NCBI GenBank assembly: GCA_017304135.1
Contig: JAFLBB010000006.1
Span: 1 to 64,000 of the forward strand
DNA from: Acidobacteriota bacterium
Lineage (GTDB): Bacteria > Acidobacteriota > Terriglobia > Bryobacterales > Bryobacteraceae
Reading direction: 5' to 3'
DNA length: 64,000 bases
Made by a program: the position numbers and the translations under genes. The notes beneath the pieces are model-generated. The model was not told the DNA's origin. It searched no databases and saw nothing but the letters and a program-made list of their open reading frames with translations. Shown one piece after another: positions 1-64,000 of this stretch (positions are counted from its first letter, which is position 1; each line of letters begins with the position of its first letter).

Positions 1-608
1 GCGCTGGCGGTGAACGCGACGCTGGCGCACATGGGGTTGGAGGAGCTGACGCCGGAAACGATTGAGAGCTACGTGGGCAACGGCGCGCCGGTGTTGATGC
101 AGCGGGCGCTGGGCGGCATGGCTCGGACGACAATGTGGAGCGGGCGCTGGCGTACTTTCTTGAGTATTACTTCGCGCACATGCTCGATAACACGGTGTTG
201 TATGCGGGCGTGCGGGAGTCGCTGGAGGTGCTGCGTGGGGCGGGTGTCCGGATGGCAGTGTTGACGAACAAGCCGAACCGGAACACGACGGGGATTCTGG
301 CTGGACTGGGGGTGGCGGAGTATTTTGACCGCGCCTATGGGGGCAATGCGTTTCCGCTGCGCAAGCCTGATCCGATGGGGCTGCGAGCGATTATGGAGGA
401 GCTGGGCGTGGGGGCGGAGCGAACGCTCATGATCGGCGATTCGGCGGTGGACATTCGCACGGCGCGGAACGCAGGAGTGGCGTCGGCGGGGCTGACATAC
501 GGATTTCAGCCGGAAACGTTTGAAACGGATCCGCCGGATTTTGTGTTTGACGAGATGGAGCCGCTGGCGCGGGCGATGGTGGCGGCGCGGCGCGCTCAGG
601 GCCGGTAG
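1..608 (+). pseudogene. gph: Phosphoglycolate phosphatase-like HAD hydrolase, 5' cut by window edge, apparent frameshift
   Basis: The family dephosphorylates 2-phosphoglycolate in the cytoplasm. Bases 1 to about 118, read in frame 1, encode a typical cap-domain stretch (LTPETIESYVGNGAP, then RALGG). From about 120 the homology continues in frame 3 (GSDDNVERALAYFLEYY) to the stop at 606-608. Restoring one G in the ATGGCTC stretch at 118-124 joins the halves as GGMGSDDNVER. HAD motif II (VLTNKP), the motif III lysine (RKPDP) and motif IV (GDSAVD) are intact; motif I lies before the window. The 3' end overlaps the convergent DUF1080 gene by 13 bp. This is either a recent single-base deletion or a consensus error in a G-run. 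A separate start at 135 would lack the catalytic N-terminus. Confidence 0.75.
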
Positions 609-1408
609 CGATTGCGTAGCTTCTTCGTGATGGGGCCGATTTCGACGCGGCGGATGCGGATTTCGGCTCCTTCGCTCTGAATTTGAATCTTCCCGGCGGA
701 CTGGGACGATTGGGTGCCGTAGTTGACGACCTTGCCGTTGAGGATGGCGGTGATGGTGTCGCCGTCGCAGAGGATTTCGCTGACGTTCCAATCACCGACG
801 GGTTTGTCGGGGTCCTGGCGGCCGCGGAAGTTGATGACGTCTTTCCATTCAGGATCGCGGCCATACCAGTTGATGCGCTTGCGGTCGGTGCGGACAAGTT
901 TGCCGCCCTTGTGCCAGTAGATCTGGCCGTTGGGCTCTTCACGGACCTCGGCGGCGAGGAAGGGACGTTCTGCGCCGTTCACCATGAGGAAGTCGCCGGT
1001 GCCGCCTTCGATGATCTGGTATTCGATGGACTGATACCAGAAGCCGCGGCTGCCTTCGTCGGGGCCGATGCCGTGGAGGAGGATGCCGGAGTCGCGGGCC
1101 TTGTCGACGCGGGGCGGGTAGGTGTTGCCACCCCATTTCCATTCAACGAGGAGGTGGTAATCGCGGTAGGCGTCCTTGGTGGAGATGCCGCCGAACTCCT
1201 GGCCGGAGATGCGGAGGAGGCGGTCCTGGACGGTGAAGACCTGGAGCGGGTCGTTGTACTTGTTCTTTTCGAGGTAGGTGTAGAAGCCGGTGAGGTCGCG
1301 GCCATTGAAGAGTTTGCTCTTGCGGGTGGGGGTGATGGGCGCGGGATCGGCGCAGAAGGCGGAAGGCGCAAGGGTAGCGCAGAGGGCCAGTGCGGCTAGG
1401 AATCGCAT
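596..1408 (-). CDS. Secreted DUF1080 (3-keto-disaccharide hydrolase-like) protein
   Basis: A 270-residue protein with a clear signal peptide (MRFLAALALCATLAPSAFCA) and a DUF1080 fold of the concanavalin-like type. The DUF1080 opening motif KLFNGRDLTGF follows at about residue 33. The central WYQSIEYQIIEGG and C-terminal NGKVVNYG segments are also characteristic. DUF1080 proteins act outside the cytoplasm on sugars, and some hydrolyse 3-keto-disaccharides; the substrate here cannot be read from the sequence. The start is the ATG right before the signal peptide. It sits 6 bp downstream of the large TIGR03437 gene on the same strand, so co-transcription is likely. Confidence 0.88.
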   Translation of the reverse strand: MRFLAALALCATLAPSAFCADPAPITPTRKSKLFNGRDLTGFYTYLEKNKYNDPLQVFTVQDRLLRISGQEFGGISTKDAYRDYHLLVEWKWGGNTYPPRVDKARDSGILLHGIGPDEGSRGFWYQSIEYQIIEGGTGDFLMVNGAERPFLAAEVREEPNGQIYWHKGGKLVRTDRKRINWYGRDPEWKDVINFRGRQDPDKPVGDWNVSEILCDGDTITAILNGKVVNYGTQSSQSAGKIQIQSEGAEIRIRRVEIGPITKKLRNRYRP

Positions 1409-1414
1409 CGAAGA

Positions 1415-3952
1415 CTAGGGTACACGGACTTGGATGAGTCCGGTCAACTGGCGTTCGGCATTGAAGGCGGCGCCTGTGACGGTGTTGGTTTCGGGGTCGG
1501 CGAGTTGGATCTGGATGGCGGCAGGGGCCTGGCCGCCGGGTTGGCCTGCGCCGGGCTGGCCCCCACCAGGCTGGCCGCCCCCCGGAACGCCACCGCCAGG
1601 TACGCCTCCGCCGGGAGCGCCGCCCCCAGCAACCGCCGTGGGAGCTGCGCCGACGAAGGCCACACCTTCGGGATTGGGGACGAAGGCGAGATCGCGGGTT
1701 TCGAGGTCATAGATAAGGTACTGGGTGCCGGTGGCGCCGGTTTTGGTGCCCCGGGCGACGATTTTGCGGGAGCCCTGGACGACGGTGGTGAACTGGACGC
1801 TGGCGAAGCCTTCGGGGGTGGGCAGGAGGAATGCCTGCTCGTTTTGCATGTTGAAGACGACGATGCCGGCGCTGCCGGGGGCCTGCTGCGGGAGCGAGCC
1901 GAGAGCGAGGACGACGCTGAGGGCAGGCACGGGGAAGGCGCCGTTGAAGCTGCTGACTTCGGCGGGGGCGTTGATGGCGAAGGCCGAGCCGGCGACGCCG
2001 TCGAGCACGTAGAGGGTATCGGCGCCGGTGGTGGAGGCCGGGTCGGTGTTGTTGCCGTAGATGAAGTCATTGATCTCACCGGCGGCGTTGCCGGCGTTGA
2101 GCTGGCCGACACCGGGGAGAGGCACCTCGGTGACGTTGCCGGAGGGTAGATCGAGCATGAGGAAGCCTCGCGCGCCGCAGACGGGAGCGACGGTCTTTTC
2201 GGGCTTGGAGCTGGCGAAAAGGGCGAGGCGGCGGGCAAGCTCAATGGAATAAAAGTTGAGGTTGGGGGTGCAGGAGGCGGCAAACCAGCCGGCGGGGAAG
2301 GGGGTGGTCTTCTGCTCCAGTTCAGCGCCGGTGAAGGCAATGAGGCCGTCGGCGGAGTCGTCGGTTTTGCGGGCGAGGATGTAGAGGGAGCGGGTGGCGT
2401 TGTCGAAGGTGAGCAGGGCGCGGCTGACGGGGGTGATCTGCGGCGGCGTGCCCCCCGGGGGGACCTGGATGACGGGCAGGGGGGGCATGAGGGGGAGCCA
2501 GCCTTCGGGCAGGTCGCGCGTGGCGGTGACTTCGTTTTGCGGATTGAGCAGGGCAAGTTTGGCGGCGGTGGGGGTGTTGGCTTTGTCGCCGACGAGGACG
2601 GCGCGGGTGTTGTTGCCGAGGCCGATGGCGGCGCTGAGGACGACGTTGAGGCCGCCGCCGAGGTCGACCGAGAGGCCGCCGGGAAAGGCCGCACCGCCGG
2701 GAAAGGCCGCGCCGGCGGCGGGGAGGCCGGGGATACCGGGGAGTCCGCCCTGGGCTTGGAACTCAGCCACGTCTCCCGTGGTGGTGTCGATGGTGACGGC
2801 GCTGGGGGGCGTGGTGGGCATAACGGCGAGTAGCGAGCCGTTGGGACCTCCCGCGAGGACGCTGGCGGCACGCGGGAGTTGGACCAGCATCGGCTGCTCG
2901 GCCCCGGCTTTGAAGACGGCGACGCGAGTGGTGAGGCCATCCTGAGCGGTGCCCTCGGCCGGGCCGGCGAAGGCGGCGAGAGTGTGTGATCCGGCGGTGG
3001 CGATGATGGGCGAGGCGGCGTTCTGGGCGGCGGCGATGAGGCAGGGCTCGACCGCGGTGACCTTCATTGCGGTGTAGTCAAACAGCCAGGAGGGATAGCA
3101 TCCGTCTTCGCGGCGGGGCGCGTTGGCCAGGACGAGGCGGGGTTGAACGCCGGCGGTGCGGACCTGGCGGACGGCGCGGGCGGCGTCGGGCAGGGCAAGG
3201 TAAGAGGAGCGCAGGGCGGGCTTGCCGAGGGTGGGGCTGTTGGCGGCCTGGGCGTTGGCGGCAAACAACTCAACGATGCCGCCTTCGGTTGCGCCTTCGG
3301 GAACCTCGATCTCGATTTCAAACTCGCCGACGCGCTCGCCGGAGAGCGAGGCTTTCACTTTCGCGGGGAGACCATCGACATAGACGCGAACGGCGCCGGG
3401 CCATTCAGTGGCGACTGCCTTGCCGTTTTCAGGACGTTGTTCAGGCGGGAGGTTGCCCAAGCCGGTGGCGGAGAGTTTGAGGGTGGGGCTTGCGCCGGCG
3501 GTAAAGGCCTCGCCGATGCCGGTGTCGCCTTTCACGCGGAGGGCGGGGTTGGCGGCGAGCACGCGGACAAAGGCGGGGCGGCTGCGGACTTCGCCTTTCA
3601 CGACGACGACCTGGACGATGTTCCCTGCCCCGGCTCCGGCTGCGATTTCCCAAGGGACTTGAATGACGAGGCGCGAGGGCGTGGCCGAACCGATGGCGGC
3701 GGGGCGGCCGTTGACCATCACTTGCAGCGAAGGGTCGCCAATGGTGGTGGGCCACTCGCCAGGAGGCGCGGTGAAGCCTTCAACAGGGCCGAGGTTGATG
3801 CCGTTCACCCAAAGGAGGCCGCCGGGAGTCGCCGTGGAGGGTGCGGGCTGCTGGGAGAAAGCGTTGATGAGTCCGCGGGGATTGATCACCGGGGTTTGCG
3901 CCCACAGCGGGAGCGCGACGGCGATGCAGGCCGGCAGACGGGAAAATCGCAT
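1415..3952 (-). CDS. Large secreted protein with N-terminal TIGR03437 module and Gly-rich repeat
   Basis: 845 residues with a short signal peptide (LPACIAVALPLWAQ). Residues about 25-250 carry the TIGR03437 (Solibacter-type) beta module, seen in PGGLLWVNGINLGP and RLVIQVPWEIAAG. The middle, about 270-760, looks like a beta-propeller or repeat region of 'value summary' type without a family I can name. Near the C-terminus there is a run of GGGVP/GGGQP units. Function is unknown; an extracellular or cell-surface role is inferred from the signal peptide. It is divergent from priA, whose start lies 80 bp away, and leads into the DUF1080 gene. Confidence 0.82.
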   Translation of the reverse strand: MRFSRLPACIAVALPLWAQTPVINPRGLINAFSQQPAPSTATPGGLLWVNGINLGPVEGFTAPPGEWPTTIGDPSLQVMVNGRPAAIGSATPSRLVIQVPWEIAAGAGAGNIVQVVVVKGEVRSRPAFVRVLAANPALRVKGDTGIGEAFTAGASPTLKLSATGLGNLPPEQRPENGKAVATEWPGAVRVYVDGLPAKVKASLSGERVGEFEIEIEVPEGATEGGIVELFAANAQAANSPTLGKPALRSSYLALPDAARAVRQVRTAGVQPRLVLANAPRREDGCYPSWLFDYTAMKVTAVEPCLIAAAQNAASPIIATAGSHTLAAFAGPAEGTAQDGLTTRVAVFKAGAEQPMLVQLPRAASVLAGGPNGSLLAVMPTTPPSAVTIDTTTGDVAEFQAQGGLPGIPGLPAAGAAFPGGAAFPGGLSVDLGGGLNVVLSAAIGLGNNTRAVLVGDKANTPTAAKLALLNPQNEVTATRDLPEGWLPLMPPLPVIQVPPGGTPPQITPVSRALLTFDNATRSLYILARKTDDSADGLIAFTGAELEQKTTPFPAGWFAASCTPNLNFYSIELARRLALFASSKPEKTVAPVCGARGFLMLDLPSGNVTEVPLPGVGQLNAGNAAGEINDFIYGNNTDPASTTGADTLYVLDGVAGSAFAINAPAEVSSFNGAFPVPALSVVLALGSLPQQAPGSAGIVVFNMQNEQAFLLPTPEGFASVQFTTVVQGSRKIVARGTKTGATGTQYLIYDLETRDLAFVPNPEGVAFVGAAPTAVAGGGAPGGGVPGGGVPGGGQPGGGQPGAGQPGGQAPAAIQIQLADPETNTVTGAAFNAERQLTGLIQVRVP
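1531..1630 (-). repeat. Gly/Pro-rich tandem repeat coding region
   Basis: Reading the minus strand, this stretch encodes about seven degenerate five-residue units of the form GGGxP with x = A, V or Q. It lies near the C-terminus of the large TIGR03437 protein. Imperfect GC-rich repeats of this kind can vary in copy number by slippage and may act as a flexible linker. Confidence 0.7.
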
Positions 3953-4032
3953 AGCCCTTATTACACACGAGTTGGAGGAGGAAGTTGCGGTGGCGTACAG
4001 GTTGGCGGGCGGTACAATACGAGTGCTTTCCC

Positions 4033-6453
4033 GTGGCTGCCTCCCTTTACGTTGATATCGCCCTTCCTACGCCGGTGGACCGGCTGTTCACCTACGCAAT
4101 TCCGGCGGGCATGGAGGCGCGGGCGGCGCGGGGGTCGCGGGCGACGGTGCCGTTTGGGACACGGCGGCTGACAGGGGTGATCGTGAAGGTGCACGAGCAG
4201 GCGCCGGCGTCGGAGTTTGCGGTGAAGGATGTGTACCGCATTCTGGACGACGTGCCGGTGCTCGATGAAAACATGCTGGGGCTGGCGCAGTGGATTGCGG
4301 GCTACTACTGTTCGCCGTTTGGCGAGGTGCTGCGGGCGATGACGCCGCTGACGGGGGAGGTGCGGCGGTCGCGGTATTTCGCGCTGACCGAAGCGGGGCG
4401 GGCTGCGGTGCGGCAGTTGCTGCTGGGGACGTCGGATGAGGAGCCGTCGGTGCGGGTGCTGCGCTTGTTGGAGTCGCGGCCGTTGTCGGGGGGCTACGTT
4501 GAGCAGAAGGTGAAGGGGGCGAAGTCCGTGCTGGCGGCGCTGGTGCGGAAGGGGCTGGTGGAGGTGGAGGACACGGATGCGGACCGTGATCCGCTGCGGG
4601 CGGCGGCGGCGCGGCTGCGGGTGGAGTTTCAGGGGCGGACGGAGCTAAAGCTGCCCAAGGCTGAGCGGGAGTTGCTGTCGTATCTGGAGCTGCATCCGGG
4701 TTCGCACAACCTGGCGGTGCTGGAGGAGACGGTGAAGAACGCCTCGGCGGCGGCGCGGTCGTTGGCGCGGCGGTCGCTGGTGATGATCCGGCCGGAGGCG
4801 CCGTCGATGCTGGCTGCACCGGCGCGGGCTCCGCATGACTTGAACGCACGGCAACAGGCGGCGTACGAAACGGTGCGGGCGGCGATGGAGGGGGCGCGGT
4901 TTGAGGCGTTTCTGCTGCATGGGGTGACGGGGTCGGGCAAGACGGAGGTCTACATGCGGCTGATCGACGCCGCGCTGGAGTTGGGGCGCGGGACGCTGCT
5001 GCTGGTGCCGGAGATCGGGTTGACGCCGGCCGTGGCGGGGCAGTTCTTCCACCGTTTTGGCGACCGGGTGGCGATTTTGCATTCGGCTTTCACCGATGCG
5101 GAGCGGGCCGAGCAGTGGCGGCGGATCAGGAGGGGCGAGGCGCCGGTGGTGGTGGCGACGCGGTCGGGGGCGTTTGCTCCGGTGGCGAAGCTGGGGCTGA
5201 TCCTCGTGGATGAGGAGCACGACGGGAGCTATAAACAGGAGGAGATGCCGCGCTATCACGGCCGCGATGTGGCGGTGGTGCGGGCGCGGGCCGAGGGGGC
5301 GGTGGTGGTGTTGGGGTCGGCGACGCCGTCGTTGGAGAGCCGGTATAACGCCGAGAAGGGCAAGTATAGCTACATCGAGCTGCCGGAGCGGGTGGAGTCG
5401 AGGCCGATGCCGGCGGTGGACCTGGTGGACATGCGGCAGGAGTTCTTGGAGACCAAGAAGAACAACCTCTTGTCGCGGGTGCTGGTGGAGGCGCTGCGCG
5501 AGCGGCTGGCGGCGGGCGAGCAGTCGATGATCCTGATGAACCGGCGCGGGTTTTCGAGCTTTGTGAATTGCCGTTCGTGCGGGCAGTCGATCTTGTGCGC
5601 CAATTGCGCGGTGACGCTGACGTGGCACCGCAAGGACAGGCGGCTGTTGTGCCACTACTGCGGGTATGCGGAGCGGGTGCCGGAGGCATGCCCGAACTGT
5701 TCGAGCGAGCACTTGTACTTCCTGGGGGCGGGTTCAGAGAAGTTGGAGGACGAGCTGAAGGCGGCGTTTCCGGAAGCGCGCATCGGACGGATGGATCGCG
5801 ACACGGTGACCGGGCGGCGCGACTACGAGAAGTTCCTCTATGCGATGCGGTCGGGCGAGATCGACATTCTGGCTGGGACGCAGATGATCGCCAAGGGGCA
5901 CGACATCCCCAACGTGACGCTGGTGGGGATTGTGAATGCCGATATCGGACTAGCGATGCCGGATTTCCGGGCAGCGGAGCGCATCTTTCAATTGCTGACG
6001 CAGGCGGCGGGGCGAGCGGGGCGTGGCGAGGTGCCGGGGCGGGTGTTGATCCAGACGCTGAATCCGGAGCATTACGCGGTGCGGTTCGCGGCGGCGCAGG
6101 ACTATGCCGGGTTTTACCGGAAAGAGATCGAGTTCCGCTCGCTGATGCGGTATCCGCCATTTGCGGCGCTGGCGAATGTGCTGTTCCGGGCGCCGCAGCA
6201 GGAGGACGCGCTGCGGTTGTCGACGGAAGCGGCGCGGTTCTTCACGCCGCCGCCGGAGGGGGTGAAGGTGCTGGGTCCGGCCGAGGCGCCGGTGCCGAAG
6301 CTGAAGCAGGAGTACCGCTACCAGATGCTGCTGAAGACGCCGCACCGGGCGAAGTTGAACGAGTTGCTGCGGTCGTTGCGGAAGCATGCGGAGGAACAGA
6401 AATGGCCGGCGACGTCGCTGGTAATTGACGTCGATCCGCATTCGCTTATGTGA
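4033..6453 (+). CDS. priA: Primosomal protein N' (replication restart helicase PriA)
   Basis: PriA recognises stalled forks and D-loops, unwinds DNA 3'-5' with ATP and reloads the replisome. About 806 residues, normal for the family. The N-terminal DNA-binding domain begins ASLYVDIALPTPVDRLFTYA. Walker A is GVTGSGKTEVY at about 297-307, and Walker B is the DEEH box at about 393. The zinc-binding cysteines (CRSCG, CANC, CHYCG, CPNC) span about 513-556. Helicase motifs V/VI include QAAGRAGR. I chose the GTG at 4033 because family homology starts there; an upstream TTG at 3985 would add 16 unconserved residues. No clear ribosome binding site is visible. Its stop overlaps the convergent PIN-toxin gene by 8 bp. 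Confidence 0.97.
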   Translation: MAASLYVDIALPTPVDRLFTYAIPAGMEARAARGSRATVPFGTRRLTGVIVKVHEQAPASEFAVKDVYRILDDVPVLDENMLGLAQWIAGYYCSPFGEVLRAMTPLTGEVRRSRYFALTEAGRAAVRQLLLGTSDEEPSVRVLRLLESRPLSGGYVEQKVKGAKSVLAALVRKGLVEVEDTDADRDPLRAAAARLRVEFQGRTELKLPKAERELLSYLELHPGSHNLAVLEETVKNASAAARSLARRSLVMIRPEAPSMLAAPARAPHDLNARQQAAYETVRAAMEGARFEAFLLHGVTGSGKTEVYMRLIDAALELGRGTLLLVPEIGLTPAVAGQFFHRFGDRVAILHSAFTDAERAEQWRRIRRGEAPVVVATRSGAFAPVAKLGLILVDEEHDGSYKQEEMPRYHGRDVAVVRARAEGAVVVLGSATPSLESRYNAEKGKYSYIELPERVESRPMPAVDLVDMRQEFLETKKNNLLSRVLVEALRERLAAGEQSMILMNRRGFSSFVNCRSCGQSILCANCAVTLTWHRKDRRLLCHYCGYAERVPEACPNCSSEHLYFLGAGSEKLEDELKAAFPEARIGRMDRDTVTGRRDYEKFLYAMRSGEIDILAGTQMIAKGHDIPNVTLVGIVNADIGLAMPDFRAAERIFQLLTQAAGRAGRGEVPGRVLIQTLNPEHYAVRFAAAQDYAGFYRKEIEFRSLMRYPPFAALANVLFRAPQQEDALRLSTEAARFFTPPPEGVKVLGPAEAPVPKLKQEYRYQMLLKTPHRAKLNELLRSLRKHAEEQKWPATSLVIDVDPHSLM

Positions 6454-6892
6454 GGGTGCGGGCGGCTGCGGAGAGGCGGTGGGCGTCGAGGACGTCGATC
6501 ATGAGGCCGCGGTAACGGCGGGCAACGCCGCTGACAAGGGTGAAGCCATGGCGCTTGGCGGTGGCGGCGATGAGGAGACTGCGCATGTCGACCTTGCGGG
6601 GGAGAGCGGCTTCGGCGAGGCGGGCGGCCATGAGGGCGGTGAGGGGGTCGACGGGGAGCATACGGTCGGCGAAACCGGCCATCAACTGTTCCAGCATGGC
6701 GTCGAGGCGGTCGGCGCGGCGGGTGCGACGTTCGCGGCGCATGGTGAGGATGCAGGCCTCGATCTCTTCGAGGGTCATGGCGCTCAAGAACAATTTGTCC
6801 TCGTTTTGTTCCATCCAGGATTCCAGGGCTGGGCCGCACTTGTGGCGGCGGGGATGGAGGAGGGGGATGACGGTGGTGTCGAGCAGGTACAT
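6446..6892 (-). CDS. PIN-domain ribonuclease toxin (VapC-like)
   Basis: About 148 residues with the PIN pattern: an N-terminal acidic residue in MYLLDTTVI, a central acidic patch in TLEEIEA, and later acidic residues near VDPLTALMAARLAEAALPRKVDMRS in shortened form (D...RSLLIAATAKRHG). PIN toxins are Mg-dependent RNases held inactive by a cognate antitoxin. The start at 6892 is favoured because AAGGAG lies 8 bases upstream of it, whereas the ATG at 6898 would be only 2 bases from that site. It follows the Phd-like antitoxin gene on the same strand after a gap of about 67 bp, a standard antitoxin-first arrangement. Confidence 0.85.
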   Translation of the reverse strand: MYLLDTTVIPLLHPRRHKCGPALESWMEQNEDKLFLSAMTLEEIEACILTMRRERRTRRADRLDAMLEQLMAGFADRMLPVDPLTALMAARLAEAALPRKVDMRSLLIAATAKRHGFTLVSGVARRYRGLMIDVLDAHRLSAAARTLT

Positions 6893-6959
6893 GGTCATTG
6901 CTCCTTGTGGCATCGGGTGGCTGGGCGCGGGATGAGGAGTGCTGTGCGCGGAAGCATGG

Positions 6960-7175
6960 TCATTCCTCTTTATGGAGACCGCCGGCGAGGGAGAAGGCCT
7001 TGAGGGCTGCTGTGAGGGTGGGACGACCGCGGGTTTTGCCGAGCCAGTCGGCCTCGCTGATGACGACGACGGCGGGTTTGCCGCGCTTGATGACGCGCTG
7101 GGGCTCGCCGTCGAGGGCGCGGTCGACGAGGCGGGAGAAGTCGGCGCGAGCTTCGTGAAGAGTGTAGTCTTTCAT
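6960..7175 (-). CDS. Phd/YefM-type antitoxin
   Basis: 71 residues. The N-terminal part (MKDYTLHEARADFSRLVDRA) is the Phd/YefM DNA-binding and dimerisation fold. It is followed by the typical VIKRGKPAVVVISEADW segment. The C-terminal tail should wrap the toxin. A GAGG ribosome binding site sits 7 bases before the ATG. It is the first gene of a two-gene toxin-antitoxin operon with the PIN protein, and two TTGTACAA palindromes lie directly upstream, consistent with autoregulation. Confidence 0.87.
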   Translation of the reverse strand: MKDYTLHEARADFSRLVDRALDGEPQRVIKRGKPAVVVISEADWLGKTRGRPTLTAALKAFSLAGGLHKEE

Positions 7176-7192
7176 CGGTGACCTCGTCTAAA

Positions 7193-7221
7193 TTGTACAA
7201 ATCGAAGGAGTAGTTGTACAA
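7193..7221 (-). promoter_or_regulatory. Putative antitoxin operator: two TTGTACAA palindromes
   Basis: Perfect 8-bp palindromes TTGTACAA occur at 7193-7200 and 7214-7221. They are 21 bp apart, about two helical turns, so both face the same side of DNA. They lie 18 bp upstream of the antitoxin start. Phd-family antitoxins commonly bind paired palindromes in their own promoter, so autoregulation is the inferred role. Confidence 0.65.
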
Positions 7222-7400
7222 CTGGGTTGTGTAGCTTGCCACACCCAGTGGGCGAAGTTCACCCTGTGCGTCCCCAGCGAACTGAAACTGGCTTGCAGGG
7301 CGATGTGTGGAAGCTCCACAGTATACGGGGAGCCGCTTCGGGAGTGGGGAACTTCAACACTGCTGCGGAAGAAGCTGCCGGATGGCACACCAACTGCAAG

Positions 7401-7422
7401 GGTTGTGATCGAGGTCACAACC
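7401..7422 (+). promoter_or_regulatory. CRP/FNR-family binding site upstream of the molybdoenzyme operon
   Basis: A perfect inverted repeat with 8-bp arms and a 6-base spacer; its core is TGTGA (7404-7408), N6, TCACA (7415-7419), the canonical CRP-type half-site spacing. It ends 22 bp before the Fe-S subunit ATG. The closeness to the start suggests either a short leader or a repressing position. The regulator is not in the window. Confidence 0.6.
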
Positions 7423-7444
7423 CCAACACTGGGTGGAACTTGAC

Positions 7445-7999
7445 ATGGAAACATACGGTTGGCTACTCGATCCCAAGAAATGCATCGAATGCCGCGCCTG
7501 TGAGACTGCCTGCAAGCAGTGGAACGGGGTGGAAGTCGGCGTCGGTGTGCGGTATCGCCAGGTCCGCGTCCGCGAGGCCGGCGTCTTTCCCAACGTCACG
7601 ATGCAGGCGCTTTCGGGGGCCTGCAATCACTGTGAGAATCCTTACTGCATGAAGGTCTGCCTGGGTAAGGCGATCTGGCGGCGGGACGAAGATGGCACGA
7701 TCCAGATTGACCGTTCGAAGTGTGTGGCCTGCCGGCAATGCCAGGCGTTCTGCCCGTATGGCGCGCCGCAGTTCAACACGCGCACGAACGTGATGGAGAA
7801 GTGCACGGGTTGCTTTGACCGCGTGGAAGCGGGGAATCAGCCGGCGTGCGCGACGCTGTGCCCGACCGGAGCGCTGCAATGGGGCAAGTGGAGCGAGATC
7901 TCCGGCAAGGGTTCAGCGACGACGGCGAACTTCGCCAATCCGGCGGGAACGCGGCCGCACATCCGGTTCGTGAACGATCCGTTTCCGGTGATCAAGTAA
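7445..7999 (+). CDS. 4Fe-4S ferredoxin-type electron transfer subunit of a molybdopterin oxidoreductase
   Basis: 184 residues of the DmsB/PhsB/NrfC type, binding four [4Fe-4S] clusters. Cysteine clusters are visible as CIECRACETAC (C13, C16, C19, C23), CNHCENPYCMKVC, CVACRQCQAFCP and CTGCFDR...CATLCP. It has no signal peptide, so it is expected to travel with the Tat-exported catalytic subunit or stay attached to it. ATG 7445 is preferred over the in-frame GTG at 7433, since GGTGG lies 8-9 bases before it. The catalytic subunit follows after 12 bp. A CRP-like palindrome lies just upstream. Confidence 0.93.
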   Translation: METYGWLLDPKKCIECRACETACKQWNGVEVGVGVRYRQVRVREAGVFPNVTMQALSGACNHCENPYCMKVCLGKAIWRRDEDGTIQIDRSKCVACRQCQAFCPYGAPQFNTRTNVMEKCTGCFDRVEAGNQPACATLCPTGALQWGKWSEISGKGSATTANFANPAGTRPHIRFVNDPFPVIK

Positions 8000-8011
8000 G
8001 GAGGAAGGAAC

Positions 8012-10255
8012 ATGGCACTTTCACGTCGCAATTTATTCCGTCTTTCGGGCGCCGCTGGCGCCGGGCTCCTTACCTCCGCGCCGCTGAAGGCGTTTGAGGA
8101 ATACTTCCGGCCGGCGTCGGTGAACGCGGCCACGGTGCAGAAGATCACGACCTGTTGCGGGATCTGTTCGCCGGCCTGCGGACTGCAGGCGACGGTGGAA
8201 GATGGCGTGGTGAAGTTCATTGAAGGGCTACCCGGCGACGCGCATGGCGAAGGCCATCTGTGCGGCAAGGGGGCGGCTGGCGCGGGGTTCCTGTACGATC
8301 CCGACCGGTTGAAGTATCCGATGAAGCGGACCAATCCGCGCAAGGGCTTCGATGAAGATCCGGGCTGGGTGCGGATCACATGGCAGGAGGCGCTCGATAC
8401 GATCGCCTCGAAGATGAAGACGACGATTGATGCCTACGGCACAGAGTCGCTACTGTTTGTGACGCTGCCAGCACCTGATCTGTTTGCGCGCTTCATGAAC
8501 GCGATGGGCGTGGTAAACCGTGTGGACCATCGCGACGAGTGTTTCCAGACGGACATGGTGATCCAGAAGTACACCACGGGCGGCAAGACGTGGTGCAACG
8601 ACTTTGAGAACTCGAAGTACATCCTGCTGTTCGGCTGGGACATTGTGGCGAAGAACAAGATCATCTACGCCAACGGAGTGGTAAAGGCGCGTTCGGCGGG
8701 GGCGAAGGTGGTGCATTTTTCGCCGACCTATACGACGACCTCGCGCGTGTCGAGCGAGTATGTGAACATCAAGCCGGGCACGGACCTGGCGGTGGCGCTG
8801 GCGATGATCAACGTCATCCTCACGGAGAACACCTACAACAAGGCGTTTGTCGACCAGTACACGAACTTTGGCGAGCATGAGACAGCGATCCGGGCGCACT
8901 TTGCGCAGTATCCGCCGGAGTGGGCCGAGGGGATTTCGGGCGTTCCAGCGACGACGATCCGGCGCATTGCGCAGGAGTTCGCGGCCTCGGGCGCGTCAAT
9001 TGCTCCGGCGCACAAGAAGACACTCTGCGCCAACTACCGCAACGGCACGCAGATCGTGCATGCGATTTCGATTCTGAACATTTTGGCGGGAACGATCGAC
9101 CGGCAGGGCGGGCGCTATTTCCCGCGCACACACTCGATTCCCGGCGTGGACGCGGTTTATCCGCCTCCGGCTTACCCGGCCAAAAAGGGCCGTCGTGTGG
9201 ACGGGCAGGACAAGCTGCCGTTCGTGGCCGAGTTAGGAACAGGGATGTTCTCGACGTTGGCCGACGGCATGTTGAGCAAATTCCCCGGTGTGATCAAGTT
9301 CGCCTTCTGGAACGCCTACACGATTCTCGCCTTCCCCAATCCGAAAAAGATGGAAGAGGCGATGAAGACGGTGGAGTTCACGGTAGTGATGGACTTCCTG
9401 CCGACCGATACGGTGTCGATGGCAGACATTATGCTGCCTTCGGCCATGTATCTGGAAACCAACGATGCGGTGGCGCGCGATTACAACGCGAAGTATCCGC
9501 AGACGGTGGCGCGGGCGGCAGTGGCGGCTCCGATTTTCGAGACGCGGTCGGCGGGCTATGTGGCGATTGAGCTGGGCAAGCGGTTGTGCCCGGACTATTT
9601 CAAGATCGCCGACGGCTCGTTCATCAATGCCAACACGCTGCTCGATGAGAAGGTGAAGCGGGCCGGGCTAGGCGAGAACTTCGCCGAGTTCAAGGCCAAG
9701 GGTATCGTGGAACGGCAAGCGGCGTTTGTGCCGCGGACGACTTTCGCCACGGGCCATCCGAACGGCAAGTGCCAGATCTATGTACCGCAGTTCGCGGCCA
9801 AGAATGTGGATCCGCTGCCGAAGTATTACGGCAAGCGCGATGAACCGAATCCGGAGTATCCGTACTACTACCTGACATTTATTCCGGGCATCCACAAGCG
9901 CAACACGACGGAGAACAACCGGCTATTGAACGAGATCATGCCGACGAACGCGGCCATCATGAACCCGGCGCTGGCAGGCAAGCTGGGGATCAAGGAAGGG
10001 CAGATGGTGCGGCTGCGCTCACGCGTGGGCGAGATCCAGTTGCCAGCGCATTTGAGCGAAACAGTGCGGCCCGATGCGGTGAACGTGGCGCATGGTTTCG
10101 GCCACCGCTCACGGGCGTTGGGCGCGGCGGGATTGAAGGGTGTGCGTGACGGCGACCTGGTGCCGGATGCGACAATCGAGGATTTCGTTGACAACGGGAA
10201 CTTCGGCGGTTCGTCGTGTATCATGGACGCGGTTTGCGCGATTGATCCCCTGTGA
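8012..10255 (+). CDS. Tat-exported molybdopterin oxidoreductase, catalytic subunit (PhsA/PsrA-like)
   Basis: 747 residues of the DMSO reductase (CISM) superfamily. A Tat signal is visible at the N-terminus (LSRRNLFRLSGAAGAG). The N-terminal [4Fe-4S] motif reads CGICSPAC...HLCGKG. The likely Mo-ligand region is RVDHRDECFQT, with a cysteine as in thiosulfate, polysulfide and tetrathionate reductases; serine- or Asp-ligated enzymes differ. The C-terminal MGD-binding domain includes MNPALAGKLGIKEGQMVRLRSR and VNVAHGFGHRS. The ribosome binding site AGGAGGAA precedes the ATG. The true substrate cannot be decided; thiosulfate or polysulfide is the best guess. It overlaps the chaperone gene by one base (TGATG). 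Confidence 0.9.
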   Translation: MALSRRNLFRLSGAAGAGLLTSAPLKAFEEYFRPASVNAATVQKITTCCGICSPACGLQATVEDGVVKFIEGLPGDAHGEGHLCGKGAAGAGFLYDPDRLKYPMKRTNPRKGFDEDPGWVRITWQEALDTIASKMKTTIDAYGTESLLFVTLPAPDLFARFMNAMGVVNRVDHRDECFQTDMVIQKYTTGGKTWCNDFENSKYILLFGWDIVAKNKIIYANGVVKARSAGAKVVHFSPTYTTTSRVSSEYVNIKPGTDLAVALAMINVILTENTYNKAFVDQYTNFGEHETAIRAHFAQYPPEWAEGISGVPATTIRRIAQEFAASGASIAPAHKKTLCANYRNGTQIVHAISILNILAGTIDRQGGRYFPRTHSIPGVDAVYPPPAYPAKKGRRVDGQDKLPFVAELGTGMFSTLADGMLSKFPGVIKFAFWNAYTILAFPNPKKMEEAMKTVEFTVVMDFLPTDTVSMADIMLPSAMYLETNDAVARDYNAKYPQTVARAAVAAPIFETRSAGYVAIELGKRLCPDYFKIADGSFINANTLLDEKVKRAGLGENFAEFKAKGIVERQAAFVPRTTFATGHPNGKCQIYVPQFAAKNVDPLPKYYGKRDEPNPEYPYYYLTFIPGIHKRNTTENNRLLNEIMPTNAAIMNPALAGKLGIKEGQMVRLRSRVGEIQLPAHLSETVRPDAVNVAHGFGHRSRALGAAGLKGVRDGDLVPDATIEDFVDNGNFGGSSCIMDAVCAIDPL

Positions 10256-10710
10256 TGCCGGACATTGTTGACATAGCCGCTTATTACGCCGGGTTGGGGC
10301 AGGCACTGCTTGCCCCTCCCCCCGGCGACGAGGATGCCGAGCGCGAGTATGTGCGCTTGTTTCTGTCGCCGCAAGGGGCGGTGTGTCCGCCGTGGCAATC
10401 GGTGTACATGGCGCCGGAAGGCGAAACGCCGCGGTTGATGGGCGTGGCTCATCATTCGGCGCTGGGCTGGTTCCGGCGGCATGGGTTTGAACCGGCGGGC
10501 GAGGGCGAGGCGGCCGACCACGCCGGTCTGCTGCTGCTGTTCTTCGCGCGGCTGCTCGATGCCGATGAGCTTCGGGCGACGCTGGAGGCGTTTCGGAAGG
10601 AGCACCTGGAGTGGCTGCCGCGGTTTGCGGCGATCCTGGCGGCCGAAGCGCGCCACGAGCACTATCGCGCGGTGGGCGAGGCACTGCTGGAGCCGGTGGA
10701 AATCGACTAG
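10255..10710 (+). CDS. TorD/DmsD-family molybdoenzyme maturation chaperone
   Basis: 151 all-helical residues with the family marks YVRLFLSPQGAVCPPWQSVY and the ExxDHxGLLLLF motif (EAADHAGLLLLF). TorD-type chaperones bind the Tat signal of the catalytic subunit and keep it back until cofactor insertion is complete. The ATG at 10255 overlaps the stop of the catalytic gene, which implies translational coupling. An in-frame GTG three bases earlier is less likely. Its stop overlaps the convergent TIM-barrel gene by 4 bp. It closes a three-gene operon that lacks a visible membrane-anchor gene. Confidence 0.9.
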   Translation: MPDIVDIAAYYAGLGQALLAPPPGDEDAEREYVRLFLSPQGAVCPPWQSVYMAPEGETPRLMGVAHHSALGWFRRHGFEPAGEGEAADHAGLLLLFFARLLDADELRATLEAFRKEHLEWLPRFAAILAAEARHEHYRAVGEALLEPVEID

Positions 10711-11624
10711 GCGAACGCCTTGCGGAGCACGTCGTAGCTTTTGCGCACGGCCGTAGGCGCTGATTCGTTGCCTTCCATTTCGAGCGAGACCCACCCTTTG
10801 AATCCCGCGCCGCGGAGGATCTTGGCGATGCGCGGGTAATCGAGATCGAGCGAGTACCAGACGCCGCCGCCGTAGTAGGTCTTGGCCTGGACAATGGTGG
10901 CCACCGAGGCGAGCTGGGCAAGGCCGTCGTAGGGATCGCCGGGGTAATTGCCGGTATCGACGTTCACGCCGAGCCAGGGCGAGTTGACGGCCTTGTGGAT
11001 GGCGAGGACGTTTTCCACCTTGGTGGTGAGTCCCCAATGGTTTTCCAGGCAGAGCATCACGCCTTCGCGCTCGCAAGTGGCGAGGCACTTGCCGATGGAC
11101 TCGACGCACCAGTTGATGGCGTCCTGTTCGACGTAGCCCTGGATGGGCGGTTCGTTGCCTTTCACCTTCATGAGGTCGTCAAAGGAGGGGACGGTTTTCC
11201 AGCGGCCTGAGTTGAGGCGGACAGCGGGGATGCCCATGCGGGCGGCCATTTCGACGCAACGTACGGTGTGGGCGATGTGCTTGGCGCGCTCGGCGGCGTC
11301 GGGGAAGACGAAGTCCTGGTGGATGGAGAGCATGGGCAGCGAGAGGCCGCGTTCAAAGGCCATGCGTTTGAGCTTGGCGAGATAGGCGGGCGACTCCTCA
11401 GGCATCTGGCGGTGGAGGATTTCGACACCGTCGAAACCGATGGCGGCGGCCTCTTCGATCACCTTTTCGATAGGGAACTTCTCGCCGCGGAGGTGCCAGT
11501 AGGAATAGGTGGAGACGGCCAGCGGAAGGCGCGGCGAGGACGCCGGCTGGGCCTGCGACGGGGCGGGCAAAAGGGCGGCGCCGAGTGCGGCGGCCGTGGC
11601 TCCGGCCCAACCGCGCCGGCTCAT
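10707..11624 (-). CDS. Exported sugar phosphate isomerase/epimerase-like TIM-barrel protein
   Basis: 305 residues. It begins with a Tat-like signal (MSRRGWAGATAAALGAALL, ending near SQAQ), then a xylose-isomerase-like TIM barrel (AP_endonuc_2 family). Visible barrel motifs are IGFDGVEILHRQMP, VMLCLENHWG, LGVNVDTGNYPGDP and GWVSLEMEGNES, which carry the Glu/Asp/His metal ligands. The start ATG at 11624 lies one base after the stop of the lipoprotein gene (TGAGATG), suggesting coupling. Such exported homologues are common in Acidobacteria and Planctomycetes sugar-use loci; the substrate is unknown. Confidence 0.88.
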   Translation of the reverse strand: MSRRGWAGATAAALGAALLPAPSQAQPASSPRLPLAVSTYSYWHLRGEKFPIEKVIEEAAAIGFDGVEILHRQMPEESPAYLAKLKRMAFERGLSLPMLSIHQDFVFPDAAERAKHIAHTVRCVEMAARMGIPAVRLNSGRWKTVPSFDDLMKVKGNEPPIQGYVEQDAINWCVESIGKCLATCEREGVMLCLENHWGLTTKVENVLAIHKAVNSPWLGVNVDTGNYPGDPYDGLAQLASVATIVQAKTYYGGGVWYSLDLDYPRIAKILRGAGFKGWVSLEMEGNESAPTAVRKSYDVLRKAFA

Positions 11625-11625
11625 C

Positions 11626-12132
11626 TCACTTGTGTGCGAACATCCAGTAGTCTTTTTCATCCAATCCCACTTTCGGACATTTATGGCTTCCGCGTTGGAT
11701 CAACGTGGAGGCCTTCATCTCTGTGCCGCGAACCAGGAGGGCTTGCGCGGACGTACCGCATTCGCCCTTCATCTCTCCCACGATGACATAGACCTGAACA
11801 CCGCCAGCGTCGTCGTAGCGATAGGTTTGCGCGCTTCCTTTATGATCGCGCATGATGGCGCAGGGGCCGGTGAGGCCGAGCTGGACGGGCGCGCGTTCAG
11901 GGCCGAGCCGCGCTTCGCATTCGGCGCCGCGGACGGTGAGGTGGAGTTGGCCTGAGGCGGCGGGGGCGGTCTCGGTGATTGCTGTTGTCGTGATTTCGGC
12001 GGTTTGTGCGGCCGGCTGGGGCGGTGCGGTGGCGGGCCAGGGCGAGTTCCCTGCCCCGCACGCGGTGAGAAGCGTGAGGAACGCGCAGAGCGTGCAGAGT
12101 GCGGCGGGAGAGGCAAGCGACAGGCGCGTCAT
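11626..12132 (-). CDS. Lipoprotein of unknown function, candidate immunity partner of the Tae4-like amidase
   Basis: 168 residues. The signal peptide ends in a lipobox (LLTAC with the cysteine at about 25), so the protein should be membrane-anchored in the periplasm or outer membrane. A Pro/Thr-rich linker follows, then a small domain with four cysteines (in AECEAR, GPCAIM, GECGT and HKCPK) and a terminal KDYWMFAHK. I recognise no family; it does not resemble known Tai4 immunity proteins. It overlaps the amidase gene by 4 bp (ATGA), and periplasmic anchoring would suit an immunity role. That role is inferred only from position and location. Confidence 0.8.
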   Translation of the reverse strand: MTRLSLASPAALCTLCAFLTLLTACGAGNSPWPATAPPQPAAQTAEITTTAITETAPAASGQLHLTVRGAECEARLGPERAPVQLGLTGPCAIMRDHKGSAQTYRYDDAGGVQVYVIVGEMKGECGTSAQALLVRGTEMKASTLIQRGSHKCPKVGLDEKDYWMFAHK

Positions 12133-12614
12133 GACAGTTCCCAGAACCAGACGTCCTTACAGGCGAGGACGTAGTTCACGTCGCCGCTGAGCATGCCGAA
12201 GCCGGTCCAGAGGTCGATGTGATCGCCCTGGTTGCCGCGGCCCCAGAAGTTCAACATGAGCACGACGCCCTTCTTGCCTTGCAGGTTCATCCAGGCGATC
12301 TGGCCGGTGAGGGCATCCTTGCCTTGCCACTTGGTGGGAGGGCCAAAGGCGGTGGGTTTGGCGAGCCACTTGCCAAGCTCCTCGGCGCGCAGGGTGTGGC
12401 CTTGGTTCTTGTGGCCGTGCCAGCATTGGGCCACGCCGGGGATGGAACCGGTGGGGAGCACGCCGGTGGCGCGCAGGGCCACGCCGACGCGGATGGCGCA
12501 TTGGTTTTCAAACGCGGGACTGCCGTCCTTGGCGGTGCAGGGGGCGCGCAGCGTTTTGCTGCGTTCGGGGTCGTACGGGTAGGCCGTACGGAGTGATTCG
12601 AAGCTGACTTTCAT
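12129..12614 (-). CDS. Tae4-family peptidoglycan amidase (type VI secretion effector-like)
   Basis: 161 residues matching the type VI amidase effector 4 family over the full length. The catalytic cysteine lies in ENQCAIRVGVAL (C39) and the catalytic histidine in GDHIDLW (H132). The family signatures HTLRAEELGKWL and C-terminal VWFWELS are present. Tae4 enzymes cleave the D-Glu-mDAP peptide bond of Gram-negative peptidoglycan when delivered to the periplasm. There is no signal peptide, as expected for an injected effector. A strong GGAGG site precedes the ATG. The neighbours are housekeeping-like genes plus the overlapping lipoprotein; no type VI structural gene is in the window. Confidence 0.88.
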   Translation of the reverse strand: MKVSFESLRTAYPYDPERSKTLRAPCTAKDGSPAFENQCAIRVGVALRATGVLPTGSIPGVAQCWHGHKNQGHTLRAEELGKWLAKPTAFGPPTKWQGKDALTGQIAWMNLQGKKGVVLMLNFWGRGNQGDHIDLWTGFGMLSGDVNYVLACKDVWFWELS

Positions 12615-12643
12615 GCTCGGGTCCTCCGTTACCCGAACTCAGC

Positions 12644-13507
12644 TTAGCGGAAGACGCCTTCCCCCATCAATCGTTCCATCGCCTCGTAGAAGCGTTCGTC
12701 GGCGGCGTGCGCCTGCGCTTCGACCCACTGTTCGTCGCTGACACTTCCCCTCCCCGCGGTGAGGGTGCGGGCGTCGGCGCCGACGAGATAGCGCAGGCGC
12801 GGCTCGTTGGTTTCGATGGCGTGTTCGATGGCCTGGGCAACGTCGGCGGGTTGAGTGGGTTTTTCCAGTTGCTTGCCGAAGAGCTTCCAGAGGCGGCGGA
12901 TGGCGGCTTCGTAAGGGGCGTAGGCGGTGAGCGGCGTGGAGGACTTGGCGAAGATGGGCGTGAGGACGACGCCGGGTTCGATGAGGGCTACGCGGATTCC
13001 GAAAGGCGCCACTTCGCTGGCGACGCATTCGGTGATGGCTTCGAGCGCCCACTTGGAGGCGGCATAGTGGCCATGGCCGGCGAGGCAGACGCGGCCGGCG
13101 AGCGAACTGATGTTGACGATGGCGCCGGACCCTTGGGCGCGCATGTGGGGCAGGACGGCCTTCATCATGCGCACGGGGCCGAAGTAGTTGGTCTCGAATG
13201 TGGTGTGGCCGCGGTCGAGCGAGGCTAGCTCGACGGGACCGCCGCCGCCGATGCCGGCGTTGTTCACAAGGGCGTCGATGCGGCCGGCCGAAGCGATCAC
13301 GTCGGCGACACAGGCGGCGACGCTGGCATCGCCGGTGACGTCGACGCGGACGATGTGGAGGCCAAGTTCGGCGGCGGCGGTGGAGAGATCGGTAGCCGTT
13401 TCGGGCGAACGGGCGCCGGCGAAGACGCTCCAGCCGCGTGTGGCGAAGTGGCGCGCGGTGGCCAGGCCGATGCCGGAGCTGCAGCCGGTGATGAGGATGG
13501 TGCGCAT
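12644..13507 (-). CDS. Short-chain dehydrogenase/reductase (SDR)
   Basis: 287 residues of the classical SDR fold. The cofactor motif is TGCSSGIG (residues 8-15), the structural motif NNAG lies near 88, and the active site combines NISSLAG (Ser) with YAASK (Tyr, Lys). The basic residue pattern after the second strand (AGARS) favours NADP(H), though this is weak evidence. The substrate is unknown. The ATG is one base past the M28 peptidase stop (TAGTATG), so the two genes are probably translated together. The Tae4-like gene follows after 29 bp. Confidence 0.92.
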   Translation of the reverse strand: MRTILITGCSSGIGLATARHFATRGWSVFAGARSPETATDLSTAAAELGLHIVRVDVTGDASVAACVADVIASAGRIDALVNNAGIGGGGPVELASLDRGHTTFETNYFGPVRMMKAVLPHMRAQGSGAIVNISSLAGRVCLAGHGHYAASKWALEAITECVASEVAPFGIRVALIEPGVVLTPIFAKSSTPLTAYAPYEAAIRRLWKLFGKQLEKPTQPADVAQAIEHAIETNEPRLRYLVGADARTLTAGRGSVSDEQWVEAQAHAADERFYEAMERLMGEGVFR

Positions 13508-13508
13508 A

Positions 13509-15344
13509 CTAGCGCCTTTGTTCTAGCGTGACGTTGACTTCGACGGGCTTGCCGTCGCGGAGGACCTTCACCTTCACCACGTCGCCGACCTTGCTGCCGC
13601 GCAGGGCATAGGTGAAGTCGTAGAGGTTGCCGATGGTCTTGTCGTCCCAACCGATCATGATGTCGCCGGGTTTGAGTCCGGCTTTTTCGGCGGGTGAGCC
13701 GGCGCGGACGTCGGAGAAGCGGACGCCGGTGGGCGGTTCGGCAAAGTCGGGGATGGAGCCAAAGTAGGGACCGTAGCCTCCTCCGGAAGAGCCGGAACCG
13801 CTGCCCGCGGCATGGGGATTCGCCTTGGGCGGCTCGACCTTGACGTAATGCGGGCGGTCCTCGGAGGCGAGGCGTTCCGTGATGCCGGCTACGGTTTTGA
13901 GAAGCTGCACGGCGGGCTTGGCTTCGATCTTGTCCCAGGTGTCGGAGGGCTTGTGGTAGTCGGCGTGGAGACCGGAGAAGAAGAAGAGCACGGGGACCTG
14001 TTTCGTGGTGAACGAGGTGTGATCGGAGGAGCCGTAGCCGGTGGTGTCGGAGAATTCGAGCTTGAGCGGCGTGGACTTGGCGGCGCTGTCGAGCAGCGTT
14101 TGAAAGGTGGTGCCAGTGCCCGTGCCGCCGATGTAGACCTTGCCGTCGCGGATACGGCCGATCATGTCCATGTTGATCATGGCGACAGCGTCAGTGAGGG
14201 GCAGCAGGGGGTGGTTCACGTAGTGGCTGGAGCCGAGCAGGCCGAGTTCTTCGCCGGAATAGGTCATGAACAGGATGCCGCGCTTCTGTTTCGGCTGGGC
14301 GGCGAAGTAGCGGGCCAGTTCGAGGACTCCGGCGGTGCCGCTGGCGTTGTCGTCGGCGCCGGGATGGGGCGTGCCCGCCAGCGAGGGGGCCATGGAGAAC
14401 TGTTCGCCGAAGCCGAGGTGGTCATAGTGCGCGCCGATGACGATGTACTCGTTCGTTTCACCGGGCAGCAGGCCGATGACGTTGTGGACGATCTTCGTGT
14501 CGCGGCGAAGGTCAGTGACGGTTTTCACTGTAACGGCGGCGGGAAGGGAGAAGCTCTGCGGTTTGAGTCCATCGTCGATGGCTTGCGAGATCTCCTTGAG
14601 CGACTTGCCGGTGCCGGCGAGGAGTTTCTCGGCCTGGTCGGCTTTGATTTGCACGAAGGGGATGCCGGCGTCGCGCGGGCCGACGGTCTTGGCGAAGTTC
14701 TCCAACTCATCGGCGTCAGAGGAGTGGTTGCCCTGGTCGTTGACGAGGATGACGCCGAGGGCGCCGTGCATCTTGGCGTTAACGGCCTTGGAGAAGAACT
14801 GCGAGTGTTCGGTGTAGACCTTGCCCGAGAAGACGCTTTTGTCATCGAACTCCTGCGGCTCGTGGCGGAGCAGGAGGACGAACTTGCCCTTGGCATCGAT
14901 ACCGGAGTAGTCGTCGTAGTTGTACTCCTTGGCGGTGATGCCGTAGCCGGCGAAGACGATGTTGCCTTCGAACGTGCCGCTGGTGGAGAAGTTGAAGGGG
15001 ATGAACTGCGAGTCGGATTTGAGTTTGTTGCGGTCGCCGCCCATGGTGAGTTCGACGGCGTTGTTCTTGCCGAGGCGGGCGTTGGTGGTGACGGGGAATT
15101 CCTGGAGGAACTTCCTGCCGTCGACGGGTTTGAGGCCGAGGCGCTGGAACTGTTTGGCGATATACTGGGCGGCCTTTTCGAGCTCGGGGGTGCCGGTGCC
15201 GCGGCCCTTCAATTCAGGGCTGGCGAGGTAGCGGACGTGGTCGATGTAGGCGGTCTCGTCGGGGGCGGGCTTCAGATCGCGCGCGGGTGGAGCGGCGAAG
15301 GCCGCCGCACAGAGAAGGGCGGCGAGCAGGGCGGCACGCGTCAT
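13509..15344 (-). CDS. Secreted M28-family zinc aminopeptidase with PA and PDZ domains
   Basis: 611 residues. Signal peptide MTRAALLAALLCAAAFA, a PA domain at about 90-260, the M28 catalytic domain at about 285-490, and a PDZ domain at about 520-605 (AGSPAEKAGLKPGDIMIGW). Zinc ligands and catalytic residues are visible as HYDHLG, GADDNASG, YSGEELGLLGS, NMDMIGR and the late histidine in ADYHKPSDTW. It should trim peptides in the periplasm or outside the cell. The PDZ may regulate or target it. It overlaps the upstream DsbA-like gene by 4 bp (ATGA) and is nearly fused to the SDR gene downstream. Confidence 0.95.
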   Translation of the reverse strand: MTRAALLAALLCAAAFAAPPARDLKPAPDETAYIDHVRYLASPELKGRGTGTPELEKAAQYIAKQFQRLGLKPVDGRKFLQEFPVTTNARLGKNNAVELTMGGDRNKLKSDSQFIPFNFSTSGTFEGNIVFAGYGITAKEYNYDDYSGIDAKGKFVLLLRHEPQEFDDKSVFSGKVYTEHSQFFSKAVNAKMHGALGVILVNDQGNHSSDADELENFAKTVGPRDAGIPFVQIKADQAEKLLAGTGKSLKEISQAIDDGLKPQSFSLPAAVTVKTVTDLRRDTKIVHNVIGLLPGETNEYIVIGAHYDHLGFGEQFSMAPSLAGTPHPGADDNASGTAGVLELARYFAAQPKQKRGILFMTYSGEELGLLGSSHYVNHPLLPLTDAVAMINMDMIGRIRDGKVYIGGTGTGTTFQTLLDSAAKSTPLKLEFSDTTGYGSSDHTSFTTKQVPVLFFFSGLHADYHKPSDTWDKIEAKPAVQLLKTVAGITERLASEDRPHYVKVEPPKANPHAAGSGSGSSGGGYGPYFGSIPDFAEPPTGVRFSDVRAGSPAEKAGLKPGDIMIGWDDKTIGNLYDFTYALRGSKVGDVVKVKVLRDGKPVEVNVTLEQRR

Positions 15345-16264
15345 GGTTTCGGACCTCCGAGGAGATTGGGGAGTGTGAGTTCGCAGCAGTGTTCGCCGGC
15401 GTTCTTGGCCGTGGCCTGGTAGCCGATTTCGAATTCAACCACCTGTTTTAGGTTGGGCCACTTGATTGAGAAGTTGATGCGGCGGCCGTTGATGAACATG
15501 GTGGGTGTGGAGTTGACGCCGAGTTCCTTGCCTTCGGCGAGCGTGCGTTCCAGTAGCGCTTCGGTGGCTTTGGAGGACTGGCAGGCGGTGAGCTGGTCGG
15601 CGTCGAGGCCCTTGTCCTTGGCCCAGGCGGCGAACTTACCGCCGAATTCGGCGGCGTTGAGCTTGGGCTGTTCTTCGAAGACCCAGTCGTGATAGTCCCA
15701 GAACTTGAGCGGCTGTTGCTGGAAGACGCAGCGTCCGGCGATGGCGGCGGGCTTGGCCCAGTCGTGGATGGCGGCCAGCGGGTAGTCCTTGAAGTAGACG
15801 CGGACCTGGGTGGGGAAGGCTTGCAGGAGGTTCTCGCGGATCATCTTGGCTTCTTCGCGGCAGTAGCCGCACTGGAAGTCGCTGAAGAGAACAATGACAA
15901 CGGGCGCGCCTGGGGTGCCGAGCGAAGGAGCGAGATCGGGTTTGATCTTGTCGAGTTCGGGCTTGAACGGGTTGCTGGCGATGTCGTAGACCTGGGCGAC
16001 GAGGACCTTGCGGCCATCGTTGGAGACAAGGAACTCGCGGTCTTCGAAGGCGTCGTTGAGCGAGGCGCGGACCTTCACCTGCTTGAAGCCGGGCACGCCG
16101 GTGTCAACGGGGTCACTGATGGTGAGCTGAATGTTGGGCAGGTAGAGAAAGAGGTGGCGCAGGTAGGCCTCGAGCGTGGGTTTGTCCAAGGCCGATTTGG
16201 GCTTCGAGGCCGGGGCCTGGGCAAACAGCGCGGCGGCGAAGAGGAATGCGAGAAGGGCGCGCAT
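15341..16264 (-). CDS. Exported DsbA-like thioredoxin-fold protein
   Basis: 307 residues with a signal peptide (MRALLAFLFAAALFAQ). The N-terminal part, about 20-120, is a DsbC-like or unclassified dimerisation region. The C-terminal part is a DSBA-like thioredoxin fold with the active site FSDFQCGYC and the cis-proline loop NSTPTMFINGRRI. It should form or isomerise disulfides in periplasmic proteins. The start at 16264 is two bases past the stop of the altronate dehydratase family gene; the upstream in-frame codons overlap that gene and do not look like a leader. A cysteine pair near the C-terminus (GEHCCEL) is unusual. Confidence 0.9.
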   Translation of the reverse strand: MRALLAFLFAAALFAQAPASKPKSALDKPTLEAYLRHLFLYLPNIQLTISDPVDTGVPGFKQVKVRASLNDAFEDREFLVSNDGRKVLVAQVYDIASNPFKPELDKIKPDLAPSLGTPGAPVVIVLFSDFQCGYCREEAKMIRENLLQAFPTQVRVYFKDYPLAAIHDWAKPAAIAGRCVFQQQPLKFWDYHDWVFEEQPKLNAAEFGGKFAAWAKDKGLDADQLTACQSSKATEALLERTLAEGKELGVNSTPTMFINGRRINFSIKWPNLKQVVEFEIGYQATAKNAGEHCCELTLPNLLGGPKP

Positions 16265-16266
16265 GG

Positions 16267-17808
16267 TTACATCACCGGACCGATCCGCCACGGCACGAAC
16301 TCTTTGTGGCCGAGCTTCTCCGCTTTGGTGCGTTCGCCGGAAGCGACGCGGAGGACCATCTCGAAGATCTCGCGGCCGATCTCCTCGACCGTGGCTTCGC
16401 CGTCGGCAATGCGGCCGGCGTTGATGTCCATGTTGTCGAGCATGCGTTGGTAGGTGCGGGTGTTGGTGGCGACCTTGATGACGGGGACGGTGGGGAAGCC
16501 GATGGCCGAGCCGCGGCCGGTGGTGAAGCAGATGAGGTTGCTGCCGCCTGAGGCGAGACCGGTGAGCGAGACAGGGTCGTAGCCGGGCGTGTTCATGAAG
16601 TTGAAGCCGGCGGTCTTGATCCGCTCGGCGTAATCGATGACGTCCATGAGAGGCGTGGTGCCGGCTTTGGCGGCGGCGCCGAGAGACTTTTCGAGGATGT
16701 TGGTAAGGCCGCCTTCCTTGTTGCCGGGCGAGGGATTGTCGTCGAAGCTGCCGCCGAAACGGACGAGGTACTTCTTGTAGTTGGCGATCATCTCAAGCAT
16801 CTTCTCGGCGACGGCGCGGTTGCGGGCGCGCTTGACCAGGAGATGCTCAGCGCCGAAGCACTCGGTGGTTTCGGCGAGGATGGCGGCGGCGGCTTGGGCG
16901 GCGAGGAGGTCGCAGCAGAAGCCGAGGGCAGGGTTGGCGGTGATGCCGGAGAAGGAGTCGGAACCGCCGCAGTTGAGACCGAGGGCGACGTGGGAAGCAG
17001 GCACTTCGACGCGCTTTTCGGCGGCGGCCATTTCGATGAATGTGCCGATGGCCTTGCGGGCGGCCTCGATGGTGCCGGTGGTGCCGCCGGAATCCTGCAG
17101 CGTCATGCCGACGAGGTGGTCAGGCGTGCGCGGAGCGTTGGGTCCGAGGTAGTGAGTGATCTGGTTCACTTCGCAGCCGAGGCCGAGGATGATGGCCGAG
17201 CTGACGTTGGGGTGGTCGAGGACTCCGATGAGAGTGCGCTGCAGTTGTTCGGTGTCGGGCCCGATGGAATGGCCGCAGCCTTCGCCGTGCGGGAAGGCGA
17301 TGATCCCGTCGACGTTGCTGGGAAGGATCTCGCGCGAGTAGCTCTGGGCGATGAGTTCGGCGGTGTGGGCGGCGCAGTTGGAGGCGGCGACGACGGCGAT
17401 GTAGTTGCGCGTGCCGACACGGCCATCGTCGCGCTTGTAGCCGAGGAAGGTGCGCGGGTTGGCGGGGGCGGTGTGGAGCGCGATTTCGCCGGTGGGGAAT
17501 TCGTAGTCGAAGTGCAGCTCCTCGAAGGCAACGTTGTGGACGTGGACGTGTTCGCCGGGCTGGATGGCGACACGGGCACGGCCGATCACCTGGCCGTAGC
17601 GGCGAATGGCCTCATCGGCGGCGATGGGCTTGAGGCAAACCTTGTGGCCCATGGGCACGGCGGTGCGGCAGGTGACCTCGATGCCTCCCACGCTCACCAA
17701 CTGGCCTTCGGGCAGCGGAACGCGGGCGATGGCTACGTTATCGGAGGCGTGTAATTGGATCGCCGCTTTGTCCGCGGTGGGTGGCAGCGATATATCGACT
17801 AAACTCAT
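16267..17808 (-). CDS. Altronate dehydratase family protein (UxaA-type, SAF domain plus catalytic domain)
   Basis: 513 residues, the length of fused UxaA/GarD enzymes that dehydrate altronate or galactarate in hexuronate breakdown. The N-terminal SAF domain (about 15-95) reads DNVAIARVPL and VPMGHKVCLKPI. The catalytic part contains FLGYKRDDGRVGTRNYIAV, FPHGEGCGHS, LGLGCEVNQI, LGLNCGGSDSFSGITANPALG and the late FTTGRGSAIGFPTVPVIKVATN. These hold the metal-binding residues. The ATG at 17808 is supported by GAAGGAG 7 bases upstream. It heads the long minus-strand run that ends near 10.7 kb. Confidence 0.93.
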   Translation of the reverse strand: MSLVDISLPPTADKAAIQLHASDNVAIARVPLPEGQLVSVGGIEVTCRTAVPMGHKVCLKPIAADEAIRRYGQVIGRARVAIQPGEHVHVHNVAFEELHFDYEFPTGEIALHTAPANPRTFLGYKRDDGRVGTRNYIAVVAASNCAAHTAELIAQSYSREILPSNVDGIIAFPHGEGCGHSIGPDTEQLQRTLIGVLDHPNVSSAIILGLGCEVNQITHYLGPNAPRTPDHLVGMTLQDSGGTTGTIEAARKAIGTFIEMAAAEKRVEVPASHVALGLNCGGSDSFSGITANPALGFCCDLLAAQAAAAILAETTECFGAEHLLVKRARNRAVAEKMLEMIANYKKYLVRFGGSFDDNPSPGNKEGGLTNILEKSLGAAAKAGTTPLMDVIDYAERIKTAGFNFMNTPGYDPVSLTGLASGGSNLICFTTGRGSAIGFPTVPVIKVATNTRTYQRMLDNMDINAGRIADGEATVEEIGREIFEMVLRVASGERTKAEKLGHKEFVPWRIGPVM

Positions 17809-17866
17809 CCTGTCTCCTTCATGCTGATGGACGCGAGAGCTTCTCAACGCGCCGGCTGTCGCGATG

Positions 17867-18445
17867 CTACCGCAGCAGCGTGGTTTCGGTAATGTCTTCT
17901 CCGTAGTGGACGCGGAACTTGTTGCCGGCGGCGTGGACCCAGAAGCCGGAGTCGTCCTTGGGAACTGGGATGTCTTCGATGCGGGCGACATCGACGAATT
18001 TGCCGGGGGCGAGGCCTTTCAGGATCATGCCGATGTGGACGTGGGCGTGGCACTGGGTGCGGACGCGCCAACTGTTATAGGCAAAGCCCCAGTCGTCGCC
18101 GAAAAGCTCACGGCCTTTTTCGATGGCGGCTTTGAAGAGAGCGATCTGCTCAGCGCGCGGCAGTTCCTGGAGGGCGTGCGGACCCTTGTGGTGGCGGCGC
18201 GGGAGGGCGAGCCAGCGATTGGGTTTGCGTGGGCTGATGTCCTTGAGCAGGAAGATGGCCTTGTCGTCGCCGTGCTTTTCGGCTTCGTTACAAAGCGAGC
18301 ATTCGCGCGGTTTCATCGATTCGGCGTCGGCCGGATCGCAGGCGCAATTGGAGACATCAGCACGCGCCGAAATGGCGGTGAGGGAGAGGGCGGCACACGC
18401 CACCGCTAGAATAGAGAGGTTGCTCTTGCGTCTTGTCACGTTCAT
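17867..18445 (-). CDS. Secreted HIT-like (histidine triad) domain protein
   Basis: 192 residues with an N-terminal signal peptide (about 1-29). A cysteine-rich stretch follows (CACDPADAESMKPRECSLC). The C-terminal half holds QCHAHVHIGMILKGL, a histidine-triad motif as in HIT hydrolases and CDP-diacylglycerol pyrophosphatase-like proteins. A nucleotide or phosphodiester hydrolase role in the periplasm is inferred. Its start overlaps, head to head, the probable start of the GT39 gene on the other strand, so one of the two starts may be slightly misplaced. Confidence 0.8.
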   Translation of the reverse strand: MNVTRRKSNLSILAVACAALSLTAISARADVSNCACDPADAESMKPRECSLCNEAEKHGDDKAIFLLKDISPRKPNRWLALPRRHHKGPHALQELPRAEQIALFKAAIEKGRELFGDDWGFAYNSWRVRTQCHAHVHIGMILKGLAPGKFVDVARIEDIPVPKDDSGFWVHAAGNKFRVHYGEDITETTLLR

Positions 18446-19826
18446 CGGCCCCGGAATCGCCCTCTATTTTCTCCTATTCCACGGGCTCGCGGATGTGTCG
18501 TTTCTTTCGGCCGATGAACCGAGGTATGCGGCCATCGGGCGGGAGATGGCGCAGAGCGGCGATTGGGTGACGCCGCGGTTGAACGGCGAGGCGTGGTTTG
18601 AGAAGCCTCCGCTGCTCTATTGGATGACGGCGGCGGCGTGGAAGTGGGGGCTGCGCGACGAGTCGGCGGCGCGGTTTCCGGTGGCGCTGGTGAGCGCGGG
18701 GTTCCTGCTTTTCTTTTACTGGTGGCTGCGGCGGGAGTTTGGCCATGGACCGGCATTTCAGTCGGCTTCGATCCTGGCGACGACGGTGGGCTGGGTGGTG
18801 TATTCGAACGTCGCCGTGACCGACATTCCGCTGGCGGTGACGTTTGGCGCGGCGATGCTGCTCGCAATGCCGACGTCGGGCGGGGCGCGGACGCTGCCGT
18901 GGGGGGTGGGCGTGCTGCTGGGGTTGGCGATGCTGGCCAAGGGACTGGTGCCGGCGGTGCTGGCGTTGCCGCTGGTGTACTTTCATCGTGGGCAGTGGCG
19001 GCGGTTGGTGATGATCGGGGTGATTGCGGCGGCGGTAGCGTTGCCGTGGATGTTGCTGGCGACGGCGCGCAACGGCGGGCTGCCGTTCGAAGAGCTGATC
19101 CTGAAGCATCACTTCGCGCGGTTCTTTGGCGGCGAGATTCACCATGAACGGCCGGTGTGGTTCTATGTGCCGGTGCTGCTGGGCGGGTTGTTGCCATGGA
19201 CTCCAGCGCTGGTGGCGCTGCGGCCGAGGGCGCGCGAGGCGATGGGGTGGCAAGATGAGCGGCTGAGGTACTTCGCGGCGTGGGCAGGGTTTGGGTTCGT
19301 TTTCTTTAGCGCTTCGACGAACAAGCTGCCGGGATACTTGCTGCCGATTCTGCCGGCGGTGGCGGCGCTGATCGGGTTGCGGCTGACGTGGACGCGGCCG
19401 TTGCGGGTGGCGGTGGGGGCGATGCTGCCGTTGCTCGTGCTGGGGGCGGCCATGCTGCCCGAGGCGCTGGAGGATGGATTGGGGCGGGCGCCGCTGCGGT
19501 GGGGGAACTTTGCGTGGATGGCCGGGGCGGCGGTTTTGGGTTCGTTTTGTACTCCTGCTGCGGTGGCGGGGCTGGCTCTGTGGGCCAAGCTGACGGTGTA
19601 TCCGGTGCTGGATCAGCACTTAGGGGCGCGGAAGGTGTGGGAGGAGATCCGGCCGAAGGCGGCGGCGACGTGCGTGGAGTGGATTGGGCGGGACTGGCAG
19701 TATGGGCTGGATTATTATGCGGTTCCGAGGCTGCCTTCGTGCACGGAGGAGCCGCGGGAGTGGGAGTTGGTGGGTGAAGGTGGGGCGCGGCCGGGGCTGA
19801 GGAAAAAGTCGGCGTTGCCCGAATGA
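18426..19826 (+). CDS. GT39/ArnT-like membrane glycosyltransferase
   Basis: 466 residues with many membrane segments. After the first helix comes the conserved LSADEPRYAAIGREMAQSGDW, with the acidic pair typical of polyprenyl-phosphate-dependent ArnT and PMT enzymes. RLNGEAWFEKPPLLYWMTA is the second family hallmark. These enzymes transfer sugars from lipid carriers to lipid A or proteins at the periplasmic face. The TTG at 18426 is favoured because GAGAGG lies 6 bases upstream and the first helix starts right after; ATG 18372 is the alternative. The C-terminal domain is short. Confidence 0.88.
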   Translation: MRLVTFIGPGIALYFLLFHGLADVSFLSADEPRYAAIGREMAQSGDWVTPRLNGEAWFEKPPLLYWMTAAAWKWGLRDESAARFPVALVSAGFLLFFYWWLRREFGHGPAFQSASILATTVGWVVYSNVAVTDIPLAVTFGAAMLLAMPTSGGARTLPWGVGVLLGLAMLAKGLVPAVLALPLVYFHRGQWRRLVMIGVIAAAVALPWMLLATARNGGLPFEELILKHHFARFFGGEIHHERPVWFYVPVLLGGLLPWTPALVALRPRAREAMGWQDERLRYFAAWAGFGFVFFSASTNKLPGYLLPILPAVAALIGLRLTWTRPLRVAVGAMLPLLVLGAAMLPEALEDGLGRAPLRWGNFAWMAGAAVLGSFCTPAAVAGLALWAKLTVYPVLDQHLGARKVWEEIRPKAAATCVEWIGRDWQYGLDYYAVPRLPSCTEEPREWELVGEGGARPGLRKKSALPE

Positions 19827-19853
19827 CCCTATTCTTGATATAGTTTGGGGAGT

Positions 19854-22130
19854 ATGAAGGCTTCCAACCCTCAGTGGCGTGATGTGCTGGCCTCGCGGAT
19901 TGCTCCGCACCTGGCGGCGGAGATTGACCGGTTCGACAACGAGGCGGCGCTGAAGAAACAGGGGAAGCTGGAAGACAAGGTGTTTGCCGAGACGCGGTTG
20001 CGGCGCGGGGCCTATGGCCAGCGCTATGACAACGGGCAGCGCTACGACGGCAAGGTGGCGCGGACGCTCACCTATCCTTCGGCGAACACGAAGGGCCCGC
20101 ACACGCTGTGGGATGCACCCGGGATGCAGCGGATCAAGATCCCCTATGGAGGCTTGAACGCGGAGCAGATGGAGGTGTTGGCCGAGCTTGCCGAGGAGTA
20201 CTCGGATGGCATTGCGCACGTCACCACGCGGCAGGATTTTCAACTGCACTTCATCCATATTGAGGACACGCCGACGATCATGCGGCGGCTGGCGGCGGTG
20301 GGCATCACGACGCGTGAGGCGTGCGGGAACACGGTGCGCAACGTGACGGGCTGCCCGATTGCGGGCGTGTGCCGGACGGAGTCATTTGACGTAACGCCCT
20401 ATGCGCACGCGCTGACGCATTTTCTGTTGGGGCATCCGGATTGCCAGGACTTCGGGCGGAAGTTCAAGATCAGCTTTTCGGGGTGCCGTGATGAGGCTTG
20501 CGCGCTGGCGCACATGCACGACCTGGGCGCGCTGGCGGTGATCAAGGAAGTGAATGGCCAGCCGAAGCGAGGCTTTGAGGTGCTGGTGGGCGGCGGGTTG
20601 GGGACGGTGCCGCAGCAGGCGAAGCTGTTGACGGAGTTCCTGCCGGAAGAGGAGCTGCTGCCAACAGCGCAGGCCATTTGCCGCGTGTTTGCGCGGTTGG
20701 GTGAGAAGAAGAACCGCAACACGGCGCGGTTGAAATTTGTCATCCAGAAGATTGGGATCGAAGAGTTCCGGCGGTTGGTGGCCGAAGAGCGGACTGTGCT
20801 GGCGCAGGATGAGCGCTGGACGGCGTTCCTGGCGAATGTGGACGGGGCGGCGGAGCAGGCGGCGAAGCCTTCGGCGCTCCTGCAGATCACCGGCGCGCAC
20901 GATATCGGCTTTGAGCGCTGGCGTTCGACCAACGTCTATGCGCAGCGGCAGGCGGGCTATGTGACGGTGACGGTTTCCCTGCCCCTGGGCGACATCACGG
21001 CGAACCAGTTGCGGAAGCTGGCCGACATCGCGCGGTCGTATGTGCGCGAGACGGTGCGGACGACGGTGGAGCAGAACATGGTGTTGCGCTGGGTAAGCGA
21101 AGCTGACCTGCCGGCGCTGTATGCGGAACTGGCGAGCGTGGGGCTCTCGGAAGCCGGCGCGGGGACGGTTGTCGATGTGGTGGCATGCCCTGGTACGGAT
21201 ACCTGCAAGTTGGGCATTTCGAGTTCGCGCGGACTGGCGGGTGAGTTGCGGTCGCGGTTGGGGGCCAAGCAGTGGGAGTTGGATGAAGCCATTCGCGGGC
21301 TGCACATCAAGGTGTCGGGCTGCTTCAACTCGTGCGGGCAGCATCATGTGGCCGATCTTGGATTCTATGGCGTGAGCCGCAATAAGAACGGCTACACGGT
21401 GCCGCATTTCCAGGTGGTGTTGGGCGGGCAGTGGGAGCGCAACGCGGGCTCTTACGGGCTGGCGATCGGGGCCGTGCCGTCGAAGCGTGTGCCGGATACG
21501 GTGGAGCGGATTGCCGAGCGCTATCTCTCTGAGCGCACACCGGGCGAGAGCTTCCATGCTTACATTGGGCGCATCGGCAAGGCTAAGGCGAAGCTCATGA
21601 TCGAGGATCTGATGACGGTGCCGCCGCATGATGTGGACCCGAGCTTTTATGTGGATTGGGCCGATGCGCGCGAGTACACGACGGGCGATATCGGCGTGGG
21701 CGAATGCGCGGGCGAAGTGGTGAGTCCGATCGAGTTTCAGTTGACGGCGTGCGAACGCGAGGTGTTTGAAGCGCAGTTGGCGCTGGAAGCGAATGAGATC
21801 GCGCGGGCGTCGACGCTAGCCTATGAAGCGATGATGCACGCGGCGGCGGCGCTGCTCTCCTGGCGCGTGTTGCCTTTGGGCGACGGGCCAGACGGCATCG
21901 CCGCGAATTTCAAGACGCAGTTCATCGACACGGAGTTGTTCTGGGATCCGTTCGCGGGGGGGAAGTTCGGCCAGTATTATTTGGCCGCGCATGAGCGGCA
22001 CATGGCGTGGAAGGCGGGCGGCGCGGGGCCGGATCAAGATGCGACGCGGCGGTTGATTGAGGAGTCGCAGCTGGTGATCGAGGCGGCGCACTCCTGCTAC
22101 GCGAAGCTGGCCAGCCAGAAGGCCGCCTAG
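19854..22130 (+). CDS. Ferredoxin-dependent nitrite/sulfite reductase (siroheme, 4Fe-4S)
   Basis: 758 residues, longer than the usual 500-600. Two half-repeats are visible. Repeat one has the siroheme motif TREACGNTVRNVTGCPIAG. Repeat two carries the cluster cysteines in ACPGTDTCKLGISSSRGLA and KVSGCFNSCGQHH. It reduces nitrite to ammonia or sulfite to sulfide by six electrons; sequence alone does not decide which. The C-terminal extension from about 620 is helical, HEPN-like (ANEIARASTLAYEAMMHAA). ATG 19854 has GGGGAG upstream. The small gene that follows after 17 bp likely shares its transcript. Confidence 0.94.
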   Translation: MKASNPQWRDVLASRIAPHLAAEIDRFDNEAALKKQGKLEDKVFAETRLRRGAYGQRYDNGQRYDGKVARTLTYPSANTKGPHTLWDAPGMQRIKIPYGGLNAEQMEVLAELAEEYSDGIAHVTTRQDFQLHFIHIEDTPTIMRRLAAVGITTREACGNTVRNVTGCPIAGVCRTESFDVTPYAHALTHFLLGHPDCQDFGRKFKISFSGCRDEACALAHMHDLGALAVIKEVNGQPKRGFEVLVGGGLGTVPQQAKLLTEFLPEEELLPTAQAICRVFARLGEKKNRNTARLKFVIQKIGIEEFRRLVAEERTVLAQDERWTAFLANVDGAAEQAAKPSALLQITGAHDIGFERWRSTNVYAQRQAGYVTVTVSLPLGDITANQLRKLADIARSYVRETVRTTVEQNMVLRWVSEADLPALYAELASVGLSEAGAGTVVDVVACPGTDTCKLGISSSRGLAGELRSRLGAKQWELDEAIRGLHIKVSGCFNSCGQHHVADLGFYGVSRNKNGYTVPHFQVVLGGQWERNAGSYGLAIGAVPSKRVPDTVERIAERYLSERTPGESFHAYIGRIGKAKAKLMIEDLMTVPPHDVDPSFYVDWADAREYTTGDIGVGECAGEVVSPIEFQLTACEREVFEAQLALEANEIARASTLAYEAMMHAAAALLSWRVLPLGDGPDGIAANFKTQFIDTELFWDPFAGGKFGQYYLAAHERHMAWKAGGAGPDQDATRRLIEESQLVIEAAHSCYAKLASQKAA

Positions 22131-22147
22131 ACCGGGGACGAGGAACC

Positions 22148-22651
22148 ATGCAACATTTCAAGGTCAAATTGTTTGCGACGGCGCAGGACGCTCCAGTGCA
22201 TGAGGCGATTGCGGTGTTTCACCGTTGGATTCAGGAGAGCGCTCTCGATGAGACGCTCATCGATGTGGCCGACTATCTGCATGTGCCGCAGGGTCCGGGG
22301 ATCATCCTGGTGGCGCATGAGGGCATCTATTCGCTGGACACCGAGAACGGGCGGCTGGGACTAACTTACACGCGGCGGACGGCGCTCGACGGTACGGATG
22401 AAGAGCGGCTACGGCAGGCGGTGGAGGCCGTGCGGCGGGTGGCGGAATTATTGGAATCATCGCCTGAATTTCATGGGAAACTGGCATTCGACCGCGGGCA
22501 GTGGGAGGTGGCGGTGAACGACCGTTTGCTGGCCCCGAACACGCCGGAGACCTTTGAGAAGCTACAGCCGGCGCTGGCGGGCGTGTTTCCCGGTAAACAG
22601 TTCGCCCATACGGGCGAGCGGCGGCAGTTGTTGCGGGTGGCGGTGAGCTGA
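22148..22651 (+). CDS. Conserved hypothetical protein linked to the siroheme reductase
   Basis: 167 residues, soluble, no signal peptide. It opens QHFKVKLFATAQDAPVHEAI and includes ADYLHVPQGPGIILVAHEGIYSLD. I know no assigned family. It is placed 17 bp after the nitrite/sulfite reductase with a GAGG site before the ATG, so it is probably co-expressed and may serve the same pathway. That link rests on position only. Confidence 0.83.
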   Translation: MQHFKVKLFATAQDAPVHEAIAVFHRWIQESALDETLIDVADYLHVPQGPGIILVAHEGIYSLDTENGRLGLTYTRRTALDGTDEERLRQAVEAVRRVAELLESSPEFHGKLAFDRGQWEVAVNDRLLAPNTPETFEKLQPALAGVFPGKQFAHTGERRQLLRVAVS

Positions 22652-22747
22652 GCGGCGAGCCTGCCTATTTCTGAATAAATCGCACTTCTTTTCCCTGGTT
22701 TTCTAACTCCGTTCGTGATAGCGTACGGGGCCGGGAGGAGGTGTGCG

Positions 22748-23548
22748 ATGGCACTGGAAATGGAGCCGCGGTCAGCGACTGTGAACAGCGGGGATGCGAT
22801 TGCCTTTGTAGTGAAGGACGGGGGCGCACCCGTGCCGGTGGAGAGTTGGGAACTTTCAGGCGGGGGGACGCTGCGGGATGGTGTGTTCACGGCGCCGAAG
22901 GTGGTGCTGCAGAGCGTCCGATCCGTAGTGACGGCGCGGACAGCGGCGGGAAGCGTTGCGGCGGAGGTGACGACATCGCCGGTGAATCAGTGGATCATGC
23001 TGCTGGCGGCCTATTTCGCGCTGGTGGTGGCGGGCGGCGTGTGGGGCGTGTTCTGGTTGTTCGAACTGACGAAGAACAAGTCAGCGGCGGAGGGTTGGCT
23101 GTTTCTGCTGATGTCGGCGCTGTGCGGCGGGTTGGGGTCGTGCCTGCATGGGATCAACTCGCTGACGGCCTACGTGGGGGCGAAGCAGTTTCAGAGCAGT
23201 TGGTCTCTTTACTACATGGCGCGGCCGTTGGTGGGCGGCATTCTGGGGCCGATGATGTTCCTGGTGTTCCGCTCGAACCTGGTGGGCAACCCGCAACAGG
23301 TGAACATGAACGACTGGCTGGCCGTGGCGGCGTTGACCGGGATCAGCGGGCTCTTCGCCGATAAAGCGGTGGAGAAGTTGAAGCAGGTGGTGGATGTGGT
23401 GTTCAGCGTGCCGAAGGACGAGCGGCCGAACAAGTTGGGAGAAGGCCAGCAGAAGCAGGAGGGGGCGGGCGAGCAGCAGGCACCCGCGCCGGAGGGCGAG
23501 GCGAACGCCGGGACAGAAGAGGTGAAGAAGAAGGGCGCGGGGGCTTGA
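22748..23548 (+). CDS. Membrane protein with N-terminal Ig-like domain, unknown function
   Basis: 266 residues. Residues 1-75 form a beta-rich Ig-like piece (PRSATVNSGDAIAFVVKDGG). At least four membrane helices follow between about 80 and 215. The C-terminus is a charged Gln/Glu/Lys-rich tail. There is no cleavable signal peptide ahead of the Ig-like part, so the topology is unclear. GGGAGGAGG precedes the ATG by 7 bases, an excellent ribosome binding site. I recognise no family. Confidence 0.83.
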   Translation: MALEMEPRSATVNSGDAIAFVVKDGGAPVPVESWELSGGGTLRDGVFTAPKVVLQSVRSVVTARTAAGSVAAEVTTSPVNQWIMLLAAYFALVVAGGVWGVFWLFELTKNKSAAEGWLFLLMSALCGGLGSCLHGINSLTAYVGAKQFQSSWSLYYMARPLVGGILGPMMFLVFRSNLVGNPQQVNMNDWLAVAALTGISGLFADKAVEKLKQVVDVVFSVPKDERPNKLGEGQQKQEGAGEQQAPAPEGEANAGTEEVKKKGAGA

Positions 23549-23575
23549 GGCGCTACTGCGCCAGCCCCGCGCGGC

Positions 23576-24595
23576 TTAGCCGGCCCAGCTGGTGATGAGC
23601 TGTTCCATGGAGTGCGGCACGTCGGCGATTTCGTTGCGGGCGAAGCCGGCGGCGTGGAACATCTCTTCGAATTCGGCGAGGGTGTAGGCGTCGCCTTCAG
23701 CGGTGGAGGCGAGCATCACCATGGCGAAGGAAGCCGAGACGGGGGGCGTGATGCGGTCCTCGTTGGGGACGAACTCGAGCGTCATCACGCGGCCGCCGGG
23801 GGCGAGCGCGGGGAGCAGGCGTTTGAGCAGGGTAATGTTGCGCGCGGGTGAGAAGTGGTGGAGCAGGTTGGGAAGCAGGATGACGTCGTAGGGGCCTTCG
23901 AGATCGACCTCGAAGGCGTCGCCTTCGATGAAGCTGAAGTTGGCGTTGAGTCCGGCGACGGCGACGTGTTCCCGCGTGACGGGGAGAACGCCGGGGAAGT
24001 CGAGCGCGGTGACGTGGGCGGCGGGGTTGGCGCGGACGATGGAGATGCCAAAGGCGCCGTGGCTGGCGGCGATATCGAGGACGCGGCAGGGGTTGAGCGA
24101 GGCCAGTTGCTGGGCCATGTAGACGGACGCGGGCATCATCATGGGCATCATGGCGCGGGCGAAGTCCTTCCACACGGGATCGTCGAAATCGACGGTGCCC
24201 TGGCCGGTGAGCGCGGTGCGGCCGGTGCGGACGGCCTTGGTGGCGTTGCGGAAGCCCGAGGTCAGTTCGTCGTTGAGGAAGAAGAGGCGGACGGCGCCGA
24301 CGTAGGCAGGCGAATGTTCGTTGAGGAAGACGGCGGAGTCGTGGGTGAGGGCGTAGGCAGGATGGGGCGGCAGCGCGGTTTTGGTGAGGAAGCCCTGGAC
24401 GGCGAGGTGGTCACAGAGGATGCGGACGCCTCGGGGGGAAGCGTGGGTGTGGGTGGCGATCGCTTCGGGCGTGATGAAGCCGTCGGCGATGGCGGTGAAG
24501 AGGCCAATGTCGAGGGCGGCGTTGAGCACATAGGCGCGCTGATAGCCGCTGATGGTGTCGAAGAAGAGTCCGGGATTGGGTTCGTTGGCTGGCAT
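23576..24595 (-). CDS. SAM-dependent O-methyltransferase with dimerisation domain
   Basis: 339 residues of the plant-type O-methyltransferase architecture (acetylserotonin O-methyltransferase-like). The N-terminal winged-helix dimerisation domain (about 15-95) is GYQRAYVLNAALDIGLFTAI and SPRGVRILCDHL. The SAM-binding motif I is RVLDIAASHGAFG, with the acidic ribose ligand in HVTALDFP and the later LLPNLLHHF and GGRVMTLEFVPNED. It probably methylates a small hydroxylated metabolite. No biosynthetic genes adjoin it, so the substrate is open. Confidence 0.9.
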   Translation of the reverse strand: MPANEPNPGLFFDTISGYQRAYVLNAALDIGLFTAIADGFITPEAIATHTHASPRGVRILCDHLAVQGFLTKTALPPHPAYALTHDSAVFLNEHSPAYVGAVRLFFLNDELTSGFRNATKAVRTGRTALTGQGTVDFDDPVWKDFARAMMPMMMPASVYMAQQLASLNPCRVLDIAASHGAFGISIVRANPAAHVTALDFPGVLPVTREHVAVAGLNANFSFIEGDAFEVDLEGPYDVILLPNLLHHFSPARNITLLKRLLPALAPGGRVMTLEFVPNEDRITPPVSASFAMVMLASTAEGDAYTLAEFEEMFHAAGFARNEIADVPHSMEQLITSWAG

Positions 24596-24705
24596 GGGTT
24601 CGCTTAGTATACGCGGGAATCAGAGGCCAGGCGGCGCACAGCGAGGTGAGCCGGGCCCCCCGGGCGTGGAGGCCGCCGGCGTTGGTAAGAGTCAGTTGGT
24701 CTGGA

Positions 24706-25941
24706 TCAGTTGATGGTGAGGTAGACGTCTGTGGTGGAGCGGGCGCCGTTGATTTCGATTTCGATCTTGTGGTCGCCGGCGGCCAGTGCAGGGACCTGGA
24801 CGTTGATTTGGTCGAGGCCGGGCGAGGTGCGGCCGGCGAAGGTGAAGGACGCATCGACACCGCCGATGCGCACGCGCAAGGTGGAGAGGGCTTTCAGCGA
24901 GTAAGCGGCGGTGAAGGATTTCAACTCGGGGGCAGTGGGGTCGGTGGCGCCGAAGCCAGTGCCGAAGAGTTGGATGACGTTTCCGGACGAGGCGGCGCGC
25001 AGCGTAACGGCGGAACCATAGAGGCCGGGTTTGCCGGCGAGAGTGCCATCGGCGTGAACGGCGGCGGCGTACCTGCCGTTTTCGGCGTCGAAGCGGAAGA
25101 GGGCAGGCGCTTGTTGGGCCATTTGCGCGGTGATGGCGGGCGAGGTTCCGGCGGCGGTGGTGACCTGCACGGTGACGGGTCCGGCGCTGTCGTCGGAAGC
25201 GGCGAGGACGTTGATCTGCGAAGGGCTGATGTAGGCGAGGGCGGCCTCTTTACCGTTGATCTTGACGCTGGTGCCGTCGAGGGATTTGGGGAGGTTGCCG
25301 TCGACGATCTCGTCGCCGCGCCAGGCGCGGGCTGTGCCGGCGGGGGCGAGGTTTTCGCCAAAGATGGTGATCCAGGCGCCGGGCACGACGCCGGTGGCGT
25401 AAGAGGCGGCGCTGACGACACCGGAGTCAGACTTGATGGCCGGAAGAGCGGTGGCGGCGGAGAGGGTTTGCGAGAGGGTGTAGACATTGGTGTCGTTGCG
25501 CCCGGCGCAGGCGGCGCCGGCGAGGGAAACGGTGACGTCGGCGGCGCTGCCGGTGGGCGGGGTCCAGTCAAAGGTGTAGGTGGTGGAGGAGGAGCGCTGG
25601 TTTACATAGGGCTTGGCGGCTGAGGTATTGACGACGGAGTTACTGCCGGCTGTGAAGGAGCCGGCGGAGGCGGTGAGTTGGAAGCCGTAGCGGCGGTTGG
25701 AATTGGGGTCGGTGATCTTCACCGTCCAGGATTGCTTTTCTCCGGCGCGGTAAGTGGAGCCGGCAGGCAATGTAAGTTCGACTTTACCTCCAGAGGGATT
25801 GAGCGCGACACGGTGACAGGAGGCGCAGGGTGTTCCCGTGCCCGGTTCGCCGGCGTTGCCGTTGGGTACGCGGGAACCATCGGGGTAGGCGAGGAGAGCG
25901 AGGGGGAGGCTGTAGGTGAGAAGGAGTTGAGAAGGTCGCAT
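24706..25941 (-). CDS. Secreted protein with choice-of-anchor V-like (CxxCH) domain and C-terminal TIGR03437 module
   Basis: 411 residues. The signal peptide (MRPSQLLLTYSLPLALLA) is followed by GTPCASCHR, a CxxCH motif typical of choice-of-anchor V domains and able to hold haem c. A Reeler-like beta domain follows (YRAGEKQSWTVKITDPNSNR) up to about 160. The rest is a TIGR03437 module (PGAWITIFGENLAP, LAYISPSQINVLA, DQINVQVPALAAGDH). The function is unknown but extracellular. ATG 25941 lacks an evident ribosome binding site; an upstream in-frame start would put the signal peptide 13 residues in. Confidence 0.85.
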   Translation of the reverse strand: MRPSQLLLTYSLPLALLAYPDGSRVPNGNAGEPGTGTPCASCHRVALNPSGGKVELTLPAGSTYRAGEKQSWTVKITDPNSNRRYGFQLTASAGSFTAGSNSVVNTSAAKPYVNQRSSSTTYTFDWTPPTGSAADVTVSLAGAACAGRNDTNVYTLSQTLSAATALPAIKSDSGVVSAASYATGVVPGAWITIFGENLAPAGTARAWRGDEIVDGNLPKSLDGTSVKINGKEAALAYISPSQINVLAASDDSAGPVTVQVTTAAGTSPAITAQMAQQAPALFRFDAENGRYAAAVHADGTLAGKPGLYGSAVTLRAASSGNVIQLFGTGFGATDPTAPELKSFTAAYSLKALSTLRVRIGGVDASFTFAGRTSPGLDQINVQVPALAAGDHKIEIEINGARSTTDVYLTIN

Positions 25942-26057
25942 AAGGGAACCGGTCTGCAATTCGAGACACGGGCAGGCCATGACGCGTTACAAGAAAGGCG
26001 TGGGAATCGCCGAATGAACCCTGACAACTCCGTACGGTTGTGGGTCCACAGGCCCTT

Positions 26058-26098
26058 GTAAAGGCTGGCGTTAAGAGCAGGTAAAGGTTTGGTAAAGG
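26058..26098 (+). promoter_or_regulatory. Three direct GTAAAGG repeats upstream of the CotH gene
   Basis: GTAAAGG occurs at 26058-26064, 26081-26087 and 26092-26098, all in the same orientation. The last two starts are 11 bp apart, about one helical turn, as in direct-repeat operators of OmpR/PhoB-type regulators. They lie 41-81 bp before the CotH start. A regulatory role is inferred only from the spacing. Confidence 0.35.
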
Positions 26099-26138
26099 CT
26101 GTAACCCAACTGTAATGGCGACCGTTGTGAACTTTGAT

Positions 26139-27581
26139 ATGCGGAAACTCCTGTTCATGGCATGGCTCGTAGCGGCATGCGCCTGGGCGCAATCGGCGCC
26201 TGGCCATAGCGCGTTTTATCGAGACGAGGTGCACGAAATCCGGTTGACCTTCAAACAGGCCGACTGGTTCGAGCAGTTGACGAACAATTTCGAAGAGAAC
26301 GAAGACGATGTGCCCTACATCGAGGCCGACATCGATTGGGGCGGGCGGTGGAAGTTCAGCCGAGTGGGTGTGCGGTTCAAGGGCAACAGCTCCTATCGCG
26401 GGGCGAGCACGCAGAAGAAGCCGTTCCGCATCAAGCTGAACGAGTTTGTGAAGGGGCAGAAGATCGAGGGCATGGCCTCGTTCAACCTGAACAACGGGTG
26501 GAATGACCCGAGCCTAATCCGCGAGAAGCTCTACATGGATATGGCGCAGCAGGTGGGCTTCACGGGGCCGCGCATCAACTTCGCGGCGCTGTACGTGAAT
26601 GGCACCTATTGGGGCCTGTATGCATTGGGCGAGGTGGTGAACGGCGATTACCTGGAAAACTGGTATGGCAAGGCCAACAGCACGGGGAACCTCTATAAGG
26701 CCGAGTTGCCGGCGACGCTCGAGGACAAGGGCGACGACAAGGAAGCCTACCGCACGATGTTTGAGAAGCAGTCGAACGAGGATGCCGATGATTGGTCGGA
26801 CCTGATCCAGCTGGTACAGGTGTTGAACCGGACCCCGGCGGCGCAGTTTGAGACGGAGATTGAGAAGCTGCTGGACGTGGACAGCGTGTTGTGCGCGCTT
26901 GCGCTGGACAACCTGACGGTGAACCTGGACAGCTATGCGGGCATGGGACAGAATTACCTGCTCTACAAGCGGCCGTCGGATGGGAAGTTCCAGTGGATTT
27001 TGTGGGACGCAAGCCTGGCGTTTGGCGGGTTGAGCCAGGGCCAGAACATCGAGCAGATGAAAACGCTGGCGGTGGACTGGGTGACGGCACAGCCAACAGG
27101 TGACGGTGCGGCGGTTCCTGGACGGCCGGGCGGCGGATTTGGGGGGGCACGTCCGCTAGCGGTGAAGCTGTGGGCATCGGCGAAATACCGTGAGCGCTAC
27201 GGGCAGATTTACCGCTGGCTGGTGGAGACGGCGTGGTTGCCCGACCAGATGGTGGCACGGGCGGCGTCGGTGCAGAAGATGCTGCGGCCTTGGGTGGAGA
27301 AGGAGACGAAGGGGCTGAGCACGCTGGAGCAGTTTGACCAGTCGCTGACGACGGATCAGGCACAGGGCGGGTTTGGTGGCGGCGTGCCGCCGGGCGGCGG
27401 TGTGCCTCCTGGGGGCGGTGTGCCGCCGGGTGGTGGTGTGCCTCCTGGAGGCGGTGTTCCTCCGGGCGGTGGGCTGCCACCGGGCGGGCCAGGCGGGCCG
27501 GGAGGCGGCGGGTCGCCGGGGCTGGACCCGTTCATCCGGGCGCGCGGCGAGAGCGTGAAGCAGCAGTTGTGGCCGCGGTAG
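26139..27581 (+). CDS. Secreted CotH-family protein kinase-like protein
   Basis: 480 residues. Signal peptide MRKLLFMAWLVAACAWAQ, then the CotH fold. Visible CotH hallmarks are RVGVRFKGNSSYRG, KKPFRIKLNEF, FNLNNGWNDPSLIREKLYMDM and LYVNGTYWGLYALGE. The KWILWD-like FQWILWDASLAFGG corresponds to the metal-binding part. CotH proteins are atypical kinases that phosphorylate spore-coat or surface proteins. The tail holds six GGGVPP repeats before the C-terminus. ATG 26139 directly precedes the signal peptide; ATG 26115 is possible. The permease gene follows 39 bp later. Confidence 0.88.
   Translation: MRKLLFMAWLVAACAWAQSAPGHSAFYRDEVHEIRLTFKQADWFEQLTNNFEENEDDVPYIEADIDWGGRWKFSRVGVRFKGNSSYRGASTQKKPFRIKLNEFVKGQKIEGMASFNLNNGWNDPSLIREKLYMDMAQQVGFTGPRINFAALYVNGTYWGLYALGEVVNGDYLENWYGKANSTGNLYKAELPATLEDKGDDKEAYRTMFEKQSNEDADDWSDLIQLVQVLNRTPAAQFETEIEKLLDVDSVLCALALDNLTVNLDSYAGMGQNYLLYKRPSDGKFQWILWDASLAFGGLSQGQNIEQMKTLAVDWVTAQPTGDGAAVPGRPGGGFGGARPLAVKLWASAKYRERYGQIYRWLVETAWLPDQMVARAASVQKMLRPWVEKETKGLSTLEQFDQSLTTDQAQGGFGGGVPPGGGVPPGGGVPPGGGVPPGGGVPPGGGLPPGGPGGPGGGGSPGLDPFIRARGESVKQQLWPR
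27375..27482 (+). repeat. 18-bp tandem repeat encoding GGGVPP, six copies
   Basis: Six consecutive 18-bp units, each encoding GGGVPP (the last GGGLPP), with scattered silent differences. They form a Gly-Pro linker near the end of the CotH protein. The differences argue for an older expansion rather than a recent slippage event. Confidence 0.85.
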
Positions 27582-27620
27582 CAGGCGGCGGGCGGCCAGG
27601 CCATAGCGTACGCTGAGAGC

Positions 27621-28820
27621 TTGGCCGCTCTTCTTATTTTCCTCGCCACCTATCTCGTGCTGGCCGTGGGGCGTGCACCTGGTTTGCGCGTGGACCGCAC
27701 GGGGGCGTGCATCATCGGCGCCGGGTTGATGGTGGGCTTCGACGTGTTGACGCTCGAAGAGAGCTACCGCGCGGTGAACCATGACACGATCGTGCTGCTG
27801 TTCGGCTTCATGATCGTGGTGGCGAACCTGCGGTTGTCGGGGTTCTTCGCGCTGGTGGCCGAGTGGGTGGTGGAGCACGCGCACAGGCCGCTGGTGTTGC
27901 TGGCGGGCATCGTGGCGGTGTCGGGCGTGTTTTCGGCGTTCTTCGTGAACGACACGATGTGCCTGGTGTTGACGCCGCTGGTGGTGGAGATCACAGCGCG
28001 GCTGCGGCGCAACGCTGTGCCCTACCTGCTGGCGGTGGCGATGGCGGCCAACATCGGCAGCGTGGCCACAATCACGGGGAATCCGCAGAACATGATGATT
28101 GGGAGCTTTTCGGGGATTCCGTATCGCGACTTCATCGCGGCGCTGGCTCCGGTGGCGGCGGTGGGGCTGCTCATCACGACGGGGATGATTGCCGTGATGT
28201 ACCGGAGTGAATTTTTCGGCGGCGAAACGGTGCGGATCGAGAAGCGGCGGGTGCGGGTGCACCGTCCGCTGTTGTGGAAGTCGCTCACGGCCACGGCGGC
28301 GATGCTGGTGTTTTTCTTTGCGGGATGGCCGGTGCCGAAGGTCGCGTTTGTGGCGGCGGCGTTTCTCATGATCACGCGGCGGTTGAAGCCGCAGCGGATT
28401 TACCGCGAGATTGACTGGTCGCTGCTGGTGATGTTCATCGGGTTGTTCATTGTGGTGGCGGGGGTAGAGACGACTTCCCTTCCCGGCGATCTGTTCGCCG
28501 TCTCGAAGAGCTTCCATCTCGAACGCACGGGTGTGCTAAGCGTGTTCGCGGCGTTGCTGTCGAACCTGGTGAGCAATGTGCCGGCGGTGCTGGTGTTCAA
28601 GCCGTTCGTGGCGCACATGGCTGACCCGCAGCGGGTGTGGCTGGTGCTGGCGATGGCGACGACGCTGGCGGGCAACCTGACGGTGTTGGGCTCGGTGGCG
28701 AACCTGATCGTGGTGCAGCGGGCCAAGCCGGATGTGCGGATCAACTTCTGGGAGTATCTGCGCGTGGGCGCGCCGCTGACGGTGGTGACGATTGCGTTCG
28801 GGGTGTTCTGGCTGGGCTGA
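27621..28820 (+). CDS. SLC13/ArsB-NhaD-type anion permease
   Basis: 399 residues with about ten membrane helices. Family motifs include FFVNDTMCLVLTPLVVEIT and the AANIGSVATITGNPQNMMIG loop, the SNT/NP-type substrate and sodium site of the CitT, DASS and ArsB families. The second half repeats it as LLSNLVSNVPAVLVF and LAGNLTVLGSVANLIVV. It should carry an anion such as a dicarboxylate, sulfate or arsenite; the substrate cannot be read. The TTG at 27621 is the only start that keeps the first helix whole; GTG 27657 would cut into it. Confidence 0.87.
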   Translation: MAALLIFLATYLVLAVGRAPGLRVDRTGACIIGAGLMVGFDVLTLEESYRAVNHDTIVLLFGFMIVVANLRLSGFFALVAEWVVEHAHRPLVLLAGIVAVSGVFSAFFVNDTMCLVLTPLVVEITARLRRNAVPYLLAVAMAANIGSVATITGNPQNMMIGSFSGIPYRDFIAALAPVAAVGLLITTGMIAVMYRSEFFGGETVRIEKRRVRVHRPLLWKSLTATAAMLVFFFAGWPVPKVAFVAAAFLMITRRLKPQRIYREIDWSLLVMFIGLFIVVAGVETTSLPGDLFAVSKSFHLERTGVLSVFAALLSNLVSNVPAVLVFKPFVAHMADPQRVWLVLAMATTLAGNLTVLGSVANLIVVQRAKPDVRINFWEYLRVGAPLTVVTIAFGVFWLG

Positions 28821-28835
28821 GATATGCTGATGGGC

Positions 28836-31304
28836 ATGCGTTTCTGGGCCCTACTGGGGCTGGTTCCCACAATGTTTGCGGCGGAGGTGAGCTATCAGCG
28901 TGAGGTGCGCCCGGTGCTGGCCGAGCGCTGCGCGATGTGCCATGGGGCGCGCAATGCGAGCGCGGGTTTGTCGGTGGCGAGCGTAGCGGCGATGGTGAAC
29001 GGCGGGGCGTCGGGCGCGGCGGTGAAGGCAGGCGATTCCGAAGGCAGCCTGCTCGTGGCCACCATCAGCGGCGAGAAGCCGAAAATGCCGAAGGTGGGCG
29101 CGCCATTGACGGCCGAACAGGTGGCGGTGATCCGGCGTTGGATCGCGGAGGGCGCGAAGGATGATTCGGCAGGCGTAGCCGAGGAGTCGTGGTGGTCACT
29201 GAAGCCGCTGCAACCGATGCGCGTGCCGGCGGAGAAGGGCTGGGGAAAGACCGCCGTGGATTCGTTTCTGCTGCGGTCGATGCGGGCCAAGGGGCTGGAG
29301 CCATCGCCGGAAGCGGACAAGCGGACGCTGGTGCGGCGCGTGTTTTTCGATTTAACGGGGTTGCCGCCCTCGACGGCTGAGGTGGAAGCGTTTGTGCACG
29401 ACACGGCGCCGGATGCCTGGGAGCGGCTGGTGGACAGGCTGCTTGCGTCACCACGGTATGGCGAGCGCTGGGCGCGGCACTGGTTGGATGCGGCGCATTA
29501 TGGCGAGTCGCACGGCTATGACAAGGACAAGCCGCGTTTGCATGCGTGGCCCTATCGCGATTGGGTGATCGAGGCGTTGAACAGTGACAAGCCCTATGCG
29601 CGGTTCATTCAAGAGCAGGTGGCGGGCGATGTGTTGTGGCCGGAGGATGCGAAAGCGCTGGTGGCGACGGGGTTCCTGGCGGCGGGTCCGTGGGATTTCG
29701 TGGGGCATCAGGAACTGCGCGAGGGGACTGTGGATAAAGACCTGACGCGCGTGCTCGATCGCGACGATGTGGTGGCGCAGGTGATGTCGTCGGTGACGAG
29801 CATGACGGCGCATTGCGCACGCTGTCACGATCACAAGTTCGATCCGATTCCGCAGCGCGAATACTACAACCTGCAGGCGGTGTTTGCGGGCGTGGACCGG
29901 GCGGACCGGCCGTTTGACGATGATCCGGCGGTGTATGCGCGTCGGCGGGCGCTGATGGCTGAGAGGCTGGCGGTGCAGCGGCGGCTGCAGCCGTTACTGG
30001 ACAAGGTGGAGTTTGCGTCGAGCGAAGCGATCACGGCGCTGGATGTGCGCATTCAGGATGCGAGCCTGCTGCTGGCGCATCTGGGCACGCCGAAGAATGC
30101 CGCTGAGGAAGCTGAGAAGAAGGAACTCGAAGCGCGGCGCGTGGCCGACCGGGCACAGCGGAAGTCGCTGGTGGATGCGATTGTGGGGCACGAGACGCAT
30201 ACGGCGATGGCACTGCTTGAGCAGGAGTTGAAGACGATCGATGCGCGCGTGGCGGAGTTGCCGAAGCCGCGGGCGGTGTATGCGGCGGCGAGTAATTTTC
30301 CGCGTGCGGGGAATTTCCGGCCGTCGCTTGCGCCGCGTGCGGTGCATGTCTTGGATCGAGGCAATGTGCGCGCGCCGAAGGAAGAGGCGGCGCCGGGGGC
30401 GCTGTCGTGCGTGAAGGGGTTGCCGGCGCGGTTTGAGGAAGCGGGCCAGGATGAGGGGGCGAGGCGGGCGGCGCTAGCGCGTTGGCTGACGCATCGCGAC
30501 AACGTGCTCACGTGGCGCAGCGTGGTGAACCGCGTGTGGCAGCATCATTTCGGCACGGGCATTGTGGATTCGGCGAACGACTTTGGGCGCATGGGCGGGA
30601 AGCCTTCGCATCCGGAGTTGCTGGACTGGCTGGCTGTGTGGTTCCGAGACGAGGCGGGCGGGTCGTTGAAGAAGCTGCACCGGCTGATCGTGACGAGCGC
30701 GGTGTACAAGCAGTCGTCGGCGCAGCGTGAGGATGGCGCGAAGGTGGATGCGGAGAACCGGCTGTTGTGGCGGATGAACCGGACGCGGTTGGATGCCGAA
30801 GCGCTGCGCGATGCGATGCTGGCGGTGGCGGGCAAGCTCGACCTGACGATGGGCGGACCGCCGGTGCGGATGTTCTACTTCAAGGACGACCATTCGCCGG
30901 TATACGACTATGCGCGGTTCGATCCCACGACGCCGGGGGCGAACCGGCGCAGCATCTACCGCTTCGTCGTGCGCAGCGTGCCGGACCCGTTCATGGACCG
31001 GCTCGATTGCCCGGACCCGTCGGTGTTGACGGCCAAGCGTTCGACGACGATCACGGCGATTCAGGCGCTGGCGGTGTGGAACAACCCGTTTGTGCTGCGC
31101 ATGGCGAAGGAGTTCGCGGGGCGCGCAGAGGCGGCGGGCGTGAAGGCAGAGACCGGCGGCGTGCAGGAAGCGGTGCGCTTCGCACTGGGGCGTGAGGCGA
31201 CGGCTGCCGAGCGCGCGGAGTATGCGGCATATGCCAAGTCGCACGGTCTGGCGAACCTGTGCCGCGTGTTGTTCAACACGAATGAGTTTTTGTTTGTGGA
31301 TTGA
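28836..31304 (+). CDS. Secreted cytochrome c-like / DUF1549 / DUF1553 protein (PSCyt1-PSCyt2-PSD1)
   Basis: 822 residues. After a signal peptide comes a planctomycete-type cytochrome c domain with CAMCHG at about 32-37. A DUF1549 domain follows at about 135-340 (TLVRRVFFDLTGLPPS, GERWARHWLDAAHYG) with a second CxxCH (CARCHDHKFDPI). The C-terminal DUF1553 holds WRSVVNRVWQHHFGTGIV and LDAEALRDAMLAVAG. The family always pairs with DUF1501 genes, as here, and is thought to work in extracytoplasmic polysaccharide breakdown. The start at 28836 is preferred over ATGs at 28824 and 28830 because it opens the signal peptide. Confidence 0.93.
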   Translation: MRFWALLGLVPTMFAAEVSYQREVRPVLAERCAMCHGARNASAGLSVASVAAMVNGGASGAAVKAGDSEGSLLVATISGEKPKMPKVGAPLTAEQVAVIRRWIAEGAKDDSAGVAEESWWSLKPLQPMRVPAEKGWGKTAVDSFLLRSMRAKGLEPSPEADKRTLVRRVFFDLTGLPPSTAEVEAFVHDTAPDAWERLVDRLLASPRYGERWARHWLDAAHYGESHGYDKDKPRLHAWPYRDWVIEALNSDKPYARFIQEQVAGDVLWPEDAKALVATGFLAAGPWDFVGHQELREGTVDKDLTRVLDRDDVVAQVMSSVTSMTAHCARCHDHKFDPIPQREYYNLQAVFAGVDRADRPFDDDPAVYARRRALMAERLAVQRRLQPLLDKVEFASSEAITALDVRIQDASLLLAHLGTPKNAAEEAEKKELEARRVADRAQRKSLVDAIVGHETHTAMALLEQELKTIDARVAELPKPRAVYAAASNFPRAGNFRPSLAPRAVHVLDRGNVRAPKEEAAPGALSCVKGLPARFEEAGQDEGARRAALARWLTHRDNVLTWRSVVNRVWQHHFGTGIVDSANDFGRMGGKPSHPELLDWLAVWFRDEAGGSLKKLHRLIVTSAVYKQSSAQREDGAKVDAENRLLWRMNRTRLDAEALRDAMLAVAGKLDLTMGGPPVRMFYFKDDHSPVYDYARFDPTTPGANRRSIYRFVVRSVPDPFMDRLDCPDPSVLTAKRSTTITAIQALAVWNNPFVLRMAKEFAGRAEAAGVKAETGGVQEAVRFALGREATAAERAEYAAYAKSHGLANLCRVLFNTNEFLFVD

Positions 31305-31315
31305 AGAGGAGCACG

Positions 31316-32731
31316 ATGAACCGGAGACGATTCCTGAGCACGGCCGGCAACGGGTTTGGCGGATTAGCGCTGGCTCACCTGCTGGCACGCGAAGCTCAAG
31401 GCGGCGCCAAAGGACGGGCGGAGTTCAACGGCGGATTGCATCACAAGGCGCGGGCGAAGCGGGTGATTCAACTGTTCATGTCGGGCGCGGCGAGCCAGTG
31501 CGACACGTTCGACTACAAGCCGTCGCTGGTGAAGCTGGCCGGCGAGAAGTGGGATCCTGGCGAGAAGGTGGAGTTGTTCCAGAGCAATCCGGGCGTGGTG
31601 ATGCCGAGCCCGTGGTCGTGGAAGCAGTACGGGCAGTGCGGCAAGTGGGTGAGCAGCCTGTTGCCGCATACGGCGCAGTGTGTGGACGACATCGGGTTTG
31701 TGGCGTCGTTGATATCCAAGTCGAACGTGCATGGGCCGGCGACGTTCATGCAGAACACGGGATTTATTCTCCCGGGCTTTCCCAGCGCGGGGGCGTGGGT
31801 GTCGTACGCACTGGGGAGCGAGAGCGAGAATTTGCCGGAGTTTGTCGTGCTGCCGGACCCGCGCGGGATGCCGCCGAATGGCGCGGCGAACTGGTCGTCG
31901 GGATTCCTGCCGGCGGCGCATCAGGCGACGTCGATTCGCGTGGGAACGCCGACGCCGATTCACGATCTGTTTGCACCGAAGGACAGCGGCTTCATCACGG
32001 AGGCGAGCGAGCGCGAAGGGCTGGAGCTGCTGGGCAAGGTGAATCGCGGGTATGCGGCCGAGCGTGCAGGCGATTCGCGGTTGGATGCGCGCGTGGCGTC
32101 GTATGAGATGGCGGCGCGGCTGCAGTTGAGCGCGCCGCAGGTGCTCGATGTGAAGGGCGAGAGCGAGGCTACGCGCAAGCTGTATGGGCTGGATGATGCG
32201 TTGACGGCCGATATGGGTGAGCGCTGTTTGGTTGCCCGGCGGCTGGTGGAGCGCGGCGTGCGCTTTGTGCAGGTGTGGAGCGGGGCCGACAACGGCTTCC
32301 CGCGGCGCAATTGGGACAGCCACGAGAATCTGGCCAAGGACCATGGCGAGTTGGGCACGGCGCTGGACAAGCCGGTGGCGGGGCTCTTGAAGGACCTGAA
32401 GGCGCGGGGCCTGCTGGAGGACACGATCGTCTATTGGACGACCGAGTTCGGGCGCATGCCGTGCAGCCAGGGGAGCAAGGGTCGCGATCACAATCCGTTC
32501 GGCTTCACGTCGTGGCTGGCCGGGGGAGGTGTGCGCGGCGGCGTGACGTGGGGGGCGACGGACGAGTGGTCGTACAAAGCCGTGGAGAAGCCGGTGTATT
32601 GCTACGACGTGCATGCGACGCTGCTGCACCTGATGGGGATCGACCATACGCGGCTGACCTACCGGCATAACGGGATCGACCGGCGGCTGACGGATGTGCA
32701 TGGGCATGTGATGGAGGGGTTGGTTGCGTAG
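31316..32731 (+). CDS. Tat-exported DUF1501 protein
   Basis: 471 residues. The Tat signal MNRRRFLSTAGNGFGGLALA is followed by the alkaline-phosphatase-like DUF1501 fold. Typical pieces are VIQLFMSGAASQCDTFDYKP, SLLPHTAQCVDDIGFV, QVWSGADNGFPRRNWDSHENL and the late VYWTTEFGRMPCSQG with GRDHNPFGFTSWLAGGG. The latter hold likely metal ligands. GAGGAG precedes the ATG. It sits 11 bp after the DUF1553 gene, its usual partner. A sulfatase or phosphatase-like role on exported polymers is inferred for the family. Confidence 0.94.
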   Translation: MNRRRFLSTAGNGFGGLALAHLLAREAQGGAKGRAEFNGGLHHKARAKRVIQLFMSGAASQCDTFDYKPSLVKLAGEKWDPGEKVELFQSNPGVVMPSPWSWKQYGQCGKWVSSLLPHTAQCVDDIGFVASLISKSNVHGPATFMQNTGFILPGFPSAGAWVSYALGSESENLPEFVVLPDPRGMPPNGAANWSSGFLPAAHQATSIRVGTPTPIHDLFAPKDSGFITEASEREGLELLGKVNRGYAAERAGDSRLDARVASYEMAARLQLSAPQVLDVKGESEATRKLYGLDDALTADMGERCLVARRLVERGVRFVQVWSGADNGFPRRNWDSHENLAKDHGELGTALDKPVAGLLKDLKARGLLEDTIVYWTTEFGRMPCSQGSKGRDHNPFGFTSWLAGGGVRGGVTWGATDEWSYKAVEKPVYCYDVHATLLHLMGIDHTRLTYRHNGIDRRLTDVHGHVMEGLVA

Positions 32732-33476
32732 AAGCTGGTTGGCGGCGCTGGCGATGGCGTGGGTGGTGTATGCGCAGGAGGCAACGCCGAAGCTGGTGGT
32801 GACGCTGAAGCCGGATTTGCACCATGTGCAGGGGATCGACCTTGAGGGCGACCGGCTTTGGGTGTCGTCGGTGGATGCGAAGGCGGGCAAGGGGTATGTT
32901 TCGCTGCTGAGCGTGCGCACGGGCGAGTTGATCCGGCAGGTGGAGGTGCAGGAAGGGCGGCGCATTCACGCCGGGGGATTGCAGTTAGATGGTGAGTCGG
33001 TGTGGGTGCCGGTGGCCGAGTATGATCGCGACGGGCCAACGACGGTGGTGCGGCTCCATCGCGACACGCTTCGGGTGGAGAGCCGCTTTGAGGTGGCCGA
33101 TCACATTGGGTGTGTGGCGGCGGGGCCAGATTTGCTGATGGGCGGAAATTGGGATAGCAAGCTGCTGTATGTGTGGACGAAGGAGGGTCGCGAGTTGGGG
33201 CGGCGGCCGAATCCGGGGCGGACGGGGTTTCAGGATTTGAAGCTGCTCGGCGGGCGGCTGCTGGCTTCGGGGAATTCGCCGCGCGAGGGTGTGGTTCACG
33301 AGGCGGGGGCGATTGAGTGGTGGGACCCGGTGACGTGGACGCTGCTGCGGCGGGTGACGGTGGGCAAGACGGATCGCGGCGTGCCGTTCACGAATGAGGG
33401 GATGACGTGGCGCGGCGAGCGGTTGTATCTGCTGCCGGAGGATGCGCCTTCGCGGTTGTTTGTCGTGGAGAAGTGA
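32724..33476 (+). CDS. Secreted DUF6454-like beta-propeller protein
   Basis: 250 residues. Signal peptide MRRSWLAALAMAWVVYAQ, then propeller-type repeats (HHVQGIDLEGDRLWVSSVD, RIHAGGLQLDGESVWVPVAEY). The pattern matches DUF6454. The TTG start at 32724 overlaps the DUF1501 stop by 8 bp and has GGAGGGG 3 bases upstream, so the gene belongs to that operon. Function is unknown; a sugar- or phytase-like hydrolase or binding role is possible. Confidence 0.85.
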   Translation: MRRSWLAALAMAWVVYAQEATPKLVVTLKPDLHHVQGIDLEGDRLWVSSVDAKAGKGYVSLLSVRTGELIRQVEVQEGRRIHAGGLQLDGESVWVPVAEYDRDGPTTVVRLHRDTLRVESRFEVADHIGCVAAGPDLLMGGNWDSKLLYVWTKEGRELGRRPNPGRTGFQDLKLLGGRLLASGNSPREGVVHEAGAIEWWDPVTWTLLRRVTVGKTDRGVPFTNEGMTWRGERLYLLPEDAPSRLFVVEK

Positions 33477-33516
33477 GGGGTGCACACTTGTGCGCCTGGG
33501 CGCGTCAGGGTTACTG

Positions 33517-34158
33517 ATGAGGTTTCCACTGAACGCCGTGATGGTTCTGGCAACTGCGGCACCGGTGTGGGCGTGCAGTTGCTCCAAGTTATTTGATCCC
33601 TGCGCGATGTTGCCGCCGGCCTCCGATGTTGTGGTGAGCGAGGTGATCATCGACACGGGCTGGTTGGGGGTGGCTGCGGTACGAGTGGTTGAGGTGCTCA
33701 AGGGCGAGATGCGAGTGGGAGATGTGGCGCTGACGATTGGTGGAGCCTCACCGCGCCTCCCGCCCGGAACGCGCCTGCTGCAGTTTCGCGCGCGCGGTCA
33801 TTACTTCCGGATCGATTGCTGCGGCCCCTCGTATGCGGTGTCCCACTATGGGCACTGGTTACGAGGGTTGAAGAACAAACTCCGTGGCGGAGCGCCGATG
33901 GTGATGGGCGACGTGTGGGGGTGGGGTGAGGGCCCGCTGGCTGGGGTCCGCGTATCGGCGCAGTGCGGCGGGCGAAAGGGAAGCGCGACAACCAATGCCC
34001 TCGGCCAGTGGGTGATCGAAGGGCTTGAGCCGGGGGCGTGCGATATCCGGCTGGAGAAGCCGGGCTACCGTGATGAAGGGATTTGGGCGAGTCGCGAGTT
34101 TGTGTTGGGCGATGGGTGCGGCTGGGCCTTGTCCCACATGAAGACCGGCACCCGATAG
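33517..34158 (+). CDS. Secreted protein with TIMP/NTR-like N-terminus and carboxypeptidase-regulatory-like domain
   Basis: 213 residues. The signal peptide should be cut at WA|CSC, which leaves a mature N-terminus Cys-x-Cys as in TIMP/NTR domains. Further cysteines (DPC, DCCGP) fit a disulfide-linked fold. From about 135 a small beta domain resembles carboxypeptidase-regulatory repeats (GPLAGVRVSAQCGGRKG, LGQWVIEGLEPGACDI). The role is unknown; NTR and CarboxypepD-reg folds usually bind partners or carbohydrates. I took ATG 33517 because it starts the signal peptide. Confidence 0.78.
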   Translation: MRFPLNAVMVLATAAPVWACSCSKLFDPCAMLPPASDVVVSEVIIDTGWLGVAAVRVVEVLKGEMRVGDVALTIGGASPRLPPGTRLLQFRARGHYFRIDCCGPSYAVSHYGHWLRGLKNKLRGGAPMVMGDVWGWGEGPLAGVRVSAQCGGRKGSATTNALGQWVIEGLEPGACDIRLEKPGYRDEGIWASREFVLGDGCGWALSHMKTGTR

Positions 34159-34299
34159 GCGTTTGCGCCGCCAAACGGGAAGCGTATACTGACGTCAGCC
34201 GGGAAGGCCAAACGCCATGGATATCCCGGAGAGGGTTGAACGCGGAAGCGCGATTGCGGCGGTGTAGGCAGGATCAGCCTGACGAACGGCGTGGTGAGC

Positions 34300-35112
34300 A
34301 TGGCCACGGAGCGCCGACCGGTTCCCGGCGGGAAGCGAGGGCTCGCGATGTTGACGCCCATTCTGGATCAGTTAGAAAAGCAAGGCATGCCGGTGGCCTT
34401 TTTGCGGCATGTGGAGGCGCACGTGCCGATCGTGGCAGGTCCTATGGACGAGATGATCATGAAGGACGAGGTGAAGAAGCTGTCGCTCTCGGCAGCGACG
34501 CTGCGCCCGTTAACGAACCCTGTCCCCGACACGTTGCGCGGAGAAGGTTCCGCCATCCACACGCTCTATCACGAGGGAACACATGCCTTCTTGTATGCCA
34601 AGCAAGCCGAACCCGCCGTGGTGCGGCTGCGCGAAGAGGCGCGGCGCTACTACTCTCAGAACGCGTGGCTGAAGACGGGCGGTTCCGTGAGTGATCCGTC
34701 GCGCGTTGTCGAGGAGGCGGCGGCGGACTATGTGGGCCACCGGGCGGCATTGTTGTGGAAGACGATGGAGGCCCTTGCCGCCGCGCGCGACGTGAAGCGA
34801 ACGCTGCCCCAGATGACCCGGCTGCAAGTGGAAGAGCAGGTGAAGACTCTCGCCGATTTGCCGCACCATTTCAACGAGCAGGCGGGCCAGCTGACTTTCG
34901 GGTACCAGAAGGATTACTGGGGCTATGGCGGCAGGCAGGTCTACACATCCAAGCCAATCTCGTTCGCGCTGAAGGACTATTGCGACCAGGCAATTCTCGA
35001 ACACAAGGTTCCGGACAGTTTCGACGCGCTGCCGAAGCTCGTGCGCGAACATCAGGAGCTGCTGGCGGAGTTGGAGAAACTGCTACCGCGTGAACAACCA
35101 GTGACTTACTAA
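34300..35112 (+). CDS. Putative zinc metallopeptidase-like protein (HExxH), unknown family
   Basis: 270 residues, no signal peptide and no membrane segment. YHEGTHAF at about 90-97 is a textbook HExxH zinc-binding motif (H91, E92, H95). About 43 residues later there is EEAAADYVGH, a plausible third ligand. The rest is charged and helical. I cannot place it in a known peptidase family. The ATG at 34300 is chosen; GTG 34291 is a near alternative and neither has a strong ribosome binding site. It is convergent with xylB, whose stop is 14 bp away. Confidence 0.75.
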   Translation: MATERRPVPGGKRGLAMLTPILDQLEKQGMPVAFLRHVEAHVPIVAGPMDEMIMKDEVKKLSLSAATLRPLTNPVPDTLRGEGSAIHTLYHEGTHAFLYAKQAEPAVVRLREEARRYYSQNAWLKTGGSVSDPSRVVEEAAADYVGHRAALLWKTMEALAAARDVKRTLPQMTRLQVEEQVKTLADLPHHFNEQAGQLTFGYQKDYWGYGGRQVYTSKPISFALKDYCDQAILEHKVPDSFDALPKLVREHQELLAELEKLLPREQPVTY

Positions 35113-35125
35113 GTGCGCCGTGCCG

Positions 35126-36610
35126 CTACAACTTCGGATACACGTCCTTCAACGCCGGGTAGAGCTGCGTGAATACCTCATAGCCGCGAGCATAGGTGGC
35201 GGCGGTGGCGGGGTCGGGCGTGACGGTGGTTGTTTCGCGGATAGCGGCGCGGCAGGCGGCTTCGACCGACGGGAAGCGGCCGGAGCCGACCATGGCGAGG
35301 AGCCCGGCGCCGTAAGCGGAGCCTTCCTGGGTTTCCAGAGTGGCGATGGTTTTGTTGAAGGCATCGGCGAACATCTGACGCCAGAATGGGCTCTTGGCGC
35401 CGCCGCCGGAGAGACGAACCTTGTCAACGCGGGCGCCCATGCGCTCGACGAGCACGAGGCAGTCCTTCTGCGAATAGGTGACACCCTCAAGCAGGGCGCG
35501 CACCATGTCGGCGCGGGTGTGTTTGGCGGTGAGGCCGATCCAGGCGGCGCGTGCGTAGGCGTCGACGTGGGGCGTACGTTCGCCCATGAGATAGGGCATC
35601 CAATAGAGGCCTTGCGAGAGCGCGGCGGCGGTGGCGGCGAGAGCGGTGAGGTCGTCGTAGGATTCGGCGGGCGCAAGTTGGTTGCGGAACCACTGCAGAG
35701 ACAGCCCGGCGCCTTGCGTGACGCCCATCACATGCCACTTGCCCGGAACAGCGTGGCAGAAGGTGTGGACGCGGCCTTCGGGGTCGTAGGCGGGCTCGTC
35801 GAGATGAACGAACACGACGCCCGAGGTGCCGAGGGTGTCGCTGGCGATGCCGGGTTCAACGATGCCGTTGCCGACGGCGGAGCTGGCCTGGTCGCCGCCA
35901 CCGCCCACTACGGGCGTGCCGGGCTTGAGGCCGGTGAGGGCGGCGGCCGCTTCACTGACGCGGCCGGTGATCTCGGGCGACTCATAGACGCGAGGCAGGA
36001 TGGCGGGGTCGAGCTTGAGGCCTTCGATCATCTCGCCCGACCAGCGGCGGTGAACAACGTCGAGCAGCGAGGTGCCGGAGGCGTCGGAGACCTCGGTGGC
36101 GTACTCGCCGGTGAGGCAGAAGCGGATGTAGTCCTTGGGCAGCAGGACGTGTCGCACGCGGGCGAAGTTGGCGGGCTCGTGGTCGCGGACCCAAAGCAGT
36201 TTGGGCAGGGTGAAGCCGGTGAGGACAGGGTTGGCGGTCCAGCGGACGACGTTGGCGCGGCCGAGGGTGGCGTGAACGTAGTCGACCTGCTCCTGCGGAC
36301 GCTGATCACACCAGATGAGGGCGGGGCGGATGAGCTGGTTAGCCTCATCGAGCAGCGTTAGGCCGTGCATCTGGCCGGAGAGGCCGATGGCGGCGATCTG
36401 GGTGCCGTCGATGGCGGCGGCTTGCAGGACGCCGCGGATGGCCGCCTGGGCGGCATCCCACCAGTTCTCCGGGCGCTGTTCGGCCCAGAGCGGGCGGTGC
36501 ATGATGATGTCGTCGTGGGCGGCGGTGAAGCCGTGGGTTACCTGCCCCTCCTCGTTGATGAGGAGGGCGCGTGAGCCGCCGGTGCCGATGTCGATGCCGA
36601 GCCAGTACAT
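35126..36610 (-). CDS. xylB: Xylulokinase (FGGY family)
   Basis: Phosphorylates D-xylulose to xylulose 5-phosphate for the pentose phosphate pathway. 494 residues, standard length. N-terminal ATPase motif LGIDIGTGGSRALLI, substrate motif IGLSGQMHGL, catalytic Asp region VVGGGGDQASSAVGNGI, and the phosphate motif VRLSGGGAKSPFWRQM. The FGGY pattern is well kept, and xylulokinase rather than glycerol kinase is favoured by the SGQMHG segment. ATG 36610 is used; a GTG at 36616 is in frame. No ribosome binding site is evident. No xylA adjoins it. Confidence 0.94.
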   Translation of the reverse strand: MYWLGIDIGTGGSRALLINEEGQVTHGFTAAHDDIIMHRPLWAEQRPENWWDAAQAAIRGVLQAAAIDGTQIAAIGLSGQMHGLTLLDEANQLIRPALIWCDQRPQEQVDYVHATLGRANVVRWTANPVLTGFTLPKLLWVRDHEPANFARVRHVLLPKDYIRFCLTGEYATEVSDASGTSLLDVVHRRWSGEMIEGLKLDPAILPRVYESPEITGRVSEAAAALTGLKPGTPVVGGGGDQASSAVGNGIVEPGIASDTLGTSGVVFVHLDEPAYDPEGRVHTFCHAVPGKWHVMGVTQGAGLSLQWFRNQLAPAESYDDLTALAATAAALSQGLYWMPYLMGERTPHVDAYARAAWIGLTAKHTRADMVRALLEGVTYSQKDCLVLVERMGARVDKVRLSGGGAKSPFWRQMFADAFNKTIATLETQEGSAYGAGLLAMVGSGRFPSVEAACRAAIRETTTVTPDPATAATYARGYEVFTQLYPALKDVYPKL

Positions 36611-36702
36611 AAGCACACTATTGTACTGGCGCGGGTGAAGCGGCGCGTAGTTGTGTTGGCCCGGCGCCGCTGGTGCGGTACCCGTGGCAGCACCGGGCGA
36701 GC

Positions 36703-36888
36703 CTAAGCAGAGAGACGGGCGCTGGCCGGGTTAGCCTGCTCAGCGGACAGGATCTCCAGGATGCCGCTCAGATAGGCGCGGAACTCGGCGTCGTTGCCGC
36801 GATCCATGGCATCGTGGGCGCGGCGGATGAGTGCTTCGAGAGCGGCGGTTTCCCGCTTGACAGGAACGTAGAACTCCGTAACAGCCAT
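36703..36888 (-). CDS. Small helical protein, paralogue of the 87-residue protein upstream
   Basis: 61 residues, unannotated. GGGAGGAG precedes the ATG by 6-8 bases, strong support for translation. The segment EALIRRAHDAMDRGNDAEF aligns without gaps to the neighbouring protein at 37150-37413, with 12 identities over about 32 positions including the shared GN turn. The predicted form is a helix-turn-helix hairpin. No function is known. Confidence 0.75.
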   Translation of the reverse strand: MAVTEFYVPVKRETAALEALIRRAHDAMDRGNDAEFRAYLSGILEILSAEQANPASARLSA

Positions 36889-36978
36889 GATGGTCTCCTC
36901 CCATACGGGCGGCCGGGACTTCTGTGAGCCCTGATTGGGGGGTGTCAGCCGCTGCCGGCTGGTCAGCCCTGGTGATGA

Positions 36979-36998
36979 CCGCTTATTGGTGTAAGCGG
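36979..36998. promoter_or_regulatory. Perfect inverted repeat CCGCTTA-N6-TAAGCGG
   Basis: Two 7-bp arms with a 6-base loop lie about 90 bp upstream of the 61-residue gene. There is no U-tract on either side, so an operator or RNA hairpin is more likely than a terminator. The function is not established. Confidence 0.35.
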
Positions 36999-37084
36999 GA
37001 TTCAGTGGCCAAGCGGATCAGGCAAAGCTGATTTAATGTGAGCGGACGACAGAGAGGCTGTGGGGCTGGCTGGGGGTGGACGTG

Positions 37085-37127
37085 AAAACGGCGCGGAGGG
37101 CTCCCTAAGAATGAGTCCACCGCGCCG
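37085..37127 (-). terminator. Rho-independent terminator after the 87-residue gene
   Basis: On the minus strand the arms CGGCGCGG and CCGCGCCG (37120-37127 and 37089-37096) pair and continue with a partly paired interior. A TTTT run follows at 37088-37085. It lies 23 bp past the gene's stop and would end its transcript, leaving the 61-residue gene on a separate one. Confidence 0.65.
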
Positions 37128-37149
37128 GATTAAGTGCGAATCGCCTAGA

Positions 37150-37413
37150 TCAGGCGGATTGTCGCATGGCCAACAGTTCCCCCGAGTAGTGCGTTTCGGT
37201 GGGAACAGGCATGCGGGTGTAGGGAGAGCCGGCGAGCAGTTCAAAAATCCGGGTTAGGTGTTCCCGTGACTCCTGCATGTTTCCACTCCGGACGGCCTGG
37301 TCAGCCTGATCCAGAAGGCTCTCGATGGGATTGATTGGGGTGACGTTCGGGTGGTCGGACACCGAAGCGGCCCCGTGGTTATGCACAAGTTCTTGCGACT
37401 TGTTTCGCTGCAT
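37150..37413 (-). CDS. Small helical protein, paralogue of the 61-residue protein
   Basis: 87 residues. GAGGAGGAG lies 7-9 bases upstream of ATG 37413. The core ESLLDQADQAVRSGNMQES matches the 61-residue neighbour in spacing and hydrophobic pattern, but this protein adds an N-terminal polar stretch and a tail (PVPTETHYSGELLAMRQSA). No signal peptide. The function is unknown; the tail differences suggest divergence after duplication. Confidence 0.75.
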   Translation of the reverse strand: MQRNKSQELVHNHGAASVSDHPNVTPINPIESLLDQADQAVRSGNMQESREHLTRIFELLAGSPYTRMPVPTETHYSGELLAMRQSA

Positions 37414-37640
37414 AGGTATTCTCCTCCTCAAATCCTGAACGCGACGGCAAGTCACCGTGCAGCCCAGGATTTTTTCACTCTACCCTCTTTTTCTTTCGTG
37501 GGGAATGGTGAACCCGCAGTTGGGGGCAAAAACAGTACGAAGGTAATCGAAGTAATGGGATGCCAGGTCGGGCGTTCGGTTGGGACCCCTAGTACGCTTT
37601 GGGGCCGCGGAGGCAGTTGGTTTCAGACGGACTAGGCGAT

Positions 37641-38579
37641 CTAGGCCCCTGCAGTGAGTTTCTGCATGAGGAACGGGAGGTAGGCGGCGCCGAAGAGTCC
37701 GGCCTGGTTGCCGAGGGTGGCGGGCTCGATGCGGGTGTGCGTATGGCGGAAGGTGAATGAGCGGGTCTGGATCTGCTCCATCATCGCCGGGGCGAAGAAC
37801 TTCCAAGCGGGCAAGACGCCTCCGCTCAACAGATAGAGAGGAAAGTTGAAGATATTGATGAGCGACGCCAAGCCGATGCCGAGGGCCATGCCCATCTGTT
37901 CGAAAACACGCTGGGCGTTGCGATTTCCCCCCTCGGCGAGGTCGAAGACATCCTTGGCAGTGAGGTTGTCACCGAGGGTGACGAGCTTGGCCATGGCCTC
38001 AACAGCGGTGGCCGAGGCGTGCTTTTCCAGGCAACCGGAGTTGCCGCAGCCGCAGGGATAGCCGTCCGGCAGGACGGTAATGTGTCCAAGTTCGCCGGCC
38101 ATGCCCACGAAGCCGTGGAGGACGCGGCCACCGGCGATGATGCCGCCGCCGATACCGGTACCCAGCGTGAGCAGGACCAGGTCGTTGACGTCGCGTCCGG
38201 CGCCGATCCACTTCTCGCCCAAAGCGGCAGCGTTTGCGTCGTTTTCCAGAACCACGGGGGTGTTCAGGCGGCGGGCGAGTTCGTCGCGCATGGGAAAGCC
38301 GTCGAAGCCAAGCAGGTTGTGGGTGCCGACGATGCGCCCCTCCTCGATGTTGATGAAGCCGGGCACGCCGATGCCGATGCCGTGAAAGCCGGCCGAGCCG
38401 TAGCGGGCGCGCAGCTGGTTGATGGCGGCGGCGATGTCGTCGAGGACGGCGTCGCGGCCCTCTTCGAAGTTGGTGGCGCCGGCGATTTTGTCGAGAAGGC
38501 GGCCGGAGCGGTCGACGGCGGCGGCGCGGAGGTTGGTGCCGCCGAGGTCGACGCCAATCGTGTAGGCGAGTTCTGACAT
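37641..38579 (-). CDS. ROK-family sugar kinase (glucokinase-like)
   Basis: 312 residues. ATP-binding motif IGVDLGGTNLRAAAVD, catalytic region VVLENDANAAALGE, second phosphate motif TLGTGIGGGIIAGG, and the ROK zinc motif GELGHITVLPDGYPCGCG with CLEKHASATA. It phosphorylates glucose or a related hexose with ATP; ROK specificity is hard to call. The frame stays open far upstream, but homology starts at MSELAYTIGVDL, so ATG 38579 is the start. The divergent BNR gene begins 122 bp away. Confidence 0.92.
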   Translation of the reverse strand: MSELAYTIGVDLGGTNLRAAAVDRSGRLLDKIAGATNFEEGRDAVLDDIAAAINQLRARYGSAGFHGIGIGVPGFINIEEGRIVGTHNLLGFDGFPMRDELARRLNTPVVLENDANAAALGEKWIGAGRDVNDLVLLTLGTGIGGGIIAGGRVLHGFVGMAGELGHITVLPDGYPCGCGNSGCLEKHASATAVEAMAKLVTLGDNLTAKDVFDLAEGGNRNAQRVFEQMGMALGIGLASLINIFNFPLYLLSGGVLPAWKFFAPAMMEQIQTRSFTFRHTHTRIEPATLGNQAGLFGAAYLPFLMQKLTAGA

Positions 38580-38700
38580 GAACATGCAGCATAGCATTGC
38601 AGTGGAGTGCTGGGCAGCAGGGGCGTAGTTGGGGCTGAACGGTTTGGGGTGGCTTCGTTTCTTACTTGACGGAGGCGCAGAAAGGGCGTAGAAAACAGGA

Positions 38701-39852
38701 ATGGCATTGAGCACAACACCCCGCCTGCTGGTTGGCACGAAGAAGGGGGCCTGGATGTTGCAGGCCGATGGGGCCCGGAGGCGCTGGAACATTTCCGCTC
38801 CGATCTGTTTCGGCACTTCGGTGTTCCACATTGTGCAGGACCCGCGCGAGCCGAAGCGCATGGTGCTGTCGTCGAAGGCGGGGCACCTGGGTCCGACGGT
38901 GATGGTGAGCAAGGACGGCGGCAAGAAATGGACCGAAGCCAAGCGGCCGCCGGCGTTTCCGGAAGGGCTGGCGCGGAAGAGCCACAGCGGAGTGGACGAG
39001 CCGCGCACGGTGGACCACGTCTTCTGGCTGCAGCCGGGCCATGCTTCGGAGAAGGGCGTGTGGTACGCGGGCACCTCACCGCAGGGACTGTTCCGCAGCG
39101 AAGACCACGGCGACACCTGGCAAAGCGTGGACGGCTTCAACCAGCATGAGAAGTGGTCCGACTGGTGCGGCATGAAGGAAGACTCGCCGCCCGATGGGGC
39201 GCGCCTGCATTCGATCAACGTCGATCCTCGCGATGCGCGGCATCTCTACATCGGCATGTCGGCGGGCGGAGTGTTTGAGTCGTGCGATGGCGGCGCGACA
39301 TGGACGCCATTGAACAAGGGGTGCTCGGCGGAGTTTCTGCCTTCTCCCGACGCCGAGTACGGGCACGACCCGCATTGCGTGCGCCTGCATCCGCTGATGC
39401 CGGACCGGCTCTACCAGCAGAACCATTGCGGCATCTACCGCATGGAGCGCGGCGCGGGGGTGTGGGAGCGGATCGGGATGAAGATGCCGAAAAAGGTGGG
39501 CGATATCGGCTTCCCTGTGGTGCTCCATCCGCGCGATCCGGATACATGCTGGGTCTTCCCGATGGATGGGACGAGCGTGTGGCCGCGGACAAGCCCGGAG
39601 GGCAAGCCGGCGGTCTACCGGACGTCGAACGCGGGCAAGAGTTGGCAGCGGCAGGATAAGGGCATGCCGGATTCGAACGCGTGGTGGACGGTGTTCCGGC
39701 AAGCTATGACGGCCGATACGGAGAAGCGCGTGGGCTTGTACTTCGGAACGACGCAGGGCGCGGTGTGGGCCAGCCGCGACGAGGGCGAGAGTTGGAAGGC
39801 GATTGCCGAGGGGCTGCCTAGGATCCAGAGCGTGGAGGCGGCGTACCTGTAG
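38701..39852 (+). CDS. BNR/Asp-box beta-propeller protein (sialidase-like fold)
   Basis: 383 residues without a signal peptide. At least four Asp-box repeats are visible: SKDGGKKW, SEDHGDTW, SCDGGATW and SRDEGESW. These repeats define a six- or seven-bladed propeller as in sialidases and VPS10-type proteins. No sialidase Arg triad stands out, so an enzyme role is doubtful. Its stop overlaps the GTG of the MoaD-like gene by one base; the two are likely co-translated and may form a complex. Confidence 0.87.
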   Translation: MALSTTPRLLVGTKKGAWMLQADGARRRWNISAPICFGTSVFHIVQDPREPKRMVLSSKAGHLGPTVMVSKDGGKKWTEAKRPPAFPEGLARKSHSGVDEPRTVDHVFWLQPGHASEKGVWYAGTSPQGLFRSEDHGDTWQSVDGFNQHEKWSDWCGMKEDSPPDGARLHSINVDPRDARHLYIGMSAGGVFESCDGGATWTPLNKGCSAEFLPSPDAEYGHDPHCVRLHPLMPDRLYQQNHCGIYRMERGAGVWERIGMKMPKKVGDIGFPVVLHPRDPDTCWVFPMDGTSVWPRTSPEGKPAVYRTSNAGKSWQRQDKGMPDSNAWWTVFRQAMTADTEKRVGLYFGTTQGAVWASRDEGESWKAIAEGLPRIQSVEAAYL

Positions 39853-40208
39853 TGGGCGCGCACGTTCGCGTCTACATTCCCGGACCGCTGCGCAGCTATA
39901 CGCGGGAGCGGGGCGAGTGCGTGGTGGAAAGCGAGGCTGGGGCGAGCGTGGGCGATCTGCTGGAGTCGCTCGAGCGGCAGTTCCCGGGCATCCGCTTTCG
40001 GATGATCGACGAGGCGGGGCGGATTCGCGAACACATCCGGTTATTCGTGGATGGCGAGCGGGCCGGGGCGCTGAGTGTAAAGGCGGGTAAAGAACTGCAA
40101 ATCATCTGCGCCATCAGCGGAGGGAGGGAACCTTTGGAGGAGCCGCAGCGTCTCGATGGGCAGGAAGGGATTCAACAGTCTGGTAGTGGAACCGATAGAA
40201 GAGGGTAA
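39852..40208 (+). CDS. MoaD/ThiS-family ubiquitin-like protein with C-terminal extension
   Basis: 118 residues. The beta-grasp core runs to about 89 (RVYIPGPLRSYTRERGE, FPGIRFRMIDEAGRIREHI) and ends in AISGG, the expected diglycine of sulfur carriers. About 27 further residues follow (REPLEEPQR onward), so the diglycine is not terminal. Canonical MoaD/ThiS need a free GG for activation. GTG 39852 overlaps the BNR stop. No MoeB/ThiF-type activating enzyme is nearby. Either the tail is removed or the protein is not a sulfur carrier. Confidence 0.82.
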   Translation: MGAHVRVYIPGPLRSYTRERGECVVESEAGASVGDLLESLERQFPGIRFRMIDEAGRIREHIRLFVDGERAGALSVKAGKELQIICAISGGREPLEEPQRLDGQEGIQQSGSGTDRRG

Positions 40209-40220
40209 GGGAGGAATCGT

Positions 40221-40841
40221 ATGGACATCCTCGGTGATCGCAAATATGTCGAGTTGCCAGGGGAAACCGTACATGAGCTGCCACCCCTGTTGGTGCATGA
40301 GCAGCCGCCGGTCCGCCGGCTCGACAAGGTAGTCGACATGGCAACGAACCTGATCGAGAAGGAAGACCTGGTGCCCAGCTACCCGCTGGACGCCATGGTG
40401 GGGGAGGCCGAGAGCGGACGCCGCAAGATGGATATGGCGTTGAACCTGGTGGACCGCTACCTGCGCATCGCGCACCACTGGCAGTGGGGCGACGATGTGC
40501 TGGAGTGGATCCGGCAGTGTGAGATCACGTTTGAGTCGAAGCCGAACCTGCGAGCGCTGCTACGGCCGGATGTGTGGCCGCATGCGGGACGGGCGAGCTT
40601 TGTGACGCTGCTTGAGGATAAGGCGGTGCCGGCGAGGGAGGGGGTGGATCTGGAAAAGGCGGTGGGCTTGCGGTTGACGTTCCGGCGGCGCCCGCAGCTG
40701 GATGTTTTTTCGGATCAGTTTCTCTTTTATCTGGACTCGACGGTGGCCAACAGTGCGTATCACACGTGGGCGAGCATGAGTCCGGCGACGGCGGGCGACC
40801 TGCCGCCGGAGCGGTTTCAGGTGAATGTGCTAAAGATGTAG
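40221..40841 (+). CDS. Hypothetical protein
   Basis: 206 residues, soluble, no signal peptide. GGGAGGA lies 5 bases before the ATG. The segment DMALNLVDRYLRIAHHWQWG is probably helical and FRRRPQLDVFSDQFLFYL beta-rich. I recognise no domain. It follows the MoaD-like gene by 12 bp in the same direction and may be part of that operon. Confidence 0.8.
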   Translation: MDILGDRKYVELPGETVHELPPLLVHEQPPVRRLDKVVDMATNLIEKEDLVPSYPLDAMVGEAESGRRKMDMALNLVDRYLRIAHHWQWGDDVLEWIRQCEITFESKPNLRALLRPDVWPHAGRASFVTLLEDKAVPAREGVDLEKAVGLRLTFRRRPQLDVFSDQFLFYLDSTVANSAYHTWASMSPATAGDLPPERFQVNVLKM

Positions 40842-40862
40842 GGCGCAGAGCGAGACGAAATG

Positions 40863-40896
40863 GAAAACGGGCGGACTCAATGGTCCGCCCGTTTTC
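40863..40896. terminator. Bidirectional rho-independent terminator
   Basis: A perfect 14-bp stem (arms 40863-40876 and 40883-40896, beginning GAAAACGGGC) with a TCAATG loop. A-rich and T-rich ends flank both sides, so it can stop transcription from the hypothetical gene on the left and from the PEP-CTERM gene on the right, which converge here. Confidence 0.85.
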
Positions 40897-40916
40897 ATCT
40901 GGGGGGGGGACGATCA

Positions 40917-41660
40917 CTACGCCTTGCAGCGGCGGATCATAGCCAACGTGGCCAGCCCGAGGCCCATCAGCGCGTAGGTGCCGGGCTCGGGGATCCCCTG
41001 CTGCTCAGGGATTTCTTCCAAAGTGATCGACTTGACCTGGAACTGAGAGCTACCGCCTCCCGTGGTGATGTTGACGCTGGTGAAGGCGATGGGAAACGCG
41101 AAGTTGTAGGTTTGGCCCGCGTCTCCGCCGTGGATGTAGGGGCCGGCGGCGGGACCGAGAATGTTGATCACCGCGGTTTCCTCGGGGCTGCCCCCGATGC
41201 AGATCCGGCCGAAGCAGGTGGGCGGAACGGTCGCATCCAGCCCCTTGAAGGTGATCGCGGAAATGTACCAGCCGGGCGTCAGGGCGTTGATGCTCAGGGT
41301 TTCCGTGGCCAGCACCTGGTCGACTTCATCGCGATAGAACGGATCATTCAGCGGCGTGTAGACACCGATGCCGCCGGAATCACAGCCCAAATAGTTCCCG
41401 TCTTCGCAGGAGATGTAGGCCAGGGCCGAGTTGCCATTAATGTTCAGCGTGCTGCTGGCCGAGAGGCTGATCGAGGGCAGGCCGGGCAGAACGTAAGGAT
41501 TGCTGTTGATGAGCGTATCGCCGTCGAGGTCCAACGGAATCGGCGACGTAGCGGGCGAGCCGAAGTAAGGGTCGCCGCTCTTGAAAACGATCGTAATGGG
41601 GGCGGCCAAAAGCGCGCCCGGAATAAGTACTGCAGCCGCAAGGGCCAGGATTCTCTTCAT
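40917..41660 (-). CDS. PEP-CTERM sorting-domain secreted protein
   Basis: 247 residues. Signal peptide MKRILALAAAVLIPGALLA; the C-terminus is a PEP-CTERM signal (PEPGTYALMGLGLATLAM, then RR). An exosortase should cleave at PEP and release or anchor it in the envelope, often linked to exopolysaccharide. The body is beta-rich with disulfide-type cysteines. GGAGGAGAG stands 6 bases before ATG 41660. No exosortase gene is in the window. Its sister is the protein at 61115-61942. Confidence 0.9.
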   Translation of the reverse strand: MKRILALAAAVLIPGALLAAPITIVFKSGDPYFGSPATSPIPLDLDGDTLINSNPYVLPGLPSISLSASSTLNINGNSALAYISCEDGNYLGCDSGGIGVYTPLNDPFYRDEVDQVLATETLSINALTPGWYISAITFKGLDATVPPTCFGRICIGGSPEETAVINILGPAAGPYIHGGDAGQTYNFAFPIAFTSVNITTGGGSSQFQVKSITLEEIPEQQGIPEPGTYALMGLGLATLAMIRRCKA

Positions 41661-41758
41661 CTGATCTCTCCTCCAATATTCGCGCCGGTGGGAAGCAATC
41701 AATGCTTTCCAGCCCCAGCGCACAGAAGGAGAATAGCGTCAATGGCACGGCAATTCCA

Positions 41759-41781
41759 TACTTTCACTCAGAATGAAAGTA
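41759..41781. promoter_or_regulatory. Perfect inverted repeat TACTTTCA-N7-TGAAAGTA upstream of the PEP-CTERM gene
   Basis: Arms 41759-41766 and 41774-41781 with a 7-base loop, about 100 bp upstream of the PEP-CTERM start at 41660. It is AT-rich against a GC-rich background, as typical for an operator. The regulator is unknown. Confidence 0.45.
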
Positions 41782-41877
41782 ATAGTACTGGACCATCAAC
41801 TTACTGAGTCATGAGTATTTACAGAAGAAGCGAGAATTAGTCCGGATTGGTACCACGCGGAGGGCCATTCCGCTCCA

Positions 41878-43404
41878 TTACCGCGCCGTAAGAGTACTTG
41901 TAAAGAATTGATCTACGTCTTGCTTGAACTTCGTTAAGGAAGTTTCGTGAATGTACATCATATGCCCGGCCTCGTACTCGGTGAACTGGAAGTTTTTGCG
42001 CAGATTACTATCCAGGCCCATGTGATGGATCGTGTAGAGGGCTGCTTCAAAGGGGGTCGCCAGATCATAGTAACCGGAGGCGACAAAGATCTTCATGTAA
42101 GGATTCTTGGCGAGGGCTTCGCGCAAGGCGAGGGAGGTGTCGGCGTAACCCTGGCCGCCGGGGGTGGAGGCGATGTGGAAGTCCCAGGGAGCGGTGACGC
42201 CGCCGCCTAGGGCAAAGTACTCGTACTCGGTTTCAAAGCCCAGCTCTTCGCGGGCATACTGGTTCATGGCCGAGGTGTAGGGGGGACGAATGGCGGTTAA
42301 GGAGGGATCAAATTCCGGCCGTTCGGAGGCGAGGCTGCCTTCGTTGGAGGCGGTGAGGCGGCCATCGAGGCGGCCGACGGTGAGGCCCTTTTCGCGGAGC
42401 AGTTCCTTGCAGAAACGCTGGATTTCGATGCGCAGGTCGGAGCGGTCAACGAAAGCGGGGCTGAGTCCGGTGAGGCGGGCCAGGTGGGCCACAGCTCTCT
42501 GGCGCTCGGCGGCGGTCAGCGAGTCACCTTTATAAAGGATGCTCTGATACTCGCCGGAAGCGTAACGCCGGGACTCGCCGATGGCTTTTTCGAGCGAGGC
42601 CTGAAGATCGGCCGGGAGACGCTTGTGGTAGTGAGCAATCGCGGTGTATGTGGGCAGGAAGACGGCGTAGGGCAGGTCGTTGCCGCGGGCAAAGCGGGCG
42701 GTTTGGAAGTTGAGGATGGTGGAGATGAGGAAGATGCCATTGAACGAAACTCCCTTTTCCACGAGGTGGCCGGCGAGCCCGGCGGCGCGTGTGGTGCCGT
42801 AGCTTTCCCCGGCGAGGAAGAGCGGCGAACCCCAGCGGCGGTTCTCGGTGAGCCAGGTGCGGATGACCGTGCCCACCGATTCGATGTCGCCGCGCAGGGA
42901 GAAGAAGCGCTTGGCGATGTCGGGCGTTTTGGCGCGCGAGTAGCCGGTGCCGACGGGGTCGATGAAGACGAGATCGGTTTTGTCGAGCCAGGTGGAGGGG
43001 TTATCGACGAGGCGGTAGGGCGGCGGAGGCATGGAGCCGTCGGCGTTCATGGGAACGCGGCGCGGGCCGATGGCGCCGAGGTGGAGCCACAGCGATCCGG
43101 CGCCGGGGCCGCCGTTGAAGCAGAAGGTGACGGGCCGCTGCTTGGTGTCGGCGGAGTCGACCAGGTAGGCGGTGTAGAAGAGCTGCGCTTCGATTTCGCC
43201 GGCTTCGGTCTTGATGGGCAAAAAGCCGGTGAGCGAGCGGTAGGCGAGGTCCTTGCCGCCCACTTTGATGGAGTGGGGTTTCAGGATGGCCTTTTCATCA
43301 CGGAAGGTGAGAGGCGCGGCGGGTTTGGCCGCCTGCGCCTGGGGTGGCGGGCCTTGGGCAAGGGCGGCACAGCAGAGGATGGCGGCGATCGCGAGGCGAT
43401 GCAT
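41878..43404 (-). CDS. Secreted serine carboxypeptidase (S10 family)
   Basis: 508 residues. Signal peptide MHRLAIAAILCCAALAQ. S10 motifs: FNGGPGAGSLWLHLGAIGP, nucleophile LAGESYGTTRAAG, catalytic Asp in ASGYYDLATPFEA and His in EAGHMMYIHE. It removes C-terminal residues from peptides, likely in the periplasm or outside. AGGAGG lies 6 bases before ATG 43404, a strong ribosome binding site. It is 12 bp downstream of metH on the same strand, but a functional link is not apparent. Confidence 0.94.
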   Translation of the reverse strand: MHRLAIAAILCCAALAQGPPPQAQAAKPAAPLTFRDEKAILKPHSIKVGGKDLAYRSLTGFLPIKTEAGEIEAQLFYTAYLVDSADTKQRPVTFCFNGGPGAGSLWLHLGAIGPRRVPMNADGSMPPPPYRLVDNPSTWLDKTDLVFIDPVGTGYSRAKTPDIAKRFFSLRGDIESVGTVIRTWLTENRRWGSPLFLAGESYGTTRAAGLAGHLVEKGVSFNGIFLISTILNFQTARFARGNDLPYAVFLPTYTAIAHYHKRLPADLQASLEKAIGESRRYASGEYQSILYKGDSLTAAERQRAVAHLARLTGLSPAFVDRSDLRIEIQRFCKELLREKGLTVGRLDGRLTASNEGSLASERPEFDPSLTAIRPPYTSAMNQYAREELGFETEYEYFALGGGVTAPWDFHIASTPGGQGYADTSLALREALAKNPYMKIFVASGYYDLATPFEAALYTIHHMGLDSNLRKNFQFTEYEAGHMMYIHETSLTKFKQDVDQFFTSTLTAR

Positions 43405-43416
43405 GAGGACCTCCTG

Positions 43417-46971
<3,555 letters not shown>

Positions 46972-47013
46972 GGGGAAAGAAATAATTAGTTTGAGTGTAT
47001 CATTGGGCCTGAA

Positions 47014-48435
47014 ATGGACCGCAGAGCTTTCCTTCGAACGGCCGCCAGCACAGCCTCAACCGCAGCATTCGCACAACGAGCGGGTGGTGTGGGTGAAGAC
47101 AGGCCGAACATCATCTTCCTGCTTACCGACGACCATAAGCTGGATGCGCTCGGCTGCATGGGCAACCGCATCATCCAGACGCCAAATCTGGACCGCATGG
47201 CCGCCGAAGGCGTGACCTTCGATCAGCACTGCGTGACCACGGCCATCTGCATGACGTCGCGGGCGAGCATCTTCACAGGGCTTTATGCGCGGGCACACAG
47301 GATCTGGGATTTTCAGAAACCGTTCAGCGCCGAACAGATGCGGCGCACCTACCCGGAACTGCTGCGCGCGGCCGGCTACCACACGGGCTTCATCGGCAAG
47401 TACGGCGTGGGCGCGGGCGAGACGATGCCGGCGCAGCGGTTCGATTTCTGGCGCGGCGTGCCGGGGCAGGGGCCGCGATTCCCGCGGTATCAAGGACGCG
47501 AAGTGCATGTCACGGAGATGTTCGGCGGGCAGGCGCTGGAGTTCCTTGACCAGGCGCCGAAGGAGAAACCGTTCTGCCTGTCGGTGAGTTTCAACGTGCC
47601 CCATGTGGACGACAACAGCCCGGAGCAGTTCCGGCCAGGCAAATCGACCGAGGGCATGTATGACGGTATGAAGTTCCCCTGGCCGAAGACCGCGGACACG
47701 CGCTACATCGAGCAGATGCCAATTGAGGTGCAGCGCTCAGAGAACCGCAGGCGCTGGGCGGTGCGATTCGGAACACCAGAGCTGTTCCAGAGCAGCATGC
47801 GGAAATACTACCGGCTGATCACGGAAGTGGACACGCAGGTCGGCTTGCTGCGGCGCAAGCTGCAGGAGCAGGGGCGCGACCGCAACACGGTCATCCTGTT
47901 CACGGGCGATCATGGCTTCTACCTGGGTGAGCATGGGTTGGCGGGGAAGTGGTTCATGCACGAAGAGTCGATCCGCACGCCGCTGGTGGTGTACGATCCG
48001 CGGTTGCCGGCACGGCGGCGCGGGGCGCGCGTGGCCGAAACGACATTGAACATCGACTTCCATCCGACGATGCTCTCAATGGCTGGCGTGCGCGCGCCTG
48101 ACGGTACGATGGGACGCGATTTCTCACCCCTCCTGCGCGGTGAGCGGACGCCCTGGAGAAGCGAGTTCTATTACGAACACAACTTCTCCAACAACGGCTG
48201 GATTCCCTCGACCGAGGGGGTCCGTACGGACGAATGGAAGTACACCTTGTATACGGACTGCCAACCGCAATACGAGGAGTTGTTTGACCTGCGCAACGAC
48301 CGACTGGAGGAGCGCAACCTGGCGAAAGCCGCCGATCAGGCTCAGCGGATCGCGGCGATGCGGGCGCGCTACCGGCAATGGCAGGCGTCTATTGACCAGT
48401 GGAGGGAAGGCGCGCTGTGGAGCGAACCGGCCTGA
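47014..48435 (+). CDS. Tat-exported sulfatase
   Basis: 473 residues. The Tat signal begins MDRRAFLRTAAST. The catalytic formylglycine site is CMTSRASIFTG; it is C-x-T-S-R where many sulfatases have C-x-P-S-R. Metal ligands are visible as FLLTDDHK and FTGDHGFYLGEHG. The family hydrolyses sulfate esters of polysaccharides outside the cytoplasm. Maturation needs an FGE or anSME enzyme that is not in the window. It is divergent from metH. The ATG directly precedes the signal and has no evident ribosome binding site. Confidence 0.93.
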   Translation: MDRRAFLRTAASTASTAAFAQRAGGVGEDRPNIIFLLTDDHKLDALGCMGNRIIQTPNLDRMAAEGVTFDQHCVTTAICMTSRASIFTGLYARAHRIWDFQKPFSAEQMRRTYPELLRAAGYHTGFIGKYGVGAGETMPAQRFDFWRGVPGQGPRFPRYQGREVHVTEMFGGQALEFLDQAPKEKPFCLSVSFNVPHVDDNSPEQFRPGKSTEGMYDGMKFPWPKTADTRYIEQMPIEVQRSENRRRWAVRFGTPELFQSSMRKYYRLITEVDTQVGLLRRKLQEQGRDRNTVILFTGDHGFYLGEHGLAGKWFMHEESIRTPLVVYDPRLPARRRGARVAETTLNIDFHPTMLSMAGVRAPDGTMGRDFSPLLRGERTPWRSEFYYEHNFSNNGWIPSTEGVRTDEWKYTLYTDCQPQYEELFDLRNDRLEERNLAKAADQAQRIAAMRARYRQWQASIDQWREGALWSEPA

Positions 48436-48471
48436 GGGCCACGTCCACCCCACGCGCAACCTTTTGGTTGC

Positions 48472-48789
48472 CTACCGTTTCTTCTGCGTTTGCGCGTCGT
48501 GTTTTTCCTTGGCGATCTTGCCGCTCAGGGCATCCTGTTTGGCTTCGATCTTGGCGCGCTCGGCGGGGGTGAGCCCTGGGCCGTCAATGCGGTCCTTCAC
48601 GATTTCGCGGTGAAGCTTGCGCTCTTTCTGTTCGATCTTGCGGGCTTCACGCTTGGTGAGCTCGCCGGATTCAACTCCTTCTTGAATGCGCTTCTGCTGG
48701 TTCTTCTGGCGCTCGGCCGGGCGGTCGGCAGCACCGAGGCTGGCGGCGGCGAGCAGCGCGGCGATGGTGAGGGAAAGCATGCGTTTCAT
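48472..48789 (-). CDS. Small secreted charged helical protein, tandem paralogue 1
   Basis: 105 residues with a signal peptide (MKRMLSLTIAALLAAASLGA). The mature part is highly charged and helical: QKRIQEGVESGELTKREARK and GLTPAERAKIEAKQDALSG. CAGGAG lies about 10 bases before the ATG. It aligns along its whole mature length with the next gene at 48823-49134. Function is unknown; such proteins occur in periplasms of many Gram-negative bacteria. Confidence 0.82.
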   Translation of the reverse strand: MKRMLSLTIAALLAAASLGAADRPAERQKNQQKRIQEGVESGELTKREARKIEQKERKLHREIVKDRIDGPGLTPAERAKIEAKQDALSGKIAKEKHDAQTQKKR

Positions 48790-48822
48790 GGTGGCTGGAC
48801 TCCTGAGTGATTCTAGCCGAAG

Positions 48823-49134
48823 CTAGCGGTATTGTCCGTCGCGGCGCTGGCGGGCGATGTCGCGCGAGAGTGAATCCTGCAGGGCATCGATCTTGACGCG
48901 TTCGCGGAGGGTGAGTCCGCGGCCGTCGCGCATGTCGCGGCGGATGGTGCGTTGGATGGCTGTGTCGCGGGCCTGAAGGCGAGCCGCTTCGATGCGTGTG
49001 AGGCCGCCACCCCGGGCGCCGGCGACGATGCGGCGCTGGTTGGCAGCCTGCTGGTGGCCGATGGGACCGGCAGCCTGCAGGCCGATCGCGCTGATGGCTC
49101 CGAAGACAATAGCGATTCGTAACAGAGTGTTCAT
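48823..49134 (-). CDS. Small secreted charged helical protein, tandem paralogue 2
   Basis: 103 residues with a signal peptide (about 1-21). The mature part repeats the pattern of paralogue 1 (NQRRIVAGARGGGLTRIEAA, GLTLRERVKIDALQDSLSR). The shared blocks are a helix, an LT turn, a helix, a GLT turn and a helix. Here most lysines are replaced by arginines. GGAGG precedes the ATG. The two genes are 33 bp apart and likely share a transcript. Confidence 0.8.
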   Translation of the reverse strand: MNTLLRIAIVFGAISAIGLQAAGPIGHQQAANQRRIVAGARGGGLTRIEAARLQARDTAIQRTIRRDMRDGRGLTLRERVKIDALQDSLSRDIARQRRDGQYR

Positions 49135-49252
49135 CGTGCATCCTCCTGCACGGTCAAACGCGGCAATGAGGAGGAAGTTGCGCGAAACAATTTCCTTTGA
49201 GTTGTGTTATGCGCCCCGGTTTGACGAGGGGAATCGCTTGCGATGGGGGCAT

Positions 49253-49270
49253 TGTGACCAATCCGTCACA
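49253..49270. promoter_or_regulatory. Inverted repeat TGTGAC-N6-GTCACA upstream of the TIGR03437/TonB run
   Basis: Perfect 6-bp arms at 49253-49258 and 49265-49270. It lies between the divergent small secreted genes and the TIGR03437 gene, 138 bp before its start. The TGTGA half-sites are 8 bases apart, two more than a standard CRP site, so another regulator may use it. Confidence 0.35.
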
Positions 49271-49407
49271 TCTCAGTCATTTGAAATAAACGGCCCCCCG
49301 CTACCATCGCACTTGTTGTTCACACGGGACCAAGCCCAGTCTCTCCTTCCGCCGAGCCGGGCTGTCCCTCCCCCTACAGAACATCCTTTCCTGATCGAGG
49401 AGCATTC

Positions 49408-50166
49408 ATGAAACCATCCGCCCTGCCGCTTGCGCTGATGTTGTGTCTATCCGCGGCAAGTTTTGCGCAGACGCCCGGCCCGGTGGCCGTGGTGAACTAT
49501 GCCGGCTACACGGGAGATTTCCCGGTGGCTCCGGGGTCGATCGCCAGCGCGTACGGCACATTCACGGGTGTGGCGACAACTTCGGCTGCCACGCTCTCGC
49601 CGATGCCCAAGACGCTGGCCGGCGTGAGCTTAAAGGTGAATGGCGTGGACGCGCCGCTCTATTTCGTATCGAGCAGCCAGATCAATTTCGTTGTGCCGGC
49701 TTCGACGCCGCTCGACAAGCAGACCGTGGAAGTGGTGCAGGGCGGCAACGTCATTGCCCGCGGCACGGTGAAGGTGTTCGACATCGCCCCCGGACTCGCG
49801 CAGAGTGACGTGCAGAGTACCGGCCAAGGCATCCTTCAAAACCAGGACTTCTCCATCAACAGTTCGGCCGCGCGAGCCAAGCGCGGCGAGATCATTCAGA
49901 TCTACGCGACCGGTTGTGGGGCCACCAATCCAGCAATTCCGGATGGCGCGCCTCCTGCAACGCTCTCCCCCGCCGCTGCCTCTGTGAAGGCGTTCATTGA
50001 CGTTCGTGAAGTAGGTGTGCAGTTCGCGGGCGCGCATCCGCAGTTTCCCGGCATCTGCCAGGTGAATGCGGCCGTGCCCGACGTCGCTTCCATCACGGGC
50101 CGCGTGACGTTGTTCATTACGGTGAACGGAGTGGCGAGCAATCCGGTGTCGTTCTGGGTGGAGTAA
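49408..50166 (+). CDS. Secreted TIGR03437-module protein
   Basis: 252 residues: a signal peptide (to about 21, ending SFAQ) and one TIGR03437 module that fills the rest. Marks are VNYAGYTGDFPVAPGSIASA, LAGVSLKVNGVDAPLYFVSS, SQINFVVPA and IIQIYATGCGATNPAIPDG. GAGGAG precedes the ATG by 6 bases. It is 30 bp ahead of the TonB receptor gene in the same direction. The role is unknown; substrate capture at the surface is one possibility. Confidence 0.86.
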   Translation: MKPSALPLALMLCLSAASFAQTPGPVAVVNYAGYTGDFPVAPGSIASAYGTFTGVATTSAATLSPMPKTLAGVSLKVNGVDAPLYFVSSSQINFVVPASTPLDKQTVEVVQGGNVIARGTVKVFDIAPGLAQSDVQSTGQGILQNQDFSINSSAARAKRGEIIQIYATGCGATNPAIPDGAPPATLSPAAASVKAFIDVREVGVQFAGAHPQFPGICQVNAAVPDVASITGRVTLFITVNGVASNPVSFWVE

Positions 50167-50196
50167 GTCTCAATCCCCCATTTGGAACGAACCAAC

Positions 50197-52971
50197 GTGA
50201 CTATACAGAATGTGATTGCGAGGTCCCTTGTGGCAGGGCTTTTGGCCTTGGCCGCGTGGGGACAAACCCCGCCGGGAACGGTCAGCGGAAGCGTTTTTGA
50301 CGCTTCCAACGGTCAACCGGCAAAACAGGTGACCATCCGGACGGAAGGTCCTCAGCAGCAGACGGTGGAAGTGAACCAGGACGGCACGTTTCGCCTGAAC
50401 CTGGCGCCGGGCAAGTACATTTTGCGGCTCACGTCGCCACTGTACATGGACGCCGCGGTCGAGGATCTCGACGTCAACTCGGGCGAGGTGGCCGAAGCGA
50501 GCACGGTGATGGCGCCCAAGGGCCAGTCCACAGTGGTGGACGTGGTGGAGCGCATCAGCGCGGTGGCCGCCACGGCAGAAGCGGCGCTCACCGAGCGCAA
50601 GCTCTCCGCCGTGGTCAGCGATTCGTTGAGCAACGAAGAGTTGAAGTCGGGTCCGGCATCGGATGCGGCCGGGGCGCTGGAAAAAGTGACCGGCGTGTCG
50701 GTGGTGGATGGCGGCTATGTCTTTGTGCGCGGGCTGGGCGAGCGCTATTCGTCGACGATGCTGAACAACGCCATGCTGCCGACAACGGAGCCGGAGCGGC
50801 GCGTGGTGCCGCTCGATCTCTTCCCTGCCTCGCTGATCGACAACATCAAAGTACTCAAGACCTACAGCCCTGACCTGCCGGGTGAGTTCTCCGGCGGCCT
50901 GGTTCAGATGACAACGGTTGAATTCCCGGCGCAGAAGACGCTGAACGTAAGCGTCAGTTACGGATTCAATACCCAAACCACGTTTAATCGCTTTCTTGGC
51001 CAGTCCACCAATAGCACGGGCGAGGCGCTTGGCTTCGGCGCTTCGGCGCGTGACCTGCCGGGTTCGATCCCGGCGGACAAGCGGCTCTTCGTGGGCAATT
51101 TCACTGACCAGGAGTTCCAGCAGTTCGGCCGTTCCATGCCGCGGCAATATGAGGTGACGCCGATCCGTTCGATGCGTCCGAGCCAGACCTACTCGGTGTC
51201 GGGCGGCAACAGCTACGGCAAACTCGGCGTGGTGGGTGCACTGACCTTTAGCAGTTCGCCGCAGCACATCAATGAAGCGCGGCGGTTCCTGGTGAACTCC
51301 GGCGGCGGGCGGCCGCAGATCTTCAGCGATTACTCCGATTTCAACACCGACACCGAGGGCGTGCGGATGGGCGCTGTGCTCAACGCCGCTTACCGGCTGA
51401 ACCCCAACAACAAGCTGTTATTCCGCAACATGCTGACGCGCGATAGCGATCAGCAGTCACGTGTGTTCACGGGGTTGAATGGCGGCAACAACCAGGATGT
51501 GCGGTCGACGCGCCTGCAGTGGGTGGAGCGGCAGTTGTTCTCCACCGGCGTTGAGGGCGAGCACGCAGTGGCCAGCCTCGGCAACAGCCTCTTCTTCTGG
51601 CAGTTCACCTATTCGTTGTCGAATCGCAACGAGCCGAACCTGGTGGAGACCATTCGCGGCCGCGAGACGGGCAGCGATCAGCAGTTCCGCTTCCTCAACC
51701 TTCCGGAGAGCGGCCTGCACTTCTTCAGCAAGCTGAACGACAAGATCTATGAGCCGCAGGGCGGGTGGTCGAAGCCGTTTTTCAGTGGTCCGGTGAGCGG
51801 CATCTTCAAGCTGGGATTCCGCGGCACAATGCGGCGGCGCGACTTTGACAGCCGCCGCTTTCGCTTCTTCCCCGTGCGCGCGCAGACGATCAATTTCGAT
51901 GCGCCGACCAGCGTCGTGCTGGGCGATGCCAACATCCGGCCTGATGGCTTTGTGATGCGCGAGATCACGCGCGGCACCGACAAGTACACGGCGAACATGG
52001 ACATCTATGGCGGCTTCGCGATGGTGGACCTGGCGCTAGGGCCGAAATGGCGCCTGGTGGCCGGCTTCCGCATCGAGGACGCCAACATCCAGGTGCGCAC
52101 CATTGACCCGCTGGTGCCGGGAATGCAACCTGCCCTGGCCAACCTGGTGAACCGCGACTGGCTGCCTTCGGTAAACGCCATCTACGCGCTCAACAAGCGC
52201 CAGAATCTGCGCTTCAGCTATGGACGCACGGTGAACCGGCCGGACTTCCGCGAGCTGTCGCCGTTTGAGTTCACCAACATCGTGGGCGGCTATTCAACGG
52301 TTGGCAACCCGGACCTGAAGCGCGCCGTGATCGACAACTACGACGCGCGCTGGGAGTGGTTCCTGGGCGGCAACCAGTTGCTGGCCGCCAGCTACTTCCA
52401 CAAACGCTTCAAGGACCCGATCGAGCAGATCTACCGGCCGACGGCGTCGGAGTTGCGGCAGAGTTTCATCAACGTTGCGGGGTCGGTGAACCAGGGCCTG
52501 GAATTGGAATACCGGCAGGGGATGGCGCGATTTTCACCGAAACTGAGGGCCTTCGCGCTGCAATCGAACTTCACCTATGTCGATTCGAAGGTGGACATTC
52601 CGGTGGACCGCTTCCCGCAGCTCACTTCGCGCAACCGCCCGCTGGTGGGCCAGTCGCGCTACCTGTTCAACGTGATCAGCGAATGGAACCAGCCGAAGTG
52701 GCGCTCCAATGCGCGCTTCTACCTGAACACGGTGTCGCGCCGGCTGACTGACGTGGGGACGTTCCGATTGCCCGACGTGTACCAGGAACGCCAGGCGTTT
52801 GTTGACGTCGTCTACCAGTTCGCGCTGTCGGAAAACGGCAAGTGGAACATGCGCTTCAGCGCGGAGAACCTGACCGACAACCGCTACAAATACACGCAGG
52901 CCGATTTCATCGTGCGCGATTTCCGAATCGGGCGGACGTTCACCATCGGCACCAGCTACAGCTTTTATTGA
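50197..52971 (+). CDS. TonB-dependent receptor with carboxypeptidase-regulatory-like N-terminal domain
   Basis: About 924 residues. Signal peptide, then a carboxypeptidase-regulatory-like domain (PPGTVSGSVFDASNGQPAKQ), a plug domain (GPASDAAGALEKVTGVSVV, YVFVRGLGERYSSTMLNN) and an outer-membrane barrel ending in an aromatic residue (TIGTSYSFY). It should import a large substrate across the outer membrane with TonB energy. The start is uncertain: GTG 50197 and TTG 50182 are both in frame and neither has a ribosome binding site. The beta-helix protein follows 72 bp later and is probably its partner. Confidence 0.9.
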   Translation: MTIQNVIARSLVAGLLALAAWGQTPPGTVSGSVFDASNGQPAKQVTIRTEGPQQQTVEVNQDGTFRLNLAPGKYILRLTSPLYMDAAVEDLDVNSGEVAEASTVMAPKGQSTVVDVVERISAVAATAEAALTERKLSAVVSDSLSNEELKSGPASDAAGALEKVTGVSVVDGGYVFVRGLGERYSSTMLNNAMLPTTEPERRVVPLDLFPASLIDNIKVLKTYSPDLPGEFSGGLVQMTTVEFPAQKTLNVSVSYGFNTQTTFNRFLGQSTNSTGEALGFGASARDLPGSIPADKRLFVGNFTDQEFQQFGRSMPRQYEVTPIRSMRPSQTYSVSGGNSYGKLGVVGALTFSSSPQHINEARRFLVNSGGGRPQIFSDYSDFNTDTEGVRMGAVLNAAYRLNPNNKLLFRNMLTRDSDQQSRVFTGLNGGNNQDVRSTRLQWVERQLFSTGVEGEHAVASLGNSLFFWQFTYSLSNRNEPNLVETIRGRETGSDQQFRFLNLPESGLHFFSKLNDKIYEPQGGWSKPFFSGPVSGIFKLGFRGTMRRRDFDSRRFRFFPVRAQTINFDAPTSVVLGDANIRPDGFVMREITRGTDKYTANMDIYGGFAMVDLALGPKWRLVAGFRIEDANIQVRTIDPLVPGMQPALANLVNRDWLPSVNAIYALNKRQNLRFSYGRTVNRPDFRELSPFEFTNIVGGYSTVGNPDLKRAVIDNYDARWEWFLGGNQLLAASYFHKRFKDPIEQIYRPTASELRQSFINVAGSVNQGLELEYRQGMARFSPKLRAFALQSNFTYVDSKVDIPVDRFPQLTSRNRPLVGQSRYLFNVISEWNQPKWRSNARFYLNTVSRRLTDVGTFRLPDVYQERQAFVDVVYQFALSENGKWNMRFSAENLTDNRYKYTQADFIVRDFRIGRTFTIGTSYSFY

Positions 52972-53043
52972 CGCGGGGCGCGCCAGCCGCGCTCCGCCAA
53001 CACAGAACACGGCCGCAAGGGCCAAGGAAAGGACTGATACGAA

Positions 53044-54822
53044 ATGCGAACTCGCATCCTCGCCATCGCCGCACTGGGAACGCTCGGACTTCAGGCGTTC
53101 GCAGCCTCCAGCGAGCGCGGCTTCCAGTTCCTGTCGGCGTCGGAAGCCGCCAGTGAACTCGGAGCTGTGATTCAGACCGGCTCGTCGGCCGCCATGTGGG
53201 TGTGGACCGACAAAGTGGTCTACAGCCCCGGTGATCAAGTCACGGTGCGCTGGACGGTGAAGCCGAACAACGACTTCTATCCGTACACGATCGTGGCCTA
53301 CCGCCAGAACAACCAGACGGGCGCGAAGAGCTACCTGCCGAACAACAACTCGACAGCCACCGACATCTTCGGCAACACGGTGGACCAGGGCTTCCGCATC
53401 ACGCGACTGCCGGCGGCCAACAAAGCGGTGATCGTCGGCCAGGGCGGTTCGGTGGTGAGCTCCACGCTGACCGTGCCGAACGAGTTGGGCATGCACACCA
53501 TCGTCGTGCAACTGCGCGATTACAGCGGCGGGCGGGTGCTCAAAGCCGCCTATTGGAAGCTGGGCGTGGTGAGCGCGCAGGAAGATCTGCCGTCGAACAT
53601 CACCGAGAGCCGCACGCTGACCAACGACAAAGCCTACCGCATCCGCGGCATCGTCACGGTGCGCAACAACGCCACGCTGACGGTGAACCCAGGCACCTTC
53701 CTCATCGGCCAGCCCGGTTCGCAGCCGCCGTCGGTGCTGCTGGTGGCCACCAACGGCAAGCTCGTCGCCGAGGGTACCAAATCGCGGCCGATCATCATGA
53801 CCTCGTCGCAGGCCGTGGGTTCCCGCCAGCGCGGCGATTGGGGCGGGCTGATCATGCTCGGCCAGGCGCCGATCAACGATCCGGGCGGCAAGCTGACCAT
53901 CGAGGGCCTGCCCGAGCTGCCGGAAACCAATTATGGCGGTTCGGATGCCAACCACAACTGCGGTTCGCTGAAGTACGTGCGCGTGGAGTTCGCCGGTTCC
54001 CTGCTCCGCCCCAACGAAGAGACCAACTCGTTCACCTGGGGCGCTTGCGGCAAGGCTACGAAGGCGGAGTACCTGCAAGCTTCCTACGGCCTGGACGACT
54101 CCTTTGAGTGGTTCGGCGGCACGATGGACGCCAAGTACCTGGTAGGCGCTTTCGGCGCAGACGATTACTTTGACGGCCAGATCGGCTGGTCGGGGCGCGT
54201 ACAGTTTGGCGCGGTGATCGCCAACTCCGACCTTTCCAACCGCGGCATGGAGATGGACAACTACGAACGCGACTTCGCCGCCAAGCCGCTGGGCAAGCCC
54301 ACGTTCTACAACCTCACCTTCATCGGCAACGCCGCCAACGGTTTTGACGAATCCGACTCGCCCTGCCTCTACTTCCGGCGCGGCGCGGGCGGCATCTACA
54401 ACAACATCATCTGCCAGAACTGGACCACGCGCGGCGTGGGCGGCGCCAACCTCGACGCCATCCAGCCCAACATCGACAACGGCGACTTCAACATGAACGG
54501 CATCCTTCTCTGGGAGAACGGCAAGAACACGACGCCGGCGGCGGCCAGTACCCTCGCCGGACAGGTGCTCGCCGGCCTTCAGGCCTTTGCCGGCAGCAGC
54601 CGCAACTTCCTTGTCGCCGACCCGCTGCTGGCCCGGCCGCTCGAATACAGCGATCCGGACTTGCGTCCCGCGCCGAATTCACCGGCCTACCGCGCCAGCT
54701 TCGTGCAGCCGCCCGACGATGGTTTCTTCGATCAGTCCGCCACCTACATTGGCGCCTTCGATCAATCCAACTGGATGGAGGAATGGACACAGCTGGTGCA
54801 GGAGCAGGATCTGAAACCCTAA
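53044..54822 (+). CDS. Secreted parallel beta-helix-like protein paired with the TonB receptor
   Basis: 592 residues. Signal peptide MRTRILAIAALGTLGLQAFA, then a beta domain (about 45-170). From about 190 a long repetitive region suggests a right-handed beta-helix (RGIVTVRNNATLTVNPGTFL, KPTFYNLTFIGNAANGFDES). AAAGGA stands about 9 bases before the ATG. Its likely job is substrate binding or presentation for the receptor upstream. No catalytic motif is apparent. A strong terminator follows the gene. Confidence 0.85.
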   Translation: MRTRILAIAALGTLGLQAFAASSERGFQFLSASEAASELGAVIQTGSSAAMWVWTDKVVYSPGDQVTVRWTVKPNNDFYPYTIVAYRQNNQTGAKSYLPNNNSTATDIFGNTVDQGFRITRLPAANKAVIVGQGGSVVSSTLTVPNELGMHTIVVQLRDYSGGRVLKAAYWKLGVVSAQEDLPSNITESRTLTNDKAYRIRGIVTVRNNATLTVNPGTFLIGQPGSQPPSVLLVATNGKLVAEGTKSRPIIMTSSQAVGSRQRGDWGGLIMLGQAPINDPGGKLTIEGLPELPETNYGGSDANHNCGSLKYVRVEFAGSLLRPNEETNSFTWGACGKATKAEYLQASYGLDDSFEWFGGTMDAKYLVGAFGADDYFDGQIGWSGRVQFGAVIANSDLSNRGMEMDNYERDFAAKPLGKPTFYNLTFIGNAANGFDESDSPCLYFRRGAGGIYNNIICQNWTTRGVGGANLDAIQPNIDNGDFNMNGILLWENGKNTTPAAASTLAGQVLAGLQAFAGSSRNFLVADPLLARPLEYSDPDLRPAPNSPAYRASFVQPPDDGFFDQSATYIGAFDQSNWMEEWTQLVQEQDLKP

Positions 54823-54850
54823 GCCCACTTCGTTCACGCTGAACGTTCCA

Positions 54851-54888
54851 GCCGGGGACCCCTCACGTGGGTCTCCGGCCTTTTTTTT
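54851..54888 (+). terminator. Rho-independent terminator after the beta-helix gene
   Basis: Arms GCCGGGGACCC (54851-54861) and GGGTCTCCGGC (54869-54879) pair, with one mismatch position, around a short loop. Eight T follow at 54881-54888. It lies 29 bp past the stop and ends the receptor/beta-helix transcript. Confidence 0.88.
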
Positions 54889-54971
54889 GCGGACTGAGGC
54901 AATCACCGCGCCGCGGCGGCTGTTTTTTGAACAGACTGGTTGCAGGGAGGAGGAATGGGAACCAGCGCCGG

Positions 54972-55568
54972 TCAGGCGCTTTTTGATGGAGGCAGCAGGA
55001 TGGGCTGAGGTGAAGGGGAGGCGCGGCGGCCGGTGAGGCGCGACGAGCTTCGCCGCGAGGTCATGATGCCAGGTTCGTGCCAAAAGCCGTGCTTGGCGGC
55101 ACGCACGAGGTCAGAGACGCGGATGGGAGCCAGGTTCAGTTCCGGCGACAGGAAGGGCAGGCCCTGAAGCACAACCAGTTCCAGGAGGGCGACCGAAAGC
55201 CACAGTAGCCAGGCTTCCCGCGGGACACCGAACCCGGCCAGAAAACCGGCGCTGGCAGCGGTCAGGAACATCAGAATCAGGGAACCCCAGCTGAGGCCGT
55301 AGACGCCAAAGTGGCGCGCCCAGTAGCGGGAAAAGAGGGCATCGACATCGACGTGGAAGTGGGAGCTGAAGGCTTCAAAGAACTCAATCGCTTCGTCGTC
55401 GTTCAGGCCGAGGTCTTCCCGCAGTCGCTGATCGAGCTGCATCCGGCGCGGGTTGCGCCCGAGGCGGCCGGCCACGAACAGAGAGACGCGGTCCTCAAGC
55501 GAGGCGGGCTCAACAGCCTGCCGCCGCCCAGGACCAAAATGACTGTTGATCGCGGGAGAGGTTGCCAC
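54972..55568 (-). CDS. DUF1493-like protein with two membrane segments
   Basis: 198 residues. The N-terminal 25-85 is a DUF1493/acyl-carrier-like piece (LDQRLREDLGLNDDEAIEFFEAFSSHF). Two hydrophobic helices follow at about 93-112 and 120-138. The end is basic and Ser/Pro-rich. DUF1493 is related to acyl carrier proteins, but no DSL serine is present here, so it should not carry a phosphopantetheine. The GTG at 55568 has GGAGAG 6 bases upstream. Function is unknown. Confidence 0.8.
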   Translation of the reverse strand: MATSPAINSHFGPGRRQAVEPASLEDRVSLFVAGRLGRNPRRMQLDQRLREDLGLNDDEAIEFFEAFSSHFHVDVDALFSRYWARHFGVYGLSWGSLILMFLTAASAGFLAGFGVPREAWLLWLSVALLELVVLQGLPFLSPELNLAPIRVSDLVRAAKHGFWHEPGIMTSRRSSSRLTGRRASPSPQPILLPPSKSA

Positions 55569-55779
55569 AGTGTTCTCTCCATAGCATGAAGAAACATTCG
55601 GTAATCAACAATCCCGTACCAGGGGGGTCTGGTAACAGAACCGACCCCATCTAGTACTGGTACCGCTGGTGCTTCCGCGACAGTGGCCGGACGCGGAGAG
55701 ACTCCCTGCCGGACGAGCGCCGGCGACCGGAAGGGAGGGAGCCGGCCCGTCAAGCGCAACGGTCCGCGGGGCGCGAGCA

Positions 55780-56499
55780 TCAGGCCGAGGCGAGCCGCTC
55801 TGAGTTCTCCTGGGCCTGGCTCATCTCGTTGAAGCTGTAGCCGAAGCCCCGCACGGAGCGGATGTAGCCGGGGCCGGTGGAGTCGAGTTCGATTTTCTGG
55901 CGCAGGCGGAGGACGTAGACGTCCACGGTGCGGTCCGTAACGGCGCGATCGTGTCCCCAGACGGCGTCCAGGAGCTGCTCGCGGCTGAAGACAACGCCGG
56001 GGCGGGCCATGAGAAACTCCAGCAGCCGGAACTCGGTTGCGGTGAGCGCGATCTCCTGGCCGTCGCGGAAGACGCGGCACGAACTGCGGTCCAGTTCCAG
56101 GATGCCCGACTTCAGGGTCCGCTGCGGCGCCGATTGGGGCCGGAACTGGATCTTGATGCGGGCAATCAACTCGCGAATGAAGAAGGGCTTGACGATGTAG
56201 TCGTTGGCGCCCAGTTCGAGGCCCACGATGCGGTCGGCTTCGCTGGCGCGGGCGGTGAGGAAGATGATGGGGATGTGGGCCAGTTCCGGGCGCGCCCGGA
56301 TGCCCTTACAGATGTCGAGGCCGTCGGAGTCCGGCAGCATGATGTCGAGCAGGATGAGGTCCGGCCGCTCACGGCGGCAGAGGTCGATGGCGCCTTTGCC
56401 GGTCTGCGCCCCTACCATCTGAAAGCCTTCCTTTTCCAGGTTGTATTTCAACAAGGCGTAGAGGTCGGCGTCGTCCTCGATCAGCATGATTTTTTTCAT
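55780..56499 (-). CDS. OmpR/PhoB-family response regulator
   Basis: 239 residues: receiver domain (IEDDAD acidic pocket, phospho-Asp in LILLDIMLPDSDG, Thr in LTARAS, Lys in VKPF) and a winged-helix DNA-binding domain (TEFRLLEFLMARPGVVFSR, RTVDVYVLRLRQKIE). It should act with the histidine kinase gene 90 bp upstream on the same strand. The pair resembles PhoB/PhoR, but the target genes cannot be deduced from this window, so no symbol is given. Confidence 0.93.
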   Translation of the reverse strand: MKKIMLIEDDADLYALLKYNLEKEGFQMVGAQTGKGAIDLCRRERPDLILLDIMLPDSDGLDICKGIRARPELAHIPIIFLTARASEADRIVGLELGANDYIVKPFFIRELIARIKIQFRPQSAPQRTLKSGILELDRSSCRVFRDGQEIALTATEFRLLEFLMARPGVVFSREQLLDAVWGHDRAVTDRTVDVYVLRLRQKIELDSTGPGYIRSVRGFGYSFNEMSQAQENSERLASA

Positions 56500-56589
56500 G
56501 GTTCAGGTCTCGTCACCTACTAAGATACGGCTGCTTCCATGAATAAGCGATTACAAAACTGTCAAACTCAGGCTACGAACACCGCTCCG

Positions 56590-58080
56590 TCATGAAGCCG
56601 CAATCGGAGCCTCATCGTGGTCAGAGAAGCTGACCGGGTGGGCTCCAATCCCATTATCGTGATCGGGAAGAGTAAAGGAGAAGGTGGAGCCGCTGCCCGG
56701 CTCGCTGTCCACGGCCACGTCGCCGCCGTGGGAACGGGCGAGGTGTTTCACGATGGCCAGGCCGAGGCCCGTGCCACCGAGTTCGCGCGAGCGGGCTTTG
56801 TCGACGCGGTAGAAGCGTTCAAACAGGCGCGGCAGGTCTTCCTTCGGAATGCCAATGCCGGTGTCGCGCACGTAGAAGCGGACAAAGCCGGCGCGCGTGT
56901 CGGGCCGGGTTCCGACGGTGATGGTGCCGCCATCGGGGGTGTACTTGATGGCGTTCTCAAGCAGGTTGCACAGCGCCTGGTGAACGGCCTTCCAATCGCA
57001 GAAGACCTCCTCGCCGGAAGGCGCATCGATGGTCTTCAGGACGATGGCCTTTTTCTGGGCCAGCGGGCGCATGGCGTCGGTGCAGTCGTGGAGGAGGTTG
57101 TTGGAGTAGTAGCTGGCGAACTGGAATTTCTGCGTGCCCAGTTCGATGCGGCTGAGCGTGAGCAGGTCGCCTGCGAGGTTGGTGAGGCGCTCGGCGTTCT
57201 GCCGGATGATGTTGAGGAAGCGGACGTTGTGGTCGGGGTCGTGGATGGCGCCATCGAGCAAAGTTTCGGTGTAGCCCTGAATGGACGCCAGCGGCGTACG
57301 CAATTCGTGGCTGACGTTGATGACGAAATCCTTTCGGATGCGCTCGAGCTTTTCCAGTTCCTGGTGTTCGTGCTGGAGCTCTTCAAACATGCGTTCCAGC
57401 TTCGCGCCGGTGTCGTTGAGCTTGGAGCCCAGCACGCCGAGTTCATCCGAGCCGGTGTGGGTGAGGCGTGCGCTGAAGTGGCCCTCGGCGAGTTTACCGG
57501 CGTAGTCGATGATGGCGCCGAGCTTGGAGGAGACCGAGCGGGCGAAGAGCGCGGCCACGAGAAACGCGGGCAAGAAGGCCAGCGCGGTCGAGATGAGCAT
57601 GCGGCGGCGGATGAGGTTGACCTGCGAGCGGACGTGCGCCAGCGGCACGGCCAGCCGCACAGCCCCGAGATGGTGGGGCACGGCGACATAGAGGAAGTCC
57701 GTGTGTGTGGTGGCGCTGCGACGGGTGGACGAACCGGGCCGGCCGGTGAGAGCGGCGGCCACTTCCTGACGTTCCTTGTGGTTCTCCATGCGCCGGGGGT
57801 CAGCTTCGGAGTCGGCAAGGGGGACGCCGGCGCGGTCGATCAGGGTGAGGCGAGCCTCCAGCGAGGATGCGATTTCGCGTGTGCGCTTCACCAGCGCGGG
57901 GCCGGTTTCGCGGCCATAGGTGAGGCCGAGCACACCGCCTTTCTGCGCCAGTTCGCGTTCCAGCGTTTCCCGGAAGCTGGTTTCGGCCACCCGCGAGGCC
58001 AGCACGTCAACGGCGGCCAGGGCCACCACCAGGACGCATAAGACGCCGAAAATCAGCTTTACGAAAATGCGTGCGGTCAT
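56590..58080 (-). CDS. PhoR-like sensor histidine kinase
   Basis: 496 residues. Membrane helices at about 6-28 and 160-180 enclose a periplasmic sensor segment. A HAMP domain (SSKLGAIIDYAGKLAEGHFS) leads to the phospho-acceptor box VINVSHELRTPLASIQGYTE. The ATPase has N box ALCNLLENAIKYTPDGG, G1 DTGIGIP and G2 GGTGLGLAIVKHL. The start is taken at ATG 58080, with AGGA upstream; a longer frame exists but starts in a divergent promoter region. The response regulator gene follows after 90 bp. Confidence 0.93.
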   Translation of the reverse strand: MTARIFVKLIFGVLCVLVVALAAVDVLASRVAETSFRETLERELAQKGGVLGLTYGRETGPALVKRTREIASSLEARLTLIDRAGVPLADSEADPRRMENHKERQEVAAALTGRPGSSTRRSATTHTDFLYVAVPHHLGAVRLAVPLAHVRSQVNLIRRRMLISTALAFLPAFLVAALFARSVSSKLGAIIDYAGKLAEGHFSARLTHTGSDELGVLGSKLNDTGAKLERMFEELQHEHQELEKLERIRKDFVINVSHELRTPLASIQGYTETLLDGAIHDPDHNVRFLNIIRQNAERLTNLAGDLLTLSRIELGTQKFQFASYYSNNLLHDCTDAMRPLAQKKAIVLKTIDAPSGEEVFCDWKAVHQALCNLLENAIKYTPDGGTITVGTRPDTRAGFVRFYVRDTGIGIPKEDLPRLFERFYRVDKARSRELGGTGLGLAIVKHLARSHGGDVAVDSEPGSGSTFSFTLPDHDNGIGAHPVSFSDHDEAPIAAS

Positions 58081-58115
58081 GCCAGTTTTCCTACAGTATC
58101 GCCTACAATGAACGC

Positions 58116-58592
58116 ATGCCAATACTACAGTCGGATGAACGCAAAAGCCGCCGCGGGCTGCTCACAGCAAGCGCCGCCGCCGCCGGTGTCGCCGTCGCCA
58201 CGGCAGCCGCCGCCACGGGGCAAACCGGACCGCAGAAGAAAGTCCATCGCAAGGGCCCCAAGCCGAAGAGCGTGCCCTTGTTCAACGGCGCGGTCAGCTA
58301 CGGCAACCTGCTGTTCATCGCCGGCAAGGGCGCCCACTTCGAAGGCGACATCAAGGCCCACACCGATCACGTGCTGAAGGAAATCGAGAAGGAACTGGTC
58401 AACGCCGGCTCTTCGATGGACAAGGTGCTCAAGTGCAACGTCTATCTGAATGACCTGAAGGACTACACAGCCATGAACGAGGTGTTCAAGGGCCGCTTTG
58501 GCGAAGAGCCCCCGGTGCGCACCACGATCGCGGCGGCGGGCGGCATCCCCGGCAATTCGCTGGTGGAAATCGACGTCATCGCCTACATCTGA
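58116..58592 (+). CDS. Tat-exported RidA/YjgF-family protein
   Basis: 158 residues. A Tat signal (KSRRGLLTASAAAAG) precedes a complete RidA domain from about 55: VPLFNGAVSYGNLLFIAGKG, LVNAGSSMDKVLKCNVYLND, PPVRTTIAAAGGIPGNSLVE. RidA enzymes hydrolyse reactive enamines and imines in the cytoplasm; the arginine in PPVRTT is the usual substrate-binding residue. Export is unusual. It is divergent from the kinase gene with only 35 bp between starts, and its stop overlaps the RsbW-like gene by 10 bp. Confidence 0.9.
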   Translation: MPILQSDERKSRRGLLTASAAAAGVAVATAAAATGQTGPQKKVHRKGPKPKSVPLFNGAVSYGNLLFIAGKGAHFEGDIKAHTDHVLKEIEKELVNAGSSMDKVLKCNVYLNDLKDYTAMNEVFKGRFGEEPPVRTTIAAAGGIPGNSLVEIDVIAYI

Positions 58593-59029
58593 TCACGATC
58601 GGCGCCAGGGGCCGCCACCCGCTTCACCAGGCGGACACGCGTCCCCGCCGGTTCCAGTGCGTGCACGCTGATTGCATCCATGATGCGGCGGGCCAACAAC
58701 AGGCCGCGCCCGGAACGGCGTTCGAGATTCTCAGCAACCTGGGCGTCGGGCACCTCTTCCAGCAGGAAGCCCTCGCCCTCGTCGCTGACCTCGACCACCA
58801 GTTCGCCGGGCGCTCCGCCGAGGGTCAGCCCGACCTTCTTCGAGAGATCAAAGCGGTTGCCGTGCTTGATCGCGTTCACCACCACTTCGCGCACGGCCAG
58901 CCCGATGAAATACTGGTCGGACTCATCAAAGCCTTGTCCGGCTGCGAACTGGCGCACCCATGCTTCGGCCTCGTCTACTTCCTCAACCCGCGACTCCAGG
59001 CTGCGGAAGACGGGACCACCGGCCTCCAC
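58583..59029 (-). CDS. RsbW/SpoIIAB-like ATPase (anti-sigma regulatory factor)
   Basis: 148 residues of the GHKL ATPase fold. The N box is GLAVREVVVNAIKHGN and the G1 box VSDEGEGF; the last box is RRSGRGLLLARRIMD. Such proteins bind a sigma factor or phosphorylate a STAS protein. The GTG start shares one base with the STAS stop (TAGTG), so the genes are coupled and their proteins likely interact. No partner sigma factor lies in the window. Confidence 0.9.
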   Translation of the reverse strand: MEAGGPVFRSLESRVEEVDEAEAWVRQFAAGQGFDESDQYFIGLAVREVVVNAIKHGNRFDLSKKVGLTLGGAPGELVVEVSDEGEGFLLEEVPDAQVAENLERRSGRGLLLARRIMDAISVHALEPAGTRVRLVKRVAAPGADRDQM

Positions 59030-59394
59030 TAGACTTCTCCGGTCACCGCGCGGAGGGCAGCCACTGAGGCGTTGGCATCCGCATCGAGCGGCAGCACGGC
59101 ATCGACACCGGTCATCTCAAGAATCCTCTTCACCCGTTCGGTGACTCCACCCAGGCGCAGGCGGCCCCCGGCCTTCTTCACAGTGTTATTGCAGCCAATC
59201 AACGTGCCGATGGCGGAGCTGTCGAGGTAGCTCACCTGCGACAGGTCGAGCACGACGCCTAGCTGGCTTTTGCCGGTGAGTTCGGCCACCGAAGCTTCCA
59301 AACGCTCCAACTGGCTTCCCATGGTCAACGTGCCGGTGAGGGTCAACACCGCCACGCCGGATCCATCCTCAGATCTCGCCATCTCAAAGGGCAT
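59029..59394 (-). CDS. STAS-domain anti-sigma factor antagonist
   Basis: 121 residues, one STAS domain. The phosphorylatable serine motif is VSYLDSSAIGTLIG; the following KKAGGRLRLGG is also typical. A cognate RsbW-like kinase would phosphorylate the serine, and the dephosphorylated form binds the ATPase and frees its target. ATG 59394 has CAGGAGAG upstream by about 6 bases. It is the first gene of the STAS-RsbW pair. Confidence 0.92.
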   Translation of the reverse strand: MPFEMARSEDGSGVAVLTLTGTLTMGSQLERLEASVAELTGKSQLGVVLDLSQVSYLDSSAIGTLIGCNNTVKKAGGRLRLGGVTERVKRILEMTGVDAVLPLDADANASVAALRAVTGEV

Positions 59395-59494
59395 CTTCGC
59401 TCGCTCTCCTGTTTGCTGGGGCCATTCCTGGCAGAGGAAGCGGTGCGATGCCGTTCCCTGCCCAGGAGATTGAGTATACAACGCGGTGTGCCGG

Positions 59495-59995
59495 TCAGCC
59501 GCGCGGTTCGGCGAGAAGCAGTTCCATGTAGAGGATGCCCGGAATGGGGTCGTTGTAGTAGCGGCCGATTTCGCGGAAACCGAGGGAACGGTAGAGGGCT
59601 ATGGCGGCGTCCATGCGGCCGGGGATGGTGTCCAGCAGAAGGCGCTGGCAGCCAGCGGCGCGCGCGCGTTCGAGCAGGGCGTTCATGAGCAGCCGTCCCA
59701 GGCCGCGGCCATGAAAAGCGGGCAGCACGAACAGCCGCTTCACCTCGCCCGTGTGCGGCTGAAACTCGCGCAAGGCCACCACGCCGGCGATCTCACCGCC
59801 TACCTCAGCCAGCAGGATGCAACCTTCGGGCGGCGCAAAGCGCCCCGGCAGCGCGGCCAGTTCGGCTTCGAAGCTGGGAAAGCATTCCGGAGCGGCAACG
59901 TGGTCGAGATAGACCCGGAACAGCGCCCGCACGGTGTCCATCTCGTCCGGGCGCGCCTGGCGAATTGTTGGGGTTAGTGCTTCAGCCGCGAGCAT
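59495..59995 (-). CDS. GNAT-family N-acetyltransferase
   Basis: 166 residues. GNAT motif A reads [20 protein letters not shown] with the pyrophosphate-binding RGLG. Further marks are [18 protein letters not shown] and [20 protein letters not shown]. It transfers an acetyl group from acetyl-CoA to an amine; the substrate is unknown. The ATG at 59995 overlaps the 3' end of the cysteine peroxiredoxin gene by 22 bp, so the N-terminal few residues may be over-called. Confidence 0.9.
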
Positions 59996-60486
59996 GCCGT
60001 CATCGCGCCGGTGATGTCCACCGCCGACGATCCCTCCTCGATGAACTGGATCTTGCCGTCCTTATCGACGACGAAGGTCGCCCGGTTGGCGACGCCCGAG
60101 GGCATCAGGATGCCGTAGGACTCACTGATCTTCTTCGAGAAATCGCTCAACAGCGCCTGCTCCACCTTGAGCACCTCGGTGGCCCAGTATTTCTGGCTGG
60201 GGATGTTGTCGGTGCTGATGCCGTACACGACGGCGCCGGCGTCGGTGAACTTATGGAGATCCTTGTTAAACGAGGTCATCTCCTTGGTGCAACCGCCGGT
60301 GAAGGCGGCCGGGAAAAAGGCCAGCACAACGGCGTTCTTGCCGCGGAAGGCGGACAGGGTGACCTTCTCGCCTTTGGTCGAGGGAAGCGTGAAATCAGGG
60401 GCGGCGTCGCCGACCTTCAGGTGCGTCTTGGGAGCTTGGGCAAAGAGTGCTCCGCCCAGAAGGAGCATGGCCAGAATTCGCGTCAT
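59974..60486 (-). CDS. Exported peroxiredoxin, cysteine form (AhpC/TSA family)
   Basis: 170 residues. A signal peptide ([17 protein letters not shown]) sends it to the periplasm. The catalytic loop is [10 protein letters not shown] with peroxidatic C66 and the conserved Pro and Thr. The catalytic Arg lies in [10 protein letters not shown] second cysteine near the end (TACSRLKH, C165) may be resolving. It reduces peroxides using a thiol donor. Its neighbour upstream on the same strand is nearly the same length and architecture but has UGA at the cysteine codon. TTG 60495 is a less likely start. Confidence 0.94.
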
Positions 60487-60579
60487 GCGGTCCAATCTAC
60501 CACGCCCAGGGCCGCCAGGGGAGTAAGTAGAGACACTTTTCCTGCATGCCTCGTGAAGGCAGTCACGATCGAGGAGCGA

Positions 60580-61101
60580 CTAGTGTTTCAGCCGGCTACA
60601 AGCGGTTGCCGCGCCGGTGATGTCAATGGCGCCCGAACCCTCCTCGATGTGTTGGATGACGCCGCTGGCGTCGATGACGAATGTGGCCCGGTTGGCGATT
60701 CCGCGGTCAGCCATGAGCACGCCGAAATCGGCGGCGGTCTTCCGCATGAAGTCGCTCAACATGGCGAATTCGATGTTTTCTTCTTTGGCCCAGTGACCCA
60801 GGGTGGGAAGGTTGTCGGTGCTGACCATGAACACTTCAGCTCCGGCATCCTTGAACTTTTGGATACCAGCCTGGTATCCGCGAAGTTCCTTCGTTCAACC
60901 ACCGGTGAAGGCGGCCGGGAAAAACGCCAGCACAACGGTCGACTTGCCCGCGAAATCGGTAAGCGCGACCTGTCCCCCCTTCGTCGAGCCCAGCTCGAAG
61001 GCGGGGGCTTTGTCGCCCACCTTCAGATGAGTCTTCGGCGGCGCGGGGGCCTGTGCCAGCATCGTTCCCGCCGCCAGAGCAAGCAGGAAAGTGCGTCGCA
61101 T
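60580..61101 (-). CDS. Exported peroxiredoxin, predicted selenoprotein (UGA-encoded Sec at residue 69)
   Basis: 173 residues if UGA is read through. The first 68 residues (signal peptide [17 protein letters not shown], then [15 protein letters not shown] and FFPAAFTGG) end at UGA (60897-60895). The frame then runs uninterrupted through [18 protein letters not shown] to SRLKH and a TAG at 60582-60580. The UGA replaces the peroxidatic cysteine of the tandem paralogue (FTGGC versus FTGG-UGA). The catalytic Arg (ANRATFVID) and the C-terminal C168 are kept. A SECIS-type hairpin starts shortly after. A degraded pseudogene is unlikely since there is no other stop or shift. Sec would boost peroxidase reactivity. 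Confidence 0.88.
60853..60897 (-). promoter_or_regulatory. Bacterial SECIS-like hairpin downstream of the UGA codon
   Basis: Reading minus-strand mRNA, UGA is at 60897-60895. A 6-bp lower stem (GAACUU 60888-60883 with AAGUUC 60858-60853) and a CGC/AA internal loop carry a perfect 7-bp upper stem GGAUACC/GGUAUCC. The loop is AGGCU at 60872-60868, beginning 22 bases after the UGA, with G at loop position 2. This fits the known bacterial SECIS layout bound by SelB. The paralogue's matching region lacks such a compact hairpin. Confidence 0.82.
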
Positions 61102-61114
61102 AGGGGACAGCGTA

Positions 61115-61942
61115 TCACGAACGGCGGCGTGCGCAGGCCAGCGCGAGCAGTCCGGCGGCCAGCAGCAGCGAGGTGGCGGGCTCGGGCACGCTGTTGATCA
61201 CCGCCGTGCCGGTGGTTTCGGCAAGCACCGTCGCGCCGTCGCTGATGCGGTAGGTGCCCTGGAAAAGATACTGCAGGCCGTCGTTGTAGTTGGCCATGTC
61301 ATTGAGGGCGATCTGGCGCTCGGCGTTGTTTGTGCACGGGTGGGGGTCGCCCGGACCGCATGGCCAGAGCGCGTTGCCGCTGCCGCGTCCGATGAGGGCG
61401 TCGACCAGTTGCGTGTTCGGCCCGGCAGTGACGAAGACGTCGTCGCTGGTGAACACCTGCAAATCGTCGCCGGCGAGAATGCCCACGTAGTCGGCGCCGT
61501 AGTTATAGCTGCCAGCGGCGAAGGTGAAGCCAAGGGCGTCAAAGGGGTCGGTGCTGAAGGCCGTAAAGCTCAACTGCGAGATGCTGAACTGGGTGCCGTT
61601 GCCGTTGACCACGAGCCCGAACAGGATGCGGTTGCCCAACTCCGAGGCAAAGGCGGGGCCGAATACGCTGCCGGGGTCCACCTGGCCGAGCCAGCTCGGG
61701 AAGCTGGTGACCATGACCTCGTTGCCGAAAAACTGGGTTCGTTGTTCGTAGTAGGCGGGTGTGCCGGGAGTGCCGGCGGTCGTCGTGCCGTTGTACAGCG
61801 CGTTCAGGGCGTTGGTGCGCCAGGAGGCATAGCTGGGACTACCGAAGCCATTCGGAGCCAGCGCCGGGTTTACATCAATCGTGATCGGTCCGGCAAACGC
61901 CACAGTGGACGCCGCCGCCAGGATGAACAGGTGGATTCGCAT
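61115..61942 (-). CDS. PEP-CTERM sorting-domain secreted protein
   Basis: 275 residues. Signal peptide [17 protein letters not shown] and PEP-CTERM tail ([18 protein letters not shown], ending RRRS). The body opens [20 protein letters not shown] and is beta-rich. GAGGAG precedes ATG 61942 by 7 bases. It should be processed by an exosortase at the inner membrane. The gene is 13 bp upstream of the predicted selenoprotein gene, so the two may be co-transcribed. An inverted repeat lies about 180 bp upstream. Confidence 0.9.
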
Positions 61943-62118
61943 GGTGTACTCCTCGTGTTCATCCATCGAGTCTTCGTTTTGTAAGCTTTATCTAAATCAT
62001 TGAAAATACGGTATTTCCTATTTCAGAGACCACTAGCTCTCAGCACCGAGACACAGCCGCAGGCCCATGTGCCCTGCGCCCTCAGTGGCAGACATCGGGT
62101 GATGGCTCTACGGCGTAC

Positions 62119-62136
62119 CTGAGTAATTTCCCTCAG
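62119..62136. promoter_or_regulatory. Inverted repeat CTGAG-N8-CTCAG upstream of the PEP-CTERM gene
   Basis: Arms 62119-62123 and 62132-62136 around TAATTTCC, about 177 bp upstream of the PEP-CTERM start. A similar element (TGAGTATTTAC at 41812-41822) lies about 150 bp upstream of the other PEP-CTERM gene. A shared regulator is possible but not shown. Confidence 0.35.
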
Positions 62137-62185
62137 ATGCGGGGTGCGGTTGAATAGAGGTGCGCGTTCGCCGAAGGCGCGGCGG

Positions 62186-63364
62186 CTAATCGCCGAGGAA
62201 CTTGCCGTAGGCCTGCAACTCGGGCATGTTGTCCAACACCGCCTTCACGCCCGCCGTGATGGGGATGGCGAACACGAGACCGAGCGGCCCCCACAACACG
62301 CCCCAGAACATGAGAGCGATGGTCACCGCCAGCGGGTTCAGGTGGACGCGCGAGCCGACCAGTTTCGGATAGAGCAGGTTGAGCGCCAGCAGGTGGAAGA
62401 AGCCGACCACGCTGGCGATGATGAGGAACGGCGCCAGGCCTTTGTACACCGGCAGCGCCGCCACGACGGGCGGGATGATGGCCAGCGGCAGGCCGATATA
62501 GGGCACCAGGCTGAGGAAGCCGCTGATGGGGGCCACCAGCAGGAAGTAGGGGATGTTCATCAGGTAAAAGAAGACCCCGCTGCCGAGGGTGAGCAGCAGC
62601 CCGAGCACGAAGTTGCCCACCACATAGGCGCGCGCCATGTCGCCGATGCCTTGCCAGGAACGGCCGGCGGCGTGGCGTCCGGGTCCGGTGAACATTTGCA
62701 GATAGGCCCGCCGCAGGTGGTCGCGCCAGCTGAGCATGAAGTAGACCAGGAACGGCACGAAGCTGGCCAGCAGGAGCACGTGGAGCACGTAGTCGATGTT
62801 GCTGGTGAAGTAGCGGACGATGGGGCCGCTGCCGTCCTCCTTGATGCGCACCTCCTGAACGGGCGGCGGCAATGAGTTGGCCGGCGGCATGACGGGTTCG
62901 GTCGGCCGCTTGCGGGTGGTCCGCGCCGGGGGTGGGGCGACGGGCGGCGTCACCACCTGAGGCTCGCGCAGGCGTTTGGGCACAACGAAAGTGGTCACCG
63001 TTTTTTCGGCGTTTTCGAGCGAGATGACGATCTCATCGATGAGCTCGTTCATGCGCGAGGAATAGCGCGGCAGGTCCTCCATCAGGTCGGCGGTTTGCAC
63101 GTACACGCCGAGGCCGCTCAGATAGACCAGCAGCAGGGCGATGGTGCACACCAGGAAGCTGGCAAACGACCGCGGCAGGCGCAGGCGCATGAAGGCTTCC
63201 ACAAAGGGCTCCAACAGAAAACCGATGGTGATGCCGGTGACCAGGGTGACAAAGAAGTCGCGCCCAAAGTAGAGCAAGGCAATCACGACGCCGCCGGCGA
63301 TCAGGTTGAGGGCAACCTGCGCCGGTTTGCGTTCCGTGATGGTAGGGCTGTGCAGAACCGCCAC
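62186..63364 (-). CDS. AI-2E/PerM-family membrane transporter
   Basis: 392 residues with about eight membrane helices. The start region is KPAQVALNLIAGGVVIALLY. The family core is in LGLLLTLGSGVFFYLMNIPY, the signature SGFLSLVPYIGLPLAIIPPV and LYPKLVGSRVHLNPLAVTIA. A proline-rich stretch of about 40 residues (VTPPVAPPPARTTRKRPTEP) is inserted before the third quarter, which is unusual. The GTG at 63364 is supported by GGAG 8 bases upstream. A longer frame to 63781 would overlap ruvX and is not credible. The substrate is unknown. Confidence 0.9.
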   Translation of the reverse strand: MAVLHSPTITERKPAQVALNLIAGGVVIALLYFGRDFFVTLVTGITIGFLLEPFVEAFMRLRLPRSFASFLVCTIALLLVYLSGLGVYVQTADLMEDLPRYSSRMNELIDEIVISLENAEKTVTTFVVPKRLREPQVVTPPVAPPPARTTRKRPTEPVMPPANSLPPPVQEVRIKEDGSGPIVRYFTSNIDYVLHVLLLASFVPFLVYFMLSWRDHLRRAYLQMFTGPGRHAAGRSWQGIGDMARAYVVGNFVLGLLLTLGSGVFFYLMNIPYFLLVAPISGFLSLVPYIGLPLAIIPPVVAALPVYKGLAPFLIIASVVGFFHLLALNLLYPKLVGSRVHLNPLAVTIALMFWGVLWGPLGLVFAIPITAGVKAVLDNMPELQAYGKFLGD

Positions 63365-63466
63365 CGCTCGATCTCCAGAGAGGTTGGCAAGCGGCGCTCG
63401 AAAGTCGATCCAAGCGAGGACTTTACCTCGAACCGCCCCAGTCTCCCCTCTATTGGCTAATCTAAC

Positions 63467-63970
63467 ATGAGGGTGCAACAACGACGCCAGAAAGACATCG
63501 GATCGCGCCAAATCGTGGCTGAACCCGCCTCGGGCGGGGGGCCAGCGCGCGTGCTCGCCCTGGACGTAGGCGAGAAACGGATCGGTTTGGCTGTGAGTGA
63601 CGAACTCGCGCTGACGGCGCTGGCGCTGGCAACCTACCACCGCGTTCGCGTCCGCGACGACGTGGCCCACATCGGGCGGTTGGCGGCCACGCACCAGGCC
63701 GCGCTCGTCCTGCTTGGCCTGCCGCTCAACCTGGACGGCACTGAGGGCCCGCAAGCGGCCTATGTGCGCGACTTCGGCCACCGCCTGGAGACGCGCGCCG
63801 GTCTGCGTGTGGCCTACTGGGACGAACGGCTCAGCTCAGTGGAGGCATCCAGCATTCTCGCCGCCCAACCCCACGCCGGGCGCCGCGAAAAGGGTGACAT
63901 TGACCGTGTCTCGGCGGCGCTGCTGCTGCAGGAATACCTGGACGCGCAACGCGCGGGAGGAGTGGAGTGA
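63467..63970 (+). CDS. ruvX: Putative pre-16S rRNA nuclease / Holliday junction resolvase-like YqgF
   Basis: 167 residues. The RNase H-like fold shows VLALDVGEKRIGLAVSD, GLPLNLDGTEGPQA, YWDERLSSVEAS and the late DRVSAALLLQEYLD with the third acidic residue. It takes part in 16S rRNA maturation. The ATG at 63467 adds about 28 residues before the fold; GTG 63551 is an alternative that would start at VLALDVG. The next gene overlaps it by 4 bp (GTGA), an arrangement common for ruvX and mltG. Confidence 0.9.
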   Translation: MRVQQRRQKDIGSRQIVAEPASGGGPARVLALDVGEKRIGLAVSDELALTALALATYHRVRVRDDVAHIGRLAATHQAALVLLGLPLNLDGTEGPQAAYVRDFGHRLETRAGLRVAYWDERLSSVEASSILAAQPHAGRREKGDIDRVSAALLLQEYLDAQRAGGVE

Positions 63971-64000
63971 AGACGCTCGGCCGGCTGGGCGCGTTCGTGC
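63967..64000 (+). CDS. mltG: Start of a downstream gene, probably endolytic transglycosylase MltG (partial)
   Basis: Only the first 11 codons lie in the window (GTG AAG ACG CTC GGC, giving MKTLGRLGAFV). The GTG overlaps the ruvX stop by 4 bp. In many bacteria ruvX is followed by mltG, and the N-terminus looks like the start of a membrane helix. The identification rests on gene order; the gene continues past the window end. Confidence 0.4.
   Translation, partial: MKTLGRLGAFV

Follow-up and report, generated by a model that had tools for sequence, protein, structure and literature searches.

On the minus strand of a 64,000-nucleotide stretch of DNA from an acidobacterial genome (the window), a peroxiredoxin gene is interrupted by an in-frame TGA codon at the position of the catalytic cysteine. 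The initial annotation had proposed that this UGA is recoded as selenocysteine (Sec), and the question is whether the codon is indeed read in this way or whether it represents a true stop, a sequencing error or another kind of decoding. Selenocysteine at codon 69, in the active site, is strongly supported by our data, and the proposal as a whole, an AhpE-like peroxiredoxin with Sec as peroxidatic residue, is very probably correct. The gene and its unusual codon are located as follows.

60580 to 61101, minus strand: Sec-peroxiredoxin gene of 173 codons with TGA as Sec and the stop TAG, based on translation, PF00578 and the TGA kept in order and phylum.

60895 to 60897, minus strand: in-frame TGA, residue 69, peroxidatic Sec in PAAFTGGU, based on translation and alignment of homologues.

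Translated on the minus strand from 61101 down to 60580, the frame yields 173 residues with a single internal TGA. Its position at 60897-60895 had been given exactly to the base and corresponds to the peroxidatic position in the motif PxxxTxxU, and the 104 open codons claimed between the UGA and the TAG were borne out as well. With the TGA translated as an amino acid, the product matches the AhpC/TSA domain PF00578 with 120 bits, the gathering cut-off being 26. The UGA-interrupted frame goes far beyond chance. Gene calling with translation table 11 nevertheless ends the frame at the UGA, and standard gene calling would truncate the members of this clade.

That the gene caller stops at this codon, and that TGA is only one step away from the TGC of the paralogues, would also fit a pseudogene, with the TGA as a genuine stop and decay of everything behind it. 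In the order, 257 genomes were searched and 192 of them contain a relative at E <= 1e-25; the 95 tblastn matches carry TGA (69) or TGC/TGT (26) at residue 69, and no further stop was found within any of them. A sample of the phylum comprised 396 genomes with a match at E <= 1e-30 in 50, and each match listed has one TGA, except the source genome's own Cys paralogue. The 19 loci retrieved from beyond the order all have the TGA at residue 69. Taken over order and phylum, 110 distinct homologues show TGA at codon 69 in 86 cases, TGC/TGT in 24 and other stops in none. Random stops or frame breaks in the orthologues, named in the initial annotation as an argument against recoding, were thus absent, and the alignment revealed an exchange between UGA and Cys codons at residue 69 only. 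In comparison with a congener, the codons past the UGA show a dN of 0.056 and a dS of 0.48; therefore, these 104 codons are translated and under purifying selection. A nonsense mutation is refuted by this conservation, and with the same TGA located at the active-site position of 86 distinct homologues across the phylum, a decaying gene is hardly credible.

A sequencing or assembly error, by which a TGC would have been misread as TGA, has in its favor that the source genome is a draft of 353 contigs with a frame break in its selD gene. The same TGA, however, is present in independent genomes, including the congeners G123 and G124, which refutes an error of this kind and leaves it even less credible than a pseudogene.

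The Sec peroxiredoxin clade is widespread, and probably ancient, in Acidobacteriota, a soil phylum. Among the named genomes that bear the TGA are Bryobacteraceae, Terriglobia, Pyrinomonadaceae and Chloracidobacterium bins. One of the commonest soil phyla harbors a widespread clade of selenoenzymes. Sec forms are under-sampled in the contig pattern scan, which used Cys at the active site. Among looser relatives, a TGA at the aligned site was observed in L204, L231, L236, L237 and L239, which come from bins of Anaeromyxobacter, Planctomycetota, Verrucomicrobia, Deltaproteobacteria and Anaerolineales.

Many bacteria show readthrough of UGA, and the codon could in principle be decoded as another residue such as Trp, either by a variant code or by generic readthrough. 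The alternative residue at the site is always Cys, however, and TGA terminates other genes here as well as the same peroxiredoxin gene in the congeners L040 and L041. In addition, both the Sec machinery and a SECIS element are present. A variant code is rejected on conservation, and decoding as a residue other than Sec appears extremely improbable.

The machinery for Sec incorporation, for which the initial annotation had suggested a search, was found completely in the source genome, a 97.5% complete draft of 6.49 Mb in 353 contigs. One tRNA-Sec scores above the Rfam cut-off (69 bits, anticodon UCA, TCA in the DNA), and selA is present in full length (488 bits). Two caveats apply. The selB gene lies in two pieces at contig ends, with the N-terminal part on C78 (287 bits) and the C-terminal part on C138, and the selD copy of this assembly (G000:C236:2132-3044, L150), whose own active site reads AAG-UGA-ASKL, carries a 1-base frame break. 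The latter is likely an assembly error, because selD is intact with one TGA in two congeners and three other family members. A comparison over genomes detected selA in 106 of the 118 that have a Sec form versus 16 of the 26 that have Cys forms only (Fisher p = 0.001); most of the 12 Sec-form genomes without detected selA are fragmented drafts. G046, assembled in four contigs and 98% complete, provides the clearest negative: it has a Cys form and neither selA nor selD, and several of its Sec-form congeners retain selA.

The source genome also contains a second candidate selenoprotein of the AhpC/TSA type (G000:C321:70813-71403, minus strand; loci L013, L018) with the sequence SADW-UGA-PYCKTQ, that is, a UxxC motif. 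Of 24 matches to this candidate (SADWUPYC) from other genomes of the order, 21 hold one TGA and are otherwise free of stops, the count referring to TGA codons irrespective of alignment position.

Directly downstream of the UGA, the RNA can form the structure expected for Sec insertion.

60853 to 60888, minus strand: bacterial SECIS hairpin with the core GGAUACC-AGGCU-GGUAUCC at 60879-60861 and the lower stem GAACUU/AAGUUC.

The bSECIS model demands a loop of 3-9 nt with G among the first two loop positions, a spacing of 16-37 nt, a stem of 4-16 bp and an MFE <= -7.5 (PMC13188914). The hairpin alone, with the loop AGGCU at 22 nt from the UGA, 7 bp and -9.8 kcal/mol, conforms to it. Folded within a longer stem it reaches -16.4 kcal/mol and a z-score of -3.6, compared to +1.4 for the TGC paralogue. 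The five core pairs are formed in 96% of the cells across 67 Sec sequences versus 41% across 24 Cys sequences, this pairing signal vanishes when the partners are slid, and paired changes from C-G to U-A and from A-U to G-C occur in the stem. A bSECIS-like hairpin at <= -7.5 kcal/mol was obtained for 35/67 Sec forms and for 1/24 Cys forms. The single exception, L059 (genome G083, 1489-2007), is a Cys homologue with the hairpin still in place; its genome has selA and a selD containing one TGA, and the hairpin is probably a relic of a recent Sec-to-Cys conversion. Shuffling of synonymous codons over the 48 nt after the UGA gave no excess folding in the Sec group (mean z -0.56 versus -0.76 for Cys); this is a weak test, probably because the stem mostly occupies positions that fix the amino acids (YQAGI). 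Rfam returned no meaningful match near the gene, as expected because the SECIS lies in-frame. The hairpin tracks the UGA in that Sec forms retain it and Cys forms have lost it, and the claim of recoding is supported from four sides: sel genes, UGA/Cys exchange at one site, intact frames and a SECIS-like hairpin. With strong support, SelB and the Sec-tRNA (UCA) would read UGA codon 69 as Sec via this adjacent downstream element.

The neighboring gene had been presented as a paralogue with TGC at the same position.

59974 to 60495, minus strand: tandem Cys paralogue, intact and without SECIS hairpin, with TGC at 60291-60289 and 60% identity to the Sec gene.

The TGC at the aligned codon was confirmed, but the Sec gene has nearer relatives than this paralogue, since the tree places the paralogue elsewhere. 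A recent tandem duplication as origin of the TGC neighbor is not supported; its grouping, though weak, is with other Sec proteins and apart from the window's Sec trio. In congeners, the Sec gene adjoins the AI-2E transporter and no Cys neighbor is present. In the window, a gene for a PEP-CTERM protein (61115-61966) is situated between AI-2E transporter and peroxiredoxin, and no match to it was found in the congeners L040 and L041.

In which direction did the exchange proceed? The tree was calculated without the Sec site and the SECIS columns and needs 10 state changes. When rooted on Acidobacteriota from outside the order, it requires 11 steps with Sec-to-Cys changes only and 24 with Cys-to-Sec changes only, and the likelihood of an irreversible Sec-to-Cys model far exceeds that of the opposite one (lnL -39.3 versus -49.1). 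Ancestral Sec with about 10 replacements by Cys is favored but not proven, because the outgroup was chosen by similarity. Table 1 of the 2006 survey PMC1794560 gives five Prx conversions, in one direction only. At residue 62 (codon 60918-60916), the site of the canonical peroxiredoxin Pro, Val is found in 19/19 Sec forms outside the order and in 4 inside, versus Pro in 24/24 Cys forms, phylogeny being a confounder of this contrast. On balance, we lean slightly towards a scenario in which an extracytoplasmic Sec-Cys peroxiredoxin, distinct from the cytoplasmic PrxU, was present in the common ancestor of Acidobacteriota, was kept in soil lineages and underwent repeated replacement of Sec by Cys, with loss of the canonical Pro tolerated by Sec forms alone. 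A single tree with some 10 Sec/Cys changes, together with the decay of the SECIS after loss, provides a good natural experiment on the retention and loss of Sec.

The function of the protein was approached through its predicted structure (pLDDT 91). Mycobacterial AhpE is the best fold match (Z 25.7, VIA; rmsd 1.6 over 151 residues), AhpE-like entries fill the top seven structural matches, and AhpE is among the top PDB matches of the sequence profile. The motif PxxxTxxC/U is present as PAAFTGGU along with the conserved Arg, Arg138, which is invariant. Two further features bear on mechanism and localization.

60598 to 60600, minus strand: codon of Cys168, putative resolving Cys, invariant in 110/110 homologues.

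61048 to 61101, minus strand: signal-peptide-like N-terminus, residues 1-18, with charged start and hydrophobic core, as judged from sequence.

Each of the 110 mature proteins contains two chalcogens and no more, U/C69 and C168, a pattern that suggests resolution between Sec and Cys. By inspection of the sequences, 101/110 homologues have a hydrophobic core at the N-terminus and 93/110 have K/R near the start; a lipobox was found in 0/110. The protein is probably exported. Exported bacterial selenoenzymes include FdnG/FdoG of E. coli and periplasmic [NiFeSe] hydrogenases, so that export of a selenoenzyme, called notable in the initial annotation, has precedents; for the present protein it is predicted from the N-terminal sequence only. 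Following export by a putative N-terminal signal peptide, the enzyme would act in the periplasm or extracellularly. There, as fold, PxxxTxxU and Arg138 suggest, the selenol would reduce hydroperoxides. Cys168 may then resolve the selenenic acid to a selenenylsulfide, to be recycled by a putative extracytoplasmic reductant, as the two invariant chalcogens and the lack of any others would imply. Sec outside the cytoplasm would raise the question how the Sec-Cys pair is reduced after export.

Alternatively, Sec is inserted but the main role of the protein is that of a thiol/disulfide oxidoreductase, a redox sensor or a 1-Cys peroxidase and not of a two-centre peroxidase. The closest fold belongs to AhpE, which is described as a 1-Cys peroxiredoxin, and the protein has no CxxC or UxxC motif. 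Cys168, in contrast, is the sole other Cys and invariant in 110/110 homologues, and the peroxidatic motif and Arg138 are retained. Such a role is therefore possible but unlikely, and a two-centre Sec-Cys peroxidase is preferred.

The TxxU type of Sec peroxiredoxin is established as a selenoprotein family (PMC13188914, PMC1794560), and PMC1794560 counts 4 acidobacterial selenoproteins, which fall into 3 families. Text searches combining Acidobacteria and selenoprotein gave no description of the present clade; an earlier listing in the supplements of the surveys is possible. No NCBIfam model passes its cut-off, even on the read-through protein. PrxU of Eubacterium acidaminophilum (listed in PMC13188914) has in common with it the peroxidatic Sec in an AhpC/TSA domain, TxxU and bSECIS-driven insertion, but the protein reaches only 64 bits on the PrxU model NF040737 (cut-off 270), and its clade differs by the signal-peptide-like N-terminus, the invariant C-terminal Cys and the phylum-wide range in Acidobacteriota. 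The selenoproteins among the Prx-like thiol:disulfide oxidoreductases (UxxC) and Prx-SUH (NF045827) likewise contain Sec and belong to the PF00578 superfamily; the former differ by UxxC/CxxU instead of TxxU, and against the latter the protein scores 48 bits at a cut-off of 298. AhpE of Mycobacterium tuberculosis (PDB 1XVW, 4X0X, 5ID2), the best fold match, shares about 33% identity and the motif FFPxAFTG, but has Cys in place of Sec, is described as 1-Cys and lacks this N-terminal extension. The present protein has Sec and, departing from the single peroxidatic Cys of the AhpE subfamily, the second invariant Cys168. The acidobacterial peroxiredoxin thus represents a well-supported new clade of the known family of Sec peroxiredoxins.
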